From NCBI GenBank assembly GCA_025056215.1, contig JANWWC010000002.1, positions 124,001 through 188,000 of the forward strand: DNA of 64,000 nucleotides, read 5' to 3'. The position numbers were made by a program, and so were the translations under genes. Shown here in pieces: positions 1-64,000 of this stretch (positions within the stretch are counted from its first letter, which is position 1; each line of letters opens with the position of its first letter). This stretch comes from Cytophagales bacterium (GTDB lineage Bacteria > Bacteroidota > Bacteroidia > Cytophagales > Flammeovirgaceae). The notes under the pieces were generated by a model. The model was not told the origin of the DNA, did no database searches, and worked only from the letters and a program-made list of their open reading frames with translations.

Positions 1-1121
1 TATTTGATGAAGCGTCTCAGTGCTTTGCCGAAAAAGGAATTCTAGCGCTTTGGCGTGCAAAACAAATCGTCATTTGCGGCGATAGACAACAACTTCCGCC
101 CTTCGACCTTTACAAACCTAGATGGGAGGATGATACACAAGAAAACATCGTTCTAGAATCTGAATCTTTACTGGATTTGGCTGAAAAATACTTACCTCAG
201 ATTATGCTGCGCGGGCATTATAGAAGTCAATCTTTAGAACTTATCGACTTTTCAAATCGCCATTTTTATCAACAAAAGCTCACAATGGTGCCCCACTACG
301 AAAACATACTTAAAACCGACGAACCCGCTATTCATTACATAAAAGTAGAAGGTTTCTGGGAAAACGGAGCCAATCTCATAGAAGCTCAAAAAGTCTTACA
401 ACTCGTCGAAAATCTCCTAAGAGAAAGAAGAAACAACATTGGAATTATTACTTTTAATTACAAACAACAAAACCTAATTGAAGACTTGTTAGAACAACAT
501 CTCTACTCAAAGCCTGAAGAGCTTTTTATCAAAAACATCGAAAACGTACAAGGGGACGAAAGAGATTACATCATTTTTTCTGTAGGATATGCGCCGAGTC
601 CTTCAGGAAAATTTTCTATGAACTTCGGGCTTCTTAACCAACTCAAAGGGGAAAATCGTTTGAATGTAGCAATTACACGCGCGCGAAAAAAAATTTGGGT
701 CGTTACAAGCATTTTCCCGAGCGCTCTTCGCGCTGATGAAACAACTCATGACGGCGTAAAACTCCTGCAAAAATATTTGCAATATGCTTATGAAGTATCA
801 AACGGAAATTATACTCCTTCGCTTCCTTCGCCTTCTTTTGAACCTACTTGGTATTTAAAGCAAAAACTTACAACGATATTTTCACAGCTCAAAATTTATT
901 ATCCTTTTGCAGACCTTACGGAATTTTCACGACAACAACCCATTGCTCTATGGCTCACCGATGACGACACGTATGCAGAACGCTGCTCAAAAGATGCTCA
1001 CGCATATCAACTTATTCATTTTCAAGAAAAAAAGTGGAATTATAAAAGAGTATTCAGCCGCAATTATTTCATAGGTAAGATAGATAAAGTTTTTTGTTCA
1101 AATTATTATGAAAATAAGTAA
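1..1121 (+). CDS. SF1 DNA/RNA helicase, C-terminal part (5' truncated by window)
   Basis: The reading frame is open from base 3 and runs into the window from upstream, so the true start is missing. It shows superfamily 1 helicase motifs in order. FDEASQ (codons from base 3) is Walker B/motif II, GDRQQLPP is motif III, VQGDERD is motif V and LNVAITRARKK is motif VI. This arrangement is typical of the UPF1/DNA2-like AAA_11/AAA_12 helicases. About 130 residues follow motif VI. Near the end the pattern LTDDDTY, then HFQEKKW and RVFSRNYF resembles the small endonuclease-like tail found on some large bacterial SF1 helicases; that part is inference. It could act in repair or defence. An in-frame TTG at 177 is not the real start, because conserved motifs lie upstream of it. 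Confidence 0.85.
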   Translation, partial: FDEASQCFAEKGILALWRAKQIVICGDRQQLPPFDLYKPRWEDDTQENIVLESESLLDLAEKYLPQIMLRGHYRSQSLELIDFSNRHFYQQKLTMVPHYENILKTDEPAIHYIKVEGFWENGANLIEAQKVLQLVENLLRERRNNIGIITFNYKQQNLIEDLLEQHLYSKPEELFIKNIENVQGDERDYIIFSVGYAPSPSGKFSMNFGLLNQLKGENRLNVAITRARKKIWVVTSIFPSALRADETTHDGVKLLQKYLQYAYEVSNGNYTPSLPSPSFEPTWYLKQKLTTIFSQLKIYYPFADLTEFSRQQPIALWLTDDDTYAERCSKDAHAYQLIHFQEKKWNYKRVFSRNYFIGKIDKVFCSNYYENK

Positions 1122-1159
1122 GTTTTGTTCATATTACTCAAAATTCCTGAGTAAGTTTT

Positions 1160-1579
1160 ATGATGACTTTTTCACCAATCCTTTATAGAATTTATGTGTT
1201 AGAGGACAATCGCGCTGAAACATTAGTGCTGAAACTCGCATTTTCGAAAATGGAAAATGTGATTATTGAGTATTTTAATAGCGCAACTTCTTTTTTACAG
1301 CGCTTGGAGCAAGAAATTCCTGATATTGTTCTAATGGATTATCTTCTGCCTGACGCCGATGGTATAGAAGTGATAAGAAAAATCAAAAGCAAATCTGACG
1401 ACATTCGAATCGTAGTGGTTTCTTCTCAAGAGCAAGTGAGTGTAATTGCAGAAGCTCAAAGCGAAGAAATTGACAACTTTATTGTAAAAAGTCCGAGTTG
1501 CATACGCTACTTGCGAAAAGTGATGAACGACCTAATCATATTAGTAAACTATTATAAATCAATAAAAGGCACATGGTAA
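1160..1579 (+). CDS. single-domain response regulator (CheY-like receiver)
   Basis: This 139-residue protein is a stand-alone receiver domain. The acidic pair E15/D16 follows the first strand, D60 in VLMDYLLPD is the expected phosphoacceptor, S88/S89 occupies the switch Ser/Thr position and K110 in FIVKSP is the conserved lysine. There is no output domain, so it probably acts by protein-protein contact, as CheY/Spo0F-like proteins do. No histidine kinase lies in the window. ATG codons stand at 1160 and 1163. The stop codon overlaps the ATG of hemF by seven bases, so the two are likely co-transcribed and translationally coupled. Confidence 0.85.
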   Translation: MMTFSPILYRIYVLEDNRAETLVLKLAFSKMENVIIEYFNSATSFLQRLEQEIPDIVLMDYLLPDADGIEVIRKIKSKSDDIRIVVVSSQEQVSVIAEAQSEEIDNFIVKSPSCIRYLRKVMNDLIILVNYYKSIKGTW

Positions 1580-2496
1580 ACCTTCAAGAAAGAAAAATTT
1601 TCATCAGCAATTGGTTTGAAAGCTTACAAGCAAATATTTGTCATGCATTAGAACAAGCCGATGGAGGTGCCTCTTTTCAGGAAGATATTTGGCAAAGAGC
1701 AGAAGGCGGAGGTGGAAAAACGCGCGTAATTCAAAATGGCAATATTCTCGAAAAAGGAGGAGTTCTATTTTCAGCCGTGTTTGGAAAAGCACCTCAACAA
1801 ATTTTATCTCGTTTTCAGTTGGAGAATGCTAATTTTTTCGCTACTGGTGTCTCAATTGTGCTTCACCCTAAAAACCCAATGGTGCCTATTATTCATATGA
1901 ACGTGCGATACTTTGAGTTGAGCGACGGACAGTGGTGGTTGGGCGGAGGAATTGACTTAACTCCACATTACGTGTTCTTAGAAGATGCCATCTTCTTTCA
2001 TACAGAACTAAAAAAAGTTTGCGATAAATGGCATAAAGAATATTATCCAAAATTCAAAAAATGGGCAGATGACTATTTCTTTCTCAAACATCGAAATGAA
2101 ACGCGCGGCATAGGTGGAATCTTCTTTGATGAACTTTCTGAAAATGAAACGTTTACTTTCCAAGACCGATGGGGATTCGTTCAAGATGTAGGCTTGGCTT
2201 TTGCTCCTATTTACACTACACTCATGCAAAAAAACAGTTCCTTGCCTTATGGAGAAACAGAAAAAATGTGGCAAGCTATCCGAAGAAGCCGCTACGTAGA
2301 ATTTAATTTGGTGTACGACATAGGGACAAAATTCGGTTTAGAAACGGGAGGGCGTATCGAATCTATTCTCATCAGCATGCCTCCTACAGCACAATGGCAT
2401 TACAATTATCAACCCGCCAAAGATTCTCCAGAAGCCCAAACTCTTTCTTATCTTAAAAAAGGAATTGATTGGCTTGCTATACATTCACCAAAATAA
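1573..2496 (+). CDS. hemF: oxygen-dependent coproporphyrinogen III oxidase
   Basis: This enzyme oxidatively decarboxylates coproporphyrinogen III to protoporphyrinogen IX in heme synthesis, using O2. At 307 residues it has the usual length. Family signatures are visible: GGGKTRVIQ near the N-terminus, FFATGVSIVLHP, the strongly conserved WWLGGGIDLTPHY stretch, the RGIGGIFFDE block, and the C-terminal RRSRYVEFNLVYDIGT and GRIESILISMPP blocks. The oxygen-dependent form implies an aerobic or microaerobic life. Its start overlaps the end of the receiver-domain gene. parB follows closely but appears to have its own promoter, which lies just after the hemF stop codon. Confidence 0.96.
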   Translation: MVNLQERKIFISNWFESLQANICHALEQADGGASFQEDIWQRAEGGGGKTRVIQNGNILEKGGVLFSAVFGKAPQQILSRFQLENANFFATGVSIVLHPKNPMVPIIHMNVRYFELSDGQWWLGGGIDLTPHYVFLEDAIFFHTELKKVCDKWHKEYYPKFKKWADDYFFLKHRNETRGIGGIFFDELSENETFTFQDRWGFVQDVGLAFAPIYTTLMQKNSSLPYGETEKMWQAIRRSRYVEFNLVYDIGTKFGLETGGRIESILISMPPTAQWHYNYQPAKDSPEAQTLSYLKKGIDWLAIHSPK

Positions 2497-2500
2497 TTTG

Positions 2501-2508
2501 TATATTTG
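2501..2508 (+). promoter_or_regulatory. Bacteroidota-type -7 element for parB
   Basis: TATATTTG matches the Bacteroidota sigma consensus TAnnTTTG. It starts 5 bases after the hemF stop and lies about 19 bases before the ATG at 2527. That position implies a very short 5' leader and argues that the ATG at 2527, not the TTG at 2506, starts parB. A TTG at 2474-2476 is a poor -33 candidate because the spacing is about 24. Confidence 0.55.
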
Positions 2509-2526
2509 CGCAATTCTAAAAAAGGA

Positions 2527-3420
2527 ATGGATAAAAAATCACCTCTAAAGCCCAGAAGCGTTTTAGGAAGAGGACTCAGTGCTTTGCTCTCTGACGCGGC
2601 AGATTTGCCCGAAAACAAGCCTAATCCTACTTGTTTTGATGAAATTCCTCTTCATGAGATTCAAGCCAATCCTTACCAGCCTCGAACTGATTTTGATCAA
2701 GAACAACTTTACGAACTAGCGGAGTCCATCCGCCAGCATGGAATTATTCAACCGATCACCGTTCGGCGTTTAGAACCTCGTGTTTATCAATTGATTTCTG
2801 GCGAAAGGCGCCTGCAAGCTTCCAAAATTGCAGGACTTACCAAAATTCCTGCTTTCATCCGAGAAGCTAACGACCAAGAAATTTTAGAAATGGCGCTCAT
2901 TGAAAATATTCAACGCCAAGATTTAAATCCTATTGAGATAGCTCTTTCTTACCAAAGACTAATTGCAGAGTGCAATTTAAAACAAGAAGAACTAGCAGAA
3001 CGAGTTGGAAAAAAAAGAACTACCGTCGCTAACTATATAAGATTACTCAAATTACCTCCTACAATTCAAATCGCTTTGCGAGACGGAACAATTTCTATGG
3101 GACACGCTCGTGCACTCATCAACATCGAAAATATTGACTTACAACTCGCTATCTTTCAAAAAGCAATCAGCGAACAATGGTCTGTAAGACAGATTGAAGA
3201 CGCTGTAAGAAAACTATCTACTAATAATTCCGCCGTCTCCAAAAACGCATCACCCCAAAATACTCAACCCGATGAAATACGAATCCTTCAACAAAAATTA
3301 TCTTCCTGCATGGGAACGCAAGTCAAAATCAAAATTAAAGGGGAAAATCGAGGCGAAATCTCTATTCCTTATTCTTCTATCGAAGAACTTAACAGAATTT
3401 TAGAAATTTTTCCGATTTAA
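2527..3420 (+). CDS. parB: ParB/Spo0J-type chromosome partition protein
   Basis: The protein is a CTP-dependent DNA clamp of the ParB family that loads at parS and organises the origin region. The start at 2527 gives 297 residues; a TTG at 2506 would add seven but overlaps the promoter element. The N-terminal tail GRGLSALLSD is typical. Next comes the ParB N domain with NPYQPR, GERRLQA and the ALIENIQRQDLNPIE block, then a helix-turn-helix (EELAERVGKKRTTVANYIRLLKLP region) and MGHARALI. The C-terminal dimerisation segment ends in LNRILEIFPI. The usual parA partner is not adjacent: hemF lies upstream and a nucleotidyltransferase-like gene downstream. KorB/Noc-like paralogues are less likely given the chromosomal-type N-terminus. 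Confidence 0.93.
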   Translation: MDKKSPLKPRSVLGRGLSALLSDAADLPENKPNPTCFDEIPLHEIQANPYQPRTDFDQEQLYELAESIRQHGIIQPITVRRLEPRVYQLISGERRLQASKIAGLTKIPAFIREANDQEILEMALIENIQRQDLNPIEIALSYQRLIAECNLKQEELAERVGKKRTTVANYIRLLKLPPTIQIALRDGTISMGHARALINIENIDLQLAIFQKAISEQWSVRQIEDAVRKLSTNNSAVSKNASPQNTQPDEIRILQQKLSSCMGTQVKIKIKGENRGEISIPYSSIEELNRILEIFPI

Positions 3421-3529
3421 ATTTTGTCTTGGATAAAAAGCTATTTGTCTTTTTGTATGAGTTTTTAACTTACTACAACAACTTTTTTGAAACAATGAAA
3501 GCTTGTTTGACCCATTTTATAAATATTTC

Positions 3530-4018
3530 ATGGAGTACTTAAATTTGTTTCGTAGTCTTTTTGAAGCTAAAGTGCGTTATCTAATTTGCGGGGGATTGGC
3601 GGTAAATGTCTATGGAATTCCGCGCATGACTGCAGATATCGACTTACTACTCGATTTTGAGGAAGAAAATATCCGACGTTTTGAAAAAGTAGTAGCTGAT
3701 TTGGCTTACAAATCGCTCATACCGCTTACACTTCAGGAATTGCTCGATGAATCCTATCGCATCAGCGTGATTAAAAACCGAAACCTAATTGCTTATTCCT
3801 ACTACAATACGCGCTCTAATTATATGAATCTCGATATCATGATTGATATGCCCTTTTCTTTCGAAGAAATGTGGAAAGTAAGAGAAATCAGGCGAACAGA
3901 AAAAATCGAGATTAATATTGTTTCGTTAGAGCATCTGATTGAAATGAAAAAGTACGCTAATCGCATACAAGATCAACAAGATATATCGTTACTTTCAAGG
4001 TTGAAAAATATTAGCTAA
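3530..4018 (+). CDS. nucleotidyltransferase-fold protein
   Basis: This 162-residue protein has the signature of the minimal nucleotidyltransferase superfamily. GG at 21-22 is followed by AVNVYGIPRMT and the paired acidic residues D36 and D38 (ADIDLLL), with a third acidic candidate at D102 or D106 (LDIMID). Such proteins transfer NMP groups or act in toxin-antitoxin and antibiotic-modifying pairs, but the substrate cannot be read here. The ATG at 3530 is chosen; an in-frame TTG at 3503 would add nine residues ahead of the family's usual beginning. No HEPN-type partner is recognisable, although a small gene of unknown function follows after 81 bases. Confidence 0.75.
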   Translation: MEYLNLFRSLFEAKVRYLICGGLAVNVYGIPRMTADIDLLLDFEEENIRRFEKVVADLAYKSLIPLTLQELLDESYRISVIKNRNLIAYSYYNTRSNYMNLDIMIDMPFSFEEMWKVREIRRTEKIEINIVSLEHLIEMKKYANRIQDQQDISLLSRLKNIS

Positions 4019-4099
4019 ATGCTTTCTAGTTCACAAAATGTTTACTTTGTACTCTTGCACGTTTTAAAACACATTTTATTTCTTTGAAGTATTAAAGCT

Positions 4100-4321
4100 A
4101 TGACTATGAACGCAATTCAACAGAAGTATTTTACCAACGAAAAACATCTCCAAGTTGGGTATTTTTTCACTGTAACAGACGAGCAGATGTTAGAGCATCG
4201 CAAACGCTCCATTAAAGACATTTTTATGTGGCTCGAATCAGCAAATAGCTTTATACACTCTATTCAAACCCCTGAAGAACGCCAAGACTCTATAAGAGCT
4301 AAAAATTTCGTTCATCGATAA
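4100..4321 (+). CDS. small hypothetical protein
   Basis: This 73-residue frame has a second ATG at codon 3. The product is soluble and charged, with no signal peptide or membrane segment; it reads as an extended start, an acidic middle (TDEQMLEHRKRS) and an aromatic-rich helix-like part (KDIFMWLESANSFI). I do not recognise a family. Support for a real gene is its codon usage, which resembles its neighbours, its position in an otherwise empty gap and a hairpin plus T-run right after it. It may form a unit with the upstream nucleotidyltransferase-fold gene. A spurious frame is possible. Confidence 0.5.
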   Translation: MTMNAIQQKYFTNEKHLQVGYFFTVTDEQMLEHRKRSIKDIFMWLESANSFIHSIQTPEERQDSIRAKNFVHR

Positions 4322-4363
4322 GCGAGAAACCAAAACCCAATAATGAAAAAATTTTGATACCTC

Positions 4364-4398
4364 CCACGCAATTCTTTACTTAAAGAAAGGTGGTTTTT
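4364..4398 (+). terminator. rho-independent terminator candidate
   Basis: A two-part stem is visible: CCAC (4364-4367) pairs with GTGG (4390-4393), and TTCTTT (4372-4377) pairs with AAAGAA (4382-4387) around a four-base loop. TTTTT follows directly. It sits downstream of the small gene ending at 4321 and just past the 3' end of the convergent PLP-enzyme gene. Confidence 0.5.
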
Positions 4399-4427
4399 GC
4401 TCGAAGCCAGCCAGAGCAGTTTATTAT

Positions 4428-5621
4428 TTACTCATCCTCTTTCGATTTTTCAATAGCTCGTTCTATATCGCTAATAATATCTTGAGAGTTTTCAAGTCCG
4501 ACAGAAATTCGAATTAATCCATCTGTAATACCAACAGCTTTCCGTTCAGCATCTGTAAGCTTGGAATGCGTTGTAGAAGCCGGATGAGTGGCAATAGTTC
4601 TCGTATCTCCTAAATTTGCAGTGATACTCAACATTTTAAGAGAATTCAAAAACTTTCTTCCTCTTTCTATTCCCCCTTTAATTTCAAAAGTTACTAATCC
4701 TCCGCCAAGCTTCATTTGTTTTTTTGCCAACTCGTATTGTGGAAAACTATGCAAAAAAGGATATTTCACCCAATTGACCTCTGGATGATTTTGCAAGCGA
4801 TACGCTAACAAAAGTGCATTTTGAGAGTGCCTCTCCATGCGTACGGCGAGCGTTTCTAAGCTCTTAGAAAGGATCCACCCATTGAAAGGAGACATAGCAG
4901 GACCTGTATGACGCGCAAAAAATCGAACCGTTTGGATTAACTCTTTGCTTCCTAAAATAGCACCACCAATTGTTCTGCCCTGACCATCAATAAATTTAGT
5001 AGCAGAGTGTGTAACCAAATGAGCACCTAACTTAGCAGGAGTTTGAATATAAGGGGTCGCAAAACAATTGTCTACATTCAAAATAACGCCATATTTGTTA
5101 GCAATTTTCGCTAATGATTCAATATCAATAATTTCTAATGCAGGATTAGAGGGAGTCTCAATAAAAATCATCTTTGTATTAGGGCGTATGTGTCTCTCCC
5201 ACTCTTCCATAGGAGAAGATGCATCCAAATAAGTGTAAGTAATTCCCCAGCGCGGTAAAATTTGCGTAATAATTTGATGAGTAGAACCAAACAGAGCTCG
5301 AGAAGCTAATATATGATCTCCGCTTTGTAAAAACGCTGCCATACTTACGAACATAGCAGCCATTCCAGAAGCCGTAGCCACACCATCTTCAGTACCCTCG
5401 AGCAAACACATTTTTTCAATAAACTCATCATTATTAGGATTTGAAAATCTTGTATAAATATTTCCTTCTATTTCATCTGCAAACAACGCGCGAGCTTGTT
5501 CAGCACTTTCGAACGTAAAACTTGATGTCATATAAATAGGAACACTGTGCTCGCGATTATGACTTTTTTCGGTCTGCGTCCGAATAGCAATTGTTTCAAA
5601 ATGTGGATCGTATGGATTCAT
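4428..5621 (-). CDS. trans-sulfuration PLP enzyme, O-succinyl/O-acetylhomoserine sulfhydrylase type
   Basis: The 397-residue protein belongs to the Cys/Met metabolism PLP-dependent family (cystathionine gamma-synthase fold). Visible marks are Y56 and R58 in NIYTRFSNP, the SGMAA phosphate-binding turn near 85-89, D184 in LNVDNCFATP for the pyridine nitrogen, and K209 in THSATKF as the Schiff-base lysine. The C-terminal block with GDTRTIATHPASTTHS and GLIRISVGLE completes it. Closest by memory is O-succinylhomoserine sulfhydrylase (MetZ), which makes homocysteine directly from sulfide. Cystathionine gamma-synthase or methionine gamma-lyase cannot be excluded by eye. It stands alone, divergent from the suhB-like gene. 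Confidence 0.9.
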   Translation of the reverse strand: MNPYDPHFETIAIRTQTEKSHNREHSVPIYMTSSFTFESAEQARALFADEIEGNIYTRFSNPNNDEFIEKMCLLEGTEDGVATASGMAAMFVSMAAFLQSGDHILASRALFGSTHQIITQILPRWGITYTYLDASSPMEEWERHIRPNTKMIFIETPSNPALEIIDIESLAKIANKYGVILNVDNCFATPYIQTPAKLGAHLVTHSATKFIDGQGRTIGGAILGSKELIQTVRFFARHTGPAMSPFNGWILSKSLETLAVRMERHSQNALLLAYRLQNHPEVNWVKYPFLHSFPQYELAKKQMKLGGGLVTFEIKGGIERGRKFLNSLKMLSITANLGDTRTIATHPASTTHSKLTDAERKAVGITDGLIRISVGLENSQDIISDIERAIEKSKEDE

Positions 5622-5695
5622 AAAATTTGCTATATTATACTCGAAAGCACAATTTTACGCGAAAATTCATCACTAACCAAAAAAACATCTGAGCA

Positions 5696-6487
5696 GTGAA
5701 TCTCTTTGAAATATCTCAGAAAGTCATTAGCGCAGTAGCAGAGATAGAAGCGTTTATCATGACCGAATTTAAAAATTTCGAGCGGCATAAAATCGAATTA
5801 AAAGGTGTAAATAGTTTGGTCTCATATGTAGATAGGCAAGCCGAACAATTTCTTGTAGATGAATTAAGAAAAATTTTACCACAAGCAGGTTTTATTGCCG
5901 AAGAAGGAACAGGACAAAAATCGGAAAACGGCTACAATTGGTTAGTCGACCCTTTGGATGGCACGACCAATTTCGTACACGGGCTTCCTTTCATTGCGAC
6001 GAGCGTAGCTCTGATGCATAAAAATGAAATATTACTAGGAGTTATCAATGACATGGTACATAACAGTATGTTTTATGCTGTACAAAATGGAGGCGCCTAT
6101 TTGAACAATCAAAAAATTAACGTTTCTGAAACAACTTCTCTGGCCGACTCTTTAGTAGCCACAGGATTTCCTTATGAGGATTTTGACCGCATGTCAGAAT
6201 ATATGAATATGCTGCGCGACATGATGCGCCGCTCTCACGGATTAAGAAGAATTGGCTCTGCAGCATTAGACTTATGTTATGTTGCTTGTGGGCGGTTTGA
6301 TGCTTTTTTTGAATACAATCTTAAACCATGGGACGTAGCAGCAGGAGTTCTCATCGTAAGAGAAGCTGGTGGAATAGCTACAGACTTCCAAAAAGGAGAT
6401 AATTGTATTTTTGGACGCGAACTTTTGGCTGCTAATCCTAAAGTATATCCAGAAGTACTCGAAATGGTCAAAAAAAATTTTTATTAA
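5696..6487 (+). CDS. suhB: inositol monophosphatase family protein (SuhB-like)
   Basis: This is a lithium-sensitive, Mg-dependent phosphatase fold of 263 residues. Metal ligands are visible: E69/E70 in IAEEGTG, then D85 and D88 in DPLDGTTNF, and the C-terminal WDVAAGVLIVREAGG block. The family includes inositol-1-phosphatase, histidinol-phosphatase and NADP phosphatase, so the substrate is uncertain. Translation apparently starts with GTG at 5696, since no upstream ATG is in frame and the first residues (NLFEISQKVI) match the family start. It diverges from the PLP-enzyme gene with only 74 bases between them. Confidence 0.9.
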   Translation: MNLFEISQKVISAVAEIEAFIMTEFKNFERHKIELKGVNSLVSYVDRQAEQFLVDELRKILPQAGFIAEEGTGQKSENGYNWLVDPLDGTTNFVHGLPFIATSVALMHKNEILLGVINDMVHNSMFYAVQNGGAYLNNQKINVSETTSLADSLVATGFPYEDFDRMSEYMNMLRDMMRRSHGLRRIGSAALDLCYVACGRFDAFFEYNLKPWDVAAGVLIVREAGGIATDFQKGDNCIFGRELLAANPKVYPEVLEMVKKNFY

Positions 6488-6622
6488 ACTTCCTTTTTTT
6501 ATAAGTGCTGAATCATAAGCATACGTGAGTCCCCTCTATTAAAATCTTCTTGTCGCACCTTTAAAATGTAAAACTTTTTTTGTCTCCTATCGTTCTTTAT
6601 TAAATGCTCTAAATTATGCCAC

Positions 6623-7918
6623 ATGCGTATTTCATATATGTTTCAAGAACCTGATGTAAAAAAATTTCTGCTGATTATTACAATATTGTTAATTCTAGAT
6701 TGGTACATTTTTCAGCTAGTAAGAACAGCCTTTCAATCGCGAAGTATCTCTTGGCAAAAGGTAATAAAAACAATTTACTGGGCAATTTCCATTTTAGTAA
6801 TTGGGCTCTTAATAAGTTTTGGAATTTTTCGAGAGTCTTACGCCAATGTGAGCACTCAATTTCGCCATTGGATAGCCACCTTTTTCTTTGGAATGTTCCT
6901 TACAAAAATTATCCTGCTGTTATTCACACTGTTCGACGATTTTGTTCGCTTAGTACAATGGACTATAGACTTATTTGCTAAATTTTGGCAAAACCCAACC
7001 AATTCCCATAAAAACAATATCTCTCGCTCTGAATTTTTAGCAAAAACAGGTGTTTGGGTAGCTTCTGCTCCCACTATTCTGATGGGATACGGAATCATCT
7101 CTGGAGCATATAACTATCAAGTCATTCGAAGAAAAATTTATCTTCCCAATCTGCCCAAATCTTTTCACGGTTTAAGGATTGCGCAAATTTCTGATATTCA
7201 TAGCGGTAGCTTTTTTAATAAGAGAGCAGTAGAGGGCGGTGTCGAAATGTTATTAGCTGAAAAGCCAGATGTTGTATTTTTTACTGGCGACTTGGTAAAC
7301 AATTTCGCTAAAGAAGTGGAAGAGTACATTCCTATTTTTGGTAAAATAAGTCCTAAAGTACCTTACGGCGTATACTCCGTTCTCGGAAATCATGACTACG
7401 GAAATTACGTATTTTGGAGTAACGCTGAAGCAAAACGTCAAAACCTAAAAGACTTGGAGGCAGCGCATTATCATATGGGCTGGAAATTGCTAAAAGATTC
7501 TCATGCTTATTTAGAAGAATCTAATGAGCGAATTGCAATTATTGGAGTTCAAAATTGGGGTGCTAAAGGGCATTTTCCTAAGTATGGAAATCTTTTTAAA
7601 GCTGTCAAAAACATTCGCGATGCATCTGTTAAATTACTCCTTTCTCATGATCCAAGCCATTGGGATGCACAAGTACGCCCTCTCTTTCCAGATATCGACA
7701 TTACTTTTTCAGGACATACGCATGGAATGCAATTCGGTATAGAAATTGGAGAGTTTCGTTGGAGCCCTGTAAAATACATATACCCCAAATGGGCTGATTT
7801 ATATCAGGAAAACAATCAATATCTGTACGTAAATCGCGGCTTCGGCTTTATCGGATTTCCTGGAAGAATAGGCATTCTTCCAGAAATCACTATCTTAGAA
7901 CTGGTAGCTGTTGCATAA
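6623..7918 (+). CDS. membrane-anchored calcineurin-like metallophosphoesterase
   Basis: The 431-residue protein has three N-terminal membrane segments at about 14-33, 46-69 and 83-105, and a further hydrophobic stretch near 142-160. A metallophosphoesterase domain then begins. Metal-binding motifs are D191xH193 (SDIHSG), GD223 (TGDLVN), GNHD (N256-D258), a later SHDPSHWD histidine and GHTHG. This architecture matches YkuE/YaeI-like phosphoesterases, which act on membrane-associated substrates in the periplasm. The substrate is unknown. ATG at 6623 is used; codon 6 (6638) is an alternative. The gene stands alone and converges on the carboxynorspermidine dehydrogenase gene. Confidence 0.88.
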   Translation: MRISYMFQEPDVKKFLLIITILLILDWYIFQLVRTAFQSRSISWQKVIKTIYWAISILVIGLLISFGIFRESYANVSTQFRHWIATFFFGMFLTKIILLLFTLFDDFVRLVQWTIDLFAKFWQNPTNSHKNNISRSEFLAKTGVWVASAPTILMGYGIISGAYNYQVIRRKIYLPNLPKSFHGLRIAQISDIHSGSFFNKRAVEGGVEMLLAEKPDVVFFTGDLVNNFAKEVEEYIPIFGKISPKVPYGVYSVLGNHDYGNYVFWSNAEAKRQNLKDLEAAHYHMGWKLLKDSHAYLEESNERIAIIGVQNWGAKGHFPKYGNLFKAVKNIRDASVKLLLSHDPSHWDAQVRPLFPDIDITFSGHTHGMQFGIEIGEFRWSPVKYIYPKWADLYQENNQYLYVNRGFGFIGFPGRIGILPEITILELVAVA

Positions 7919-7949
7919 AACCCCAACCTATAAGCGCTAACTTATCAAA

Positions 7950-9167
7950 TCAAACACTTGGATATTCGTGTGGAAGTTCTATGTCGTGAAGTTCGTGCCA
8001 AGGCAACCCTTGAAGAGGAAGTTGTTCCATAAACGGATCAGGGTCAAACTCCTCTACGTTGAACACACCTGCGCCGCTCCATTTTCCTGTAAGCACCATC
8101 ATAGCACCAATCATAGCAGGAACGCCTGTCGTATAAGAAACCGCCTGGGCTTTTACTTCTCGATAGCATTCGGCATGGTCGCAGTTGTTATAAATAAAAT
8201 AGGTTTTAATTTTTCCGTTCTTAATTCCTCGAATCTGGCAACCAATAGAAGTTTTTCCTGTATAGTTTTCGCCTAAGGTATCGGGTTGTGGTAAAACTGC
8301 CTTTAAAAATTCTAATGGAACAATTTCCATTCCTTTAAAGTTAATAGGCTTGATGCTTGTCATGCCTACATTTTCTAATACGCGGAGATGAGTAATGTAT
8401 TTTTCACTGAATGTCATCCAAAAGCGGGCGCGTTTAAGAGTAGGAAAATTTTTGACAAGCGATTCAAGTTCTTCATGGTACAACAAGTAAGATTCTTTAG
8501 GACCAATCTCAGGGTATTCAATCGGTTTATGGATTTCAAGAGGCTCTGTTTCTATCCATTTTCCATTCTCCCAATACCTTCCTTTTGCAGTAATTTCCCG
8601 TATGTTGATTTCTGGATTAAAATTTGTGGCAAATTCTTTGCCGTGATTACCTGCATTACAATCTACAATATCTAAATAATGAATTTCGTCAAAGTGATGA
8701 ATGGAAGCATACTTAGTAAATATACCTGTTACACCAGGGTCGAATCCACAGCCAAGAACAGCCATGATTCCTGCTTCTTTGTAACGATCGTGATAAGCCC
8801 ATTGCCATTTATATTCAAATTTGGCAACGTCGCGAGGCTCGTAGTTGGCTGTGTCTAAATAATGCACTTTGGTTTCCAAACAAGCGTCCATGATAGGCAA
8901 ATCTTGATATGGGAGTGCTACGTTGATGACAATCTTAGGTTGAAAACTCTTAATAAGACTTACCACTTCCGAAGCGTAATCAGCATCTACCTGCGCAGTT
9001 TGAATGGTTTTCCCGTGCATTTCTTGAATATCTTTAGCAATCTTATCGCATTTGCTTTTCGTGCGACTTGCTAGCATGATATCAGAAAAAACGTGAGGAT
9101 TCATTGCGCACTTATGGGCTACTACTGAACCCACCCCTCCAGCTCCAATAATTAGAACTTTGCTCAT
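7950..9167 (-). CDS. carboxynorspermidine dehydrogenase / saccharopine dehydrogenase family
   Basis: This 405-residue NAD(P)-dependent enzyme starts with a Rossmann loop, GAGGVGS (residues 8-14). The saccharopine-dehydrogenase-like catalytic part includes GCGFDPGVTGIF, KESYLLYHEE, and SYTTGVPAMIGAMM near the C-terminus. These are marks of carboxy(nor)spermidine dehydrogenase (CANSDH), which condenses aspartate semialdehyde with putrescine or diaminopropane in the alternative spermidine route of many Bacteroidota. The decarboxylase partner (nspC) is not in this window. Lysine-pathway saccharopine dehydrogenase is the main alternative. Confidence 0.87.
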   Translation of the reverse strand: MSKVLIIGAGGVGSVVAHKCAMNPHVFSDIMLASRTKSKCDKIAKDIQEMHGKTIQTAQVDADYASEVVSLIKSFQPKIVINVALPYQDLPIMDACLETKVHYLDTANYEPRDVAKFEYKWQWAYHDRYKEAGIMAVLGCGFDPGVTGIFTKYASIHHFDEIHYLDIVDCNAGNHGKEFATNFNPEINIREITAKGRYWENGKWIETEPLEIHKPIEYPEIGPKESYLLYHEELESLVKNFPTLKRARFWMTFSEKYITHLRVLENVGMTSIKPINFKGMEIVPLEFLKAVLPQPDTLGENYTGKTSIGCQIRGIKNGKIKTYFIYNNCDHAECYREVKAQAVSYTTGVPAMIGAMMVLTGKWSGAGVFNVEEFDPDPFMEQLPLQGLPWHELHDIELPHEYPSV

Positions 9168-9196
9168 TTTTTTACAGTTTTAGTTGTAAAACGTCA

Positions 9197-9204
9197 CAAA
9201 ACTA
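9197..9204 (-). promoter_or_regulatory. -7 element candidate for the dehydrogenase gene
   Basis: Read on the minus strand this is TAGTTTTG, matching TAnnTTTG. It lies about 30 bases upstream of the start codon at 9167. No well-spaced -33 TTG is evident. Confidence 0.4.
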
Positions 9205-9226
9205 TAGGAAACTCGTAGGATTGCTA

Positions 9227-9234
9227 TAGCTTTG
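9227..9234 (+). promoter_or_regulatory. -7 element candidate upstream of the TPR gene
   Basis: TAGCTTTG matches TAnnTTTG on the plus strand in the 194-base divergent gap. The start codon is about 127 bases downstream, which would give a long leader, so the assignment is weak. Confidence 0.3.
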
Positions 9235-9361
9235 CAAAAAAATTAACATCATCTTCATACTCAAAAGATTTTTTAACTTAACAAAGTGTTTAAAAAAAAT
9301 CATAACATTACGCAATTAAAGCACGTTATTTACATTAAGTCTTCTAATTAAATGCCTTCTA

Positions 9362-11185
9362 ATGAATAATATGATTCCAACTTTTAAGCAGTTCGCCTTT
9401 ATATTCTTTTTCTTTACCTTTATTAATACCGTTGCTTTTTGTCAAAATACCGATTTACAACTAGCAGAACAATACTTTTCTGAAAAAGACTTTGAAAAAG
9501 CCATTTCATTGTACGCTAAACTTTCTAAAGATGATGCTGTTTTGCCTACTATTTACAAAAATTATCTCGCAGCCCTCTACGCTATCGATGATATGAAAGC
9601 AATCGAAAAACTGATTAAACGAGCTATCAAACTTCAACCTCAAAACGCTGCTTATCATTGGGATTATACAAACTTTCTGAGAAAAACCAATAAAAAAGAT
9701 GCCGATAAGTATTGGGATAGCTTTATTGAGCAAATCAAAAATAATGAAGGAGCTATTCTTAAAACAGCCGACTTACTTATTGCCTCTAAAGAATACGAAC
9801 AAGCTGAAAAATTGTATAAAATCGGGCAAAAATATACCAGTGGGCGATACGATTATCTCTTAGCCGAATTGTACTACATCAGTGGCAACAAACAAAAATC
9901 GATCATTGAATACATGGAAATCATTAATAACGACGAATCTCAACTTTCTACTGTACAAGATGTTATGCAAATAAAATTTACCTCAGACGATGAATTCAAA
10001 ATCTTAGAACCTATTATGATAGATTATGTTCAAAAATACCCCTGGAAGATAGGATTTGCCGAAATGCTTACATGGCTCTATCTACAAAGACAAGACTACT
10101 TAAAAGCTTTTATACAAGCCAAAGCACTCGACAAAAGAACTAAGCAAGAAGGTAACAAGATTTACTCCGTAGGTACGCTGGCAATGGGAAACGAACGCTA
10201 TGAAGAAGCTGAAATCATTTTCAAATTTTTAATAGAAAACTATGCAGATAAACCTATTTATACAGTAGCTCGAAAAAGCTACATCAAATGTAAAGAAGAA
10301 ATTGTAAAAAAGACTTATCCAGTAGATATGCAAAAAATCACAGAATTAGTGAATGAATATCAGCAAATTATTGAAAATAACGGAATTAAACCTCATACAG
10401 TAGATGCAGTAAGAAGCGTTGCCATGCTGTACGCTACTTATTTGAACGATATCCCTAAAGCTATTAATTTACTTCAAGCAATTATCGAAACGCGCTATTT
10501 TCCTAGTTCTACTATTGCAGAAGCCAAATTAGATTTGGCAGATGTTTATTTGTTGAAAGGAGAACCTTGGGAAGCCACTTTGTTGTATTCGCAAGTGGAA
10601 AAATCTGAAAAAGAATCGACTTTAGCTCACATTGCGAAGCTCAAGAACGCCAAACTTCATTATTATAAAGGTGATTTTGAACTCGCTAAGGCGCACTTAG
10701 ATATTCTTAAACTCGCTACATCTCGCGAAATAGCTAACGATGCATTAGAGCTCTCTGTTTTTATTCAAGAAAATTTGGGTTTAGATTCATCTGAAACTGC
10801 TCTGCGCTTGTATGCAACAACAGAGCTACTTATATTCCAAAACAAATATGAAGAAGCCTTGAAAGAATATAAAAAAATCAAAGATATGTACCCCAATCAT
10901 TCACTGATAGACAATATTTTATGGCAAGAAGCCAAAATTTATAATATCCTTGGCAAAACAGATTCGGCTATCGCTCGTTTAGAAGATATTCTTGCCCATC
11001 ATGGCGACGATGTATTGGCAGACGACGCTCATTTTATGCTCGGAAAGATCTATGAAGAAAAACTTCATGACAAATCTAAAGCAATGGAAATGTACAAAAA
11101 TCAGTTGGTCAAGTTTCCAGGAAGCATCTACAACCAAGAAGCTAGGCGACGTTTTCGCTTGTTGCGCGGAGATACTCTCAACTAA
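9362..11185 (+). CDS. exported tetratricopeptide-repeat protein
   Basis: The 607-residue protein begins with a clear Sec signal peptide: a basic start, a phenylalanine-rich hydrophobic core and a likely cleavage after AFC. The rest is helical repeats in TPR style, for example LAEQYFSEKDFEKAISLYAKL near the start, YEQAEKLYKIGQKY, a central YEEAEIIFKFL and a C-terminal run with YEEALKEYKKI and DKSKAMEMYKNQLVKFPGS. No enzymatic motif is visible. Such periplasmic TPR proteins usually serve as scaffolds in envelope or secretion complexes. It converges on the HEXXH membrane protein gene with about 30 bases between stops. Confidence 0.85.
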   Translation: MNNMIPTFKQFAFIFFFFTFINTVAFCQNTDLQLAEQYFSEKDFEKAISLYAKLSKDDAVLPTIYKNYLAALYAIDDMKAIEKLIKRAIKLQPQNAAYHWDYTNFLRKTNKKDADKYWDSFIEQIKNNEGAILKTADLLIASKEYEQAEKLYKIGQKYTSGRYDYLLAELYYISGNKQKSIIEYMEIINNDESQLSTVQDVMQIKFTSDDEFKILEPIMIDYVQKYPWKIGFAEMLTWLYLQRQDYLKAFIQAKALDKRTKQEGNKIYSVGTLAMGNERYEEAEIIFKFLIENYADKPIYTVARKSYIKCKEEIVKKTYPVDMQKITELVNEYQQIIENNGIKPHTVDAVRSVAMLYATYLNDIPKAINLLQAIIETRYFPSSTIAEAKLDLADVYLLKGEPWEATLLYSQVEKSEKESTLAHIAKLKNAKLHYYKGDFELAKAHLDILKLATSREIANDALELSVFIQENLGLDSSETALRLYATTELLIFQNKYEEALKEYKKIKDMYPNHSLIDNILWQEAKIYNILGKTDSAIARLEDILAHHGDDVLADDAHFMLGKIYEEKLHDKSKAMEMYKNQLVKFPGSIYNQEARRRFRLLRGDTLN

Positions 11186-11215
11186 AGTTTTGAATGTCTA
11201 ATAAATTAATAAACA

Positions 11216-12625
11216 TCAAAAATGAGAGAATCTTAATCCCACTCTGAAGCTTAAATTTTCTTCGAGAAATACATTGCCCATTACCCAGCCCTTTGTTTTG
11301 CCTTCTATCTCTGCAAAAGGATACCATTTTTGCGCAACAGGATAAAAAACAGTTAAGCCCAACAAACCGCCTGTTTGTTGTTCAGTCGTGTAAAAATCTT
11401 GATTTTTAGGCTGATTCCACAGCATAAGACGAGTATCCAACTCAAATTTTTTCAAGATAGATTGTCGAAAAATTCCGAATTCGAGTCCCATAAAACTCTC
11501 ATTATAGTTCGAATAGTTGTGAATTGAAAAGAAGATATTTTTTGCATATTCAGACGGAGATTGATAGTACAAATCTAAGCATACATCTTCTCCGAATGGT
11601 GTTAAGATATGGCGCAAAGCAAAATTTCCGTATATGTTTCCTTTTTCAGTAGATTTAAGTTTTATTTTATTAAAACCTATCATCATAGGAGAAATAAAAT
11701 TCAAAAACTGCCGATTTCCTTGTCTTTTTAAATAAGCTCGTTCGTTAGGAGCTAAGTCAGCATATTTTATATATCGGTTGATTCCTACGCCTGAAGGGTG
11801 AGTTCCGCGTGCTGCATAAGGCACATTCGGATTAAATAAAGCGTCAACCCAAGCAGTAAAATCAGGTCCTGTAAAATCTCGCACTTCTATATTAGAACCT
11901 TCTTTTTGGTTATGTTCATCGATAAGCTCATCAATTTGCGGAGTAGCACATTCTGAAACGTACCAAGCGCTATTAAGCGTAACAAGAAAATAGTAAATCT
12001 GATGAGGAAGACCTTGGCTATAGTAAAAGTTATACTTTTGCATTCTCTGCACCAAATGGTACTCTCCTTCTATACCTGCTGTTTGTAAACGACGAAAATC
12101 AGCTTTATAATTGTCAGATAAGTTCGCCAAGTCACCATCTTTAAGGCGGCTTACTGCAATTGTAGGACTTGTAATATTGAATTTATATACATCGTTAAAA
12201 CTATTTATCTTTCTACGCGTCAGTACCGCTCTATGGTATTCTTCATGAAGCCATGCTGTTCCAAGAGGTAAAGTCATCAAAAAGTAATCCGCTACAGCAA
12301 CACCTGTATAAGTAAGAAACTTCCTTAAAAAACCAGATTTAAGAGTCTTAAATGCTTGTTTTACACCGTAATGAACTCCACAATACAATCCTGCTGACAG
12401 TCCTAAAGACTGTGCCATACTCGGATTAGCGTAGCTTTTAATAAAATTTTTTCTGGTCTGAGTGGCAATCGATTGATACGGAAAATCAACAAATGGGACC
12501 TCTATCAGTAGTTTGATGGAATCACTATTGTAAGTGGATTCTGGCAAAGAAGTCGTTTCATCTTGTGCAAAAGCAATCTGAAATAATGCAAACGCACTAA
12601 TAAGAAAAAAAATAGGTTTGTTCAT
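11216..12625 (-). CDS. exported membrane-associated protein with HEXXH motif, function unknown
   Basis: With the ATG at 12625 the product has 469 residues and starts with a signal peptide (basic start, hydrophobic core, FAQ cleavage site). An ATG at 12664 would add 13 residues ahead of it. Hydrophobic segments around residues 70-125 precede HEEYH (127-131), the zinc-metalloprotease pattern HEXXH, inside AWLHEEYHRAVL. The C-terminal third has alternating strands and ends in LRVGLRFSHF, an outer-membrane beta-strand-like end with terminal Phe. I do not recognise the family. A metalloprotease role is inference from the motif; a barrel-like outer membrane location is inference from the C-terminus. 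Confidence 0.72.
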   Translation of the reverse strand: MNKPIFFLISAFALFQIAFAQDETTSLPESTYNSDSIKLLIEVPFVDFPYQSIATQTRKNFIKSYANPSMAQSLGLSAGLYCGVHYGVKQAFKTLKSGFLRKFLTYTGVAVADYFLMTLPLGTAWLHEEYHRAVLTRRKINSFNDVYKFNITSPTIAVSRLKDGDLANLSDNYKADFRRLQTAGIEGEYHLVQRMQKYNFYYSQGLPHQIYYFLVTLNSAWYVSECATPQIDELIDEHNQKEGSNIEVRDFTGPDFTAWVDALFNPNVPYAARGTHPSGVGINRYIKYADLAPNERAYLKRQGNRQFLNFISPMMIGFNKIKLKSTEKGNIYGNFALRHILTPFGEDVCLDLYYQSPSEYAKNIFFSIHNYSNYNESFMGLEFGIFRQSILKKFELDTRLMLWNQPKNQDFYTTEQQTGGLLGLTVFYPVAQKWYPFAEIEGKTKGWVMGNVFLEENLSFRVGLRFSHF

Positions 12626-12799
12626 TGGATACACGATAATTAATTTTTGCAATCTTAATTGCAATAAATAAATTGATTATTTCCTAAATTTTAACTATTT
12701 GTTTCTACGTCAGACAGAAAAGAATTAAATCTTCTTTTTTTCCAACGTAAAATAATTTCTGATTTTTACACTCGGGTGAGTAGCTAAAATGAAACTTTC

Positions 12800-14239
12800 A
12801 TGTTTTTTGAAAATAAAAGTTACCTAATATTTCTCTTCCTATTTATCTTGATTGGAGGATGTAGCGAAAGGCAGTTCAACGAGAAGCATGAATACGCCTT
12901 ATATGTAGATAGGAGTCGCTTTTATGGAGATATAGAAAGAACTATTCACCGTTTAGAAAAAAAGGGATTAAATGCCTATCCTATAGCAATGTTTTCACAA
13001 CAAGAAGGGCGCTATTTTTACGCTATGATGTATGCTGAAAAATCTTTACAAACTATTATGTCTAAAAAAATAGAGTGCGAAGACAAATACAAAATCAAGA
13101 ATGTAAATATTATGAATTACAAAAAAGAATACAAACGCATTCTACCTCTCAACGACGATATGATTCAGAATTATCGGAAAACGCGTTTGCGCGCGCCAAG
13201 ACCTAAGTTTTCTAAAAGTACGAATATCTTTTTAGAAACGATTCCTTATTCGCCTGATGTGAGAATTAAGAAATTTATCTTTGTAAAAATCTCTGACGAA
13301 TACTTAAACAAAATGAGTGAATATAGTTTTGCAACGAATCTACCCCGAGGAATCCAACCTCACCAAATCCTTAGCAAAAGTGAATATTTTGCAGAACTCA
13401 CAGTTATAGACCCCTTGCATAAATTTCACGCTACCTACACGATTGCTTGGCTAAAGCCTCAAGCATTCTCCAAAGAAATAAATATAGCTTCCTTATATGC
13501 TGAAATGATTTTGAATCAAGTTCCTAAAGGTTCTCTTAAGGAAAAAATTCCCTTAGAAGTACAGGCAGACGATAAACTAGTAGGATATCAAATCAATATC
13601 CAAATTGTGAAGGATAAACAACGAGCTTATTTAGTACTTACTGATGAAGAAAAAAATTATCTGATTTTTATGCAAGAAGAATCGAATAATATTTTGGCTA
13701 TGACAAACTGGCTCTCTCTCACTGGCGATACTGAAGGAGCTTTGCATTACCCTGAAGTGCAAAACACTGTTTATGGTGTGCAAGATTCTATTGTAAACGA
13801 ATTAGTAACTTGGCAGATTGAGAGACTCTCTAATATTTCAGGCAACTACGGCCTAAAAATGGAAGGCACTATCAAAGCAGACTTCATATTTCGAAGACCT
13901 AAAAAAGGTTGGTGGGAAATCGATTTATATCATCTTCCTGATTCTAATAGTCTTTTTTACATTTTTAAAGAAAAGTATGGAGAAAATATGCAACCTAATA
14001 TTGTGTTAGACTCCGCGCGAACAGATATAAAGGCACGGTTAGTCTTCACTAAAAAAAAAGATACGAAAGAAGTTTCTGAAACAGCAGATGAAATTCGCGT
14101 GTTACATTTTCCTTATATTGTAATTTTCTCTAATAAGAACAAAGCAACTTTATCTATAGAAGAACTCAAAGAAATAGCAAAGCATTTTCAAATTTACAAT
14201 GGTTTCAAAAAGCCCTCGGATTGGCTAGATTGGTTTTAA
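12800..14239 (+). CDS. SpII lipoprotein of unknown function
   Basis: This 479-residue protein has a lipoprotein signal: a hydrophobic core and the lipobox LIGGC with the acylated cysteine at 21. Residues after it lack Asp at +2, so outer-membrane sorting is plausible. The body is rich in strands and Lys, with no recognisable catalytic motif. Its N-terminal part (Arg/Tyr-rich, YVDRSRFYGDIERTIHRL) reads like Bacteroidota gliding or envelope lipoproteins, but I cannot assign a family. It is followed after 56 bases by a membrane-anchored protein with its own promoter element, and diverges from the HEXXH protein gene. Confidence 0.75.
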   Translation: MFFENKSYLIFLFLFILIGGCSERQFNEKHEYALYVDRSRFYGDIERTIHRLEKKGLNAYPIAMFSQQEGRYFYAMMYAEKSLQTIMSKKIECEDKYKIKNVNIMNYKKEYKRILPLNDDMIQNYRKTRLRAPRPKFSKSTNIFLETIPYSPDVRIKKFIFVKISDEYLNKMSEYSFATNLPRGIQPHQILSKSEYFAELTVIDPLHKFHATYTIAWLKPQAFSKEINIASLYAEMILNQVPKGSLKEKIPLEVQADDKLVGYQINIQIVKDKQRAYLVLTDEEKNYLIFMQEESNNILAMTNWLSLTGDTEGALHYPEVQNTVYGVQDSIVNELVTWQIERLSNISGNYGLKMEGTIKADFIFRRPKKGWWEIDLYHLPDSNSLFYIFKEKYGENMQPNIVLDSARTDIKARLVFTKKKDTKEVSETADEIRVLHFPYIVIFSNKNKATLSIEELKEIAKHFQIYNGFKKPSDWLDWF

Positions 14240-14266
14240 TAAATTTCAATAATGCAATCAGTATAG

Positions 14267-14274
14267 TAGATTTG
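14267..14274 (+). promoter_or_regulatory. -7 element for the 14296 gene
   Basis: TAGATTTG matches TAnnTTTG and lies 21 bases before the ATG at 14296, implying a very short leader. No convincing -33 TTG stands at 18-20 bases upstream. Confidence 0.5.
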
Positions 14275-14295
14275 CGCCCTGCTTGATTTGAACAT

Positions 14296-16320
14296 ATGAA
14301 AATTTATCTATCAGAGGCATTTTTCTCCGTTTTTAAGTGGTTGCTTATTTTTTTGACAATAGTAGTGATTGGAGTAGTAATATGGGTTTACTCTTTACCT
14401 TTGTTGCCTTACCGTGCTATTCCGCACCATGCTTTTTTGGTAGTAAATGCGCACCTAAAGCCTTTTTCAAACCCCCAAAATAATTGGTTGAAAAATTTCG
14501 AAAAAATACCAGAATTTAAAAAACTATTCGAATACAAACAAAAGGTAGATAGTCTTTCTAAGAAATCGCCTGAGCTTTTTTTACTGTTGCAACAAGAACG
14601 CATTTGGTTTTCTTTGCACCAAATTTCACAATATGAAATTGCTTGGTTAGTAGTAACTTCTTCTCCTGTAAAAGAGCGCCATCATCCTCATACTTGGGCG
14701 ATCGATTTATTAAAAAAACATGCTATTTCTCTACCGTTCCATCTCACACGACGCCAATACGAAAAATTTCTCATCTATGAACTTACAGATTCACTAGGAA
14801 AACCCCAATTCAGTTTCACTACAGCACAAAACCTGATGATAATAGCTTCTTCTGGTATCCTGCTCGATGAAGCTATCAGAACAATTACAGGAAAACAAAA
14901 CGACATCTCATCATGGATAGCAGAGATATTGTTATCAGAACAAAAACACGTGTGGCAATGTTACGTAAACCTTAAAGAAATGTTTAGCTCTAATGCATGG
15001 GCTGCTTTCGAAATATATGTCGATTCGATTGGTATTTCTTTTAAAGGAAAAACGAATTGGGCTCAACATCCTGTCGAAGTTGATACATCTTTCCAATATT
15101 TTTTTGAAAAATATTACTCAAAATTTTCTCCTTTGATTGCCCATTGGCTTTATACGAATAAAAAACATTTAGGAAAGCTAGATCGCATTTCAATTCGAGC
15201 TAACGGCAAAGACTCTGCTTTAGTTCGTTTGCAAGTGTCTCATCAGCGACGCGTCTCAGTCAAAGTTCTTAATACTCAACATCTTTCTGAAGTAGCTTAT
15301 TCGGAATTTATTCCTTATAAAAAGGATTCTCAGCTCTTTTTTTACGCAATTCAAGATGCCGAAGATATTTATTACATATTCGATAGGCGTGGATACTTAT
15401 TAGAAAAAATTGCATTAGACGATTTAGCCTCTCAGCAAACTATTTTTTTAAAAGTTCTCCAACAAGACGCTTTCGTATGGACATGCGGCAATCATCTTTT
15501 TGCAATCAATGAAAAAGGAAAACTTATAAATGGGTTTCCGGTTTTTATTCCGCTTAACATTGCTACTCACTTTCTTAGTTATGGTTTTTCTTTTAGTTTT
15601 TTAGTAACAGATATTGCAGGAAACATTCTTTCTTTCGACGGAAAATTTCTCAAGAAGCAACCTTTTGCCAATGTTCAACAAAAACTGCTGAATGCTCCGC
15701 GCATAGTTACTGTTGCAAATCAATCGCTTTTGATAGCGGTGGGCAAAGAAGCACTTATCAAAATTTTTTACGCCGACGGAAAACTATTAAATGGATTCCC
15801 TTTGAAATTTGAAACCAGTTTATGCCAAGATTTTTTAGTTCAAAAAGGAAAAAGTTTTTCAGATACTTACTTACATCTTTTGAGCGAAAGTGGAGAACAT
15901 ATTGTTTTAAATCTAGAAGGTAAAATCATCAATCGTAGCCAAGTTTCTGACAATATAAATGCTGATTTTTACTTCTTGCCTAAAGGTTTTGAAAACGCGC
16001 TAATTGCTTCTTATAACCAAAAAAAACTTGACTTGTATAATTTGGAGCATCGCAAAATATCTTCTTTTCTTCTTCCCTATGAGCAAACTCCTCAAATAAG
16101 TTTGTTTTGGAGAAATCCTCTTGAGGATAGCATCTTGTTAGTATTCTTCCCAAATAAAAAACAAACTTTCTTGTATTTTTTACACGGTGATTTGATATTG
16201 GAAAATCCTTTGTGGACAAGCAAAATGCCAGCAGTAGTACAGTTCAATGAACTTTCCAGATGTCTACATTTACTAAAAGCGACAAACAAAACTGTGCAAT
16301 TACTAGAAGTTTGTATATAA
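14296..16320 (+). CDS. membrane-anchored protein with DUF3352-like start and propeller-like C-terminus
   Basis: The 674-residue protein has one N-terminal membrane anchor at about 15-33 and then a large periplasmic part. The beginning of that part (PHHAFLVVNAH, NNWLKNFEKIPEFKKLF) resembles the DUF3352-type exported proteins of Bacteroidota; this is from memory and moderate. From about residue 330 there are repeated short strands with the pattern LFAINEKGKLINGFPV, LIKIFYADGKLLNGFPL and HIVLNLEGKIINRS, which look like PQQ/WD-type propeller blades. No enzymatic residues are evident. It may be a surface or periplasmic scaffold. The convergent rpsO terminator lies just past its stop. Confidence 0.75.
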   Translation: MKIYLSEAFFSVFKWLLIFLTIVVIGVVIWVYSLPLLPYRAIPHHAFLVVNAHLKPFSNPQNNWLKNFEKIPEFKKLFEYKQKVDSLSKKSPELFLLLQQERIWFSLHQISQYEIAWLVVTSSPVKERHHPHTWAIDLLKKHAISLPFHLTRRQYEKFLIYELTDSLGKPQFSFTTAQNLMIIASSGILLDEAIRTITGKQNDISSWIAEILLSEQKHVWQCYVNLKEMFSSNAWAAFEIYVDSIGISFKGKTNWAQHPVEVDTSFQYFFEKYYSKFSPLIAHWLYTNKKHLGKLDRISIRANGKDSALVRLQVSHQRRVSVKVLNTQHLSEVAYSEFIPYKKDSQLFFYAIQDAEDIYYIFDRRGYLLEKIALDDLASQQTIFLKVLQQDAFVWTCGNHLFAINEKGKLINGFPVFIPLNIATHFLSYGFSFSFLVTDIAGNILSFDGKFLKKQPFANVQQKLLNAPRIVTVANQSLLIAVGKEALIKIFYADGKLLNGFPLKFETSLCQDFLVQKGKSFSDTYLHLLSESGEHIVLNLEGKIINRSQVSDNINADFYFLPKGFENALIASYNQKKLDLYNLEHRKISSFLLPYEQTPQISLFWRNPLEDSILLVFFPNKKQTFLYFLHGDLILENPLWTSKMPAVVQFNELSRCLHLLKATNKTVQLLEVCI

Positions 16321-16344
16321 AAAAACCGTTGGAAATCCAACGGT
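16319..16344 (-). terminator. rho-independent terminator of rpsO
   Basis: A perfect 9-base stem (16325-16333 with 16336-16344; ACCGTTGGA/TCCAACGGT) is followed on the minus strand by a run of seven T. It lies 5 bases beyond the rpsO stop and directly after the stop of the convergent gene. The plus-strand side has no T-run, so termination is directed at rpsO. Confidence 0.85.
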
Positions 16345-16349
16345 GCCTT

Positions 16350-16625
16350 CTATTTTCTGATATTCAGCTCTTTAATAATATTTCTGTATCTTTCAATATC
16401 TCTGCTTTCTAAATATTTAAGTAATCTTTTCCGTTGTCCTACGAGCTTCATCAATCCACGGCGCGACGAATTGTCTTTTTTGTGCTCTTGAAGATGTTGA
16501 GTAATGTGATTTATTCGCACTGTAAGAAGTGCGATTTGAGATTCGGGAGAGCCCGTATCTGTAGCTTTTTTCGTAGGACTGTATTTTGCAAAAATTTCTG
16601 CTTTTTCCTCTTTCGATAAGTACAT
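16350..16625 (-). CDS. rpsO: 30S ribosomal protein S15
   Basis: A full-length S15 of 91 residues. Family landmarks are [17 protein letters not shown], the HxxHxxxHxxD stretch [19 protein letters not shown] and [13 protein letters not shown]15 binds 16S rRNA helices 20-22 and nucleates assembly of the 30S platform. The gene stands alone with its own terminator. The usual downstream pnp is not adjacent. Confidence 0.98.
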
Positions 16626-16836
16626 ATTTTACACCCGTTTTATTTTAGTAAAACCATTTGCCATCAGCCCCAAAGCCAATTTGCAAATTTTAGGCTGCAA
16701 AGAAGTAAAAAATATTTTATACAAGCAAACTTTTCGATGTTTTCTTCTGATTGCTCAATAATAAACAAGATTTTTGTTGCTTTTTAACAGCAATTTAAGT
16801 TTCTTTAAAAATTATTGGTTTTTAACATTTAATTGT

Positions 16837-17325
16837 ATGCAAATTGTTCCTAATAGAGTAGTGACACTCACGTATGCGCTTCATAATTCGAAAGGTGAAT
16901 TAATCGACCAAGCAGACTCTTCTCATCCATTTTCCTTCATTCATGGAATCGGGATGACAATTCCAGGTTTTGATAAAGGATTGTTTCAGTTGAAAGCAGG
17001 CGATGCTTTTGATTTTAGTGTAAGTCCTGAAGAAGGTTACGGAGAGTATTATGAAGATAATATAGTAGAACTGGACATAGAAGTGTTTGTCGGTGCACCT
17101 GATGACGTAATGCAAATCGGAAATTATATTCCAATGCAAGACCAAGAGGGAAATCGATTGCAAGGAAAAATCCTTGAAATTCGCCCTGACGTAGTAGTAA
17201 TGGATTTTAATCACCCTTTAGCTGGTGAAACCTTGCGATTTACAGGAAACATCCTTCACGTACGCGAAGCCACGCGCGAAGAACTCGCTACAGGGCAAGT
17301 GCGCTCAAGCGGTTTGGCATATTAA
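16837..17325 (+). CDS. FKBP-type peptidyl-prolyl isomerase, SlyD-like
   Basis: Using the ATG at 16837 gives 162 residues that begin exactly at the FKBP domain (VPNRVVTLTYALHNSKGELID). An upstream in-frame ATG at 16774 would add 21 hydrophobic residues unlike the family and is rejected. The isomerase core shows PFSFIHG, IPGFDKGLFQLKAGDAFDF and SPEEGYGEY; an inserted chaperone-like flap (IEVFVGAPDDVMQIGNYI and following) interrupts it, as in SlyD. Near the end, MDFNHPLAGETLRF is a SlyD signature. The histidine-rich metal-binding tail of E. coli SlyD is absent. It is expected to be a cytosolic folding helper. Confidence 0.92.
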   Translation: MQIVPNRVVTLTYALHNSKGELIDQADSSHPFSFIHGIGMTIPGFDKGLFQLKAGDAFDFSVSPEEGYGEYYEDNIVELDIEVFVGAPDDVMQIGNYIPMQDQEGNRLQGKILEIRPDVVVMDFNHPLAGETLRFTGNILHVREATREELATGQVRSSGLAY

Positions 17326-17342
17326 AAAACTTACTATTTTTG
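17313..17342 (+). promoter_or_regulatory. promoter of the phosphoribosyltransferase gene
   Basis: TTTG at 17313-17316 and TATTTTTG at 17335-17342, 18 bases apart, form a full Bacteroidota promoter (TTTG/TAnnTTTG). It starts inside the last codons of the FKBP gene and lies about 37 bases upstream of the ATG at 17380. Confidence 0.7.
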
Positions 17343-17379
17343 CCTATGAGAAAAACATGCTCTTGTAGGCTTTTAAATC

Positions 17380-17886
17380 ATGCAACCTGATAGCTTAATC
17401 CTAAACCATCAACAAGTAACGCAAAAAATCAGAAGAATTGCTTACGAAATTTATGAGCGAAACTTTGAAGAAGAATGCCTCCTTATAGCAGGAATTGAGG
17501 GAACTGGCTATTTATTAGCAGAAGTTTTAAAAGATGAAATCTGTAAAATTGCTCCCTTCACAGTAGAAGTGCTCCGTGTTAAGCTCGACAAAATAGCTCC
17601 TTCTCAATCTGACGTAGAAATTAGTTGCCAACCTGAGTTCTTAAAAGGGAAAACCATCATTTTAGTAGATGACGTGCAAAATAGCGGAAAAACACTTAGC
17701 TATAGTCTAAAACCCTTTTTGAATGTTCCCATAAAAAAACTTCAAATTGCAGTACTTGTAAACCGAGGTTACCGTCGTTTCCCTGTTTCTCCCGATTACA
17801 TTGGCTACGAACTTTCTACTACTGTAAACCAGCATATCACAGTCGTTTTGGACAAACCTAACCAGTGGGGAGTTTATTTATTTTGA
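17380..17886 (+). CDS. PyrR-like phosphoribosyltransferase
   Basis: A 168-residue type I phosphoribosyltransferase. The PRPP-binding loop is at about 93-106 (IILVDDVQNSGKTL, acidic pair D97/D98). Downstream, IAVLVNRGYRRFPVSPDYIG closely follows the PyrR pattern (AVLVDRGHRELP, DYVG). PyrR proteins bind UMP and control pyrimidine genes or act as uracil phosphoribosyltransferases. In Bacteroidota the regulatory role is not established, and no pyr genes are nearby. Its 3' end overlaps the convergent aminotransferase gene by 29 bases. Hypoxanthine phosphoribosyltransferase is a weaker alternative. Confidence 0.82.
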   Translation: MQPDSLILNHQQVTQKIRRIAYEIYERNFEEECLLIAGIEGTGYLLAEVLKDEICKIAPFTVEVLRVKLDKIAPSQSDVEISCQPEFLKGKTIILVDDVQNSGKTLSYSLKPFLNVPIKKLQIAVLVNRGYRRFPVSPDYIGYELSTTVNQHITVVLDKPNQWGVYLF

Positions 17887-18943
17887 GCAATTGTTTACTC
17901 TGAAGTAAGCAATGTTGAAGAGTTTCAAACTCCCTATCAGTGATAGCAGGAAAATTAGCAATTCGATAGGTATTCGCTTGAAGTTTGCCGTAGCCATTTC
18001 CTATGATAAGATTATTTTCTAAAGCGTATTTTTTGATAAACTCTACATTTTCAGGTGTATCCTTAAGTGCAATTACTGTTTCAGAACGCACGTGCTGATT
18101 AGAAATTAACAACTCAAACTGATGTTGCAACAACCATTTATAAAAGAACTTAGCGCGCCTCTTGATTTTTTGATGAATTCTTCGAACAGGTTCGATGCGC
18201 TTCAAAACTTCTTCCAGCAAAGCAATATTTAAAATATTCGGCGTATGAGTAGTTTCATATTTGAGTTTGTTGCGAAACTGATGAGGTAAACTATTGTAAT
18301 GCAAGTCACTAGACTGCTGAATAGCGCGTTCATTGGCAATCAATACCGCCATTCCTGCAGGAAGCCCCAAACATTTTTGTACGGAAGCAAACCAAATATC
18401 TGCTGCCTTCCACGCTAATTCGATACCTCCTAACGAAGACGTAGCATCTACAGCAATAATTGCTTGTTTACAACTTCTGCGAATTTTTAACAAAGTACGA
18501 TTTTTAATTTGGGTGCCGTTAGCTGTTTCGTTTTGAGTCAAACAAATCACATGAGGCTGTAAAGAGCGGTATTTTTTTCTTACTTTATTTATACTCAAAG
18601 TTTTATTATAATGAAACGAGAATTCACTTACATGCCTTCCTACAGTTTTACTTACGGAAGCCCATTTTTGGCCAAAAGCTCCGTTGTAGATGTGCAAGTA
18701 ATGTGCAGAAGGATACGCATAGGATACGATTTGCCACGCTTCTGTAGCAGAAGAAATAAAAAAAAGATGGTATCCATAAGGCAAACGGAATTTTTTCCGA
18801 AACAAAGCTTCCGTTTTTTGATAAAGCTCATGGAATGGTTGGCTTCTATGATTAAAAGTAATAAGTGAACTCTCAAATAGCGAAGGAAAAATTTCCTGTA
18901 AAAATTCGTATAACTTAGAAGGACCCGGATAGAAATTTATCAT
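17858..18943 (-). CDS. class V aminotransferase, phosphoserine aminotransferase-like
   Basis: This 361-residue PLP enzyme starts with YPGPSKLYEF, the PGP start typical of phosphoserine aminotransferase and its relatives. D166 (AVDATSSLGG) is the pyridine-nitrogen ligand and K190 (FASVQKCLGLPAG) the Schiff-base lysine. It fits a SerC-related aminotransferase. The sequence drifts from classical SerC (for instance CLTQNETANGTQ in place of the usual region), so an alanine-glyoxylate-type substrate remains possible. Its start codon overlaps the stop of the upstream lipoprotein gene by four bases, so it is translationally coupled to it. Confidence 0.85.
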   Translation of the reverse strand: MINFYPGPSKLYEFLQEIFPSLFESSLITFNHRSQPFHELYQKTEALFRKKFRLPYGYHLFFISSATEAWQIVSYAYPSAHYLHIYNGAFGQKWASVSKTVGRHVSEFSFHYNKTLSINKVRKKYRSLQPHVICLTQNETANGTQIKNRTLLKIRRSCKQAIIAVDATSSLGGIELAWKAADIWFASVQKCLGLPAGMAVLIANERAIQQSSDLHYNSLPHQFRNKLKYETTHTPNILNIALLEEVLKRIEPVRRIHQKIKRRAKFFYKWLLQHQFELLISNQHVRSETVIALKDTPENVEFIKKYALENNLIIGNGYGKLQANTYRIANFPAITDREFETLQHCLLQSKQLLKINKLPTG

Positions 18944-20070
18944 TTCAAGAAATCTTTTCCCATGTCTACTACAATGCTTCTTTCTCCTTTTCCATACTCA
19001 TAAAGAATAATTTTTTGTCCGTCGATTTCTAACTTGCCAACTCCTAAAAAGTTCTTTGGCGCTTTTGCTAAAAAGCAACCGTAGTGGTAAGTCTTCGCTT
19101 CGTTAGGTTCAATATAATCGAAAGAATAGATTCCCATAAATTTACCTCCTCCATTTTTAAGAAGTTCCTTATATTGAATGCCCTTTCCTGTAGTTCCGAA
19201 CTCTAAACCTAATGCAACGGGCTTTTTTTCATCATCTTTTTGATTCCATATATTGACAAACGGATATTCAGCAGGATTCCAAACGTATCCTAACACCAAG
19301 CAATTTTCGGGACTCGTAGCCGTTAACCATGCTACAGAGGTTTCTTTAGGAAAAATATGAGTAGTAACAAAACTGGCTGTATCGGTAGTAGTACGAAGAT
19401 TCACTTTTCTTCCTAAATCGATGCCGTGCGGAAATTTGAATGGATTTTTTTCAATTTGATGTGTACTATCTTTTTGATTAAAACCCCACTCTGCATTTGT
19501 GTCAATAAGCGTAGAAGAAGAAAGAAAAGGCGCTGCTACCGTTCCGTGTTGCACGACATTAAATGGCCTTCCGATGGGCAAACGATTGGTAAACGTTTCT
19601 GTAACATAAAAAAAACTGCTTTGTTCTGCCATTTCTACTGTTCGCATTACATCTAATTTTTCAGTAGGCGAAAAGCAAAAAGTAGAAACTTTCATCACTC
19701 CATCAACAAGCGTGAGAGGCTGACTTATTTCCCATTTTTCAGTATTTACTTCACCGTTGTGAGGAATTCCTACTGCAATTTCTTCTGGCGACGGACTTCC
19801 CCACCGTCCGCTACACAAAAAATGACCTTGAAATACAAACTGACGATTGTTAGAAGGCATCTGCTCACGCGTCAGTTTCCAAGTAAACGGATTTAGCGGA
19901 AATTCATGAAGTTGAAAATCTACAATAGAAGAGCCTAGTAAAGTAAAGACAACTTTAGCTTTTCCGGAGTTTAACACAACAACAGTATCACTTGAAAGTT
20001 CTATCTTTTGAGTTCGTTGTTTTGTATGACATGAAAAAAGCGCAAGTACTATTACATACCATTTTTTCAT
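18940..20070 (-). CDS. lipoprotein with galactose-mutarotase-like fold (tentative)
   Basis: The ATG at 20070 is chosen because it starts a lipoprotein signal with the lipobox LFSC (Cys14); an in-frame ATG at 20118 would overlap cysS and put 16 residues before it. The 376-residue body reads like large beta-sandwich sugar-binding proteins of the aldose-1-epimerase type: FTWKLTREQMP, RWGSPSPEEIAVGIPHNGEVNTEKW and TEKLDVMRTVEM are arranged as in that fold. The typical His/Glu catalytic set cannot be placed confidently, so an epimerase reaction is not claimed. It lies between cysS and the aminotransferase in one minus-strand run. Confidence 0.7.
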   Translation of the reverse strand: MKKWYVIVLALFSCHTKQRTQKIELSSDTVVVLNSGKAKVVFTLLGSSIVDFQLHEFPLNPFTWKLTREQMPSNNRQFVFQGHFLCSGRWGSPSPEEIAVGIPHNGEVNTEKWEISQPLTLVDGVMKVSTFCFSPTEKLDVMRTVEMAEQSSFFYVTETFTNRLPIGRPFNVVQHGTVAAPFLSSSTLIDTNAEWGFNQKDSTHQIEKNPFKFPHGIDLGRKVNLRTTTDTASFVTTHIFPKETSVAWLTATSPENCLVLGYVWNPAEYPFVNIWNQKDDEKKPVALGLEFGTTGKGIQYKELLKNGGGKFMGIYSFDYIEPNEAKTYHYGCFLAKAPKNFLGVGKLEIDGQKIILYEYGKGERSIVVDMGKDFLK

Positions 20071-20107
20071 AGAGTGATTTCTTAAAAAGTCGGTAAACAT
20101 AATATTG

Positions 20108-21616
20108 TTAATTTTCATCGTATGCCCATTCGATTCTGTCTTTCATATCGCGCAAAACAAGTCCCATTTCTTTGAAGTGAGCGCGTATTTCGTCCACTTT
20201 TGCATAATTTTTGGCTTGTTTAGCTTCTGCATAATGTTGAACTGCTAGTTGAATGGCTTTTTCAGGATACATCGGCTTTTCTTCAAGAAGCCCTAAAATA
20301 TCTTCTGTAAAAGTAATAAAATAATTTTTTAACTTGTTAAATCCGTCCTCTCCTAAAAGAGAAGGTTGAATTTGTCCTACAAAAAGTTGGTTGATCTTTT
20401 TGAGCATCTGAAATAATGCAGCAATGGCTACTGCGGTGTTGAAATCGTCGTTCATAGCTTGGTAAAATTGTCGAATAGCTTCTTCGATTTCTAGGAGATG
20501 TTTTTCTTGAGGTGAAACGCTTTCAGGTGCTGAAAAAGACAGCGATTTTATATATTTTAAACCGTTCATCAGCCTTTTATATCCTTTTGAGGCCGCTTTG
20601 AGGGCTTCATTTGAAAAATCGAGAGTGCTCCTGTAATGAGATTGCAAAATAAAAAAGCGGATTGTCATAGGGCTATAAGGCTGTTCGAGCAAAGGGTGTT
20701 TCCCGCTAAAAAATTGGCGAAGCGTAATAAAATTGCCGAGAGACTTTCCCATTTTTTGACCATTGATGGTAACCATATTATTATGAAGCCAATATTTTGC
20801 TGGAATTTTTCCAAAGCAAGCATTCGATTGCGCGATTTCGCACTCATGGTGAGGAAACAACAAGTCCATTCCTCCGCCATGAATATCAAATCTTTCGCCC
20901 AGATATTTAGCACTCATAGCTGAACATTCGATATGCCAACCTGGAAATCCTTTTCCCCAAGGCGATTGCCATTGCATAATATGCTCAGGATTAGCTTTTT
21001 TCCAAAGAGCAAAATCATGAGGATTTTTCTTTTCGGTTTGTTGCTTGAGTTGTCGGCGTTCATTGCCTGCTCCAGCCTCCAATTCATCTAATACGCGCCC
21101 TGACAAAATGCCGTATCGATACAATTGATTGTATTTTTCTACATCAAAATATACAGAACCATTTACTTCGTACGCATATCCTTTTTGAATAAGTTGCTGT
21201 GTCATTTCAATTTGCTCAATAATATGTCCGCTAGCGCGAGGCTCGATATTAGGCTTGCATACATTGAGTCGTTCCATATCAGCATGATATCTATCTGTAT
21301 AAAGCTGCGCAATTTCCATAGGTTCTACTTGTTCAAGTTTGGCCTTTTTGCCGATTTTATCTTCGCCTTCGTCAGCGTCGTGTTCTAAATGCCCTACATC
21401 TGTGATGTTGCGCACATATCTTACTCTATATCCTAAATGAATCAAATACCTGTATATTACATCAAAAGTAACAGCAGGTCGTGCATGTCCTAGATGAGCA
21501 TCGCCGTACACTGTCGGACCGCATACATACATTCCTACAAAAGGAGCATTGAGAGGCTCAAAAATTTCTTTTTGCCTAGAAAGAGAATTATAAACATACA
21601 AACCTCTGGGCATCAT
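20108..21616 (-). CDS. cysS: cysteinyl-tRNA synthetase
   Basis: A full-length class I synthetase of 502 residues. The HIGH motif appears as HLGH (41-44) after the zinc ligand C32 in [26 protein letters not shown] and the HHECEIAQS stretch supply further zinc ligands. The KMSKS loop reads KMGKS, a variant. It charges tRNA-Cys. ATG codons stand at 21616 and 21613. It is the first gene of a minus-strand group with the lipoprotein and aminotransferase genes and diverges from fbp across 246 bases. Confidence 0.97.
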
Positions 21617-21776
21617 AATTTTCTAAAAGAAGTAGCCTCAAAACTGCAAAGAAAAATATATTACTCAAACAAAATCAGTTGCTTTCATGCAAAAAGCGCT
21701 TTTTATATCAGTATTTTACCAAATATCGGGGCAACGAGTTCTTAAAAATTTAAAAGAGATTTTTGAATGCAAACGA

Positions 21777-21805
21777 TTGAAATACCTAAATAAAGTATAT
21801 TTTTG
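21777..21805 (+). promoter_or_regulatory. promoter of fbp
   Basis: TTG at 21777-21779 and TATTTTTG at 21798-21805, 18 bases apart, match the Bacteroidota promoter. The fbp start at 21863 gives a leader of roughly 50 bases. Confidence 0.7.
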
Positions 21806-21862
21806 CACTCAACAAACAAAACTTCATCTCTTTAGCAACATGAAAACTAAATTCATAATTTT

Positions 21863-22870
21863 ATGGCAGCAGATATTAGCAAATTTACTTACTTTTTAGG
21901 TACAGCACTCGACCGATTTATTAGTGAAAATCAAAAACAATTTACTTACGCAAGCGGTGAACTTTCTCAGTTGTTGCGAGATATTTCACTAGCTTCTAAA
22001 ATCATCAATCGAGAAATTAGCAAAGCTGGCTTAACAGGAATTGCAGGTAGCATGGGAGAAGATAACATTCAAGGAGAGCACCAAAAAATGCTGGATGTCA
22101 TTTCTGAATTTCGCTTCATTGCTACCCTTCGCCGAGGACGTCAAACTTGCGGAATTATTTCAGAAGAACAAGCTGGTATCATCGATACAGGCAATCATAA
22201 CGCTAAATATGTGGTGGCTATTGACCCAATGGATGGCTCTTCTAACATCGATGTAAATGTATCGATAGGTACAATTTTTTCGATTTATCGACGAATTTCG
22301 CCTTTAGGAACTCCTGCTACAGAACAAGATTTTTTACAAGTAGGTGCTAACTTAGTAGCAGCAGGCTATATCCTTTACGGACCTTCCAATATGCTCGTCT
22401 TTAGCACAGGTTTTGGCGTCAATGGGTTTACATATGACCCTACCTTAGGAGAGTATTTTCTTTCTCATCCGAACATGAAATTTGCTTCCAAAGGAGAAAT
22501 TTATTCTATCAATGAAGGTTCGTATCATAGTTTTAGTCCACAGTTACAGTACTATTTAGAGCTTTGCAAAAAACGCAAATACAGCGCTCGCTATATTGGT
22601 TCGCTTGTAGCAGATTTTCATCGAAACTTACTTAAAGGTGGAATTTATATTTATCCTTCTACTAAAAGCCATCCCAACGGAAAACTGCGATTGCTCTACG
22701 AATGCAATGCTCTTGCTTTTATTGCAGAACAGGCTGGTGGGAAAGCTACCGACGGAAAAAAAAGAATATTAGACATTCAGCCTTATGAGCTTCATCAAAG
22801 AACTCCTTTCTTTGTAGGCTCAGCAGAAATGGTCGATGAAGTAATGGAAATCTTAGAAAGGAAAATGTAA
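21863..22870 (+). CDS. fbp: fructose-1,6-bisphosphatase, class I
   Basis: This 335-residue enzyme hydrolyses fructose-1,6-bisphosphate in gluconeogenesis. The metal-binding core is D121 and D124 in [19 protein letters not shown], preceded by E101/E102 in SEEQAG. Substrate contacts fit [18 protein letters not shown], and the C-terminal [17 protein letters not shown] block is diagnostic. The length matches the family. It is followed after 68 bases by a sugar-binding lipoprotein gene on the same strand. Confidence 0.97.
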
Positions 22871-22938
22871 GTTTTAGTTTATATAAACTTTTTCAAGAAC
22901 TCTTACGTACACAAGGTTAGATTTTAAAAAGGTTTCTG

Positions 22939-23946
22939 ATGAAAACTAAAGGTATAATTTTTTTGTTGGGTCTGGGGATAGTCTCCTGTAGCTTCTTAGG
23001 AAACAATACCAAAAATTCTTACATCTTTGGGACATTAGAAGATGCCCAAAAATTAAGAATTGCAATTGTTCCTAAAGGCTCCTCTCATATTTTTTGGCGA
23101 GGAATTTATTCAGGAGCACAAGAAGCAGCTTCTCAGTATAATGTAGAACTACTGTGGCGGAGCCCCTTGAAAGAAGACGACATTCAAATGCAAATCGCTC
23201 AAATTGAACATCTGAGAGAGGAAGGATTTCACGGATTGATTGTTTCTCCTCTCGACAAACACGAGCTTAACGACCTTTTAGCATCGGTTACCAATGCTCA
23301 AAAACCTCTTGTAATTTTAGATTCGGATATTGATAATCCACATTTGTATAAAAGTTTTGTTGCAACCGACAATTATAATAGTGGTAAAATTTGTGCAGAA
23401 AAGCTAGCAGAAGCCTTGCAACGAAAAGGCACTGTACTGGTAGTGCGCTACATGGAAGGCTCTGGAAGTACACTTAAACGTGAAATAGGATTTATTGAAA
23501 CCATGCAGCAAATTGCGCCTGATATCAAACTCGTCGGTATAGATAAATTTTCGGGCGGAAGTTTAGAAAGTGCCTTCCATTATTCACAAGAATTGCTTTA
23601 CGAATATCCTGATATTAGCGGAATATTTGCCTCCAACGAACCTACTACACAAGGTATGTTGCGAGCATTACAAATGCAAGGAAAAGCATCGAAAGTAAAA
23701 TTTATTGGTTTTGATGCTAACGAATCTCTTGTACATGCAGTAGAAGATGGAGAAATTTTGGCTTTGGCTGTTCAAGAACCTCATCAAATGGGCTACAGGG
23801 CTGTAGAAACGATGGTAAAAATATTGCGCGGAGAAGAAGTAAGCAAAGAAGTGGTTACTAATGTAAAACTAATTACCAAAGATAATTTAGAAGACAAAGT
23901 TATCATCAAGTATTTAAAACCTACTATCGATATTCACCACAACTAA
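22939..23946 (+). CDS. sugar-binding lipoprotein, periplasmic-binding-protein type I (LacI/RbsB-like)
   Basis: The 335-residue protein has a lipoprotein signal with GIVSC (Cys17) and a type I periplasmic binding fold: RIAIVPKGSSHIFWRGIYSGAQEAA, GLIVSPLDKHELNDLL, KPLVILDSDID, FVATDNYNSGKICAEKLAEAL and GIFASNEPTTQGMLRAL. This is the binding component of ribose-type ABC importers. No permease or ATPase gene is next to it, so it may feed a transporter encoded elsewhere or act as a sensor. It is followed after 4 bases by the aminopeptidase gene, suggesting one transcript. Confidence 0.88.
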   Translation: MKTKGIIFLLGLGIVSCSFLGNNTKNSYIFGTLEDAQKLRIAIVPKGSSHIFWRGIYSGAQEAASQYNVELLWRSPLKEDDIQMQIAQIEHLREEGFHGLIVSPLDKHELNDLLASVTNAQKPLVILDSDIDNPHLYKSFVATDNYNSGKICAEKLAEALQRKGTVLVVRYMEGSGSTLKREIGFIETMQQIAPDIKLVGIDKFSGGSLESAFHYSQELLYEYPDISGIFASNEPTTQGMLRALQMQGKASKVKFIGFDANESLVHAVEDGEILALAVQEPHQMGYRAVETMVKILRGEEVSKEVVTNVKLITKDNLEDKVIIKYLKPTIDIHHN

Positions 23947-23950
23947 AAAA

Positions 23951-25255
23951 TTGATGCGTTACGAACCTATCCCAACCGAACTTTTTATTTCAAATCGAAA
24001 AAAACTAGCTCAAAAACTTTTACCTCAATCATTGGCAGTTTTAAATTCCAACGATATTTATCCGAAATCTGCCGATGGGACGATGCGGTTTGTGCAACAT
24101 ACTGACATATTTTATTTGACAGGCATTGAACAAGAGGAAACTGTTTTACTTCTTTTTCCAGACCACCCAGAAGCTCATATGCGCGAAATATTAGTCATTC
24201 GAAAAACAAATCCTACTATAGCCCAATGGGAAGGAGAAAAACTAACTGCTGAAAAAGCATCACAAATTTCTGGAGTACAACACGTCATATTTGAAGATGC
24301 TTTCGAAAAAACACTCAGGGAACTCGCTTTTTCTGCCAAAAGAATCTATCTCAATACGAATGAACATATTCGCAACACAAATCAAGTTCCCACGCGCGAC
24401 GACAGATTCATTCAGTATTGCAAACAGAATTTTCCTCTTCATCAATATGAACGGCTAGCACCTTTGTTGCATCAAATTCGAGTAGTAAAAGAAAAAATAG
24501 AAATTGAGCTTATTAAAAAAAATATTCAAATCACAAAAGAGGCGCTCTTGAGAGCTGCCTCTATTCTAAAACCTTCCCTTAAAGAATACGAATTAGAAGC
24601 AGAAATTATTTATACATACATCAAACACGGAGCTTCAGGACATGCATTCGATCCTATTATTGCATCTGGAAGAAATGCTTGTATATTACATTACATTGAA
24701 AATAACCAAGTTTGCCAGAATGGAGATTTGGTTCTGATTGATACAGGTTGTTGTTATGCTCATTACAACGCAGACCTAACGCGCGTATTCCCAGTAAGTG
24801 GAACATTTACAGAAAGGCAAAAACAAGTGTACAATGCAGTTCTAAAAACGCAACGTTTTGCTATGAGCCTTCTAAGGCCTAATGTCCTCATTACTGAATA
24901 TCAAAAAGAAGTAGAAAAATTTATCCAATATCAACTTGTAGAACTAGGGTTAATTCCTAAACATGAAATACAACCTACGCAGATTCACCCCAAAGTAAAG
25001 CATTACTTCATGCATGGAGTATCGCATTTTTTGGGGCTAGATGTACATGACTATGGATTTCGCTGCGAGCCTTTGCAAGCCAACACAGTATTAACTTGTG
25101 AACCCGGAATCTATATCGCAGAGGAAGGGCTAGGAATTAGATTAGAAAATGACGTAATTATTACAGAGGGTGGTTGTATGGATTTATCTGCAGATGTTCC
25201 TATCGAAATCGAAGAAATTGAAGATATTATGAAAAAAAATAAAGGTCTCTTTTAG
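23951..25255 (+). CDS. pepP: Xaa-Pro aminopeptidase (M24B)
   Basis: A 434-residue metallopeptidase that removes N-terminal residues before proline. The N-terminal creatinase-like domain includes YLTGIEQEE. The catalytic domain carries the two-metal set D264 (VLIDTGCCY), D275 (YNADLTRVF), a histidine in HGVSHFLGLDVHD (355-366), E383 (LTCEPGIYI) and E399 (IRLEND). The length is usual for PepP. It overlaps a hairpin terminator at its stop codon, which mainly serves the convergent small lipoprotein gene. Confidence 0.93.
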   Translation: MMRYEPIPTELFISNRKKLAQKLLPQSLAVLNSNDIYPKSADGTMRFVQHTDIFYLTGIEQEETVLLLFPDHPEAHMREILVIRKTNPTIAQWEGEKLTAEKASQISGVQHVIFEDAFEKTLRELAFSAKRIYLNTNEHIRNTNQVPTRDDRFIQYCKQNFPLHQYERLAPLLHQIRVVKEKIEIELIKKNIQITKEALLRAASILKPSLKEYELEAEIIYTYIKHGASGHAFDPIIASGRNACILHYIENNQVCQNGDLVLIDTGCCYAHYNADLTRVFPVSGTFTERQKQVYNAVLKTQRFAMSLLRPNVLITEYQKEVEKFIQYQLVELGLIPKHEIQPTQIHPKVKHYFMHGVSHFLGLDVHDYGFRCEPLQANTVLTCEPGIYIAEEGLGIRLENDVIITEGGCMDLSADVPIEIEEIEDIMKKNKGLF

Positions 25256-25260
25256 AGACC
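25232..25260 (-). terminator. rho-independent terminator of the small lipoprotein gene
   Basis: A 7-base perfect stem (25244-25250 with 25254-25260; GGTCTCT/AGAGACC) around three T. On the minus strand it is followed by TTTATTTTTTTT. It overlaps the stop codon of the upstream aminopeptidase gene. The plus-strand side carries only a weak T tract, so direction is mainly minus. Confidence 0.85.
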
Positions 25261-25287
25261 CTTACTTTAAAAAATCAACTTCAGCGA

Positions 25288-25488
25288 TTAAGAGCCGGGT
25301 TCTTGTTTTTTTTCACCTTCTGCAGGAGCAGCTTTTGTAGAATCGGCAGCTTGCTCGGTTGCTTTTGTTCCTTCTTGAGCAGCAGGAGCCTCTACTTGCT
25401 CTGTAGTTTGAGTTTCAGTTGTTGAAGATGAGCATGAAGCAAAAAACACTGTGCTGAACGCAGCGAATAATACAAATAACTTTTTCAT
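25288..25488 (-). CDS. small low-complexity lipoprotein
   Basis: The ATG at 25488 gives 66 residues starting with a textbook lipoprotein signal (KKLFVLFAAF core, lipobox FASC, Cys19). An ATG at 25518 would add 10 residues without a reason. The mature 48 residues are Ala/Glu/Thr/Lys/Gln-rich and likely disordered. No family is recognisable. It is monocistronic with a strong promoter and a strong terminator, the pattern of an abundant outer-membrane lipoprotein. It is the reverse-strand neighbour of the aminopeptidase gene. Confidence 0.8.
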   Translation of the reverse strand: MKKLFVLFAAFSTVFFASCSSSTTETQTTEQVEAPAAQEGTKATEQAADSTKAAPAEGEKKQEPGS

Positions 25489-25529
25489 TTGATTTTTAAC
25501 AATTTTAAGGTGAAACATATTTGATGCTA

Positions 25530-25560
25530 CAAAGTTATAAAAAATGTTAATTATGTCAAA
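25530..25560 (-). promoter_or_regulatory. promoter of the small lipoprotein gene
   Basis: On the minus strand, TTTG (25560-25557) and TAACTTTG (25537-25530), 19 bases apart, fit the Bacteroidota consensus. The start codon is about 42 bases downstream. Confidence 0.7.
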
Positions 25561-25657
25561 AAGTGTTAAAAAAAATTTTTAAGAATTTCCTCAAAAATTT
25601 GGCTTATAAAAATTTTCCAAATCTAATTTGGAGAGAAAATTTTTTACGTATGTTTGC

Positions 25658-25665
25658 TAAATTTG
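25658..25665 (+). promoter_or_regulatory. -7 element upstream of the PP2C gene
   Basis: TAAATTTG matches TAnnTTTG and sits 46 bases before the ATG at 25712. No well-spaced -33 TTG is present. Confidence 0.4.
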
Positions 25666-25711
25666 TTTTTTCTGTTTAGGAAAATAAGAAAGATTCCAAC
25701 AAAACAAAAAG

Positions 25712-26509
25712 ATGAATTTAGATTACGATTTTTTGCTTAAGTACTATCAGCAAGTTTCATCTTCTATCCATCGCGCTTCCATAGTACAAAAAGCAGTATT
25801 ACCTTCAAGCGAACAATTAAGCAAATGGTTGCAAGATGTAGTAGTTTTTTATTACCCTCGCGATGTTGTAAGCGGAGATTTCTATTGGTGGACGCGCATT
25901 GAAGACAAAGTTTTTATAGCAGTAGCCGACTGTGCAGGTCATGGAATTCCTGCTGCCTTAATGACGATGACAGTTTATCCCCTCATGCAAAAAATTGTCA
26001 ATGATGAGCATATCAATGCAATGGAAGTGCTCTACAGACTCAACCAAGCTGTTATTAGCTTACTTCATCAAACAAGTAAGGACGCGCTTTGCCAAGATAG
26101 CCTTGATATTGGATTAGTTCGCATTGATTTACAAACGCGCCAACTCCAGTTCTCAGGTGCTTATCGCCCGTTAATTATCATTAGAAATAACGAATTTATC
26201 GAATTTAAAGGAGATAAAGCCTCTATTGGAGGAGTAAATAAATATTTTGAGATTCGCCGAAGTTATGCACTCCATGAAATAGATATACAGCCCGACGATT
26301 ATTGTTATTTGTTTTCTGATGGCTTTTGCGACCAGTTCGGCGGTGAGAATAATAAAAAATACTCACAAAATAGATTAGTAGAGCTTTTTAAAAGAATTCA
26401 TGTCTTTACAGGAAAAACTCAAGAACAAATTTTGCTCGAAGAATTTCAAAAATGGAAAGGAAATAATGTACAAATTGATGATGTTACAGTAGTAGGATTC
26501 AAATTTTAG
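25712..26509 (+). CDS. SpoIIE-type PP2C phosphatase
   Basis: This 265-residue protein is a PPM/PP2C Ser/Thr phosphatase of the SpoIIE/RsbU kind. It has no N-terminal sensor domain beyond a short helical stretch. Metal-binding positions are D56 (SGDFYWW), D73 (VADCAGHG, with H77 and the GIPAALMT block), the LFSDGFCDQFGG motif and D256/D257 near the C-terminus (IDDVTVVGF). Such phosphatases usually dephosphorylate STAS-domain anti-anti-sigma proteins. The gene overlaps the convergent WG-repeat gene by four bases. A related phosphatase is at 40952. Confidence 0.88.
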   Translation: MNLDYDFLLKYYQQVSSSIHRASIVQKAVLPSSEQLSKWLQDVVVFYYPRDVVSGDFYWWTRIEDKVFIAVADCAGHGIPAALMTMTVYPLMQKIVNDEHINAMEVLYRLNQAVISLLHQTSKDALCQDSLDIGLVRIDLQTRQLQFSGAYRPLIIIRNNEFIEFKGDKASIGGVNKYFEIRRSYALHEIDIQPDDYCYLFSDGFCDQFGGENNKKYSQNRLVELFKRIHVFTGKTQEQILLEEFQKWKGNNVQIDDVTVVGFKF

Positions 26510-29157
26510 TTGTTACAGGCAAACAATTCGTAATCTTCTGCTTTAAGTACATCTTTTTTAACAACTTCTCCCGCTTCATTTACAAATAATACGACGTATA
26601 ATTCCGCTTTTTGGATATGACTTTCTGCAACATAAAAAGGACGCTTTAAGGAACCAATGTTGTAAATTTGAGAATAAGCTTCTGGCAAAATTCTATTTTT
26701 TTGATTGCTCAAAAGCCCATATCCGCTGCTCCGATAAGTAAGAATCACTTTCTCATTTTCATTTTCGCATAACAACTTGTAAGTATCAAAAGTTTCATCT
26801 AATAACAAAGCATATTTAAATGCATAGATTCTCCATTTTCCTTTATAAAAAACCAGTGCCGATGTATCGTTCCAAAATTGAATGTCATCAAATTCAAATG
26901 GTGTAAGGGCATTTCCTGAAATGCTTACAAAACCGTACTTTTCTTTTTTTGCAATCCAAATTGTATCCTGATAATGCCTTAACATTACATCATATTCGGG
27001 TTTAATCAATTTTTTGGAGGGAAGATGATATAACCCGAATTTTTGTGTAGCCAACAATACAAAAGTTTGATTGCGACTATCGTAAATAATTCCATCAAAT
27101 TGCAAAGGCAATAATTGCGTTTGTAGCCCGATAAGTCCTTTTTTCGATGCCTTGCTCACGCGAAATAAAGTATCTGAAATGCAATAAATCTCATCGTATT
27201 TAGGCTTAAGAATCATCTCTCCTCTTGAAGAAAGGAGCCCTTTTTTTCCATTTTTATCCTCTATAATTATAAAATATCGAGTTTGCTCCCCTATGTTGCG
27301 CAACGATTGAACTGTAAACCATTTATAAGAAGACAAATCTACCAAATTAGAATGTAAAAAATATCCCCACTTTTTATTTCCTTGAAAAAGCAGAAAAGCA
27401 TCTTCTCCCAGAAATACAACGCTATCATACAAACAAGAAACCACTATATCACCGTATTGTGAAACAATTCCCCATTTTTCGTTTTGTTGAATTGCACAAA
27501 CAGACGTTCCAGGTATAACAGCAGATAGGTTTTCGAGATAATTTCCATTTAAAAAATGTAAAGCATAATTAGATTGATTTTGAGCCACCCAACCAAAAGG
27601 AACTTCTTTAAGAGTTTCGTATAAGAAAACGCGCGTTTGGCCCTCAGGAGTTCGCGGAAAAAAATTAACTTCTTCAGCTTTAATAAAATCAAACAAATTG
27701 ACTTTCCCGTTTTGATAGACTTTTACGTGTGATTCACTTCCAAAACTCTCTACTGTATCATAAACATATAAAAGTTGTAAGTTTTTATTTTTAAGACCGT
27801 TCAACAACATGTGAGAATGCGCAATAGCCCATTTTTGTTTTTTGAGAATAATAGCGCCTTCTCTTTCAACTATAATTTTTTCTAATTCAAAAGGTACAAT
27901 CACGTCATTGAGATAGCCGATAATCCCCCACCTTCCTTGATACTGAGCTTGAATAATATGATTATCAATAAATTCTAATTTTTCATACTTACAATCAAGA
28001 AGCTCAAATCCTGCCTTATGAAGCAATCCGAATTTTCCATTTTTCATCACTTTGATTGCCTGGTTTCCAAAAGGATATACATCTTCAAACTGAGAACAAA
28101 CTAACTGCTTTCCCGCTTTGTTATAAATGCAAGTGCTATCGTTTCGAATTGCAATAATATAGTCAGTTTCTAAGGTACTGCACAAATAATCTTCTGAAAC
28201 AGCACTGAATATAGGAGAAATCCGTATATTACCTTGTTTATCTATAAATCCGAACCGCTCATTTTGAACAAAAGCAATGAAATCAACTGTATCGAGTTCA
28301 TACAATTGCTTGGCTTCCTGAAAAATAGGCGCATAAGGATATTTTTCTAAAAAAAATGCTTTGTTCTCAGTTAGATACCAAAGCCTCCACCAAGCATGCT
28401 CCGCATGTCTATTGTCAGGAAATTTCTCTAAAAACGAAGCTAAGGTTTCTTGCTGATTGTCTGCTGTAAACATGTAATAGAGTTTTGTTTCGGCTTCTGC
28501 TCTAAAAGGGCTATGAGGATATTGTTGAATAAATCTTTCATAATCGTCAATAGTTCCTTGCTGAGTTTCAAACTCATACAGCAGAGTCTCATAGCGCTGC
28601 TGGGCAAGAGGAGCCTGAATTGCATCAGGGTATTTTTCTAAGAACTTTTTATAAGCTACATGAGTATTTTCTTCTTGAGCTTTTGCAAAAGCAATACTAT
28701 CTCTCAAAAAAACAGCCCTTTGCCGTTGTCGAGCAGTTGGATAATCATGAATGAAATCTTGAAATGCAGATTCTGTGTGCTTTTCGAAAGCTTGTTGAAA
28801 TGCTAAACTATCTATTTTTTCTATTAGAGAAACAATTGTTTGAAGAGAAATTCCTTTTTTAGCGTACTTTCTTTGTTTTTTCACACCTATTCGACCGTGA
28901 GCAGAAAGGAGTTTTAAAGCAAAATGATGGGCTTTATCTACGTTGTATTCTCGATTTTTGGTTTGCAAATAATAAAGACTATACAAATGCAAAGCTGTAA
29001 GATGTGAAGAATCCTTCGCTAAGGTCTTTTCCAGAATTTTTTTTGTTTTCTGAAAAAAACCTTTTTGCCACATTTTTTGAAAATCTTTAAACGATTGCGC
29101 CGATAATACTTCAGCCATTAAGCATGCTCCTACGACTAAAACCCAATAAAGAGGCAT
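26506..29157 (-). CDS. exported WG-repeat protein with helical repeats
   Basis: The ATG at 29157 gives 883 residues with a signal peptide (PLYWVLVVGACLMAEVLSAQ). An ATG at 29274 would add 39 residues and run into the divergent gene, so it is rejected. The N-terminal quarter has helical repeats of the type YEDFIxxYPxxxxxxxA (KFLEKYPDAIQAPLAQQRY, RFIQQYPHSPFRAEAETK, FLEKFPDNRHAEHAWWR), resembling BamD/YbgF-like TPRs. The remaining part contains many WG repeats (for example FGFIDKQGNIRISPIF, KFGLLHKAGFELLDCKY, WGIVSQYGDIVVSCLYDS, KKGLLSSRGEMILKPKYDEI). WG repeats form surface beta-propeller-like modules. The specific ligand is unknown. Confidence 0.85.
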   Translation of the reverse strand: MPLYWVLVVGACLMAEVLSAQSFKDFQKMWQKGFFQKTKKILEKTLAKDSSHLTALHLYSLYYLQTKNREYNVDKAHHFALKLLSAHGRIGVKKQRKYAKKGISLQTIVSLIEKIDSLAFQQAFEKHTESAFQDFIHDYPTARQRQRAVFLRDSIAFAKAQEENTHVAYKKFLEKYPDAIQAPLAQQRYETLLYEFETQQGTIDDYERFIQQYPHSPFRAEAETKLYYMFTADNQQETLASFLEKFPDNRHAEHAWWRLWYLTENKAFFLEKYPYAPIFQEAKQLYELDTVDFIAFVQNERFGFIDKQGNIRISPIFSAVSEDYLCSTLETDYIIAIRNDSTCIYNKAGKQLVCSQFEDVYPFGNQAIKVMKNGKFGLLHKAGFELLDCKYEKLEFIDNHIIQAQYQGRWGIIGYLNDVIVPFELEKIIVEREGAIILKKQKWAIAHSHMLLNGLKNKNLQLLYVYDTVESFGSESHVKVYQNGKVNLFDFIKAEEVNFFPRTPEGQTRVFLYETLKEVPFGWVAQNQSNYALHFLNGNYLENLSAVIPGTSVCAIQQNEKWGIVSQYGDIVVSCLYDSVVFLGEDAFLLFQGNKKWGYFLHSNLVDLSSYKWFTVQSLRNIGEQTRYFIIIEDKNGKKGLLSSRGEMILKPKYDEIYCISDTLFRVSKASKKGLIGLQTQLLPLQFDGIIYDSRNQTFVLLATQKFGLYHLPSKKLIKPEYDVMLRHYQDTIWIAKKEKYGFVSISGNALTPFEFDDIQFWNDTSALVFYKGKWRIYAFKYALLLDETFDTYKLLCENENEKVILTYRSSGYGLLSNQKNRILPEAYSQIYNIGSLKRPFYVAESHIQKAELYVVLFVNEAGEVVKKDVLKAEDYELFACNN

Positions 29158-29265
29158 ATTTTCTAAAAAGATGCTTAACAAAAAAACAAAAATTTGTAGT
29201 TTCGGGCAAAAGAAGATGTATATTTCAAACCATAAATATAATGGAACTCTATTGAATTTCTTGAT

Positions 29266-30660
29266 ATGTGCCAAATTAACATAGCGGAAAAATTGCGAAA
29301 CTCAACGTTATTCAAATCTTTACCTGAAGAGCCTCTACAAGCTATTGCTCAAAAAGCCAAATGCAGGCAGTTTTTTCCAAACGAAATCATTGAGCTAGAA
29401 GGAAACCCAAGCAACAGCTTGTATATTATCGCTAATGGAATCGTAGCTGTAAAAAAAATTGTAAGCGCAGGCAAAGAACATTTGTTTGCCTATCTGATGC
29501 AAGGAAGTAGTTTCGGAGAAGTAGGTATTATTGAAAACCGTCCGCGCTCTGCTACTGTTCAAGCTGTAAGCGATGTAGATGTTATCGTGATTCAACGACA
29601 AGAGTTTATGGAAATTCTTCATCGCTTTCCTGTAGTAGCTATCGAACTAGCAAGAACTTTAGGAAATTATCTCACAGAAACAAACCGGCGCATTAGTCGC
29701 ATTAAAACACAAGCCAAAGTAATTTTGATAATCAATACTTCAGAAGGAGCAGGAGGCACTACATTAGGATGCTTGCTTTGCGAAACCCTTGCAGAAAAAA
29801 CCCACCACCCTACGGCTTACATCGAATATCCTACTACTCACCATATTACTGCCGACTTGCGCTTAAAAACGCGCGAAAAAAAATATCATCATCGCTCTGG
29901 ATTCGATATTATTCTACAAACAGAAGATTCCAACTTGCCCGATGCTGCTCGAACAACAATTATGCTCGACACTTTAATGAACGACTACCGCAATATTGTC
30001 GTAGCAGTGTATGCATCTTCGATAGACGACTCTTTAGCTATTTTATTAGAATATGCAAACTTAATTGTTTTGCTAGGAAAACCTACTATCGAAAATTGGG
30101 AAATTATTCAAAATCTCTATCAAAATGTTCGAAAGCGCATCCGACGAGAAGAAACAGGACTTTTCACGGTGCTAAATTGTGCAAAAAAAGAATCGTATGT
30201 AGCTGAACTAAAACACGAAGCGGATTTTTTTATTCCTTATCTATACGATTTTAGCCCTATTCATCTTTCCGAACAAGAAAATTATTTTGTGCCAGATCCT
30301 CTTAAAGATACTGTACATTCGCTTATCGAACGATTAGAAAGAAATCATCAAATAGGCATCTTCATTCCGACTACTATCAATACAACCGAACCTTTCGATA
30401 CATCTGTTTACGTACAACAAACACTCAATTTTTTAGCTTCTCGCTTTGGTGGAGCCACTTCACGACTCTCCGAAGGTGTCTGGAACAGCTCACAACAAGG
30501 GCTCGTGGGCGAACAAGTGCATTTTGTGTTCTCCTATACAACACAATCAGACTTAAGCCGATATATGGACGAAATCATTGAATTTGTACGTAAACTTAAA
30601 AAAGAACTCAACCAAGAAGCAATAGCTCTCGAAATAGACGACAAACTCACTATTATTTAA
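29266..30660 (+). CDS. cyclic-nucleotide-binding domain fused to a degenerate MinD/CpaE-like P-loop domain
   Basis: The 464-residue protein has a CRP-type cNMP-binding domain at about 15-135. Its phosphate cassette is intact: FGE (83-85) and RPRSAT (92-97). After a helical link comes a domain starting at about 150 (KVILIIN). At 159-166 it has SEGAGGTT, where ParA/MinD/CpaE proteins have KGGVGKTT. Both the signature and the Walker lysines are missing, so it probably does not hydrolyse ATP. A third region (about 365-464), with FGGATSRLSEGVW and QVHFVFSYT, looks like a small ferredoxin-like domain, possibly DUF3574-like. The role is unknown. It is divergent from the WG-repeat gene. Confidence 0.8.
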   Translation: MCQINIAEKLRNSTLFKSLPEEPLQAIAQKAKCRQFFPNEIIELEGNPSNSLYIIANGIVAVKKIVSAGKEHLFAYLMQGSSFGEVGIIENRPRSATVQAVSDVDVIVIQRQEFMEILHRFPVVAIELARTLGNYLTETNRRISRIKTQAKVILIINTSEGAGGTTLGCLLCETLAEKTHHPTAYIEYPTTHHITADLRLKTREKKYHHRSGFDIILQTEDSNLPDAARTTIMLDTLMNDYRNIVVAVYASSIDDSLAILLEYANLIVLLGKPTIENWEIIQNLYQNVRKRIRREETGLFTVLNCAKKESYVAELKHEADFFIPYLYDFSPIHLSEQENYFVPDPLKDTVHSLIERLERNHQIGIFIPTTINTTEPFDTSVYVQQTLNFLASRFGGATSRLSEGVWNSSQQGLVGEQVHFVFSYTTQSDLSRYMDEIIEFVRKLKKELNQEAIALEIDDKLTII

Positions 30661-30666
30661 ACGTTT

Positions 30667-32781
30667 ATGAATATGAAAAAAATTGCACTTAGTTTATGGA
30701 TGATTCACTTTCAATTAATAGGGCAAATAATGGGGCAGACACATCATTTTCCAACCTTCGGAGCACAAATATGGATAGAACCTGGTCAGACTCAATCTCA
30801 AATTCAACATTGGATCAAAACACTCTCCGAAGCTAAAATGCCCGTAGTGCGCATCTTCATTCAATGGAATTATGTGCAAAAAGATGCTTCTACATGGGAT
30901 TGGACCCTATACGATTGGCTCTTTGATGCTACAGACCAATACAACCTACAAGTAGTAGCTACTTTAACCACCAATCAATATCCTCCTGCTCTTGAAGAAT
31001 ACATGTACTTTAAAACGCAAGCCAGTAGCTTACAAGCTACTTTTTATCAATTAGAGCTTGCTCAAAAATATATTTCCCAAGCTGTTAATCGATACAAAAA
31101 TCGAAAATCCTTGTACGCTTGGATGCTTCACAACGAACCTGGACAACTTCCTGAAGCTCACGAAATTTCCATAACGCGCTTTCAAGAATACTTAAAAACA
31201 AAATACACTACAATCCAACAACTCAATGAAAAATGGAATACAGCTTATTCAGATTTTAGCCATATTCAATACAGTCCTTTCTGGGATAAACCCTCTGGTT
31301 TTAGCGTTCCTTCTCCTTATTTGGACTGGAATTTCTTCTGGCGCGAACATCTAACGTGGTACATGAACTGGATAGCCACCGAAATTCGCAAGCACGACAC
31401 TACTCATATTCTACATACCAATCCACACAGCGTATTTGAAAACATGCGCCTTTATGAACTTCCTAAGTGGCGAAATTTTCTCGACATACAAGGAGCTTCT
31501 ATTCACCCAAGCTGGCATTTCGGAATGCTCAAGCGCGAGCAATACACTCTCGGCATTTCTGCTACGTGCGAGATATTGCGCGGAACGAGCGAACCTAAAC
31601 CTTTCTGGATTTCGGAATTACAAGGAGGCAATAATACTTATAGTGGCACAAAACCTCTTTGCCCGACTGCACAAGATATCGCCCAATGGCTTTGGATTGG
31701 CGTTGCATCGGGTGCCACCAAAATTATCTATTGGTGCCTTAACTACCGACAATTTGGCACAGAAGCTGCTGAATGGTCGTTGCTCGATTTTCAAAGTCGT
31801 CCCTCCGAAAGACTTTTAAAAACTACTCAAATTGCTCAAATCATAGAAAATCAAAAAGATTTTTTTGAAAAAGCACAACCTTCACAGTCAGACATTTACA
31901 TTTTACTTAGTTCGGAAACAATGATGATTTTGCAACGAAAATCTTATAACGATATCGCTGCACGCCACCGAGATGCCCATATGATTGCTGCTCTGGCCTA
32001 CTACCAAGCGCTTATGCAAATAGGCATTGCGGCTCATTTTAAAATGGTCGATGATTTTAATTGGGAGTCGGGTAACTCTCCCAAAATAGTGATTCTTCCT
32101 CATGTAGTCGCTATGAGTTTATCCCAAATCGAAAAATTAGAAAAATTTGTTAGAAATGGAAACAAACTTATCATCAGCGGATTAACAGGAATATTTGATG
32201 AAAACGAATCATCTTGGCTTACGCGTAGCCCTCAACCGATGGAAAACTTCTTAGGAGCTCGCCTTAAAGAAATCAGGCTTACGTCTGAAAAAGACGAAGT
32301 GAGCATTAAAAACATTCAATTGCCTTTACAACTATGGGTAGGAGAAATAGAAATTCTTGATACAACGAAAATTCAAATCGTAGGATACTATACGAAGCCA
32401 CAAAAATATCCTATCGCAATTCGAAAAAAATATGAAAAGGGAGAAATTCTTTGGATTCCTTCTATGTTGGACAATGAAAAATTGCTCGCCGATGCTTCAC
32501 CACTTTCTCGATTGCTAATGGAGGAAGTTTCTTTTGTTCGAACTCCTGCTTTTAGGTTCAAAAATATAGCGCAAGGAGTTGTTATGCGATATTTACAAAA
32601 AGAGAATGAATTCGTTACAGTATTTACTAATTCCTGCAATTTTGCTCAAAATATCCAGATTTCTGCACCTAAATCGCTCACGCCTAAGTTAATTTACGGA
32701 ACAGGCAAAGAGATTTGGCAACCCAAAAACCAGACCGTACACATTCCTGCTTATGAAACAATCGTTATGAAATGGGAATAA
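30667..32781 (+). CDS. exported glycoside hydrolase, family 42 (beta-galactosidase-like)
   Basis: The 704-residue protein starts with a signal peptide and a (beta/alpha)8 domain similar to GH42. E157 in HNEPG is the expected acid/base and E317 in ISELQGG the expected nucleophile. WYMNWIATEIRKHD lies between them and GASGATKIIYWCLNYRQFG-like sequence (GVASGATKIIYW) follows. The second half includes a GH42-type trimerisation-like region (DDFNWESGNSPKIVILPHV) and a C-terminal sandwich. A secreted galactosidase acting on plant or algal sugars is likely. No SusC/SusD pair is near. It starts 6 bases after the preceding gene's stop and overlaps the convergent menC by 17 bases. Confidence 0.85.
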   Translation: MNMKKIALSLWMIHFQLIGQIMGQTHHFPTFGAQIWIEPGQTQSQIQHWIKTLSEAKMPVVRIFIQWNYVQKDASTWDWTLYDWLFDATDQYNLQVVATLTTNQYPPALEEYMYFKTQASSLQATFYQLELAQKYISQAVNRYKNRKSLYAWMLHNEPGQLPEAHEISITRFQEYLKTKYTTIQQLNEKWNTAYSDFSHIQYSPFWDKPSGFSVPSPYLDWNFFWREHLTWYMNWIATEIRKHDTTHILHTNPHSVFENMRLYELPKWRNFLDIQGASIHPSWHFGMLKREQYTLGISATCEILRGTSEPKPFWISELQGGNNTYSGTKPLCPTAQDIAQWLWIGVASGATKIIYWCLNYRQFGTEAAEWSLLDFQSRPSERLLKTTQIAQIIENQKDFFEKAQPSQSDIYILLSSETMMILQRKSYNDIAARHRDAHMIAALAYYQALMQIGIAAHFKMVDDFNWESGNSPKIVILPHVVAMSLSQIEKLEKFVRNGNKLIISGLTGIFDENESSWLTRSPQPMENFLGARLKEIRLTSEKDEVSIKNIQLPLQLWVGEIEILDTTKIQIVGYYTKPQKYPIAIRKKYEKGEILWIPSMLDNEKLLADASPLSRLLMEEVSFVRTPAFRFKNIAQGVVMRYLQKENEFVTVFTNSCNFAQNIQISAPKSLTPKLIYGTGKEIWQPKNQTVHIPAYETIVMKWE

Positions 32782-33847
32782 TTTTTTGTTTGGATCCTTC
32801 TGGCAAATCGCTCCAAGCCAAATTTCGATTGTAACGAATAGAGCCGTTTTCTACTACAAGAGGAGATTGGATGTTATTGTGATACAATTGCCCTGTTCCA
32901 AGTCCTTGAGGCAGAGAAAGTGGATATTGAGCTACAAACTGACAGATTGCATTTAGCCCGATATTAGATTCTAAAGCTGAGGTCACCCACCAACCTATTT
33001 GCAAATTTCGAGCTATTTCTATCCACTCATGGCAAGCGCGAAAACCTCCAATTAATGAAGGCTTCAATACTATGAAATGAGGACGAATAGCTTGTAAGAG
33101 TTCTCTTTTAGCTTGCAAAGAAAATACACCAATCAGTTCTTCATCGAGTGCAATTGGCAAGGGGGCGTTTTTGCAAAGTTCATACATCTTAGTTATGCTG
33201 CCAGCGCGTAAAGGCTGCTCTATTGAATGAATTTGAAGTTTGGATAATTTTTCAAGGTAACTCATTGCTTCTTCAAAAGTAAAAGCACCATTTGCATCTA
33301 CCCGTATCTCCAACTCGTCTGCAGAAAAGTGGCTTCTAAGCTCTTTTAAAATTCGATATTCCATTTCAAAATCAACTCCTATTTTCATTTTAACGCATCG
33401 AAAACCCTCCCCAATTTTTTTTTGAATTTGCTCTCTCATGAACTGCTCACTTCCCATCCATATTAATCCATTAATAGGAATAGGCGTTCCTTCATAAAAG
33501 TTACTATCAAAAATCCGATGTTGACACCCTTTTTCAGCATCAAGCCAGGCCGTTTCAAAACCCATAAGAATGCTTGGAAATCTTTCGATTTGTGGAATTT
33601 GATAAATTTCTTCTATTTCTCGAACATCTCTTAATTGTTCGCAAAACTGAGTTAAATACACTTCGTAATCTTCTCTATCATCAATACTCAATTTTACAAG
33701 AGGGCTACATTCGCCTTTCCCAATCCCACCGTCAGAGTATAACAAAATGTAATATGTATTTTTTTCAACTAAAGTTCCTCGAGACGTTCCTGCTTCAAAA
33801 CGAAACTTTAAAAGATGCTTGCGCCATTCTATCTTTTTAAATTTCAT
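32765..33847 (-). CDS. menC: o-succinylbenzoate synthase / enolase superfamily
   Basis: This 360-residue member of the enolase superfamily has the muconate-lactonising fold. K153 and K155 (KMKIG) flank the active site. D184 (VDANGAF), E210 (EQPLR) and D235 (ALDEE) are the Mg ligands, and K262 (LKPSLIGG) is the opposite base. The SALESNIGL end resembles menC proteins of Bacteroidota, which dehydrate SHCHC to o-succinylbenzoate for menaquinone. Dipeptide epimerase is a possible alternative. The gene is alone, without other men genes, and converges on the GH42-like gene. Confidence 0.85.
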   Translation of the reverse strand: MKFKKIEWRKHLLKFRFEAGTSRGTLVEKNTYYILLYSDGGIGKGECSPLVKLSIDDREDYEVYLTQFCEQLRDVREIEEIYQIPQIERFPSILMGFETAWLDAEKGCQHRIFDSNFYEGTPIPINGLIWMGSEQFMREQIQKKIGEGFRCVKMKIGVDFEMEYRILKELRSHFSADELEIRVDANGAFTFEEAMSYLEKLSKLQIHSIEQPLRAGSITKMYELCKNAPLPIALDEELIGVFSLQAKRELLQAIRPHFIVLKPSLIGGFRACHEWIEIARNLQIGWWVTSALESNIGLNAICQFVAQYPLSLPQGLGTGQLYHNNIQSPLVVENGSIRYNRNLAWSDLPEGSKQKIIPIS

Positions 33848-33997
33848 ACAGTTTCTTATTTTTGTACAAACATTTCTTTTTAAAAGAGTTTTTTTTAATA
33901 AAAGTTACTTGTGTAATTTTTTTTTAAAAAAAATCATAAAAAAATAAAAAACAGTTTTTTTCTATGAAAATTAATAAATTCGCAAAAAAAATTGTCA

Positions 33998-34005
33998 TAT
34001 TTTTG
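33998..34005 (+). promoter_or_regulatory. -7 element for the tandem surface-protein gene
   Basis: TATTTTTG matches TAnnTTTG, 53 bases before the ATG at 34059. It lies in a very AT-rich 211-base divergent gap. A -33 TTG is not seen at the right spacing. Confidence 0.45.
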
Positions 34006-34058
34006 GAACAAAGTTACTTTTTAAAACGTTAACTTAGATGTGTTTATATCATTAGTCA

Positions 34059-37000
34059 ATGAAAACAAAATTACTTACAATCGTTAGTTTAATCATTCTC
34101 ACAAATCTAAAAACCATAAAAGCTCAAAACCCTGGAGGAATCGGCACAACCAATTTAAGAGGATGGTATAGGGCTGATGCAGGTGTGATACTCTCATCAG
34201 GAGCGGTAAGCCAATGGAACGACCAAAGCCCACTGGCAAACCATGCTACACAATCTACAGCCGTCTTTCGCCCTACTTATGACTCTAGCACTTTAAACTA
34301 TCAGCCAGTTGTAAACTTCAATGGATTTAACCAATACTTAAACCTCCCAGATCTACTCCCTACTAGCTCAACAAGCCTATCTATTTTTGCAGTAGGATAT
34401 CGACCTAACACAGGAGGAGACAACTGGGGAGTTATGTTTTTTGGGCAAAGCGATGCAAATGGTTGGATAGGTGGCGGGTATGGATTGGTTAGTACACACG
34501 AAACTAATACTACTTTTGGCTTTTGGGTAAACCAATGGACAAACAATGCATCGTCGAGTACAATTGTAGGTACTCCAGTGCTTCACGTAGGAAATTGGAA
34601 TGGAATTACTTCTAATACACTTCATTATTATGCAAACGGCACCTCTCTTGCTACTTACGCATATAGCGGAACCGTGGGAGATGGAGGAGTTAGCGCTATC
34701 GGCTCATCTGGCAACACAAACTATTGCTTTTTAGGCTATATTAGTGAAATAGCCGTTTATGATATAGGACTTTCATTAGCGCAACACCATCGAGTCTCAA
34801 GTTATTTAGCGTTAAAGTATGGGCTTACGCTTTCTACTGATTACGTAAATAGTTCGGGAGCAACTGTATACCAAACTGTGGCTCCTTATCATCACAGAAT
34901 TATTGGAATTGCACGCGATGACGCTACAGCCTTACTACAAAAACAATCTAGAACTTTTACCGACTCTACTAGGCTATACATCTCTTCTCTTGCAAATAAC
35001 AATGCAAATAATACAGGAACGTTTAGCTCTGATAACCAATATCTTGTGATAGGAGACAACAACGGGCTACTATACGCTAACCCAACAACAGAAGTACCTT
35101 CAGGAATCTACTCAAAGTTGGGTAGAGAATGGAAAGTAACAAACACTAACTTCTCAAATAATTTTAACATTCAAGTGGTTTTGAATAGCTTTGCAAGCCC
35201 TTCTTCTGTAAACCCTGCTCATCTTCGCTTATTAGTAGACGATGATGGCGATTTTTCAAATGCTTCTGTTTATTCTACACTCGATGGAATTGGCATCAGT
35301 TATGCTAATCCGGTGATAACCATTAGCGGAATTTCTACTTCTATGATTCCGACAAATACTACACGGTATATTACTATTGGCTCTATCTCAGACTCTACTA
35401 ATTTAGGACTTAAAAAAGTTTTTACCATCCATCCTCACCGCCTTGTAGGTTGGTTTAAAGCAGACACAGGAATTACATTATCAGGAGGAGCTGTTAGCTC
35501 ACTAGAAGACCAAGGCGGTTTCAACAATCATTCCTCTCAAACAAACGCTTCTCAGCGCCCTACGCTCGATTCTTCAGTATTCAACTACAACCCTGCCCTA
35601 TCGTTCGACGGCTTTGATGACCACCTCGTGCTCCCCGCCTTAGTACCTTCTTCAAACACACAACTCACTATCTTCGCAGTAGCAAGGCAAACTAACACCA
35701 ACCGAGATCCGTGGGGAGTACTCTTCAAAGGAAGAACCAATAGTTGGGGCGGAGGCGGATACGCTCTCACTAATCTTAACGCTGCAAATACATCTTTCGG
35801 TTTTTGGGTTCACACTTATAACGCAAACTTTGTAACATCAGGCGCTCCTATCAGCCAGCCTACATTACTCACTGGCAACTGGAATGGTACTACTCCAGGG
35901 CATCTTCAATATTTCCAAAACGGAACCTCCCTCGGAACAGATAACTACTCAGGAACCATAGGAGGCACTGCCGCTAACTCCATCATCGGCGGAGACGGAA
36001 GCACTAACTATTCTTTTTACGGTCATATTGCAGAAATCTTGGTATACGACAGTGGCTTGACGCTCACTAATACAAGACAAATTAACTCTTATTTAGCTCT
36101 TAAATATGGCATTACGCTCTCTCACAATTATTTGTCTTACAACAACAATATCGTTTATACTACCGCCGCTCCTTATAACCAGAACATTGTAGGGTTAGCC
36201 AGAGAAGACAGCATGAACCTACTCCAAAAACAATCCAGAACATTAGACGATTCTTTCCGCGTATATCTCGCTTCTCTTGCTACTTATAACTCCTCTAATA
36301 CAGGTTCTTTCTCTTCTGATAAGCAATATTTAGTAATTGGCTCAGACAATGGAAAGTTGCATTCTACTTCTATGTCTGAAATTCCTTTAGGAATATTTTC
36401 AAGAATCGGTAGAGAGTGGAAAGTTACTAACACAAACTTTAATGGAACTTTTAGCATTTCTATAACACTAGACAATCATGCGATTACTAGTGTTACAGCT
36501 TCTCATCTGCGCCTTTTAGTAGATGACGATGGCAACTTTTCGAATGCTAACGTTTATTCTACTGCTGATGGCATTACTATCTCGTATAGTGCTCCTGTCG
36601 TCACGATTGGAAATATTTCTAATAGTATCATTCCTATGAATAGCACGCGTTATTTTACGATCGGTTCGGTATCTCCTTTTACACCTCTGCCAGTTTCTTT
36701 ACTAAAATTTGATGCTTCATTACAAAACAATAAAGCTACAGTTTATTGGAACTTTTTTAACGTAGTAGATTCTGCAGTGCTTGAAAAAAGTTATGATGGA
36801 TATCATTGGAGTTCCGTATATCAATTCAACAACCTTCAATCGGGCGAGTTTGAAGATGATAATTTATCGACAATTACTTACTATCGCTTGCGTTTCCAAG
36901 AAAATCAAAATTGGCAATTTTCTAAAGTGGTTCACGTAGAAAAAAGACCACAAGAGAACTGCATATTGGAGGAATTCAACGAGGAAGTTGAAATATTCGA

Positions 37001-37136
37001 TGTTTCAGGGCAATACAAAGGGAAATATCTTTTAACGGAACTGCTCCAAAAAAGAGTGTTTCTAACTCGTGGTACTTATTTGCTCAGAGCGATTGATAAA
37101 AACAAAACTTGCCACTGGAAAATTATGGTCGAATAA
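34059..37136 (+). CDS. large exported surface protein with two LamG-like tandem modules
   Basis: The 1025-residue protein has a signal peptide and then two copies of a ~410-residue module. Each starts with a concanavalin/LamG-like segment (LRGWYRADAGVILSSGAVSQW and LVGWFKADTGITLSGGAVSSL), passes through LGYISEIAVYD / YGHIAEILVYD, contains LKYGxTLS and the DDDGDFSNASVYS / DDDGNFSNANVYS pair and ends in RYITIGS / RYFTIGS. A C-terminal region of about 150 residues (LPVSLLKFDASLQ, EKSYDGYHW, GTYLLRAID) looks like an Ig-like module plus a degenerate type IX secretion signal. It is probably a cell-surface adhesin or sugar-binding protein. The period between modules is 429 codons. Confidence 0.82.
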   Translation: MKTKLLTIVSLIILTNLKTIKAQNPGGIGTTNLRGWYRADAGVILSSGAVSQWNDQSPLANHATQSTAVFRPTYDSSTLNYQPVVNFNGFNQYLNLPDLLPTSSTSLSIFAVGYRPNTGGDNWGVMFFGQSDANGWIGGGYGLVSTHETNTTFGFWVNQWTNNASSSTIVGTPVLHVGNWNGITSNTLHYYANGTSLATYAYSGTVGDGGVSAIGSSGNTNYCFLGYISEIAVYDIGLSLAQHHRVSSYLALKYGLTLSTDYVNSSGATVYQTVAPYHHRIIGIARDDATALLQKQSRTFTDSTRLYISSLANNNANNTGTFSSDNQYLVIGDNNGLLYANPTTEVPSGIYSKLGREWKVTNTNFSNNFNIQVVLNSFASPSSVNPAHLRLLVDDDGDFSNASVYSTLDGIGISYANPVITISGISTSMIPTNTTRYITIGSISDSTNLGLKKVFTIHPHRLVGWFKADTGITLSGGAVSSLEDQGGFNNHSSQTNASQRPTLDSSVFNYNPALSFDGFDDHLVLPALVPSSNTQLTIFAVARQTNTNRDPWGVLFKGRTNSWGGGGYALTNLNAANTSFGFWVHTYNANFVTSGAPISQPTLLTGNWNGTTPGHLQYFQNGTSLGTDNYSGTIGGTAANSIIGGDGSTNYSFYGHIAEILVYDSGLTLTNTRQINSYLALKYGITLSHNYLSYNNNIVYTTAAPYNQNIVGLAREDSMNLLQKQSRTLDDSFRVYLASLATYNSSNTGSFSSDKQYLVIGSDNGKLHSTSMSEIPLGIFSRIGREWKVTNTNFNGTFSISITLDNHAITSVTASHLRLLVDDDGNFSNANVYSTADGITISYSAPVVTIGNISNSIIPMNSTRYFTIGSVSPFTPLPVSLLKFDASLQNNKATVYWNFFNVVDSAVLEKSYDGYHWSSVYQFNNLQSGEFEDDNLSTITYYRLRFQENQNWQFSKVVHVEKRPQENCILEEFNEEVEIFDVSGQYKGKYLLTELLQKRVFLTRGTYLLRAIDKNKTCHWKIMVE
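34161..36675 (+). repeat. intragenic tandem duplication, ~1287-base period
   Basis: Copy 1 runs from about 34161 to 35390 and copy 2 from about 35448 to 36675. The GW(Y/F)(R/K)AD start codons of the two copies are 1287 bases (429 codons) apart. Similarity is clear at protein level (for example the DDDGDFSNASVYS and DDDGNFSNANVYS pair) but diverged at DNA level, so the duplication is old. Confidence 0.75.
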
Positions 37137-37147
37137 AAAATTGACTT

Positions 37148-37978
37148 TCATTCGATTATCTCATCATAATCAAATAAGGTAGGATTAGGGTATCGAAATG
37201 CATAATTGAGCAATTTTTGCACCTTTGACGAATCTACGATTTTGTAAGGAGGCTGCGTATTTGTATCAATAAAATGCGGAAGAGGAAGTTTCATTTTCAC
37301 ACAACTATGCTGAAATACTTCTTTGCGAGTAGGGTGATAGGGTGCGACAGCATTTAAAATTTCTCCCCAACACTGTTGATGAATAATTTTTCTTATAATT
37401 TCAACAGCATCAGTTCTATGAATATAATTCACAGGAACATTAAAATTCTCTACAGATTTTCCACTGAAATATTTTCCTGGAATTCGGTTGGCTCCCATAA
37501 GCCCACCCATGCGAACAATAGTAGAAGCTTTTCCATACGAGTTTCGAATTCTGTTTTCAGCTTCCCAAATGGCATAATGCTGAGTATTGTGAGCATTGAT
37601 TTCTGTATCTTCATCGACTAACTGATTACATTCAGGATATACCGAAGTAGAACTTACATATAGAATATTTTTCACATCATATCGCTTAGCGAATTTTAAG
37701 ATGCTTTCAATTTGTATTATATGAAAATTTTCAGATTTATCAGAAAAACGACTTGGCGGAATATTGATTACCAAAACATCAGAAAACCAAAACTCCTCTT
37801 GTAAGGGTGTAATAAGTTGAGGCGAAAATTTCACCTCAAATGGCGTAATTCCGTGTTTTTTCAAAAAATTTAACTTTTGAGGATTGGTAGTGCTTCCATT
37901 TACTTCAAATCCATCTTCCAACAAGCGAATTGCAAGAGGGAAACCTAACCACCCACATCCTAATACAGAAATTTTCAT
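37148..37978 (-). CDS. NAD(P)-binding epimerase/dehydratase family protein (extended SDR, YeeZ-like)
   Basis: This 276-residue protein has a Rossmann loop GCGWLG at 7-12 and the SDR marks VINIPPSRF, YVSSTSVYPE (Ser/Thr-rich active-site strand) and RMGGLMG. The canonical YxxxK is not clear; the region HYAIWEAENRIR may replace it. The closest match from memory is the YeeZ-type SDR family, whose substrates are unknown. It is the last gene of the mreB-mreC-cheR group, with its start overlapping the cheR stop by four bases. Confidence 0.78.
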   Translation of the reverse strand: MKISVLGCGWLGFPLAIRLLEDGFEVNGSTTNPQKLNFLKKHGITPFEVKFSPQLITPLQEEFWFSDVLVINIPPSRFSDKSENFHIIQIESILKFAKRYDVKNILYVSSTSVYPECNQLVDEDTEINAHNTQHYAIWEAENRIRNSYGKASTIVRMGGLMGANRIPGKYFSGKSVENFNVPVNYIHRTDAVEIIRKIIHQQCWGEILNAVAPYHPTRKEVFQHSCVKMKLPLPHFIDTNTQPPYKIVDSSKVQKLLNYAFRYPNPTLFDYDEIIE

Positions 37979-38814
37979 TTTCTTCGCAATATTTTATAGG
38001 CTGGTTCGACCATTTCAAAATAAGGTTGATACAAACCAAACGAAAGGGAATCAAAATATCCTAAAATAAGAAAGCCGTCAGGGTGAAGCGTTTGGTAGAA
38101 CAATTGTAAAACTTTTAGCTTAAGAGTATCGTCGAAATAGATTAGCACATTTCTGCAAAAAATCACATCGAAACGTCCTTGCGAATCAGCCAGTGGTTCC
38201 AATAAACTATGTTGAACAAAAGAAATATTCTGACGAACAAAAGCTTTAACACAAAACTCACTATTTTTTAAAGAATCAAAATATTCGAATATTCCTTTTT
38301 TACTGTTCGGATTAAAAGTTAAATAATTTTTTTGATATTGTTGAAGCAAATCTGCTTCATAACAGCCTGACTGAGCTTTTGCTACAAAAGTTCGATTAAT
38401 ATCTGATGCGAGTGTATAAGTACAATATCTTAAGTTTTGTTCGTGTAGTACAATAGAAGCAGTATAAACTTCTTCTCCAGTAGAACAACCAGCGTGCCAC
38501 ATATAAATAGTGGAATTGCACGACAATTTGGGAAGAATATCATCACGGAATTTTATCCATAAATCGGGATTGCGAAACATTTCAGTGAGCCCAACCGTGA
38601 TTTCATCAATATAAGTAAAAATAAATTGACTATCTTTCAGAAGATGTTTCCAAAGACCTATTGTATTTTCGAAACGATATTTGTTAATAATTCTGACGAT
38701 GCGCCGTTTAAGAGAGTTGATTTCATAATTAGTAAAATCAATTCCGTAGCGCAACAAAATGGCGCGATTGATAGACATAATTTCTTCATCTGATATGCTA
38801 GCTTCATCAATCAT
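37975..38814 (-). CDS. CheR-type protein-glutamate methyltransferase
   Basis: The 279-residue protein is a CheR methyltransferase, which adds methyl groups from SAM to glutamates of chemoreceptors. The N-terminal helical domain contains LTEMFRNPDLW, the methylated-region landmark. The SAM domain carries GCSTGEE (109-115), ASDIN near 157, and DVIFCRNVLIYFDD. No CheA, CheB or receptor gene is in the window, so it may act on a non-chemotaxis partner, as do several orphan CheR proteins. It sits directly between mreC and the SDR gene. Confidence 0.9.
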   Translation of the reverse strand: MIDEASISDEEIMSINRAILLRYGIDFTNYEINSLKRRIVRIINKYRFENTIGLWKHLLKDSQFIFTYIDEITVGLTEMFRNPDLWIKFRDDILPKLSCNSTIYMWHAGCSTGEEVYTASIVLHEQNLRYCTYTLASDINRTFVAKAQSGCYEADLLQQYQKNYLTFNPNSKKGIFEYFDSLKNSEFCVKAFVRQNISFVQHSLLEPLADSQGRFDVIFCRNVLIYFDDTLKLKVLQLFYQTLHPDGFLILGYFDSLSFGLYQPYFEMVEPAYKILRRK

Positions 38815-38817
38815 TTA

Positions 38818-39675
38818 TCAAAAATTTTTGATTTCAAGAGAATCTATCTCTGTTTGATGATAGTGTTTAATGATGTAAACATAATGAAGTTTCGTAAAAT
38901 CAGCTGCAAGTTTAACTCTCACAATTAAAAATACTTCTGCTGTTTCTTTGACAACTTCGTCTACCACACCAATCATCACATTTTCAGGAAACACAGCATT
39001 ATACCCTGACGTTACGACCGTATCTCCGTTTTGAACCTTTACATGCCTTGCTAGATAATGCAAATAAACATATTGCGGACTTTTTCCGTCCCATTTTGCT
39101 GTACACAAAGTTCTATCTTTTTTTAACATAGCAGAAATGCTCATATCAGGATGCAAAACAGAATAAGCTACAGAATAATTTTGAGAGCATGCTTTTATTT
39201 TGCCAATAATTCCCAAACTATTAACTACTCCCATCCCAGGAGCAATTCCGTCTCTTTCTCCTTTATCTAAGGTAATGAAATTGGCAGCGCGATGTACGGA
39301 ATTGTTAATCACATAAGCAGATGTTACATCGTATACATTTTGAAAGGTAGGAGCTTTTATAGAGTCCGATGAGATATTGAATTTTACTAAATAGTGTTCA
39401 TTTTTAAGAACTTGCTCTTTTTGAAGGTCTGCAAGTTGCTTTCGCAGAAGAGCGTTTTCATATGCAATTTGAGTGTTTATTGATTTGAGTTGAAAATAAG
39501 AAAGAATGTTCGTCATGGTAGCGTTGATTTTCCCACTGACATAGTTTGCTGAGGTAACAAACGCTACCCGCTGATAGGAATTTGCTTTAATAATAAACCA
39601 CATACAAATTCCTTCCAGCATCACAAAAATAAAAAAGGACCTATTGTTGTATAAAAAAGTAAATAAAGGGTTCAC
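38818..39675 (-). CDS. mreC: rod-shape-determining protein MreC
   Basis: A 285-residue bitopic protein with one N-terminal membrane segment (about 12-30) and a coiled coil near 70-100 (ALLRKQLADLQKEQ). The two-barrel periplasmic domain contains NKYSV-type start INNSVHRAANFITLDKGERDGIAPGMGVVNSLGIIGKI and VVTSGYNAVFPENVMIGVV. MreC links cytosolic MreB to the cell-wall elongation machinery. It follows mreB after 12 bases. The usual mreD gene does not follow; cheR does. Confidence 0.92.
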   Translation of the reverse strand: MNPLFTFLYNNRSFFIFVMLEGICMWFIIKANSYQRVAFVTSANYVSGKINATMTNILSYFQLKSINTQIAYENALLRKQLADLQKEQVLKNEHYLVKFNISSDSIKAPTFQNVYDVTSAYVINNSVHRAANFITLDKGERDGIAPGMGVVNSLGIIGKIKACSQNYSVAYSVLHPDMSISAMLKKDRTLCTAKWDGKSPQYVYLHYLARHVKVQNGDTVVTSGYNAVFPENVMIGVVDEVVKETAEVFLIVRVKLAADFTKLHYVYIIKHYHQTEIDSLEIKNF

Positions 39676-39687
39676 ATGAAAAGCAAA

Positions 39688-40713
39688 TTAAGTCATTAAA
39701 ACAGCTTTATAGCGTTCTAAATGCTTTAAGGCTTCTCCTGCTCCTCTTACTACAGCTCGCAAGGGATCTTCTGCTACATGGACTGGCAATTTGGTCTTAG
39801 CTGCCAAACGCTTATCCAGTCCTCGCAAAAGAGCTCCTCCCCCTGTAAGATGAATGCCTCTCTCGTAAATATCTGCTGAAAGTTCTGGTGGAGAAGTTTC
39901 TAACGCTTTTAGTACTGCTTCTTCAATTTTAGAAATAGATTTATCAAGTGCAAACGCCACCTCTTGATAAGATACTTTGATTACTTTAGGAGTTCCTGTC
40001 ATAAGGTCGCGACCGCGTACCTCAAAATCATCTGGTGGATTTTCAAGTTCAGACACTGCTGCACCTACTTCTATTTTAGTTTTTTCTGCTGTTCGCTCAC
40101 CAATCAAAATATTGTGCTGTCTGCGTACATAATCCAAAATATCGCGGTTAAATACATCACCTGCAATACGAACAGACTGGTCACATACAATCCCAGAGAG
40201 TGCAATTACTGCAATCTCTGAGGTTCCTCCGCCAATATCTACGATCATGTTACCGACGGGTTGTTCTATATCAATACCGATTCCAATAGCTGCAGCAATA
40301 GGCTCAGAAATCATGTAGACTTCTTTGGCGCCAGCATGTTCGGCTGAATCGCGCACCGCTCGCTTTTCCACTTCAGTAATGCCAGAAGGAATGCAAATTA
40401 CCATTCGGTAAGAAGGAGTAAAAAAGCGATTGCCCGTATCAATCATTTTTATCATTCCCTTGATCATAAGTTCTGCCGCTTGGAAATCGGCAATAACGCC
40501 ATCTTTTAAAGGACGAATCGTTTTAATGTTGTCGTGCGTTTTTTCATGCATTTGCATGGCTTTATGACCTAACGCCATGACTTTGCTTGTAGTCTTATCA
40601 ATAGCAATGATGGATGGCTCATCGACAACAATTTTTCCTTTGTAAAGTATTAAAGTATTTGCAGTACCTAAATCTATAGCTAAATCGCTGGTAAACAATT
40701 CAAATAAACCCAT
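39688..40713 (-). CDS. mreB: rod-shape-determining actin homologue MreB
   Basis: The 341-residue protein is an actin/HSP70-fold filament protein. Phosphate-1 is in AIDLGTANTLI, phosphate-2 in MIVDIGGGTSEIAVI, the adenosine motif in LTGGGALLRGLD, and the membrane-binding start MGLFELFTSD is present. It directs peptidoglycan synthesis to the side wall and implies a rod-shaped cell. It is the first gene of a four-gene minus-strand group with mreC, cheR and the SDR gene. Confidence 0.96.
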   Translation of the reverse strand: MGLFELFTSDLAIDLGTANTLILYKGKIVVDEPSIIAIDKTTSKVMALGHKAMQMHEKTHDNIKTIRPLKDGVIADFQAAELMIKGMIKMIDTGNRFFTPSYRMVICIPSGITEVEKRAVRDSAEHAGAKEVYMISEPIAAAIGIGIDIEQPVGNMIVDIGGGTSEIAVIALSGIVCDQSVRIAGDVFNRDILDYVRRQHNILIGERTAEKTKIEVGAAVSELENPPDDFEVRGRDLMTGTPKVIKVSYQEVAFALDKSISKIEEAVLKALETSPPELSADIYERGIHLTGGGALLRGLDKRLAAKTKLPVHVAEDPLRAVVRGAGEALKHLERYKAVLMT

Positions 40714-40748
40714 ATCGGTAAATAAATCTTGTAAAAATAGATTTTTGG

Positions 40749-40756
40749 CAAAAATA
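40749..40756 (-). promoter_or_regulatory. -7 element of the mreB operon
   Basis: On the minus strand it reads TATTTTTG (TAnnTTTG), about 36 bases upstream of the mreB start at 40713. No well-spaced -33 TTG is apparent. Confidence 0.5.
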
Positions 40757-40951
40757 AAAGCGTTTTAAAATACTGCTAAAACTTTCTCAATAAAAAATTG
40801 AAGGTTTTTTTATAGTGTTAACGAAATGTTCATTTGAATATTTTAAAGCTCAGCTTGTTTTCAGAGAATAAAACAATTTTTTTAAGCTTATGACAAAGAC
40901 AACTCAAACACTTTAGTAATTTTCTTGTTGTATAAAACAAAAACATAAAAC

Positions 40952-41845
40952 ATGAGTCAAACCGATGTTTTAGAAAAAGAAATTAAAGACCTTAAAGAGC
41001 AACTCTCGTCTCAGTATAGCATGTTTGAAATGACGGTGAATCACCTTCAAAAGCTTCAAGAAGAATTACGAACATCTGAAAAACTGCTCGCAAAATCTAA
41101 TAAAAAACTCTTAGACAGTATTCACTATTCAAAAAACATCCTCGATTCTTTTCTTTTAAAAGAAGAATACTTACAAGCGAAATTTCCTAACTCTTTTATC
41201 ATTCATACGCCAAAAGACATCATAGGAGGCGATTTTGCTTGGCTTGCTCAACACAGAAAAAAAATTTTTTTAGGATTAGGAGATTGCACAGGGCATGGTG
41301 TACCTGCTGCTATGCTCACTATTTTTATGATAAGTACATTAAACCAAATCTTTAACCAGAATCCTGATCTTTCTCCTGCAAATTTGATTATCGAGTTAGA
41401 CAAAATAATGAAACAATACACTCACCATCAATTTATCAAAGATACCGCCGAATTAGGTATTTTGTGTGTCGACATAGCCAGAAGAAAAGCGATTTATTCA
41501 GGCGCTAAACGTCCGTTAGTTGTAATATCGAACAAAAAACTTACTTATTATAAAGGAGCTCGTTTTTATCCTGGTAATCCTCATATTAGCACAGAAGTTC
41601 CTCAAGATTATTACTTCAAAATTCCCAACGAATCGATGCTTTACTTGTTCTCTGACGGAGTTACAGACCAATTCGGAGGAGAAAATCATCAAAAATTCTC
41701 GGAAAAAAAATTGCTCGATTTATTTTTTCAAATACATTTACAAGCAATTGATTATCAAAAAAACACTTTATTAGAAGTACTTACAAATTGGCAAGGGAAT
41801 AATTCTCAAACAGATGATAAATTAATTTTAGGAATAAAATTTTAA
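40952..41845 (+). CDS. SpoIIE-type PP2C phosphatase with N-terminal coiled coil
   Basis: A 297-residue protein with about 60 residues of predicted coiled coil (heptad-like Leu/Lys/Glu) followed by SIHYSKNIL, the usual linker into SpoIIE phosphatases of Bacteroidota. Metal-binding positions are D94 (GGDFAWL), D111 (LGDCTGHG with H115 and GVPAAMLT), LFSDGVTDQFGG and the C-terminal TDDKLILG. It is a phosphatase that may dephosphorylate the STAS-like protein encoded right downstream after 13 bases. No kinase is adjacent. Confidence 0.88.
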   Translation: MSQTDVLEKEIKDLKEQLSSQYSMFEMTVNHLQKLQEELRTSEKLLAKSNKKLLDSIHYSKNILDSFLLKEEYLQAKFPNSFIIHTPKDIIGGDFAWLAQHRKKIFLGLGDCTGHGVPAAMLTIFMISTLNQIFNQNPDLSPANLIIELDKIMKQYTHHQFIKDTAELGILCVDIARRKAIYSGAKRPLVVISNKKLTYYKGARFYPGNPHISTEVPQDYYFKIPNESMLYLFSDGVTDQFGGENHQKFSEKKLLDLFFQIHLQAIDYQKNTLLEVLTNWQGNNSQTDDKLILGIKF

Positions 41846-41858
41846 TCTTTCAAGAACC

Positions 41859-42323
41859 ATGAATACATCAAATCTTACTGCCTCTTCAGTGCTCCCTCAA
41901 CTTCAATATTCTTGGGAAACTGCAGTAGAAAAAGACTACGGCAAATTATTTATTTTACCCGAAAAGTCCATTATAATTTGTGAGCTTACTAAACAATACG
42001 TTCCAATCGAAGAATTTCGCGAAATCTTCTCTTTAGCTATACCGCTAATTGAAAAGTATCAAATCAAAAAGTTTATATTTGATAAACAAAATCTGCGCGT
42101 GTTTCATCAACCTTCGATGGAGTGGTATTTTATTCATTGGAAACAAGAAGTTTATAAAAAGGGATTGAGCATTCACCGTAAAATTTTACCCAAAAATCAG
42201 CCTGTATTTGAAGCAGCCGTAGCGGCTGGAAGAGCTAAAATTCAAGCAGAATATCCCAATACTATTATTCACTTGCTGGATATTAAGTATAGCAATTCAA
42301 TTGAAGAAGCAATAGAATCTTAA
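41859..42323 (+). CDS. STAS/SpoIIAA-like small protein (tentative)
   Basis: This 154-residue soluble protein has a mixed alpha/beta pattern: FILPEKSIIICELTKQYV, then IPLIEKYQIKKFIFDKQNLRVFHQPSMEWYFIHWKQEVYKKG, then a conserved AAVAAGRAKIQ segment and LLDIKYSNSIEEAIES. In strand-helix order and in the DKQNLRVFHQPSMEWY stretch it resembles the SpoIIAA-like/STAS-type proteins of Cytophagales, but a phosphoserine site is not obvious. Its position directly after a PP2C phosphatase supports a partner-switching substrate. The function is not established. Confidence 0.55.
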   Translation: MNTSNLTASSVLPQLQYSWETAVEKDYGKLFILPEKSIIICELTKQYVPIEEFREIFSLAIPLIEKYQIKKFIFDKQNLRVFHQPSMEWYFIHWKQEVYKKGLSIHRKILPKNQPVFEAAVAAGRAKIQAEYPNTIIHLLDIKYSNSIEEAIES

Positions 42324-42336
42324 AACAAGTACTTTT

Positions 42337-42368
42337 TTTGGGGAATCTATTTAAGGTTTGCATTTTTG
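42337..42368 (+). promoter_or_regulatory. promoter candidate for the Ig-like lipoprotein gene
   Basis: TTTG at 42337-42340 and CATTTTTG at 42361-42368 are 20 bases apart. The second element deviates from TAnnTTTG at its first base. The ATG is at 42387. Confidence 0.4.
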
Positions 42369-42386
42369 CCGAACTAATTAATCATT

Positions 42387-44399
42387 ATGCACGTCGGCAA
42401 GTGTCTTTATTTGTTTTTCATTTTATGGATAATCGTATTACTCACTCAAAGATGCGCCTCTGTAGTTCCTCCTACAGGAGGTCCTAAAGATACAATTCCT
42501 CCTTCTTTGGTAGTTTCTAAGCCCGCAATTCGACAACTTAACTACAAAGAGCCTAAAATTATTCTCACCTTCAACGAGTGGATTCGCGAAAATAATTTGA
42601 AAAAAGAATTACTCATTGCTCCTATTCCATCTGTAAACTATTCTACTAAAACAAGAAAAAAAACTTTTATACTAACGTTTGATTCGCTTTTAGAAGCAAA
42701 TACTACCTATACCTTTAACTTTCGCAATGGAATTTGTGATGTTACAGAAAACAATCCCACTAAAGATAACTATCTAATTTTTAGCACTGGAAACTACATC
42801 GACTCGTTTTCTATTGGTGGTAAAGTAGCAGAACTACTTACCCAAAAACCAGTAGAAAATGCAGTCGTAATGCTGTTCGACAAAAATGATTCTTTATTAG
42901 TAGAAGGGGGAAAACCTCTCTATGTAACAGAAACCGACAAAGATGGAAACTATCAATTCGAAAATTTGAGAAGCGGCCTTTATGAAATATTCGCTCTCAA
43001 AGAAAAAGATGGCAACATGCGATATTCACAACGAGAAGAACTAATTGGATTTTTGCCTCACTCTATTCCGCTAGGTGTAGAAGACGAAAAACCTACCATT
43101 CTCCCCTTAGATAACCAACTTAAAACTTATCTCAATCTTTTTAGTCATCTTCCTGATTCGTCTTTTGAGGAAAAACAAAAAGTCAGACAACAATACGATA
43201 GTGTTCTATACGTACAACGGCAAAAAATTTTTAATCAGCGAACACCTGATTTTATAGGAAATCTGATGAATAATATTTTAGAAACTAGTGATGATAGTGT
43301 TCGCTTATCACTCAAGCAAAATTTGGATAGCTTGCTGTACGAAAATCGAAAAGCAAACGCTTCAAAACAAGATTCCATTTCAGATTTTTCAGTAAAGACT
43401 ACCTTTCCAGATTTTGAAAATGCCTCTACTATTATCAACTTTCAACTTTCTTCTTACGACTTTCGACCTTTAAAACGCATCAGCGCGCGACCTAACAAAC
43501 AATACTTCGAAGTCAAATTCAATAAAGAAGAATTTCTTTTTGATTATCAATTCTTAGATTCTTCCTTACTGTTTGTAACAGATACTAATCTTTCGCTCGA
43601 TAAAATGATTTTCTGCATCAAAGACAAAGAAACTTTGCGCTTTTTCAAAACTTATCATGCTGAAATCGATTCATTGCCTATTTTGCTAAAAAGCTACGAT
43701 TCTATTGGCAGTTTTTTAAATGACACAGTTACTCTTAGATTCAAAAAAATAAGCAAGCCGGAAATTCAGAAATGGGATATCAAGATCTACCCATCGGGAA
43801 ATGAAAAATTTTTAGAAAAAGATTCTATCAAAATGTTTATCACCTTTTCTAAACCGTTGCTTTCTTACAACGCTGATAGCGCTTTTCTGGTTGTTTCTCG
43901 GGATACTATCAACGACACTATTCCTTTAAATCTCCCGAGCAAGTTCAGCAAACTCCAGGATACTCTATATTTTGGTTCTATTCTTTATCAAAAAAATACT
44001 AGTGTTTTGTTTAAAAAAGGAAGTTTTGTTTCTGTTGAAAAAGATACTTCTTCTTTCATTGTTGTTAGTTACAAGTCCAAGAACCCAGAGGAGTACGCTA
44101 GTTTAGCTGGTGAAATTATTTGTCAGTATCCTTCTATCATTCTTCAAGTTCTATCGGAAAAATACGAGGTAGAACAAGAAATAAAATTAGTTCGCCAGTC
44201 TAAATTTCGATTTGAAATGCTTAAACCAGGTACAAAGTGGATTCGAGTCCTCATAGATGAAAACAGCAATGGCAAATGGGATCAAGGAAGCTATCGAAAA
44301 AGAATTCTTCCTGAAAAAGTTTATTTATATCCTCAGTCTATCCCGCTCAAAGCAAACTGGGACGTGTTAGACACTAAAATCATTGTAAACAATCTCTGA
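42387..44399 (+). CDS. lipoprotein with bacterial Ig-like and carboxypeptidase-regulatory-like modules
   Basis: The 670-residue protein has a lipoprotein signal ending in LTQRC (Cys23), followed by the sequence VVPPTGGPKDTIPP that marks a common Bacteroidota family of Ig-like lipoproteins. The Big_5-like part shows KIILTFNEWI and TYTFNFRNGI, and a following carboxypeptidase-regulatory-like segment has DKDGNYQFENLRSGLYEIFAL. The C-terminal part is Ser/Lys-rich and strand-like, ending in IRVLIDENSNGKWDQG, a typical surface-lipoprotein end. The role is likely in the outer membrane or gliding machinery. The flippase gene follows after 4 bases, but its role differs. Confidence 0.82.
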   Translation: MHVGKCLYLFFILWIIVLLTQRCASVVPPTGGPKDTIPPSLVVSKPAIRQLNYKEPKIILTFNEWIRENNLKKELLIAPIPSVNYSTKTRKKTFILTFDSLLEANTTYTFNFRNGICDVTENNPTKDNYLIFSTGNYIDSFSIGGKVAELLTQKPVENAVVMLFDKNDSLLVEGGKPLYVTETDKDGNYQFENLRSGLYEIFALKEKDGNMRYSQREELIGFLPHSIPLGVEDEKPTILPLDNQLKTYLNLFSHLPDSSFEEKQKVRQQYDSVLYVQRQKIFNQRTPDFIGNLMNNILETSDDSVRLSLKQNLDSLLYENRKANASKQDSISDFSVKTTFPDFENASTIINFQLSSYDFRPLKRISARPNKQYFEVKFNKEEFLFDYQFLDSSLLFVTDTNLSLDKMIFCIKDKETLRFFKTYHAEIDSLPILLKSYDSIGSFLNDTVTLRFKKISKPEIQKWDIKIYPSGNEKFLEKDSIKMFITFSKPLLSYNADSAFLVVSRDTINDTIPLNLPSKFSKLQDTLYFGSILYQKNTSVLFKKGSFVSVEKDTSSFIVVSYKSKNPEEYASLAGEIICQYPSIILQVLSEKYEVEQEIKLVRQSKFRFEMLKPGTKWIRVLIDENSNGKWDQGSYRKRILPEKVYLYPQSIPLKANWDVLDTKIIVNNL

Positions 44400-44403
44400 T
44401 ATA

Positions 44404-45681
44404 ATGAGCTTTATTACTAAAATACTCAGAAATCCGCGCATCCAAAGCTTTTTGTATTTGATATTAGTACAAGGTGGAAATTTTTTACTTCCTCTTCTTA
44501 CAATGCCTTATGTTTCGCGAGTAGTAGGAGTAGAAAACTTTGGTATGATTTCTTACAGCAGCGCTTTTGTAGTTTATTTTACGTTAATAGTTCAATACGG
44601 ATTTGAATTTACAGCTACACGCGATATTGCTGTTCATAAGTCCGATATTCAGAAGGTTGCTCAAATTTTTTGGTCTGTTACATTTGCTAAGAGCTTACTT
44701 TTCGTGTTGGCTACTCTCATTTTTGGGTTTCTATTATACACTACTTCTCAGTTTGGCAGAGATAAGTTGCTTATGTGGCTCACCTACTTGACCGTTGCAG
44801 GAAATTTACTTACACCCATGTGGTTATTTCAAGGAATGGAAAAACTCAAATATGTTACTATTGTTAGTTTTTTATTGAAAGCAAGCTCCATGCTTTGCAT
44901 GTTTATCTTTGTAAAGCAATCGTCAGATTTTCGATATGTAGCTTTTTTTACATCCTTTGGAATTTTTATTGGAGGCGTTTATTCTTTTTATTACGGCATT
45001 CAAAAATTTCGAATTCCTTTATTAAAACCTGATTTTCAAATCATTATACAAAGATTGCAAGACGGCTTTTCTTATTTCATTTCTACTTTAACCATTCATC
45101 TTTACACTACTGGAAATACAATTTTACTGGGCTTTTTCGCTACAGATGCTGAAGTTGGTTATTTTACTTCTGCCTCTAGATTGATCGCTGTAATAATTTC
45201 ACTTATCATGATTCCCATGAATTTAACAGCCTTTCCAATGATAGGAGTAGCGTTCCAAGAAAGCATCTGGAGAGGACATCAAAAACTTTTGAAAGTAGCT
45301 GCTATTGTTTTGGGCATTATGCTACCTGTGTGCAGTTGCACTTGGATTTCAAGAGACTTTCTAATCCAATTTATTTTTGGAAAAAACTACTTACCCGCTT
45401 CAGAATGCCTGCTATGGATGAGTTTACTTCCATTTATTATCGGACTGAGCAATGTATTTGCTCTACAAGGGCTCCTAGCTCTACGACTCGATAAAGCCTT
45501 ATTTTTTATTACTCTCTTAGGCGCAATTCTTTCTATCGCTCTCAACTTTCGATTAGCTGAAACCTATCGACATTTAGGAACTACTTGGGCATGGCTGATT
45601 ACCGAAATATTCATTACAATTTCGGCGATCGCTGTATATTTGTATGCTGTTCGTCAAAAACTGAAAATCACAACACAATGA
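44404..45681 (+). CDS. oligosaccharide flippase (Wzx/MATE type)
   Basis: A 425-residue multipass membrane protein with about 12 hydrophobic segments and typical N-terminal signature (LVQGGNFLLPLLTMPYVSRVVG). It moves lipid-linked repeat units of O-antigen or exopolysaccharide across the inner membrane. It opens a tightly packed cluster of sugar-transfer genes; its stop overlaps the next start by four bases (ATGA). Teichoic-acid or lipid II flippases are unlikely given the neighbours. Confidence 0.9.
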   Translation: MSFITKILRNPRIQSFLYLILVQGGNFLLPLLTMPYVSRVVGVENFGMISYSSAFVVYFTLIVQYGFEFTATRDIAVHKSDIQKVAQIFWSVTFAKSLLFVLATLIFGFLLYTTSQFGRDKLLMWLTYLTVAGNLLTPMWLFQGMEKLKYVTIVSFLLKASSMLCMFIFVKQSSDFRYVAFFTSFGIFIGGVYSFYYGIQKFRIPLLKPDFQIIIQRLQDGFSYFISTLTIHLYTTGNTILLGFFATDAEVGYFTSASRLIAVIISLIMIPMNLTAFPMIGVAFQESIWRGHQKLLKVAAIVLGIMLPVCSCTWISRDFLIQFIFGKNYLPASECLLWMSLLPFIIGLSNVFALQGLLALRLDKALFFITLLGAILSIALNFRLAETYRHLGTTWAWLITEIFITISAIAVYLYAVRQKLKITTQ

Positions 45682-46607
45682 AAATAGCTGCTGTTATCGT
45701 AACTTTTAATCGACTTCCACTCTTGCAAGAATGCATCGAATCTCTTCTAAACAATACCCGAAAACCCGATACAATTTATGTAGTTAATAACGGAAGTACT
45801 GACGGACAAACTCCTCAATGGTTAGATACTCAACCATACTTAAAAGTGATTCATCAAGAAAACGTAGGTTCTGCAGGAGGATTTTATACAGGCATCAAAC
45901 GCGCCTACGAAGATGGCTACGACTGGGTTTGGCTCATGGACGACGACGGAAAACCCGCTCCTGATGCCTTAGAAAAACTATTAAACGCTGCTCTACAAAT
46001 TCCTGACGGAAAGGTATTTAACTCTATTGTTATCAATAAAAATGACGCCAAAAAAGATGAAATCGTTTTTGGCTATAACGTAGGAATGAACGTTAACGAC
46101 ATGTCGAATGTTATGACCTACCATTCTCTTAAGGAACTGCTTGCTACTGGAAATAAAATTTTTGATGGAGGAGCTCAATTTTTTAATGCAAGTCTCATCC
46201 ACCGAGTTGTTATCGAAAAAGTAGGACTCCCAGATGCAAGATTGTTCATTCGCGGCGATGAAGTAGAGTATTTATTCAGAATTCAAAAAGCAGGTTTTAA
46301 AACCTACACAGTCGCTGAAAGTATCATATTTCATCCCAAACCTGCTTCTGTATATGTGATGTTAGGAAAGCTTAAACTCTTTTATTACGAACCAATGAAT
46401 TCTTTCAAACTGTATTATCACATTCGTAATCTTATTTACTTAAATCGAAAATACAGCATCTCGAATAATTTAATTAAAATTGCCGCTTTTTATCTAAAAG
46501 AATTTTTATTTTGGAAACAAAACAACTTTTCTATTAAAAAAATGTCTGAAAATTTCGCTACCATCCAAAAAGCTATCCGAGATGGTTACGCGCTCCCAAT
46601 TCAGTAA
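45678..46607 (+). CDS. family 2 glycosyltransferase
   Basis: The ATG at 45678 gives 309 residues starting at the GT-A domain (AAVIVTFNRLPLLQECIESL). An in-frame ATG at 45585 lies in the flippase gene and is rejected. The GT2 core shows VVNNGSTDG, ENVGSAGGFYTGIKRAYEDGYDWVWLMDDDGKP, with DDD as the metal/sugar-binding motif. The sequence is similar to rhamnosyl/galactofuranosyl GT2s. It transfers a sugar to the growing repeat unit. Confidence 0.93.
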   Translation: MKIAAVIVTFNRLPLLQECIESLLNNTRKPDTIYVVNNGSTDGQTPQWLDTQPYLKVIHQENVGSAGGFYTGIKRAYEDGYDWVWLMDDDGKPAPDALEKLLNAALQIPDGKVFNSIVINKNDAKKDEIVFGYNVGMNVNDMSNVMTYHSLKELLATGNKIFDGGAQFFNASLIHRVVIEKVGLPDARLFIRGDEVEYLFRIQKAGFKTYTVAESIIFHPKPASVYVMLGKLKLFYYEPMNSFKLYYHIRNLIYLNRKYSISNNLIKIAAFYLKEFLFWKQNNFSIKKMSENFATIQKAIRDGYALPIQ

Positions 46608-46614
46608 AGTAATT

Positions 46615-47334
46615 ATGATACAACGATTGATTGAATACGGCAAAAATCAAAGTTTTCAACCTGATTTTTTTAGTATTTGGCTGAACCCATTTTATTTTAT
46701 TCGAAAGGAACTCTTTGTTTCTATCAAAAACTACGCTCCCATGCTGTCAGGCAAATTATTAGATTTTGGCTGCGGGCGAAAACCTTATCGACACCTTTTT
46801 TCAGTAGATGAATATATCGGTATAGATATCGAAACAAGTGGGCACTCTCACGAAAATTCACAAGTAGATATATTTTACGATGGAAAACATATTCCATTTC
46901 CTAATGCCACTTTTGATTGCGTATTTTGTAGTGAAGTGATAGAACACGTTTTTGAACCCGATGCGGTTTTGAAAGAAATTCACCGCGTATTAAAACCAAA
47001 TGCATTAGGCCTTTTTACGGTTCCTTTTGCTTGGTCAGAACACGAACAACCTTACGATTACGGAAGATACACCTCCTTTGGAATTAAGTATCTTTTTGAA
47101 AAGAACGGATTTGAAGTGATTAAACACCAGAAAACTGGTAATTTTATAAAAGTTATTTTTCAACTCAGCATGCTGTACGGCCATTTACTCTTTCCTAAAA
47201 ATAAAATTATTTCCACATTGTTAAATGTTGTTTGCATTTCACCAATTGCAATACTAGGCATTTTTCTTTCTTGGCTGTTGCCTGCTAATCAAGATTTGTA
47301 TTTTAATAACATTGTACTAGTGCGAAAAAAATGA
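46615..47334 (+). CDS. SAM-dependent methyltransferase (type 11) with C-terminal membrane segment
   Basis: The ATG at 46615 (7 bases after the previous stop) gives 239 residues; an upstream in-frame ATG at 46582 would overlap the glycosyltransferase gene. The methyltransferase core shows LLDFGCGRKPYR (SAM loop), IGIDIE, and FDCVFCSEVIEHVFEPDAVLKEIHRVLKP. The C-terminal 60 residues contain a hydrophobic stretch (VVCISPIAILGIFLSWLLP). It may methylate a sugar residue or the lipid-linked intermediate. Confidence 0.88.
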   Translation: MIQRLIEYGKNQSFQPDFFSIWLNPFYFIRKELFVSIKNYAPMLSGKLLDFGCGRKPYRHLFSVDEYIGIDIETSGHSHENSQVDIFYDGKHIPFPNATFDCVFCSEVIEHVFEPDAVLKEIHRVLKPNALGLFTVPFAWSEHEQPYDYGRYTSFGIKYLFEKNGFEVIKHQKTGNFIKVIFQLSMLYGHLLFPKNKIISTLLNVVCISPIAILGIFLSWLLPANQDLYFNNIVLVRKK

Positions 47335-48473
47335 AAATCCTCTTGATCCATAATCGTTACAAAGAGCAAGGAGGAGAAGATGTAATCTTCGAAACTGACA
47401 TACAAGAGCTTTCTAAAAGAGGGCATCAAGTAGAAACTCTCGTATTCGACAATTCCCATATTGAAGTGGAAACCTTTCTGCAAAAAATACATATAGGCAT
47501 CGCATCTTTTTACAATCAGAAAGCATTTAAACAAACTGAAAAAATTATTCAAACCTTTCGTCCTAACGTAGTACATGTACATAATTTTTTTTATGTAGCG
47601 TCGCCTTCTATTTTTTATGCGGCCAAGTGCCAAAATGTTCCTACGGTTTTGACACTGCATAATTATCGTCTTCTCTGTGCTAACGCTTTGCTAATGAGAG
47701 AAAACCGAATCTGCGAAGACTGTGTTTCTAAAGTATTTCCATTAGATGGAATTATTCATAAGTGTTTTAAAAATTCTGCTATTCAAAGCGCTCAAATAAC
47801 TTTTATTACTTCCTTACACAAAATTTTGGGTACTTGGAAAAAAGCAATTGATCATTATATCGCTCTAACTGAATTTGCTAAACAAAAAATTGTTAATTCT
47901 TCTCTTCAAATTCCCGCTCATAAAATTTCTGTGAAACCTAATGCTGTTCCCGATTATGGCTTTTCACCTGCAAAAGATAGAGAAAACTTTTTTCTATTCG
48001 TAGGTAGATTATCTCCCGAAAAAGGCATCGATACCTTACTCGATTTAGCAAAAAACAATCGTCAAATTCATATCAAAATTATAGGGAAAGGTGAACTTTC
48101 ACAAAAAGTCAGGGCTTTTGCTGAAGAGTGTGGTAATGTTACATACTTAGGCGAACAACCTAAAAACAAAGTCATAGAATACCTAAAAAAATGTAGAGCA
48201 CTTGTTTTCCCATCTACTTGGTATGAAGGACTTCCTACTATCATTTTAGAAGCATTTTCTACAGGCACGCCAGTAATTGCGCGAAATATTGACAATCTCA
48301 GCTCTATCGTGCGGAATCAGCAAAATGGGATACTCTTGGAATTCGAAAAAGCTAAGGACTTACCTTTTATAAGCGAAAATTTATATATTAGAGCGCGAAA
48401 AGAATTTTTAACATTTTACAACTTTGAAGAATGCTATCGAATACAAGAAAAAATTTACTCTAGCCTTCAATGA
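47331..48473 (+). CDS. family 4 glycosyltransferase
   Basis: A 380-residue GT-B enzyme. The N-domain begins with ILLIHNRYKEQGGEDVIFETD, and VVHVHNFFYVASP follows. The C-domain carries FVGRLSPEKGIDTLLDLAK and PSTWYEGLPTIILEAFSTGTPVIA, the NDP-sugar-binding EX7E region. Start and preceding stop overlap by four bases, and the stop overlaps the next start, so the genes are coupled. Confidence 0.94.
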   Translation: MKILLIHNRYKEQGGEDVIFETDIQELSKRGHQVETLVFDNSHIEVETFLQKIHIGIASFYNQKAFKQTEKIIQTFRPNVVHVHNFFYVASPSIFYAAKCQNVPTVLTLHNYRLLCANALLMRENRICEDCVSKVFPLDGIIHKCFKNSAIQSAQITFITSLHKILGTWKKAIDHYIALTEFAKQKIVNSSLQIPAHKISVKPNAVPDYGFSPAKDRENFFLFVGRLSPEKGIDTLLDLAKNNRQIHIKIIGKGELSQKVRAFAEECGNVTYLGEQPKNKVIEYLKKCRALVFPSTWYEGLPTIILEAFSTGTPVIARNIDNLSSIVRNQQNGILLEFEKAKDLPFISENLYIRARKEFLTFYNFEECYRIQEKIYSSLQ

Positions 48474-49642
48474 AAAGCCTTCAACTATCCTTTCAAAACC
48501 TTTTTGTAAAAATTACAATAGCCATTTTGCTTTGTTACTTAATATGTCCAAATTTTTTTGAGAGAAACTTATTTTTTAATGAAGTCCTTTCTTTATTCGG
48601 ACTACTCACTTTTTTATCTACAAAAAAAATAGAAAAAGACAATCTTCTCATTTATTTTTATCTACTTCTTGCATGGACATTTCTTCACGCAATAATCTCT
48701 CTCTTTTTTTTGGATAATTGGTATGGTTATTTGAGAAATTTAGTAATTTTTTATTCTATGTTCACTTTTTTTTTAGGATACTCTTTTCATCATAAAACTA
48801 CTACCATTCTTTTATCTATAAGAAAATTCTTGTTTCTCTTAATTGTTCCTTTTATATTTTTTCCAGTTAAATTTTTAGACCGTTTTAGCGTCGCGTTACT
48901 TTTTCCTTTGATTCTAATTTCAAAAAATAAAAAACAAAATTATTTATTATTAGCAATCGCAAGTCTAATTTACTCTTTTACTTATTCATCAGCAACGCTA
49001 GTCATTATCAGCCTATTTTTTTTATCAATAATAATTTTTAAAGATTACAAAGCGTTTATATCTTTCTTAATTTTGTTAACTTGCGTTTTTGTTGTCACTT
49101 TTATTCATTTGATTCCTTACCTAGATATTTCACAATATAACTACACCTACCAGAACTCTGAAAAATCCATTCATGCGCTAATGGAGGGGCATTTTCTGCT
49201 GAAAATTGATGGAAATACCACGTGGCGATTAGTACTCTGGAAACAAATCATCGTAGATTTATTTCCTCGAAACCTTCTCGGCTTAGGATTTGGAACTCCT
49301 TTACTGAAGTATTTTCCCATAGAAAACTACGAAAAAATACCCTTGTTACCTTATGTGCTGGGAGCGCATAACTCTTTCATTTATTTGTTTGGCAGATTAG
49401 GAATTCCTGCTATCGTTCTAGTTTTTATTATCATGAAGAATATTCTGAAAGACTTTTTTTTGTATAGAAAAGAATACATCCAACATTCTACTGAATGGAT
49501 ATTTTTAAGCTTTTTTATTATCAGTATCATCAGCCTATTCAACCCTACGCTCGAATCTCCTATATATGCGAGTATGTTTTGGTTTTTTTTAGGACTAACA
49601 GTAAGAACTATACTTTCTCGAAAACATGAAAGTGCCTTATAA
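48470..49642 (+). CDS. O-antigen polymerase/ligase-like membrane protein
   Basis: This 390-residue protein has about 10-12 hydrophobic segments and a hydrophilic loop around residues 225-300. In the loop the sequence NTTWRLVLWK followed by LGLGFGTP and AHNSFIYLFGRLGIPA matches the Wzy/WaaL family. It either polymerises repeat units or attaches the polymer. It overlaps the next gene by 17 bases. A second member of the same class lies at 50369. Confidence 0.82.
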   Translation: MKSLQLSFQNLFVKITIAILLCYLICPNFFERNLFFNEVLSLFGLLTFLSTKKIEKDNLLIYFYLLLAWTFLHAIISLFFLDNWYGYLRNLVIFYSMFTFFLGYSFHHKTTTILLSIRKFLFLLIVPFIFFPVKFLDRFSVALLFPLILISKNKKQNYLLLAIASLIYSFTYSSATLVIISLFFLSIIIFKDYKAFISFLILLTCVFVVTFIHLIPYLDISQYNYTYQNSEKSIHALMEGHFLLKIDGNTTWRLVLWKQIIVDLFPRNLLGLGFGTPLLKYFPIENYEKIPLLPYVLGAHNSFIYLFGRLGIPAIVLVFIIMKNILKDFFLYRKEYIQHSTEWIFLSFFIISIISLFNPTLESPIYASMFWFFLGLTVRTILSRKHESAL

Positions 49643-50372
49643 AATATTAAATCTTTCGATAACTAAAATATCATGCTCTCAAGCACTTGATTTGATTGTA
49701 AAACAATCTATTAAATACGTTTCTAGTTTTGTTTGCTTCGCAAATGCCCACATGGTAGTAGAAGCGTGGCTTGATAAATCGTTTGCTGAACAAGTTAATC
49801 GCGCTGATCTTGTGTTCGCCGATGGGAAGCCTCTTACGTGGGCTCTGCGCTTTTTGTATAATGTCCACCAAGAGCGGATTGCAGGAATGGATTTTATGCC
49901 TTCTCTCTTAGAAAAATGCAATCAGTATTCTCTTTCTGTATTTTTTTATGGTTCATCCCCTGAAGTATTAGAAAAAATAAAAACAAGAGTAGAAAAAGAG
50001 CTTCCTCAATGCCGCATTGTTGGAATGATTTCTCCTCCTTTTCGGGCACTTACTGACGAAGAGCAAGAAAACCATATTCAACAAATCAACCAATCAGGAG
50101 CAAATATAGTTTTTGTAGCTTTGGGTTGCCCGAAACAAGAAAAATGGTGTGCAGAAAATTATGCTAAAATCAAGGCTGTTCTACTGCCTGTAGGAGGCGC
50201 TTTTCCTGTGTATGCACGTATGCAAGCAAGAGCACCCAAATGGATGCAACATTACGGTTTAGAGTGGTTGTATCGCTTGTATCAAGAACCACATCGACTC
50301 TGGAAAAGATATTTGATTACTAACACTCTATTCATTTTAGGAGTCGTTTTACAAAAACTTAAATTTTTATGA
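49626..50372 (+). CDS. WecG/TagA/CpsF-type glycosyltransferase
   Basis: A 248-residue enzyme with family signatures: ANAHMVVEAW, LVFADGKPLTWALRF, RIAGMDFMPSLL, FFYGSSPEVLEKI and ALGCPKQEKW. The C-terminus has PVGGAFPVYARMQARAPKWMQHYGLEWLYRL. Enzymes of this family add N-acetylmannosaminuronic acid or a similar residue to a lipid-linked acceptor. It is embedded between two polymerase/ligase-like genes with overlapping ends. Confidence 0.93.
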   Translation: MKVPYKILNLSITKISCSQALDLIVKQSIKYVSSFVCFANAHMVVEAWLDKSFAEQVNRADLVFADGKPLTWALRFLYNVHQERIAGMDFMPSLLEKCNQYSLSVFFYGSSPEVLEKIKTRVEKELPQCRIVGMISPPFRALTDEEQENHIQQINQSGANIVFVALGCPKQEKWCAENYAKIKAVLLPVGGAFPVYARMQARAPKWMQHYGLEWLYRLYQEPHRLWKRYLITNTLFILGVVLQKLKFL

Positions 50373-51631
50373 TTTCTCCTCATATTCTAAAAAGACTGAT
50401 TACTCTTAGTCTTATTTTATTTGTGTGTACACTTCCTTTTCACTGGCGATATAATAATATAGCCATCGGACTTTTAGCAGTTACAAGCCTTATTCAAGTA
50501 AGAATTCAAAAACTCAAAAATCTCATTTCTACGCCTTTATTTTGGATATTGACAGCAGTTTTTTGGACTGACATTTTATCATGTTTTTTTTCTGAAAATC
50601 TACAAGAAGCTTTATTTCTCATTGAAAAAAGAATAAGTATTCTTGCAATGCCTTTGTTTATTGGGGTTTTAACACCGGAAATTTTAGATTATGAACACAT
50701 AATTCAATTATTAAAAGCATTTGCTTATAGTGTCTTTGTTGCTTTATTAATTTGTTTGATAAGTGCTGCTATAAAACAAAATGAAATAGGATGGCATGAA
50801 CTCAAAAAAGAAGCTTTCATGTACCATGATTTAACAGAAATAATCGAAGTTCATAGCATTTATATCGCTCAATATGCATCTTTTGCAATTGGGATTATTT
50901 TGTACATCTTTCTTTACGAACCATTATCATTAAGTTTGAAAATATTCCATGGATTTATAAGCATTTTTTTATATGCATGCTTGTTTCTATTAGCAAACCG
51001 CATCACAATACTTGCTTTTCATATAATTGTTTTAGTTCTTGGAATTTACTTAGGATATCAAAAAGCAAATTTGCGGATGAATGTCATAATCATACTTTCG
51101 TGTATGATTTTAGGTATCTATGGAACTTATCATTATAACCCTTTTTTTAAAGAGAGAACTCAAGAAATACTTATTTCGCTGCGCGATCCTTCTCAGGCGA
51201 GTGGAAATACTTCTACAAGACTCTTCATTTTAAAATGTTGCAAGGATTTGCTTCTACATCAAAATACTTGGATATGGGGATTTGGAACGGGTGACTCTCA
51301 GCAAGAACTTAATAACTGTTACAATCAATACAAGCAAGGAAAAATATTAACTGAAGATGGTAAAAAAAATGGACCTAATGCGCACAATCAATACATACAA
51401 GAAACATTAAACAAAGGAATTATTGGATTAGCAGCTTGGATGTCATTTTTAATAGTACCTGTATGGTATCTTTTTCGAAGAAAGGACGCATTTTTAGATT
51501 TATACATAATATTTTGGTTTGGTTTTGCAACGCTTTCGCTCACAGAAAGTCCTTTAGATATGAACAAAGGAATAACATATTTTTCATTTTTCCAGTCATT
51601 ATTTTCATTAAGAAAATCGTCCGGGCTTTAA
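50369..51631 (+). CDS. second O-antigen ligase/polymerase-like membrane protein
   Basis: A 420-residue protein with about 10 membrane segments. The periplasmic loop contains NTSTRLFILKCCKD, WIWGFGTGDSQ and NAHNQYIQETLNKGIIGLAAW, typical of the O-antigen ligase (Wzy_C/WaaL) family. It ends the polysaccharide cluster. Its 3' end overlaps the convergent carbonic anhydrase gene by 24 bases. With the gene at 48470 it may split polymerase and ligase roles; which is which cannot be told from sequence. Confidence 0.84.
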   Translation: MISPHILKRLITLSLILFVCTLPFHWRYNNIAIGLLAVTSLIQVRIQKLKNLISTPLFWILTAVFWTDILSCFFSENLQEALFLIEKRISILAMPLFIGVLTPEILDYEHIIQLLKAFAYSVFVALLICLISAAIKQNEIGWHELKKEAFMYHDLTEIIEVHSIYIAQYASFAIGIILYIFLYEPLSLSLKIFHGFISIFLYACLFLLANRITILAFHIIVLVLGIYLGYQKANLRMNVIIILSCMILGIYGTYHYNPFFKERTQEILISLRDPSQASGNTSTRLFILKCCKDLLLHQNTWIWGFGTGDSQQELNNCYNQYKQGKILTEDGKKNGPNAHNQYIQETLNKGIIGLAAWMSFLIVPVWYLFRRKDAFLDLYIIFWFGFATLSLTESPLDMNKGITYFSFFQSLFSLRKSSGL

Positions 51632-52258
51632 ATCATAGATTTTGCGCACTTCCCTGAATTCGTGCGCCATATTAAGTTTCAAATCAATCAGTTTACCAGT
51701 TCTCACATCAAAAACCCACCCATGAATCATGGGAAATCCTGTTTTATACCAAGATCGCTGAACATGGTCAATTTTAATAATATTAATGCATTGTTCAATG
51801 ACGTTAAGTTCTACTAATCTATCGAACCGTTGTCTTTCGTCTTCGATTTTGTCAAGTTCATGTTTGTGCAGCCGATATACGTCGCGAAGTGTCTGCAACC
51901 AACTATTAAGTTGTCCCATGTCACTAGGATGCATAGCAGCTTTCACGCCTCCACATTCATAATGCCCACAAACAATAATGTGTTTTACCTTTAGATATTC
52001 TACAGCGTACTGTACTACTGCATTGATATTATTATCTGTGCTTACTACCAGGTTAGCAATATTTCGATGCACAAAAACTTGCCCAGGCTCTAATCCCATA
52101 AGTTCTTCAGCTGTTACTCTACTATCCGAACATCCGATATAAAGAAATTCTGGTTGCTGTCCTTTCGATAGTTTTTCAAAATAGTGAGGGTCATTCGAAA
52201 GTTTTTCAGCAATCCATTTTTCGTTATTCTTAAAAATAGTCTCTATTTTGATACTCAT
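51608..52258 (-). CDS. beta-class carbonic anhydrase
   Basis: A 216-residue zinc enzyme interconverting CO2 and bicarbonate. Zinc ligands C43 (CSDSR motif with D45/R47), H99 and C102 (GHYECGG) are all present. It is the last gene of a minus-strand set with the pseudouridine synthase, NadR-like kinase and lpxK genes. Its 3' end overlaps the polysaccharide gene from the other strand. Confidence 0.95.
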   Translation of the reverse strand: MSIKIETIFKNNEKWIAEKLSNDPHYFEKLSKGQQPEFLYIGCSDSRVTAEELMGLEPGQVFVHRNIANLVVSTDNNINAVVQYAVEYLKVKHIIVCGHYECGGVKAAMHPSDMGQLNSWLQTLRDVYRLHKHELDKIEDERQRFDRLVELNVIEQCINIIKIDHVQRSWYKTGFPMIHGWVFDVRTGKLIDLKLNMAHEFREVRKIYDLKPGRFS

Positions 52259-52267
52259 TGTAAAAAG

Positions 52268-52984
52268 TTAGCGGTTTTTTTCTAATTGATTGATAAGAGC
52301 TCTGATATCTTTCGGATACGGAGCAGTAACTTTTATTGTTTGTTCATCCAATCCTTTAAATTGCAAACTATAAGCATGCAAAGCCACTCGCTGAATCAAT
52401 GGAAGTTCTTCTGTATTGCATTTTAAGTTAAATTTTTTTTTAAGGTCTGACAGAAAAATATCAACTCCTCCATACATCTTATCAGCAACAATCGGAGCTT
52501 TTAGGCAAGCCAAATGAATTCTAATTTGATGCATTCTACCTGTAATTGGTTCGCAAGCAACCAACGTATGGTATTTATAAGTATCTAAAGTATTAAAAAT
52601 AGTTTCTGCGGGTTTCCCTTCTAGCGAATCAATTCGAGCATTTCCTTTACTAGAAATTGCAATAGGCAATGTAACTTTTTTATTTTCAAATTTGTGAATA
52701 CCTAATGCAACGGCATGATAAAGCTTTTGAACTTGCCTTCTTTCAAACTGAATGGCTAAATGGCGGTAAGCATCGGCATGTTTAGCTATTGCCAGAACGC
52801 CTGATGTTTCTTTATCGAGTCGGTGACAAAGCTGTGCCTGAGGCTGATATTGGCGAACAATTTGAATAATACAAGCACGCGTAGCGTCCCTATCGTCAAG
52901 AGAGGAAATTCCTGCAGGTTTATTGACTAGCAAATAATCATCATTTTCCCATAAAAGAATATCATTAATGGTTATTTTTTTCAT
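52268..52984 (-). CDS. RluA-family pseudouridine synthase
   Basis: A 238-residue protein with catalytic D57 in CHRLDKETSGVL, the RluA signature. KPAG at 22-25 and the GRMHQIRIHL motif near 170 support it. The N-terminal S4 RNA-binding domain of RluC/RluD is absent; the protein starts directly with the catalytic domain (LLWENDDYLLVNKPAG). The target uridine in rRNA or tRNA is unknown. It is spaced 9 bases from the carbonic anhydrase gene. Confidence 0.93.
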   Translation of the reverse strand: MKKITINDILLWENDDYLLVNKPAGISSLDDRDATRACIIQIVRQYQPQAQLCHRLDKETSGVLAIAKHADAYRHLAIQFERRQVQKLYHAVALGIHKFENKKVTLPIAISSKGNARIDSLEGKPAETIFNTLDTYKYHTLVACEPITGRMHQIRIHLACLKAPIVADKMYGGVDIFLSDLKKKFNLKCNTEELPLIQRVALHAYSLQFKGLDEQTIKVTAPYPKDIRALINQLEKNR

Positions 52985-53004
52985 ATTTTTTACAAAACTT
53001 TATA

Positions 53005-53520
53005 TTAAGTTAAGCTTTCAATATGCTTAATAGCTTGCGCAGTACGCTCTTGAATATCGAATCCATTTATTATAGCAAAATTCCATTGAAAAGATTTAAT
53101 TTCTCTCAAATACCATTTAAATAAATACTCCCTAAGATGCGGATGTTCACGCAGAGGATCAAAAGTCCAAGGCAAATCAATATTACAAAGCAAATATAAA
53201 TCGTATTTTTGTTTGTGCAAGTGATCTATAATCCACTGATGGCATTTTCCGAAAACATGCTCACACCAAATTTTGGTTACAAGTAATTCCGTATCTACAA
53301 ATAAGTAACGATTTGCTTTTAGCAATAATTCTTGTTCTTTTTGAAGTTGTCTTTGAGCAATAATTAGAATATCGTCATAATTATATTTCCGTGGAAGATT
53401 TTCTAAATATTCCCTCGCGTACTCTGGAACCCAAACAGTCTGATAATGTTGCGCTAAAGCTTGTGCTAGTGTAGTCTTGCCAGTAGATTCTGGACCTGTA
53501 ATAGCAATTTTTTTGATCAT
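53005..53520 (-). CDS. NadR-like ATPase / ribosylnicotinamide kinase-like
   Basis: A 171-residue P-loop kinase with Walker A GPESTGKT (9-16), VPEYAREYL, and DTELLVTKIWCEHVFG. These are hallmarks of the C-terminal kinase domain of NadR, here as a stand-alone protein. It probably phosphorylates nicotinamide riboside, but other small nucleosides are possible. Its start overlaps the lpxK stop by four bases. Confidence 0.88.
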   Translation of the reverse strand: MIKKIAITGPESTGKTTLAQALAQHYQTVWVPEYAREYLENLPRKYNYDDILIIAQRQLQKEQELLLKANRYLFVDTELLVTKIWCEHVFGKCHQWIIDHLHKQKYDLYLLCNIDLPWTFDPLREHPHLREYLFKWYLREIKSFQWNFAIINGFDIQERTAQAIKHIESLT

Positions 53521-54566
53521 TTAATATAAATGTATTTATAAAAAGTTTCCCAAAATTTTATTTCGTGACCTAAGAACACAACTTTTACAGGAATATATGC
53601 AATAGGCACAGAAGAAAGTTCTGTAAAAGAAAATAGTTTTACAGCATCTTTAAAAGTACAAAGTATCGGTGCAGAATTTTGTTGATAAAATCGAAGTAAA
53701 TTTTGAATATCTTGTTTTTTGAAATAATAATGATCGGGAAATCGAAAGTGTTCTATAATATTCACTTGTTTTTCAATAAGATAACTTGTAAGCGATTCTG
53801 CATTGGCAATGCTAGTAAGAAGCCCAATTGTCTTAGGAAGACAAGTTGTTTGCCAATCTCCAAAGATAGGCTGTAGTTCGCCATACTCTAATGCTGTAAA
53901 AAAAACAGGAGCAGCTGTATATTTTGCGACTTTTTGACATATTTCCTGCTTTTTGTCTTCAGAAATAAAAAAAGGAGTTTTAGTAATTAAAACAATATGA
54001 GCTCTTTTTGCCTGGCATGGACTTTCACGAAGATTTCCATAAGGCATTAAAAAATCATCTGTAAATAATCGATGAAAATCTGATAACAAAATATAAAGAT
54101 TAGCTTGCAAGGCGCGATGCTGAAAACCATCATCTAACAGCAAAATGATAGGGCGATATGGTCTTTGTAAAATTTTTCTTATAGCTTCTGGGCGATTTTC
54201 TCCTACATACAAGTAAGGAGTTATTTTTTGAGCTTGAGTCCAATAAAAATATTGGATCATTTCATCTCCAACAGTTTCTACACTTGGCTGAATATCTTGT
54301 AAAGCAATAAATCCTCTTGTTTTGCGATTGTAACCTCTGCTTAAAACTCCCACATCTTTCAAATAAGCAAGTCGCTCTAGTAAATAACACACATGCGGAG
54401 TTTTTCCTGTCCCGCCTACGGTCAAGTTGCCCACCACAACAGTTTGAACAGATAAAAAAGTGTGAACTCGAAATAATTTTTTGTCATATAGAAAGTTTCT
54501 TACTCTCGTAATAAAATCCCACAAGACAGAAACAAAAAATAAAGGATATTTAAAAAAAATTGTCAT
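53517..54566 (-). CDS. lpxK: tetraacyldisaccharide 4'-kinase (lipid A biosynthesis)
   Basis: The 349-residue enzyme phosphorylates the 4' position of the lipid A disaccharide at the inner membrane. A membrane-associated N-terminal segment precedes the Walker A loop GGTGKT (51-56, within VVGNLTVGGTGKTP). VLSRGYNRK, GDEMIQYF and LLLDDGFQHR are conserved features. Together with menC and envelope genes it supports a Gram-negative lifestyle. It heads a four-gene minus-strand group. Confidence 0.95.
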   Translation of the reverse strand: MTIFFKYPLFFVSVLWDFITRVRNFLYDKKLFRVHTFLSVQTVVVGNLTVGGTGKTPHVCYLLERLAYLKDVGVLSRGYNRKTRGFIALQDIQPSVETVGDEMIQYFYWTQAQKITPYLYVGENRPEAIRKILQRPYRPIILLLDDGFQHRALQANLYILLSDFHRLFTDDFLMPYGNLRESPCQAKRAHIVLITKTPFFISEDKKQEICQKVAKYTAAPVFFTALEYGELQPIFGDWQTTCLPKTIGLLTSIANAESLTSYLIEKQVNIIEHFRFPDHYYFKKQDIQNLLRFYQQNSAPILCTFKDAVKLFSFTELSSVPIAYIPVKVVFLGHEIKFWETFYKYIYIK

Positions 54567-54681
54567 AACTATTCCTAAAAATTTTAACCTAAGAAATTAT
54601 TCATCTTATCGTCCAACGAAAGATAAAGAAGAAGAGCTCTCTCAGAAATACTCTCAAACACTGATTTTTGCAGTTGTTTTT

Positions 54682-55029
54682 TTATTTTTTCCTGTCTGAA
54701 GAAGGAGAGGAAGGAAGGACAGTAATTGGTGAAGTAGCAGCAGAGTCTTTTTTTGTAAAACTATTTTTATTCTTGCTCCTTTGATACGCTACTGCTTTCG
54801 CATTGTGTTCAGCAAGCCCGTAATTGACTTGTATTTCGTCTGCGTATCGCTTTTCTTTCCAACGTTCACCTACTTGTAAATTTTGTTTTTTATACCATTT
54901 TCTTCCGCGATATTCTTTTCCCCAATGATGATGCTCTTGTCTGACTTGACAATTGTAAATAGGGCACGGAGGCAATCCGCAATACGAAAGCACCAACAGC
55001 CCTACTATAAAAATTTTTCGAAAGAGCAT
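54682..55029 (-). CDS. small cysteine-containing putative lipoprotein
   Basis: The ATG at 55029 gives 115 residues with an N-terminal hydrophobic segment (LFRKIFIVGLLVLSYC) and then CGLPPCPIYNC, three further cysteines. A lipoprotein cleavage at the first Cys is plausible, though Tyr at -1 is unusual. An in-frame ATG at 55050 would add 7 residues. The remainder is Lys/Arg-rich with HHHWGKEYRGRKWYKKQN, a pattern I associate with small Cytophagales proteins of unknown function. It lies between tRNA genes and lpxK on the same strand. Confidence 0.65.
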   Translation of the reverse strand: MLFRKIFIVGLLVLSYCGLPPCPIYNCQVRQEHHHWGKEYRGRKWYKKQNLQVGERWKEKRYADEIQVNYGLAEHNAKAVAYQRSKNKNSFTKKDSAATSPITVLPSSPSSDRKK

Positions 55030-55160
55030 CGTTTTGCAGATTTTTATCAATATAGCGATTTCGAATTAAAAATGCAATTTTTGCAACTAGATGCGCTACT
55101 TACTAAAAAGGAGCATTGAGATGTTACAGAGCCTAAGAATAAGTAGCAAGCCAAGGGGTG

Positions 55161-55247
55161 TAGAGAGAGAGGGATTCGAACCCCCGGAACCCTTACGAGT
55201 TCAACGGTTTTCAAGACCGCCGCATTAAACCGCTCTGCCATCTCTCT
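55161..55247 (-). tRNA. tRNA-Ser (anticodon TGA)
   Basis: On the minus strand the 87-base gene folds with acceptor stem AGAGAGA/TCTCTCT, the anticodon loop CTTGAAA (anticodon TGA), a long variable arm as expected for tRNA-Ser, and the T-loop TTCGAAT. The 3' CCA is not encoded. It follows tRNA-Arg after only 2 bases and probably shares its promoter. Confidence 0.95.
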
Positions 55248-55249
55248 TT

Positions 55250-55326
55250 TGGTGACCTTGTTAGGATTCAAACCTAAAACCTTCTGATCCGTAGTCAGAT
55301 GCTCTATTCAGTTGAGCTACAAGGCC
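55250..55326 (-). tRNA. tRNA-Arg (anticodon ACG)
   Basis: On the minus strand the gene begins with acceptor stem GGCCTTG and ends CAAGGTC plus discriminator A and encoded CCA. The anticodon loop CTACGGA gives ACG, read as ICG in bacteria. D-, anticodon and T-arms are intact. It is the first gene of a tandem pair with tRNA-Ser. Confidence 0.95.
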
Positions 55327-55344
55327 ATTGCTTAAAAGCGATTG

Positions 55345-55375
55345 CAAATATATACATCCTTAAAGTTCATGTCAA
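55345..55375 (-). promoter_or_regulatory. promoter of the tRNA-Arg/tRNA-Ser pair
   Basis: On the minus strand, TTG (55375-55373) and TATATTTG (55352-55345), 20 bases apart, match the Bacteroidota promoter. The -7 element lies 18 bases upstream of the tRNA-Arg 5' end. Confidence 0.75.
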
Positions 55376-55490
55376 TACTTTTTGTAAAAATTACATCTTC
55401 CTAGATGAGAGATCATCAAACTGCTAAAAACTGCAACTTTAAATCCTTCAAGGACGTAATGAATGGTAATTAGGTTTCCGACTTTTAATA

Positions 55491-56081
55491 ATGGCAACTA
55501 TGGAAACAGAAAAAAGTATCCAAAAATTGTATGAAGATGAAGAATTCGTAGAATTTTATGATCCTGAAAATTACCCTTGGATTCCTAAAGGAAAATACAA
55601 AGTATCGAACTACGGAAGAGTATTTTCCTTCAACCAAGAATGTACCTATCATCAGTCAAAAAATGGAGGATATTTTATTAGAATCGCTGGTAACGGAAAA
55701 AATACGAGCATGATGCGCGCCAAAATGGTACTAATTGCATTCAAAGGCGTACATCCCGCTAAAACCAAAGCTCATCACCTGGATGGAGACGTATTTAACG
55801 ATAAAATTTCTAATTTAGAATGGGCAACAGAAAAAGAAATTTCTCAATTTAGAATGCAAAATCCTGTGCATTATCAACGCGTTTCGCAAATGGGAAAAGC
55901 TAACAAAGGCAGAAAAATCGTTTCTAAGAGAAATCAAAAACTTACAGAAGAAGAAGTAAAATGGATAAAATACGCTATCAAAAAAGGACACTCTGACGAA
56001 TATATTCTCAAGAATCTCAACTACAAAATCAAATCATTAAACAGCATCAAATACGGCTATTCTTGGAAAAAAATAGAATAA
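55491..56081 (+). CDS. NUMOD4/HNH homing-endonuclease-like protein
   Basis: This 196-residue protein has an N-terminal NUMOD4-type region (YPWIPKGKYKVSNYGRVFSF) and an HNH-type core (AHHLDGDVFNDKISNLEWAT) with the catalytic HH and N. The C-terminal part (KLTEEEVKWIKYAIKKG, LNSIKYGYSWKKI) reads like a DNA-binding helix-turn-helix as in intron- and phage-borne HNH enzymes. It lies on the opposite strand 164 bases past the tRNA pair, with no phage genes around. The function is probably mobile or regulatory. ATG codons stand at 55491 and 55500. Confidence 0.85.
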   Translation: MATMETEKSIQKLYEDEEFVEFYDPENYPWIPKGKYKVSNYGRVFSFNQECTYHQSKNGGYFIRIAGNGKNTSMMRAKMVLIAFKGVHPAKTKAHHLDGDVFNDKISNLEWATEKEISQFRMQNPVHYQRVSQMGKANKGRKIVSKRNQKLTEEEVKWIKYAIKKGHSDEYILKNLNYKIKSLNSIKYGYSWKKIE

Positions 56082-56084
56082 GAC

Positions 56085-57839
56085 ATGAACTTTTATTTGC
56101 TGTTAGGAGGGGCTTTATTCATATCGTGGTCTTATGCTCAGGTTCAAACAACAAAAATGCGCTCTTGCCTAATAGGCGAAATCCTAAATCAATATCACCA
56201 ATCACACAATAGCGCAGGATTTCGCGCAGAAAGTGAATTAATTCGTCGCCCTTCTATAGCAGGCATGAAAAGTTTTCAATCTCCTAACGGAATATTTACG
56301 TTCCATTATACTACAGAAAGAAGCTCTCCTCATGCTATTTCTCCTACAGCAACGCGCTTAGCCAACATTCCCGACTATATTCTTACAATGTCAGACATAT
56401 TTACGCAAGTATACGAAGAATTTCAAAAATTAGGATACGCTCGCCCCCCTTCAGACGGTTCAGCAGGAGGCTCTAGCAGTTACGACGTATATGTTATTAA
56501 CATTGAAACCCATTTAAACCGAGAGGGGAATCGGTCTATTTATGGGTTATGTATACCTGAACAAACCATAGGTGATAATCCTTTTACTACTGCAAGAGAA
56601 ATAAAAAGTACTACTAGTTGGATGGCAATGCAAAATACTTACTCTTGGGTTCGCAACTCTCGTCTTTCTACCAATGATTTAATTCGTGTAACAGCTACTC
56701 ACGAATTTTTTCATGCCATACAGTTCGGATACTCTTCTCAAAATCAAAATGATTTGTACTTTATAGAAGGTACTGCTGTAGCCATTGAAGAACAACTATT
56801 CCCTACCATTGAAGATTATTTTCAGTACTTAAATTCTTTTTATCCTAACATTAATGGTGTTTCTCTTTTTACCAATGGAAATACTGATACGCGCTTTCCC
56901 TTTCACCACTACGGCGTATGGCTTTATTTCAAAAGATTGAGCGAAATATATGGGAACAATACCATTCTTCAAATACTTGAAGAGTTTCGAACAGAAAACA
57001 AGCCCGCCATTCAACACATCAAAAAAGTATTGAAAAACAAAGGAAGTTCTTTTGAAAAAAGCTTAGAAGAGTTTGCTTTGGCAAATGCGCTTCAATTTGA
57101 TTTTTTCTTCAACTCGACCAACACGTTCAGCCGCGCTCGCGACTACTACAACTACTACACTAATCACTGCTTAAGGCGAAGCAATGCAAACGTAATATGC
57201 GCTAATTATTCCATTTTCACAACACTCGAATACAACTCTTCTTCTGTTACGTGGCGCACAGGCCAACAATTAGATACTCTTTGGATGCCAGCAAGCGCCG
57301 ATTTTTACAAAATACGAGTAGATACTGTGCGCAATAAAGAGTTTTTTATAACGGTAACTCCTTATGAAGCTAATAGACAAATGTCTGCTTTTATGCTCTT
57401 GAATACTAAAAACACTTATCAATATTTACAAGCAGACTTTAGCTCTCGATATTACTATACATTCCATATTCCACAATCTTCTAATTTTGAAGATTATACG
57501 CTCGTGGTATTACGACACGATGCAGATTCTTCGGTTTTGAGCTCTCGTGGCTACCAAATTCACGTTGGAAGTAGCATCTTAAAAATAGATTCAAACCAAT
57601 CGGAAAAAATATTTACTGTTTTTCCAAATCCAACAGGCGATAAACTATTGATTCAATTTGACGGAGAACCTATTGAATTCATTCGGATTTATTCTGTCGA
57701 TGGTACAATTTTAAAGCAAATTTCATGGGAAAGCGATTCACTTTTAGAAATTTGTGTATCAGATTTATCAAGTGGCACCTATTTGATTTCTTTACACAGC
57801 CACTCTCATCGTTACATTAAACGTTTTACAAAAATATGA
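56085..57839 (+). CDS. T9SS-exported putative metalloprotease (MXAN_6640-like)
   Basis: The 584-residue protein has a signal peptide and a putative zinc-protease motif HEFFH (206-210) with a downstream glutamate E228 in FIEGTAVAIEE, the pattern of the MXAN_6640-type putative metalloproteases. The last 75 residues (FTVFPNPTGDKLLIQF, EFIRIYSVDG, LSSGTYLISLHS) form a type A sorting domain for type IX secretion. It starts 3 bases after the HNH stop and overlaps the next gene by four bases. The substrate is unknown. Confidence 0.85.
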   Translation: MNFYLLLGGALFISWSYAQVQTTKMRSCLIGEILNQYHQSHNSAGFRAESELIRRPSIAGMKSFQSPNGIFTFHYTTERSSPHAISPTATRLANIPDYILTMSDIFTQVYEEFQKLGYARPPSDGSAGGSSSYDVYVINIETHLNREGNRSIYGLCIPEQTIGDNPFTTAREIKSTTSWMAMQNTYSWVRNSRLSTNDLIRVTATHEFFHAIQFGYSSQNQNDLYFIEGTAVAIEEQLFPTIEDYFQYLNSFYPNINGVSLFTNGNTDTRFPFHHYGVWLYFKRLSEIYGNNTILQILEEFRTENKPAIQHIKKVLKNKGSSFEKSLEEFALANALQFDFFFNSTNTFSRARDYYNYYTNHCLRRSNANVICANYSIFTTLEYNSSSVTWRTGQQLDTLWMPASADFYKIRVDTVRNKEFFITVTPYEANRQMSAFMLLNTKNTYQYLQADFSSRYYYTFHIPQSSNFEDYTLVVLRHDADSSVLSSRGYQIHVGSSILKIDSNQSEKIFTVFPNPTGDKLLIQFDGEPIEFIRIYSVDGTILKQISWESDSLLEICVSDLSSGTYLISLHSHSHRYIKRFTKI

Positions 57840-59425
57840 TTTTGAAAACTGCCCCACTATCTTTCTTTGTTAGTATCTCAACATTGCAAGCGCAAAATAT
57901 CTGTAATGTAAAAGATTTTGGAGCAATTGGTACAAAAAACCAAAAAGCAACTTCTTTCATTCAAAAAGCTATCGATGTATGCGCCGAAAAAGGAGGAGGC
58001 ATTGTTTTGTTCCCAAGTGGAGAGTATGTGTCAGGTCAAATCAATCTAAAATCGAACATTACACTGCATTTAGAAGCGGGAGCTACTCTGTTTGCCAGCC
58101 AAGACAAGAATGATTTTTTTATTTCGGAAAATTACCAAGCAGATAATCAAGCGAAAACTCCTAATAAAACTTTTCTTATTTTTGGAGAAAATCTCCAAAA
58201 CGTCAGTATTACAGGAAAAGGCACTATTGATGGACAAGCTGAACACGAATGGAGCGACCTAATCACCATCGACAACTTTATTCGAGAGGAAACTGAAATT
58301 GCTCAAAAGTCAGGTATTGAAATGAAGCGCGCTTATGTTAAAGAGCCCAAGGTGCGTTTAGTTTATCTGCATAACATCCAAAACCTTCATATCGAAAATA
58401 TTACGCTTCAGCGCTCTCCCGATTGGACATTACATATCGGTGCAAGCGAACACGTAGTAGTAAAAGGCGTCAGGATATTCTCCGATCTCAACTATGGAGT
58501 AAATGCCGACGGAATCGACATTGACGGAGGAAAAAATATTCACATCTCGGATTGCACTGTAGAAACAGGTGATGATGCTATATGCCTAAAAACAACCTAC
58601 AACAATGGGAATCCTGTTGCATTAGAAAATGTTACTGTTAGCAATTGCGCATTAGTTTCGACATCATGCGCTCTTAAAATCGGAACGGAATCTTATGCAG
58701 ATATGAAAAATATTATTTTCAACAATTGCATTATTAGCAACTCCAACCGAGGCATCGGAATCTTTGTACGCGATGGCGCTAGTGTAGAAAACGTCCTCTT
58801 TTCTAATCTAATCATCGAATGTAACCGAAAACACTTCAACTGGTGGGGCGATGGCGATGCTATGCGGTTTGTAGTTCTTAAAAGAAACGCTGATTCCAAA
58901 GTAGGAAGTATCAAAAATTTACACATTATCAACGTTGTAGCGCGTCAAGAAGGCACGAGCTTGTTTGCTGGCTTTGAAGGAAAACCGCTCGAAAATATTT
59001 ACTTGCAAAACGTTCAAATCACACATTTTGCAGAAAGGACAGCCGATAAACGCTCTACCGACATTCTACGATTCGAAACAATTCAAAATTTGAATATTCA
59101 TTCTCTGCAAACAAACTGGAACAAAAATGCTGTTGAACCTAAATGGAAAAGTGCTCTGGCATTGTTAAACGTAAAGAAAGGCTTCATTAGTTGTTTTGAA
59201 GGAAGCCAATCGCCTTCAAGCTCTCAGCAAGCAGCCATTCGACTAGAAAACTGCAAAGATATTATTGTTGAGCGTTCACGCGCCTTAGAGGGAACAGCAG
59301 TCTTTTTACAAATTAATGGGGCTAACTCTTCTAATATCGTACTAGAAGACAACTATTTAGAAAAAGCTTTGCGAAAAGTAGAGCTAGGCAACAATATAAA
59401 TAAAAAACTCATTAAAATCGAATAG
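57836..59425 (+). CDS. exported GH28-like hydrolase (polygalacturonase family)
   Basis: A 529-residue right-handed beta-helix protein with signal peptide and a GH28-type start (CNVKDFGAIGTKNQKATSFIQKAIDVC). The core has NADGIDIDGG (D225) and GDDAICLKT (D246/D247), corresponding to the catalytic aspartates of GH28. The canonical GHG motif is not evident (position shows IGTES), so the substrate may differ from polygalacturonan. Its start overlaps the preceding protease gene. A bidirectional hairpin follows. Confidence 0.85.
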   Translation: MILKTAPLSFFVSISTLQAQNICNVKDFGAIGTKNQKATSFIQKAIDVCAEKGGGIVLFPSGEYVSGQINLKSNITLHLEAGATLFASQDKNDFFISENYQADNQAKTPNKTFLIFGENLQNVSITGKGTIDGQAEHEWSDLITIDNFIREETEIAQKSGIEMKRAYVKEPKVRLVYLHNIQNLHIENITLQRSPDWTLHIGASEHVVVKGVRIFSDLNYGVNADGIDIDGGKNIHISDCTVETGDDAICLKTTYNNGNPVALENVTVSNCALVSTSCALKIGTESYADMKNIIFNNCIISNSNRGIGIFVRDGASVENVLFSNLIIECNRKHFNWWGDGDAMRFVVLKRNADSKVGSIKNLHIINVVARQEGTSLFAGFEGKPLENIYLQNVQITHFAERTADKRSTDILRFETIQNLNIHSLQTNWNKNAVEPKWKSALALLNVKKGFISCFEGSQSPSSSQQAAIRLENCKDIIVERSRALEGTAVFLQINGANSSNIVLEDNYLEKALRKVELGNNINKKLIKIE

Positions 59426-59450
59426 ATTACAGCATGCTTTTAAAACGAAA

Positions 59451-59482
59451 ACAAAAGGCCACCCTTTTTCAGGGGTAGCCTT
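59451..59482. terminator. bidirectional hairpin terminator
   Basis: AAGGCC.ACCC (from 59455) pairs with GGGT.GCCTT (to 59482) with one mismatch. The minus-strand side is followed by TTTTGTTTT, which would stop the 59488 gene; the plus-strand side is followed by a moderately T-rich tract after a few bases, which would serve the GH28-like gene. Confidence 0.7.
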
Positions 59483-59487
59483 CAGCT

Positions 59488-62400
59488 TTACTTTTTAATC
59501 AATCGTTTTACTGTAACAGTTTGCGTGCCGTTTTGTATTTTAACCAAATAAAAACCTTTTGGAAGATTTTCAGTAGGTATGTGCACAGCAAGTTCTGCAA
59601 GGGTAGTTTTCCAAAGAGGCGTACCCATTACATCATACAAAACAAGTGTAGCATCCCTTTCTATATTCCCTTCAAATTCTATTATTAGATAGTCTGAAAA
59701 AGGATTAGGATAAACAAATAATTGTGAAATTCCGTCTTTATTGAGCCCAGTTACTACAGCGCCTTCAGAAAGCCTAAACTCAAAATTACCGCTTGAAAGC
59801 GTCAATCCTGGTACGTCAGGGTGAGTAATTAAGCAAACATAAATGCCTGTATCGTAAAGTTGAGCGCGTTCGATTCGGAAGAAATAGCGGTCTCCTGATG
59901 TAGTATCTACACCGTTTTTAGTCCAAGTATAGATAATCCGCGAAATAGATGTATCTACTGGAACATTAAAAACATAATCGCCTCCTGCTGTTCCTGAAAT
60001 AACGCGATCTATCGTTACTTTCGCTTGAGGAGCATAATTTATTGGATACTTAAGCTTGTTCAAGTTAGGATAAATGCTTGTGAAAGTCAATCGATTATGC
60101 GCCACTGAAAAGCTATCTAATGAAGTAACGTTCGAAAAATCTGGAAGTTTGGTAAACTGATTATGGTGAAGCAACAAACGTTCCAATGGCAAGTTTACTA
60201 AAGAAGAAGGAACTTCTCCTGACAGTTGATTTCTATGAACATAAAATCTCTCTAAAATACTTAGGTTTCCTATAGAAGTAGGAATCTGCCCTGAGAGCTG
60301 ATTATTATCTAAGAATAACCGACGCAACTGCGTAAGATTTCCAATCCAAGAAGGAATAGTTCCTGTAAGCTGATTGTCGTTCAAATACAATCGTTCCAGA
60401 TTGGTAAGATGCCTCAACGTATCGGGAATGGTACCCACAAACTGATTGCTATCTAAATACAAACGCACTAAGCTCGTCATGCTTCCTAAAAAGAGCGGAA
60501 TATTCCCTGAAAGATTATTTGCTGAAAGATATAAATCTTGCAAACGAGTAAGATTTCGATAAGAAACAGGAATACTACCACTAAAATTATTTCCATCTAA
60601 ATACAAGCCGACTAAGTTAGGAGTGTACCCTAAGGAATCAGGAAGACTTCCTGAAAGCTGATTAGAAGAAACTTCAATATATTGAATAGAATTTGAACGC
60701 GCAAAAGTATTAGGAATCGTTCCTGTGAGTCGATTGTAGCTCAAAATAATGTCTTCCAATTCTGGCAACAATCCAAGAGAATCTGGAATTGTTCCTGTGA
60801 GTTCATTTTCATCGAGATAGAGTCTTTTGAGCTTCGTAAGTCGGCCTAACGAAGAAGGAATGCTTCCTTTTAAGAAATTTTTGCTCAAATCAAGCCTTTC
60901 TAGCTCAGTAAGATTTCCAAGTTGAGGAGGAATTTTTCCATCTAAATCGTTATAGCGCAATCTCAAAGAAGTAACGCGGCGATCTTCATTGGTAGTAACT
61001 CCTATCCAAGTATTAAAAGGTTCTGTTAAATCCCATTGGTCGTACCATTGGATACCTTTAGTGCTGTCGTAAAGAGCTACCAACGCAAGAGAATCTTGTA
61101 TCCATTCGATAGCCGATGTTCTAGCTCTTTTTACATTACTATAAGGCGAGTAAATAGTTCCGAACTTAGCACGCACTCTATAGAAATAAACAGTATTCGG
61201 AAGAGCAGTATTATCTGTAAAAAAGTTTTGATTTCTTCTCACCGAACCTATTTGTACGAATGCAGAATCTTCATAAAGTGAGCGCTCAATCATAAAAGAA
61301 TCTTCCATCGATTTATCTAACCAAAACATGTAATTCGCATTATTGGCAATTGAATAAGCATTCAACTCTTCGGGTGCTGATACAACAGTATCAGCAGCAA
61401 TTACATTGATTTGCCCTCCCATTCCAGAGGTAGGTGTTCCGTGAATCTGACAGTAATAAGGATATTGCCCAATAATACTCGTAAGGCTATCGGAAATCTG
61501 ATAAATAGGATTTGTTGAACTAAGGGTAAATGTAGGCCATTTATTATTTGTAGAAACAGTAGGGTGATTACCTTCTATCCATACAAACTCTACAACTTCT
61601 CCAGCACGAATAGTAAGAGTATCAGGGTCGTAAAAATTATTTCCTATACGAATACTATAATCCGCACGCCTTGGTTCTCTTACAGTAATGGTTTGATTAG
61701 GAGAAACATTTGTAAGCACTACCCATTTACCACTAGTAGGAAAATACACCATTACACTATCAATGATAGTAGCTGTTCCAACACCGAAGTGTGGAGTAGA
61801 TTGTCCTTGCGCGCAATAACCTGAACTTGCCGTAATTTGGCGCATTTGCCACTTTCCAGCTGCTTTTATTTTTACTATTACTCCAATTCCCGAGCGATTA
61901 GTTTCGGTGAGAATCGGTTTTACAAAAAGATATTTATTTCCATTAGCAAGTGTATTCTTATACAGTCCATTAATACGAGAACCGTAGCGATTGGCAGATG
62001 CAAAATCTAAAAATCCATCGTTGTCAAAATCAGCAAAGGCAATACCGTGCGAGCCAGTCCAATCATAAGAAGATTTAGTAAAGGTTCCGTTTCCGTTGTT
62101 GATGTAAAGCACGTTTGCAAACCCATCATTCTGAACAAACAAATCTATATCTCCATCGTTATCGTAATCAGCCCAAGCAGAGCCTCTAGAAGGATTTGCA
62201 TCTGTAGCGATAGCTCCCGTTGTAATTTTGGTAAAGATATCATTCCCATCATTTCGGTAAAGAAAATTAGGCTCTCCTACTCCGTCAGAGGGGCCTAAAT
62301 TGGCTACAAATAAGTCAAGGTCACCATCGTTATCGTAGTCTCCCCAAGATGCACTTGTAGAGCGCGCTATATCTGTGTTTAAAGGAAATCCTTCCACAAT

Positions 62401-63090
62401 TCTGAAAACACCATTATTGTTTTTAAAGAGCAAATTCTTATCAGGAGCGTGGTTAGCAATAAATAAATCGAGGTCTCCATCGTTATCATAGTCTCCCCAT
62501 GCAATCGCTTGCGCTTTCCCTGCAAAGTTTGCGACATCTCCTGCAACTACTTCTTCAAATTGTCCATTTCCGAGGTTAGCAAACAACATATTTGCTTCAA
62601 ACTCGTTTGCTATAAGAAGATCTAAATCGCCATCGTTGTCATAATCTACCCAGGTAGCCGCATTTGTGGTTTGATTTCTTTCTCCAATAGGTTTAATATT
62701 AAGCCGAAGGAATGTTCCGTCTCCATAATTATAATGTAGAGTAGATTTTTTATAATCGTACTTACCAATAAAAACATCTTCGTTTCCATCATTATCAAAA
62801 TCTCCCCAGTTGCTCATAGAGGACTCTGCACGCGCTGAACCAGATGTGAAAGGGAGATTGTTCAAAAAAGTGAAATTACCATTATCATTTCTGTAAAAAC
62901 GGTCAGGAGCGCTTGAATTAGTAAATAATAAATCTAAGTCGCCATCTTTATCGTAATCTACCCATGAAACCCCGTAGGTTCTTTCAGCATCCGTTCCGAT
63001 GTGTCCACTTGTAATGCGAGAAAACTGAGCATAAGCGTGATAAATGAAAGACCCATAGAGGGCGCTTATTAAACATACAACTTTCTTCAT
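59488..63090 (-). CDS. large T9SS surface protein: FG-GAP/VCBS, UnbV, cupredoxin, FnIII and plant-type LRR
   Basis: The 1200-residue protein has a signal peptide and then at least six FG-GAP/VCBS repeats with DxDxDGxxD calcium loops (WVDYDKDGDLDLLF, WGDFDNDGNEDVFI, WVDYDNDGDLDLLI and others). An ASPIC/UnbV domain follows (ASSGYCAQGQSTPHFGVG), then a cupredoxin-like domain with all type-1 copper ligands visible (NHPTV, YYCQIHG, then M), a FnIII-like segment (SAPEELNAYSI), eleven 24-residue plant-type LRRs plus two irregular ones (IPxxLGxLxxLxxLxLxxNxLxG pattern), and a type IX sorting domain ending in GFYLVKIQNG and KRLIKK. It is probably a large adhesin or sugar/metal-binding surface protein. 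Confidence 0.88.
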   Translation of the reverse strand: MKKVVCLISALYGSFIYHAYAQFSRITSGHIGTDAERTYGVSWVDYDKDGDLDLLFTNSSAPDRFYRNDNGNFTFLNNLPFTSGSARAESSMSNWGDFDNDGNEDVFIGKYDYKKSTLHYNYGDGTFLRLNIKPIGERNQTTNAATWVDYDNDGDLDLLIANEFEANMLFANLGNGQFEEVVAGDVANFAGKAQAIAWGDYDNDGDLDLFIANHAPDKNLLFKNNNGVFRIVEGFPLNTDIARSTSASWGDYDNDGDLDLFVANLGPSDGVGEPNFLYRNDGNDIFTKITTGAIATDANPSRGSAWADYDNDGDIDLFVQNDGFANVLYINNGNGTFTKSSYDWTGSHGIAFADFDNDGFLDFASANRYGSRINGLYKNTLANGNKYLFVKPILTETNRSGIGVIVKIKAAGKWQMRQITASSGYCAQGQSTPHFGVGTATIIDSVMVYFPTSGKWVVLTNVSPNQTITVREPRRADYSIRIGNNFYDPDTLTIRAGEVVEFVWIEGNHPTVSTNNKWPTFTLSSTNPIYQISDSLTSIIGQYPYYCQIHGTPTSGMGGQINVIAADTVVSAPEELNAYSIANNANYMFWLDKSMEDSFMIERSLYEDSAFVQIGSVRRNQNFFTDNTALPNTVYFYRVRAKFGTIYSPYSNVKRARTSAIEWIQDSLALVALYDSTKGIQWYDQWDLTEPFNTWIGVTTNEDRRVTSLRLRYNDLDGKIPPQLGNLTELERLDLSKNFLKGSIPSSLGRLTKLKRLYLDENELTGTIPDSLGLLPELEDIILSYNRLTGTIPNTFARSNSIQYIEVSSNQLSGSLPDSLGYTPNLVGLYLDGNNFSGSIPVSYRNLTRLQDLYLSANNLSGNIPLFLGSMTSLVRLYLDSNQFVGTIPDTLRHLTNLERLYLNDNQLTGTIPSWIGNLTQLRRLFLDNNQLSGQIPTSIGNLSILERFYVHRNQLSGEVPSSLVNLPLERLLLHHNQFTKLPDFSNVTSLDSFSVAHNRLTFTSIYPNLNKLKYPINYAPQAKVTIDRVISGTAGGDYVFNVPVDTSISRIIYTWTKNGVDTTSGDRYFFRIERAQLYDTGIYVCLITHPDVPGLTLSSGNFEFRLSEGAVVTGLNKDGISQLFVYPNPFSDYLIIEFEGNIERDATLVLYDVMGTPLWKTTLAELAVHIPTENLPKGFYLVKIQNGTQTVTVKRLIKK
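60046..60975 (-). repeat. leucine-rich-repeat array, 72-base period
   Basis: Eleven regular 24-residue plant-type LRRs and two irregular ones are encoded in about 930 bases. The consensus is LxxLYLDxNxLxGxIPxxLGNLTx. Conserved positions recur at 72-base intervals on the minus strand; copies differ at the DNA level. Confidence 0.85.
61990..63000 (-). repeat. FG-GAP/VCBS repeat array
   Basis: Near-repeated segments encoding WxDYDNDGDLDLF(I/V)AN stand at about 62137, 62310, 62466, 62622, 62780 and 62937. Spacing is close to 156 bases with some variation. They belong to the surface-protein gene and reflect module duplication. Confidence 0.8.
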
Positions 63091-63155
63091 ACATTAAAAA
63101 TTTGCTGGTTGTAAAATTAGCTTTAAATTTGCAAACAATATTCAAAATTTTGCTG

Positions 63156-64000
63156 TCAAAAAAAAGAGTTTTTGCTCTTAAACAACGAATTTAATTTGTT
63201 TAATAAATTTCGAAGTTTTTCTTTTAAAATAAATAAAATAAAAAAAATATAAAGTCTAATTTTGTGCTTAGCTACTATGTACAAAACTTTTTCTTTCCAT
63301 GTCATAGAGCGTAATTGTGTAAGCAATGTTGCAAGTTTAGATGCTGTCTCGAATTTATGAGTAAGCACAGCCATTTGAAAGTAATAACTCACTGTTAAAG
63401 CAAGTGCATGATGTTCTTCCGTGGATTCATTTTGCAAAAATGCTTTATTGCAAACAATCCACGTACTCTCTAAATAAGAGACATTATCTTTTTTATAAAA
63501 TCCTGAACGATGTGAATTGGCTACTACTCGCTTATATGTAAGCACTTCAGGCAAAAAAGCATATTTAAAAATTTTAGCAGACCGTACCCAAAAATCATAA
63601 TCTTCATATACTAACGATTCATCATAACCATTCAACTTTTCTAATACTTCTCTTCGAATCATCATAGAAGAAGCGGAAATGACTTGTTTGCCCAAAACAT
63701 GTCGATACACTTCACCGCTTGGAGGATAAGCTACGATTTGGTTTTCTTTATTTCGCTTGTAAAATGTGCCTATCGGTTTTCCTTGTTCGTCAATCATGAG
63801 AACATCAGAATAGCTTACTCCCCACTTTTCTCCCAGATTTTCTAAATGTTCTACTTGCTTAGCAACTCTTTGAGGAACCATCAAATCATCAGTAGCAAAA
63901 TCAATAATATATTTCCCTTTCGACATTCTAAAACCCTGATTGAAGGACTTACAATTGCCCATATTTTTTTCGTGTAAAATAAGAAGGTCCTCAGGAAAAG
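63156..64000 (-). CDS. family 2 glycosyltransferase (5' truncated by window end)
   Basis: The frame stays open to the window edge, through PEDLLILHEKN just upstream of an internal Met at 63962, so the true start lies beyond base 64000. Conserved GT2 features are SFNQGFRMSKGKYIIDFATDDLMVPQRVAKQVEHLE and VSYSDVLMIDEQGKPIG, followed by a receptor-domain stretch (YDESLVYEDYDFWVRSAK). A Lys-rich C-terminus ends it. It is probably a surface-polysaccharide glycosyltransferase. The LRR surface-protein gene follows after 65 bases on the same strand. Confidence 0.9.
   Translation of the reverse strand, partial: FPEDLLILHEKNMGNCKSFNQGFRMSKGKYIIDFATDDLMVPQRVAKQVEHLENLGEKWGVSYSDVLMIDEQGKPIGTFYKRNKENQIVAYPPSGEVYRHVLGKQVISASSMMIRREVLEKLNGYDESLVYEDYDFWVRSAKIFKYAFLPEVLTYKRVVANSHRSGFYKKDNVSYLESTWIVCNKAFLQNESTEEHHALALTVSYYFQMAVLTHKFETASKLATLLTQLRSMTWKEKVLYIVAKHKIRLYIFFILFILKEKLRNLLNKLNSLFKSKNSFF

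Follow-up and report, generated by a model that had tools for sequence, protein, structure and literature searches.

A cyclic-nucleotide-binding protein with a degenerate SIMIBI domain and a C-terminal domain of SAM-lyase-like fold in a Cytophagales bacterium

The locus and the spread of the gene

The window, that is, the whole stretch of 64,000 nucleotides of a Cytophagales contig that was analysed, contains a real open reading frame with an ATG start codon, which encodes the protein P0001 (Table 1). Computation shows three parts in this protein: a cyclic-nucleotide-binding (CNB) domain, a SIMIBI pseudo-ATPase domain, and, at the C-terminus, a domain of the SAM-lyase fold in which most active-site positions are conserved. 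The CNB domain is the sole Pfam match above the cut-off; KH_11 (E 0.021) and DUF6848 (E 0.11) fell below it and were taken as chance. In the open literature library that we searched, no description of this architecture was found. A search for SAM lyases together with cyclic nucleotide-binding yielded no match beyond a reference list, searches for CNB domains with MinD and for DUF3574 gave unrelated matches only, and that for NTE with P-loop gave nothing.

Table 1. Features of the P0001 locus, in window coordinates
Feature	Position	Strand	Evidence or content
SpoIIE/PP2C-type phosphatase	25712-26509	+	PF07228, E 3.5e-22
WG-repeat ORF	26506-29274	-	PF14903, E 9.8e-20
Three-domain protein P0001, 464 aa	29266..30660	+	CNB sensor, SIMIBI pseudo-ATPase, SAM-lyase-like domain
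CNB domain, residues 34-120, FGE...PRSAT cassette intact	29365..29625	+	PF00027, E 1.3e-19
Degenerate ParA/MinD-like (SIMIBI) domain, residues 146-357	29701..30336	+	Profile-profile match, E 2e-7, score 54.0
P-loop remnant SEGAGGTT, residues 159-166, without lysine	29740..29763	+	Sequence and orthologue alignment
SAM-lyase-like / PII-superfamily domain, residues 358-464, beta-alpha-beta-beta-alpha-beta	30337..30657	+	Model, Foldseek, PHROG 3543
Glu416, position of the catalytic Glu69 of Svi3-3	30511..30513	+	Profile alignments; invariant 25/25
Gln450-Glu451, positions of Gln104-Glu105 of Svi3-3	30613..30618	+	Profile alignments; invariant 25/25
Probable secreted glycoside-hydrolase-like protein (by eye), 704 aa	30667-32781	+	

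Matches to P0001 were observed in 25 of the 390 genomes sampled from the order, its own included; thus, there are 24 orthologues in 389 other genomes, and all 25 matches are full length, including the CNB domain. The gene is present as a single copy in every sampled genome of two other families (11/11 and 13/13), and in none of the 17 other genomes listed for the family to which the window belongs. The gene tree does not decide between loss in these 17 genomes and transfer, since the window row has no supported placement in it (end branch 1.41, no supported set).

An earlier note on this DNA described the divergent neighbour of the gene as a WG-repeat protein with a PP2C phosphatase on its far side, and both assignments are correct. 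As listed, the WG-repeat gene starts with TTG at 29274 and overlaps the P0001 gene by 9 bases. The likelier true start is the ATG at 29157, which leaves a divergent intergenic region of 108 bases and is favoured because a signal-like segment (recognized by eye) follows it; hence, the listed frame, beginning at the TTG, is probably too long.

The further suggestion, that these neighbours form a signal pathway with P0001, finds no support, as they are not conserved. We compared neighbourhoods of 5 to 18 kb around 20 of the 24 other orthologues. A WG-repeat gene was found in none of them, and relatives of the PP2C gene were found in three, five or six genes away and never adjacent. No neighbour is common to all genera in the 20 neighbourhoods; synteny exists within a genus. 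Of 21 neighbourhoods, nine contain a NIF3-like cluster (named by eye), which often does not directly adjoin the gene. As no partner gene is common across genera, P0001 appears to unite receiver and output in a single, self-contained chain. In the window, the glycoside-hydrolase-like gene starts 7 bases past the P0001 stop codon and may be co-transcribed with it; no relative of its product was found in the 20 neighbourhoods.

An intact sensor followed by a degenerate SIMIBI domain

The CNB domain scores 70.4 bits, the gathering cut-off of its Pfam model being 27.5. The FGE motif occupies residues 83-85, PRSAT is also in place, and residues F83, G84, E85, R94, S95 and A96 are identical in all 25 orthologues (the window protein included), so the cassette is intact, as had been noted from the sequence. 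In CNB domains, the glutamate and the arginine of this cassette bind the phosphate. Genes for class III cyclases (PF00211) were present in all 13 genomes tested, out of the 25 that carry the P0001 gene. Because E85 and R94 are retained throughout and a cyclase is encoded in each tested genome, a cyclic nucleotide is a plausible predicted ligand of the CNB domain.

The second domain had been described as ParA/CpaE-like, with a P-loop from which both lysines are lost, and the orthologues agree with this description. None of the 25 has a lysine at position 159, the place of the signature lysine, or at position 164, the place of the lysine in GKT, and an intact KGGVGKT occurs in none; two orthologues (L052 and L053) have a lysine off by one, at position 160. 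As the loss is fixed in all 25 aligned sequences, it is, on this alignment, a family feature and not a sequencing error. Other P-loop residues are kept to a varying degree: G163 in 23 of 25 orthologues and T165 in 24, with asparagine at position 166 in seven. The column of the Walker B aspartate in the ParA alignment (247) contains A, T, N or V in all 25 sequences and never aspartate. The invariant E187 (25/25) aligns with the ParA aspartate that follows strand 2.

No Pfam or NCBIfam model matched the middle domain above its cut-off, and a PDB sequence search with its profiles yielded no match below E 0.5; the two rows obtained, at E 0.59 and 0.63, were regarded as chance. The assignment comes from profile-profile comparison by hhalign. 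Against 35 ParA/MinD/Mrp-type sequences the domain reached the score given in Table 1, the maximum being 20.2 for 18 control gene families of the neighbourhoods, among which is one that its sequence marks as a P-loop GTPase. The ten non-ParA sequences alone gave E 2e-4 and a score of 35.2. The ParA alignment alone gave E 0.0011 and a score of 30.7 with the P-loop in register, and the maximum over 30 column shuffles was 19.7. The match to a lone CpaE-like sequence was weak (E 0.015) and did not cover the P-loop, and the single-sequence AF2 model of the domain (pLDDT 40.8) was too poor for use. Since the lysines are lost in all 25 orthologues and the ParA/MinD profile score lies above the controls, the prediction of a SIMIBI pseudo-ATPase is well supported at the profile level.

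CpaE is a published example of a SIMIBI fold that has lost a P-loop lysine: PMC8513845 gives KGGVGSS for Liberibacter crescens and arginine or histidine in place of the signature lysine in related species. We also observed a CpaE-like protein (L112, 733-1875, minus strand) with the P-loop AKGGDGCSC, in which the signature lysine is kept and the second lysine is lost.

The C-terminal domain and its putative active site

The remaining part of the protein had been recognized as a third domain and left unassigned; the domain is there, and it can now be assigned. It is the best conserved part of P0001, with the mean column identity of 77% (25 rows), compared to 55% for the SIMIBI domain (22 of the 25 rows). 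A tblastn search with the window domain retrieved 22 plasmid records at E up to 1, of which 15 were at E <= 4e-11. The best match is in Planktothrix (39% identity, E 4e-18), further ones are in Priestia and other Bacillaceae, several of them annotated as DUF3574, and seven weak matches (Rhizobium, Phaeobacter) have E of 0.1-1. The C-terminal domain of one orthologue matches Bacillus phage vB_BcoS-136 (E 2e-8). Among viral protein families, PHROG 3543 matches the window domain with E 2.2e-9 and PHROG 31027 with E 1.8e-6; each matches all 25 members, listed up to E 2, the best value for PHROG 3543 being 1.4e-10. Viral scans with queries A7, A6 and a Priestia protein found no relatives.

For DUF3574 itself (PF12098), the window domain has no match at the gathering score, and 11 of the 25 members match weakly, at best with E 0.0092, a level reached by chance models too; hhalign of the domain to two DUF3574 proteins gave E 2e-4 and 6.6e-4. 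Within the phylum, a C-terminal profile built from close orthologues matched one of 395 genomes, namely its own, and a wider profile matched five of 395, four of them weakly (E 5e-6 to 9e-5). The one match from a search of genome contigs, L031 (pairwise E 6e-6, 35.8 bits), was judged to be chance, as the locus had been picked by an 8-residue pattern lying inside the match and its protein, of 1118 aa, is of another kind.

When PDB sequences were searched with a profile built from 11 diverse members, the four best matches (E 0.02-0.029) were the phage SAM lyase Svi3-3 (E 0.02), a second SAM lyase (9lqd) and two SAM-AMP lyases. With the 25 orthologues alone, the E-values to SAM lyases were 0.12-0.14, and with the viral alignment 0.15-0.51; the profile match to the T3 SAMase was weak (E 0.054). 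By themselves, the sequence E-values to SAM lyases fall short of significance and are no more than suggestive.

The structure model, built with an alignment of 15 viral relatives, has pLDDT 90.9. When it was compared by Foldseek with 350,542 PDB chains, the top match was the phage SAM lyase 6zm9 (E 2.3e-7), and all nine chains at E <= 0.001 were SAM or SAM-AMP lyases. CutA, which belongs to the PII-like superfamily, is listed from E 0.0036, interspersed with peptidase-type chains that are unrelated and have lower TM-scores. In VIA, the model aligns with 6zm9 at Z 9.9 (3.1 A, 106 residues), tied by the designed ferredoxin-fold protein 4ney (Z 9.9, 86 residues), and hence the fold itself is common. 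Against viral models, Foldseek gave 24 matches at E <= 0.001, any named ones being uncharacterised, and SAM hydrolases named as such came further down, at rank 30 (E 0.0019) and rank 39 (E 0.007). The domain is very probably a member of the SAM-lyase/PII superfamily, where its modelled fold places it, with SAM-lyase activity as a putative function. What is new here is that the C-terminal domain has homologues among small proteins of plasmids and phages and a SAM-lyase-like fold.

Several annotations of phage genes touch on this group. The Priestia family member has a relative, from a Staphylococcus phage, which the depositors labelled 'SAM hydrolase', noting similarity to 7OCK; it is a kayvirus protein (L164, Staphylococcus phage vB_SAP01, 1492-1893; match to Priestia at E 2e-4). 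Most of the phage relatives listed (Staphylococcus, Lactobacillus) are annotated as hypothetical and not as SAM lyases. In phage vB_BcoS-136 (L125), the relative of the C-terminal domain, gp071 (3944-4309), lies approximately 3 kb from speH, gp076 (7311-8303), annotated as S-adenosylmethionine decarboxylase, so that the two genes may belong to a SAM-metabolism cluster. The gene at 102-560 in phage T3 (L163) is labelled 'SAM-dependent methyltransferase' in its record, probably a mislabel; by its place, we take it to be gene 0.3, the known SAMase.

Svi3-3 contacts its ligand through residues that include Ser50, Glu69 and Gln104, with Tyr58 and Glu105 also taking part, and activity falls 4500-fold in the mutant E69Q, fivefold in Y58F and threefold in E105Q (PMC7877911). 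In the SAM-AMP lyase, Glu71 and Gln108 alone among the ligand-contacting residues are structurally common to the SAM lyase (PMC12255297). By two alignments of sequence profiles, as distinct from superposed coordinates, the Svi3-3 residues Ser50 (placed in one of the two), Tyr58, Glu69, Gln104 and Glu105 correspond to T398, W406, E416, Q450 and E451 of P0001, each invariant in all 25 orthologues; thus, the position of Tyr58 is occupied by tryptophan throughout. The direct alignment to the SAM-AMP lyase has its glutamine in register and Glu71 off by one from E416.

The same positions are largely kept outside the orthologues. An alignment of 28 rows combined the domain of the window protein and those of four orthologues with 23 sequences from plasmids, phages or viral contigs. 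Q450 is present in all 28, T398 in 27, E416 in 26 and E451 in 24; position 406 is always aromatic (W, Y or F).

Possible mechanisms and comparison with known systems

We propose, with a probability of about 0.55, that P0001 belongs to the SAM-lyase/PII superfamily and is regulated by a cyclic nucleotide, with a dead SIMIBI domain as the transducer. Under this scheme, cAMP (or cGMP) from the class III cyclase of the cell would bind the CNB domain, and the change would travel via the C-helix of this domain and the dead SIMIBI domain, acting as a rigid coupling or a dimerisation module. A site for a SAM-type ligand at the subunit interfaces of a putatively trimeric C-terminal domain would thereby be opened or closed, and this site would either cleave SAM (or a SAM-derived nucleotide) or sense it. 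That the C-terminal domain binds SAM or a related adenosine ligand seems fairly probable; that it cleaves SAM is a putative activity which we hold to be somewhat below an even chance. The earlier note had expected an output that is conformational rather than catalytic. The pseudo-ATPase part of that proposal stands, by the profile comparison; the purely conformational output is not supported, because the C-terminal domain groups with SAM lyases and the active-site positions are mostly kept. As most key SAM-lyase positions are retained, the output may be chemical after all. A tentative extension is that P0001 is a housekeeping cAMP-gated enzyme cleaving SAM or a SAM-derived nucleotide and thereby tying cyclic-nucleotide signalling to the methyl-donor pool; the cell would then have domesticated a counter-defence fold of phages and plasmids to serve a second-messenger receptor of its own as catalytic output.

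The best surviving alternative, still unlikely in our estimate, is an integrator of two ligands without catalysis, in which a PII/CutA-like C-terminal sensor would join the cyclic nucleotide with SAM or another nucleotide and report both conformationally to a partner. CutA proteins, which are PII-like, have the same fold in the structural comparisons above, PII and CutA are named as structures similar to Svi3-3 (PMC7877911), and the Tyr58 position has changed to tryptophan in the entire family. However, Glu69, whose loss nearly abolishes the activity of Svi3-3 (PMC7877911), has an invariant counterpart here, and a pure sensor would have no need to retain such a glutamate. The role of Glu69 is mainly to orient the substrate, so its retention could be explained by binding alone.

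It is considerably less probable that the protein is a scaffold whose dead SIMIBI domain signals by its shape and that the C-terminal domain merely oligomerises. The absence of both lysines and of the Walker B aspartate in all 25 orthologues is consistent with such a scaffold, and the literature describes dead nucleotide-sensor modules that act as scaffolds, such as BcsE (PMC7439463). Against it, the C-terminal domain is better conserved than the SIMIBI domain, ligand positions included. An equally improbable alternative, that the middle domain can bind ATP despite its lost lysines, with ATP driving dimerisation as one step of the cycle, could draw on the retained G163 and T165, on the CpaE and CpaE-like P-loops given above and on the pilus protein TadZ, which reportedly binds ATP without the lysines, but it is opposed by the joint lack of the signature lysine, the P-loop lysine and the Walker B aspartate and by the asparagines at position 166.

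If the proposed reading of a regulated SAM-lyase/PII-superfamily protein is true, P0001 would be a direct wire from a second messenger, through a cAMP-type receptor, to methyl-donor metabolism. It would also be a clear case of an ATPase domain retained solely as a coupling piece. The SAM lyases of the cited work are phage counter-defence or CRISPR accessory proteins (PMC7877911, PMC12255297); here, a gene found in every sampled genome of two families joins their fold to a cAMP-type receptor.

Among known systems, CpaE/TadZ proteins are similar to P0001 in having a SIMIBI domain with a P-loop lysine lost (PMC8513845, and L112 among our sequences). Unlike P0001, they carry the receiver-like N-terminal domain TadZ_N, which has no match in P0001 or in its genome; the missing TadZ_N rules out membership in this group.

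In bacterial NTE-type lysophospholipases (CNB, NTE_Ploop, patatin), a CNB domain is also followed by a degenerate P-loop-like domain, and the CNB parts match. Homology of the middle domain to NTE_Ploop was rejected, as the score of 14.6 should be compared with up to 18.6 in 30 shuffles; eight sequences from nine NTE loci were usable in this comparison. Neither NTE_Ploop nor patatin has a match in P0001, which rules it out as an NTE lysophospholipase, and NTE_Ploop has none in its genome. The NTE-type proteins (L078, L079, L113-L119) were found in 2 of 99 genomes of the phylum and in 7 of 194 genomes of the order. None of the eight sequences has GGxGKT in its P-loop-like domain; these proteins, too, place a CNB sensor next to such a domain.

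BcsE, a c-di-GMP sensor, likewise combines a sensor, here for a cyclic dinucleotide, with an NTPase-like domain, its N-terminal domain being predicted as RecA-like with a severely diverged Walker A (PMC7439463). It differs from P0001 in that this domain is predicted to be RecA-like and not SIMIBI and that c-di-GMP is bound by a GGDEF-like domain; the SAM-lyase-like domain is a feature of P0001 that the excerpted text of the same paper does not mention for BcsE.

The stand-alone plasmid and phage relatives (PHROG 3543) are homologous to the C-terminal domain over its whole length, with 31-39% identity in the clear matches. Unlike P0001, the annotated ones are approximately 100-160 aa long and hence have no room for a CNB or SIMIBI part. 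Finally, the C-terminal fold and the positions of the active-site Glu, Gln and Glu are shared with Svi3-3 (6zm9, 6znb), a phage protein (PMC7877911), and with the SAM-AMP lyase (9gab, 9gad), a CRISPR accessory protein (PMC12255297). In contrast to both, the P0001 domain is fused to a CNB sensor, is encoded by a single-copy gene and has tryptophan at the position of Tyr58.
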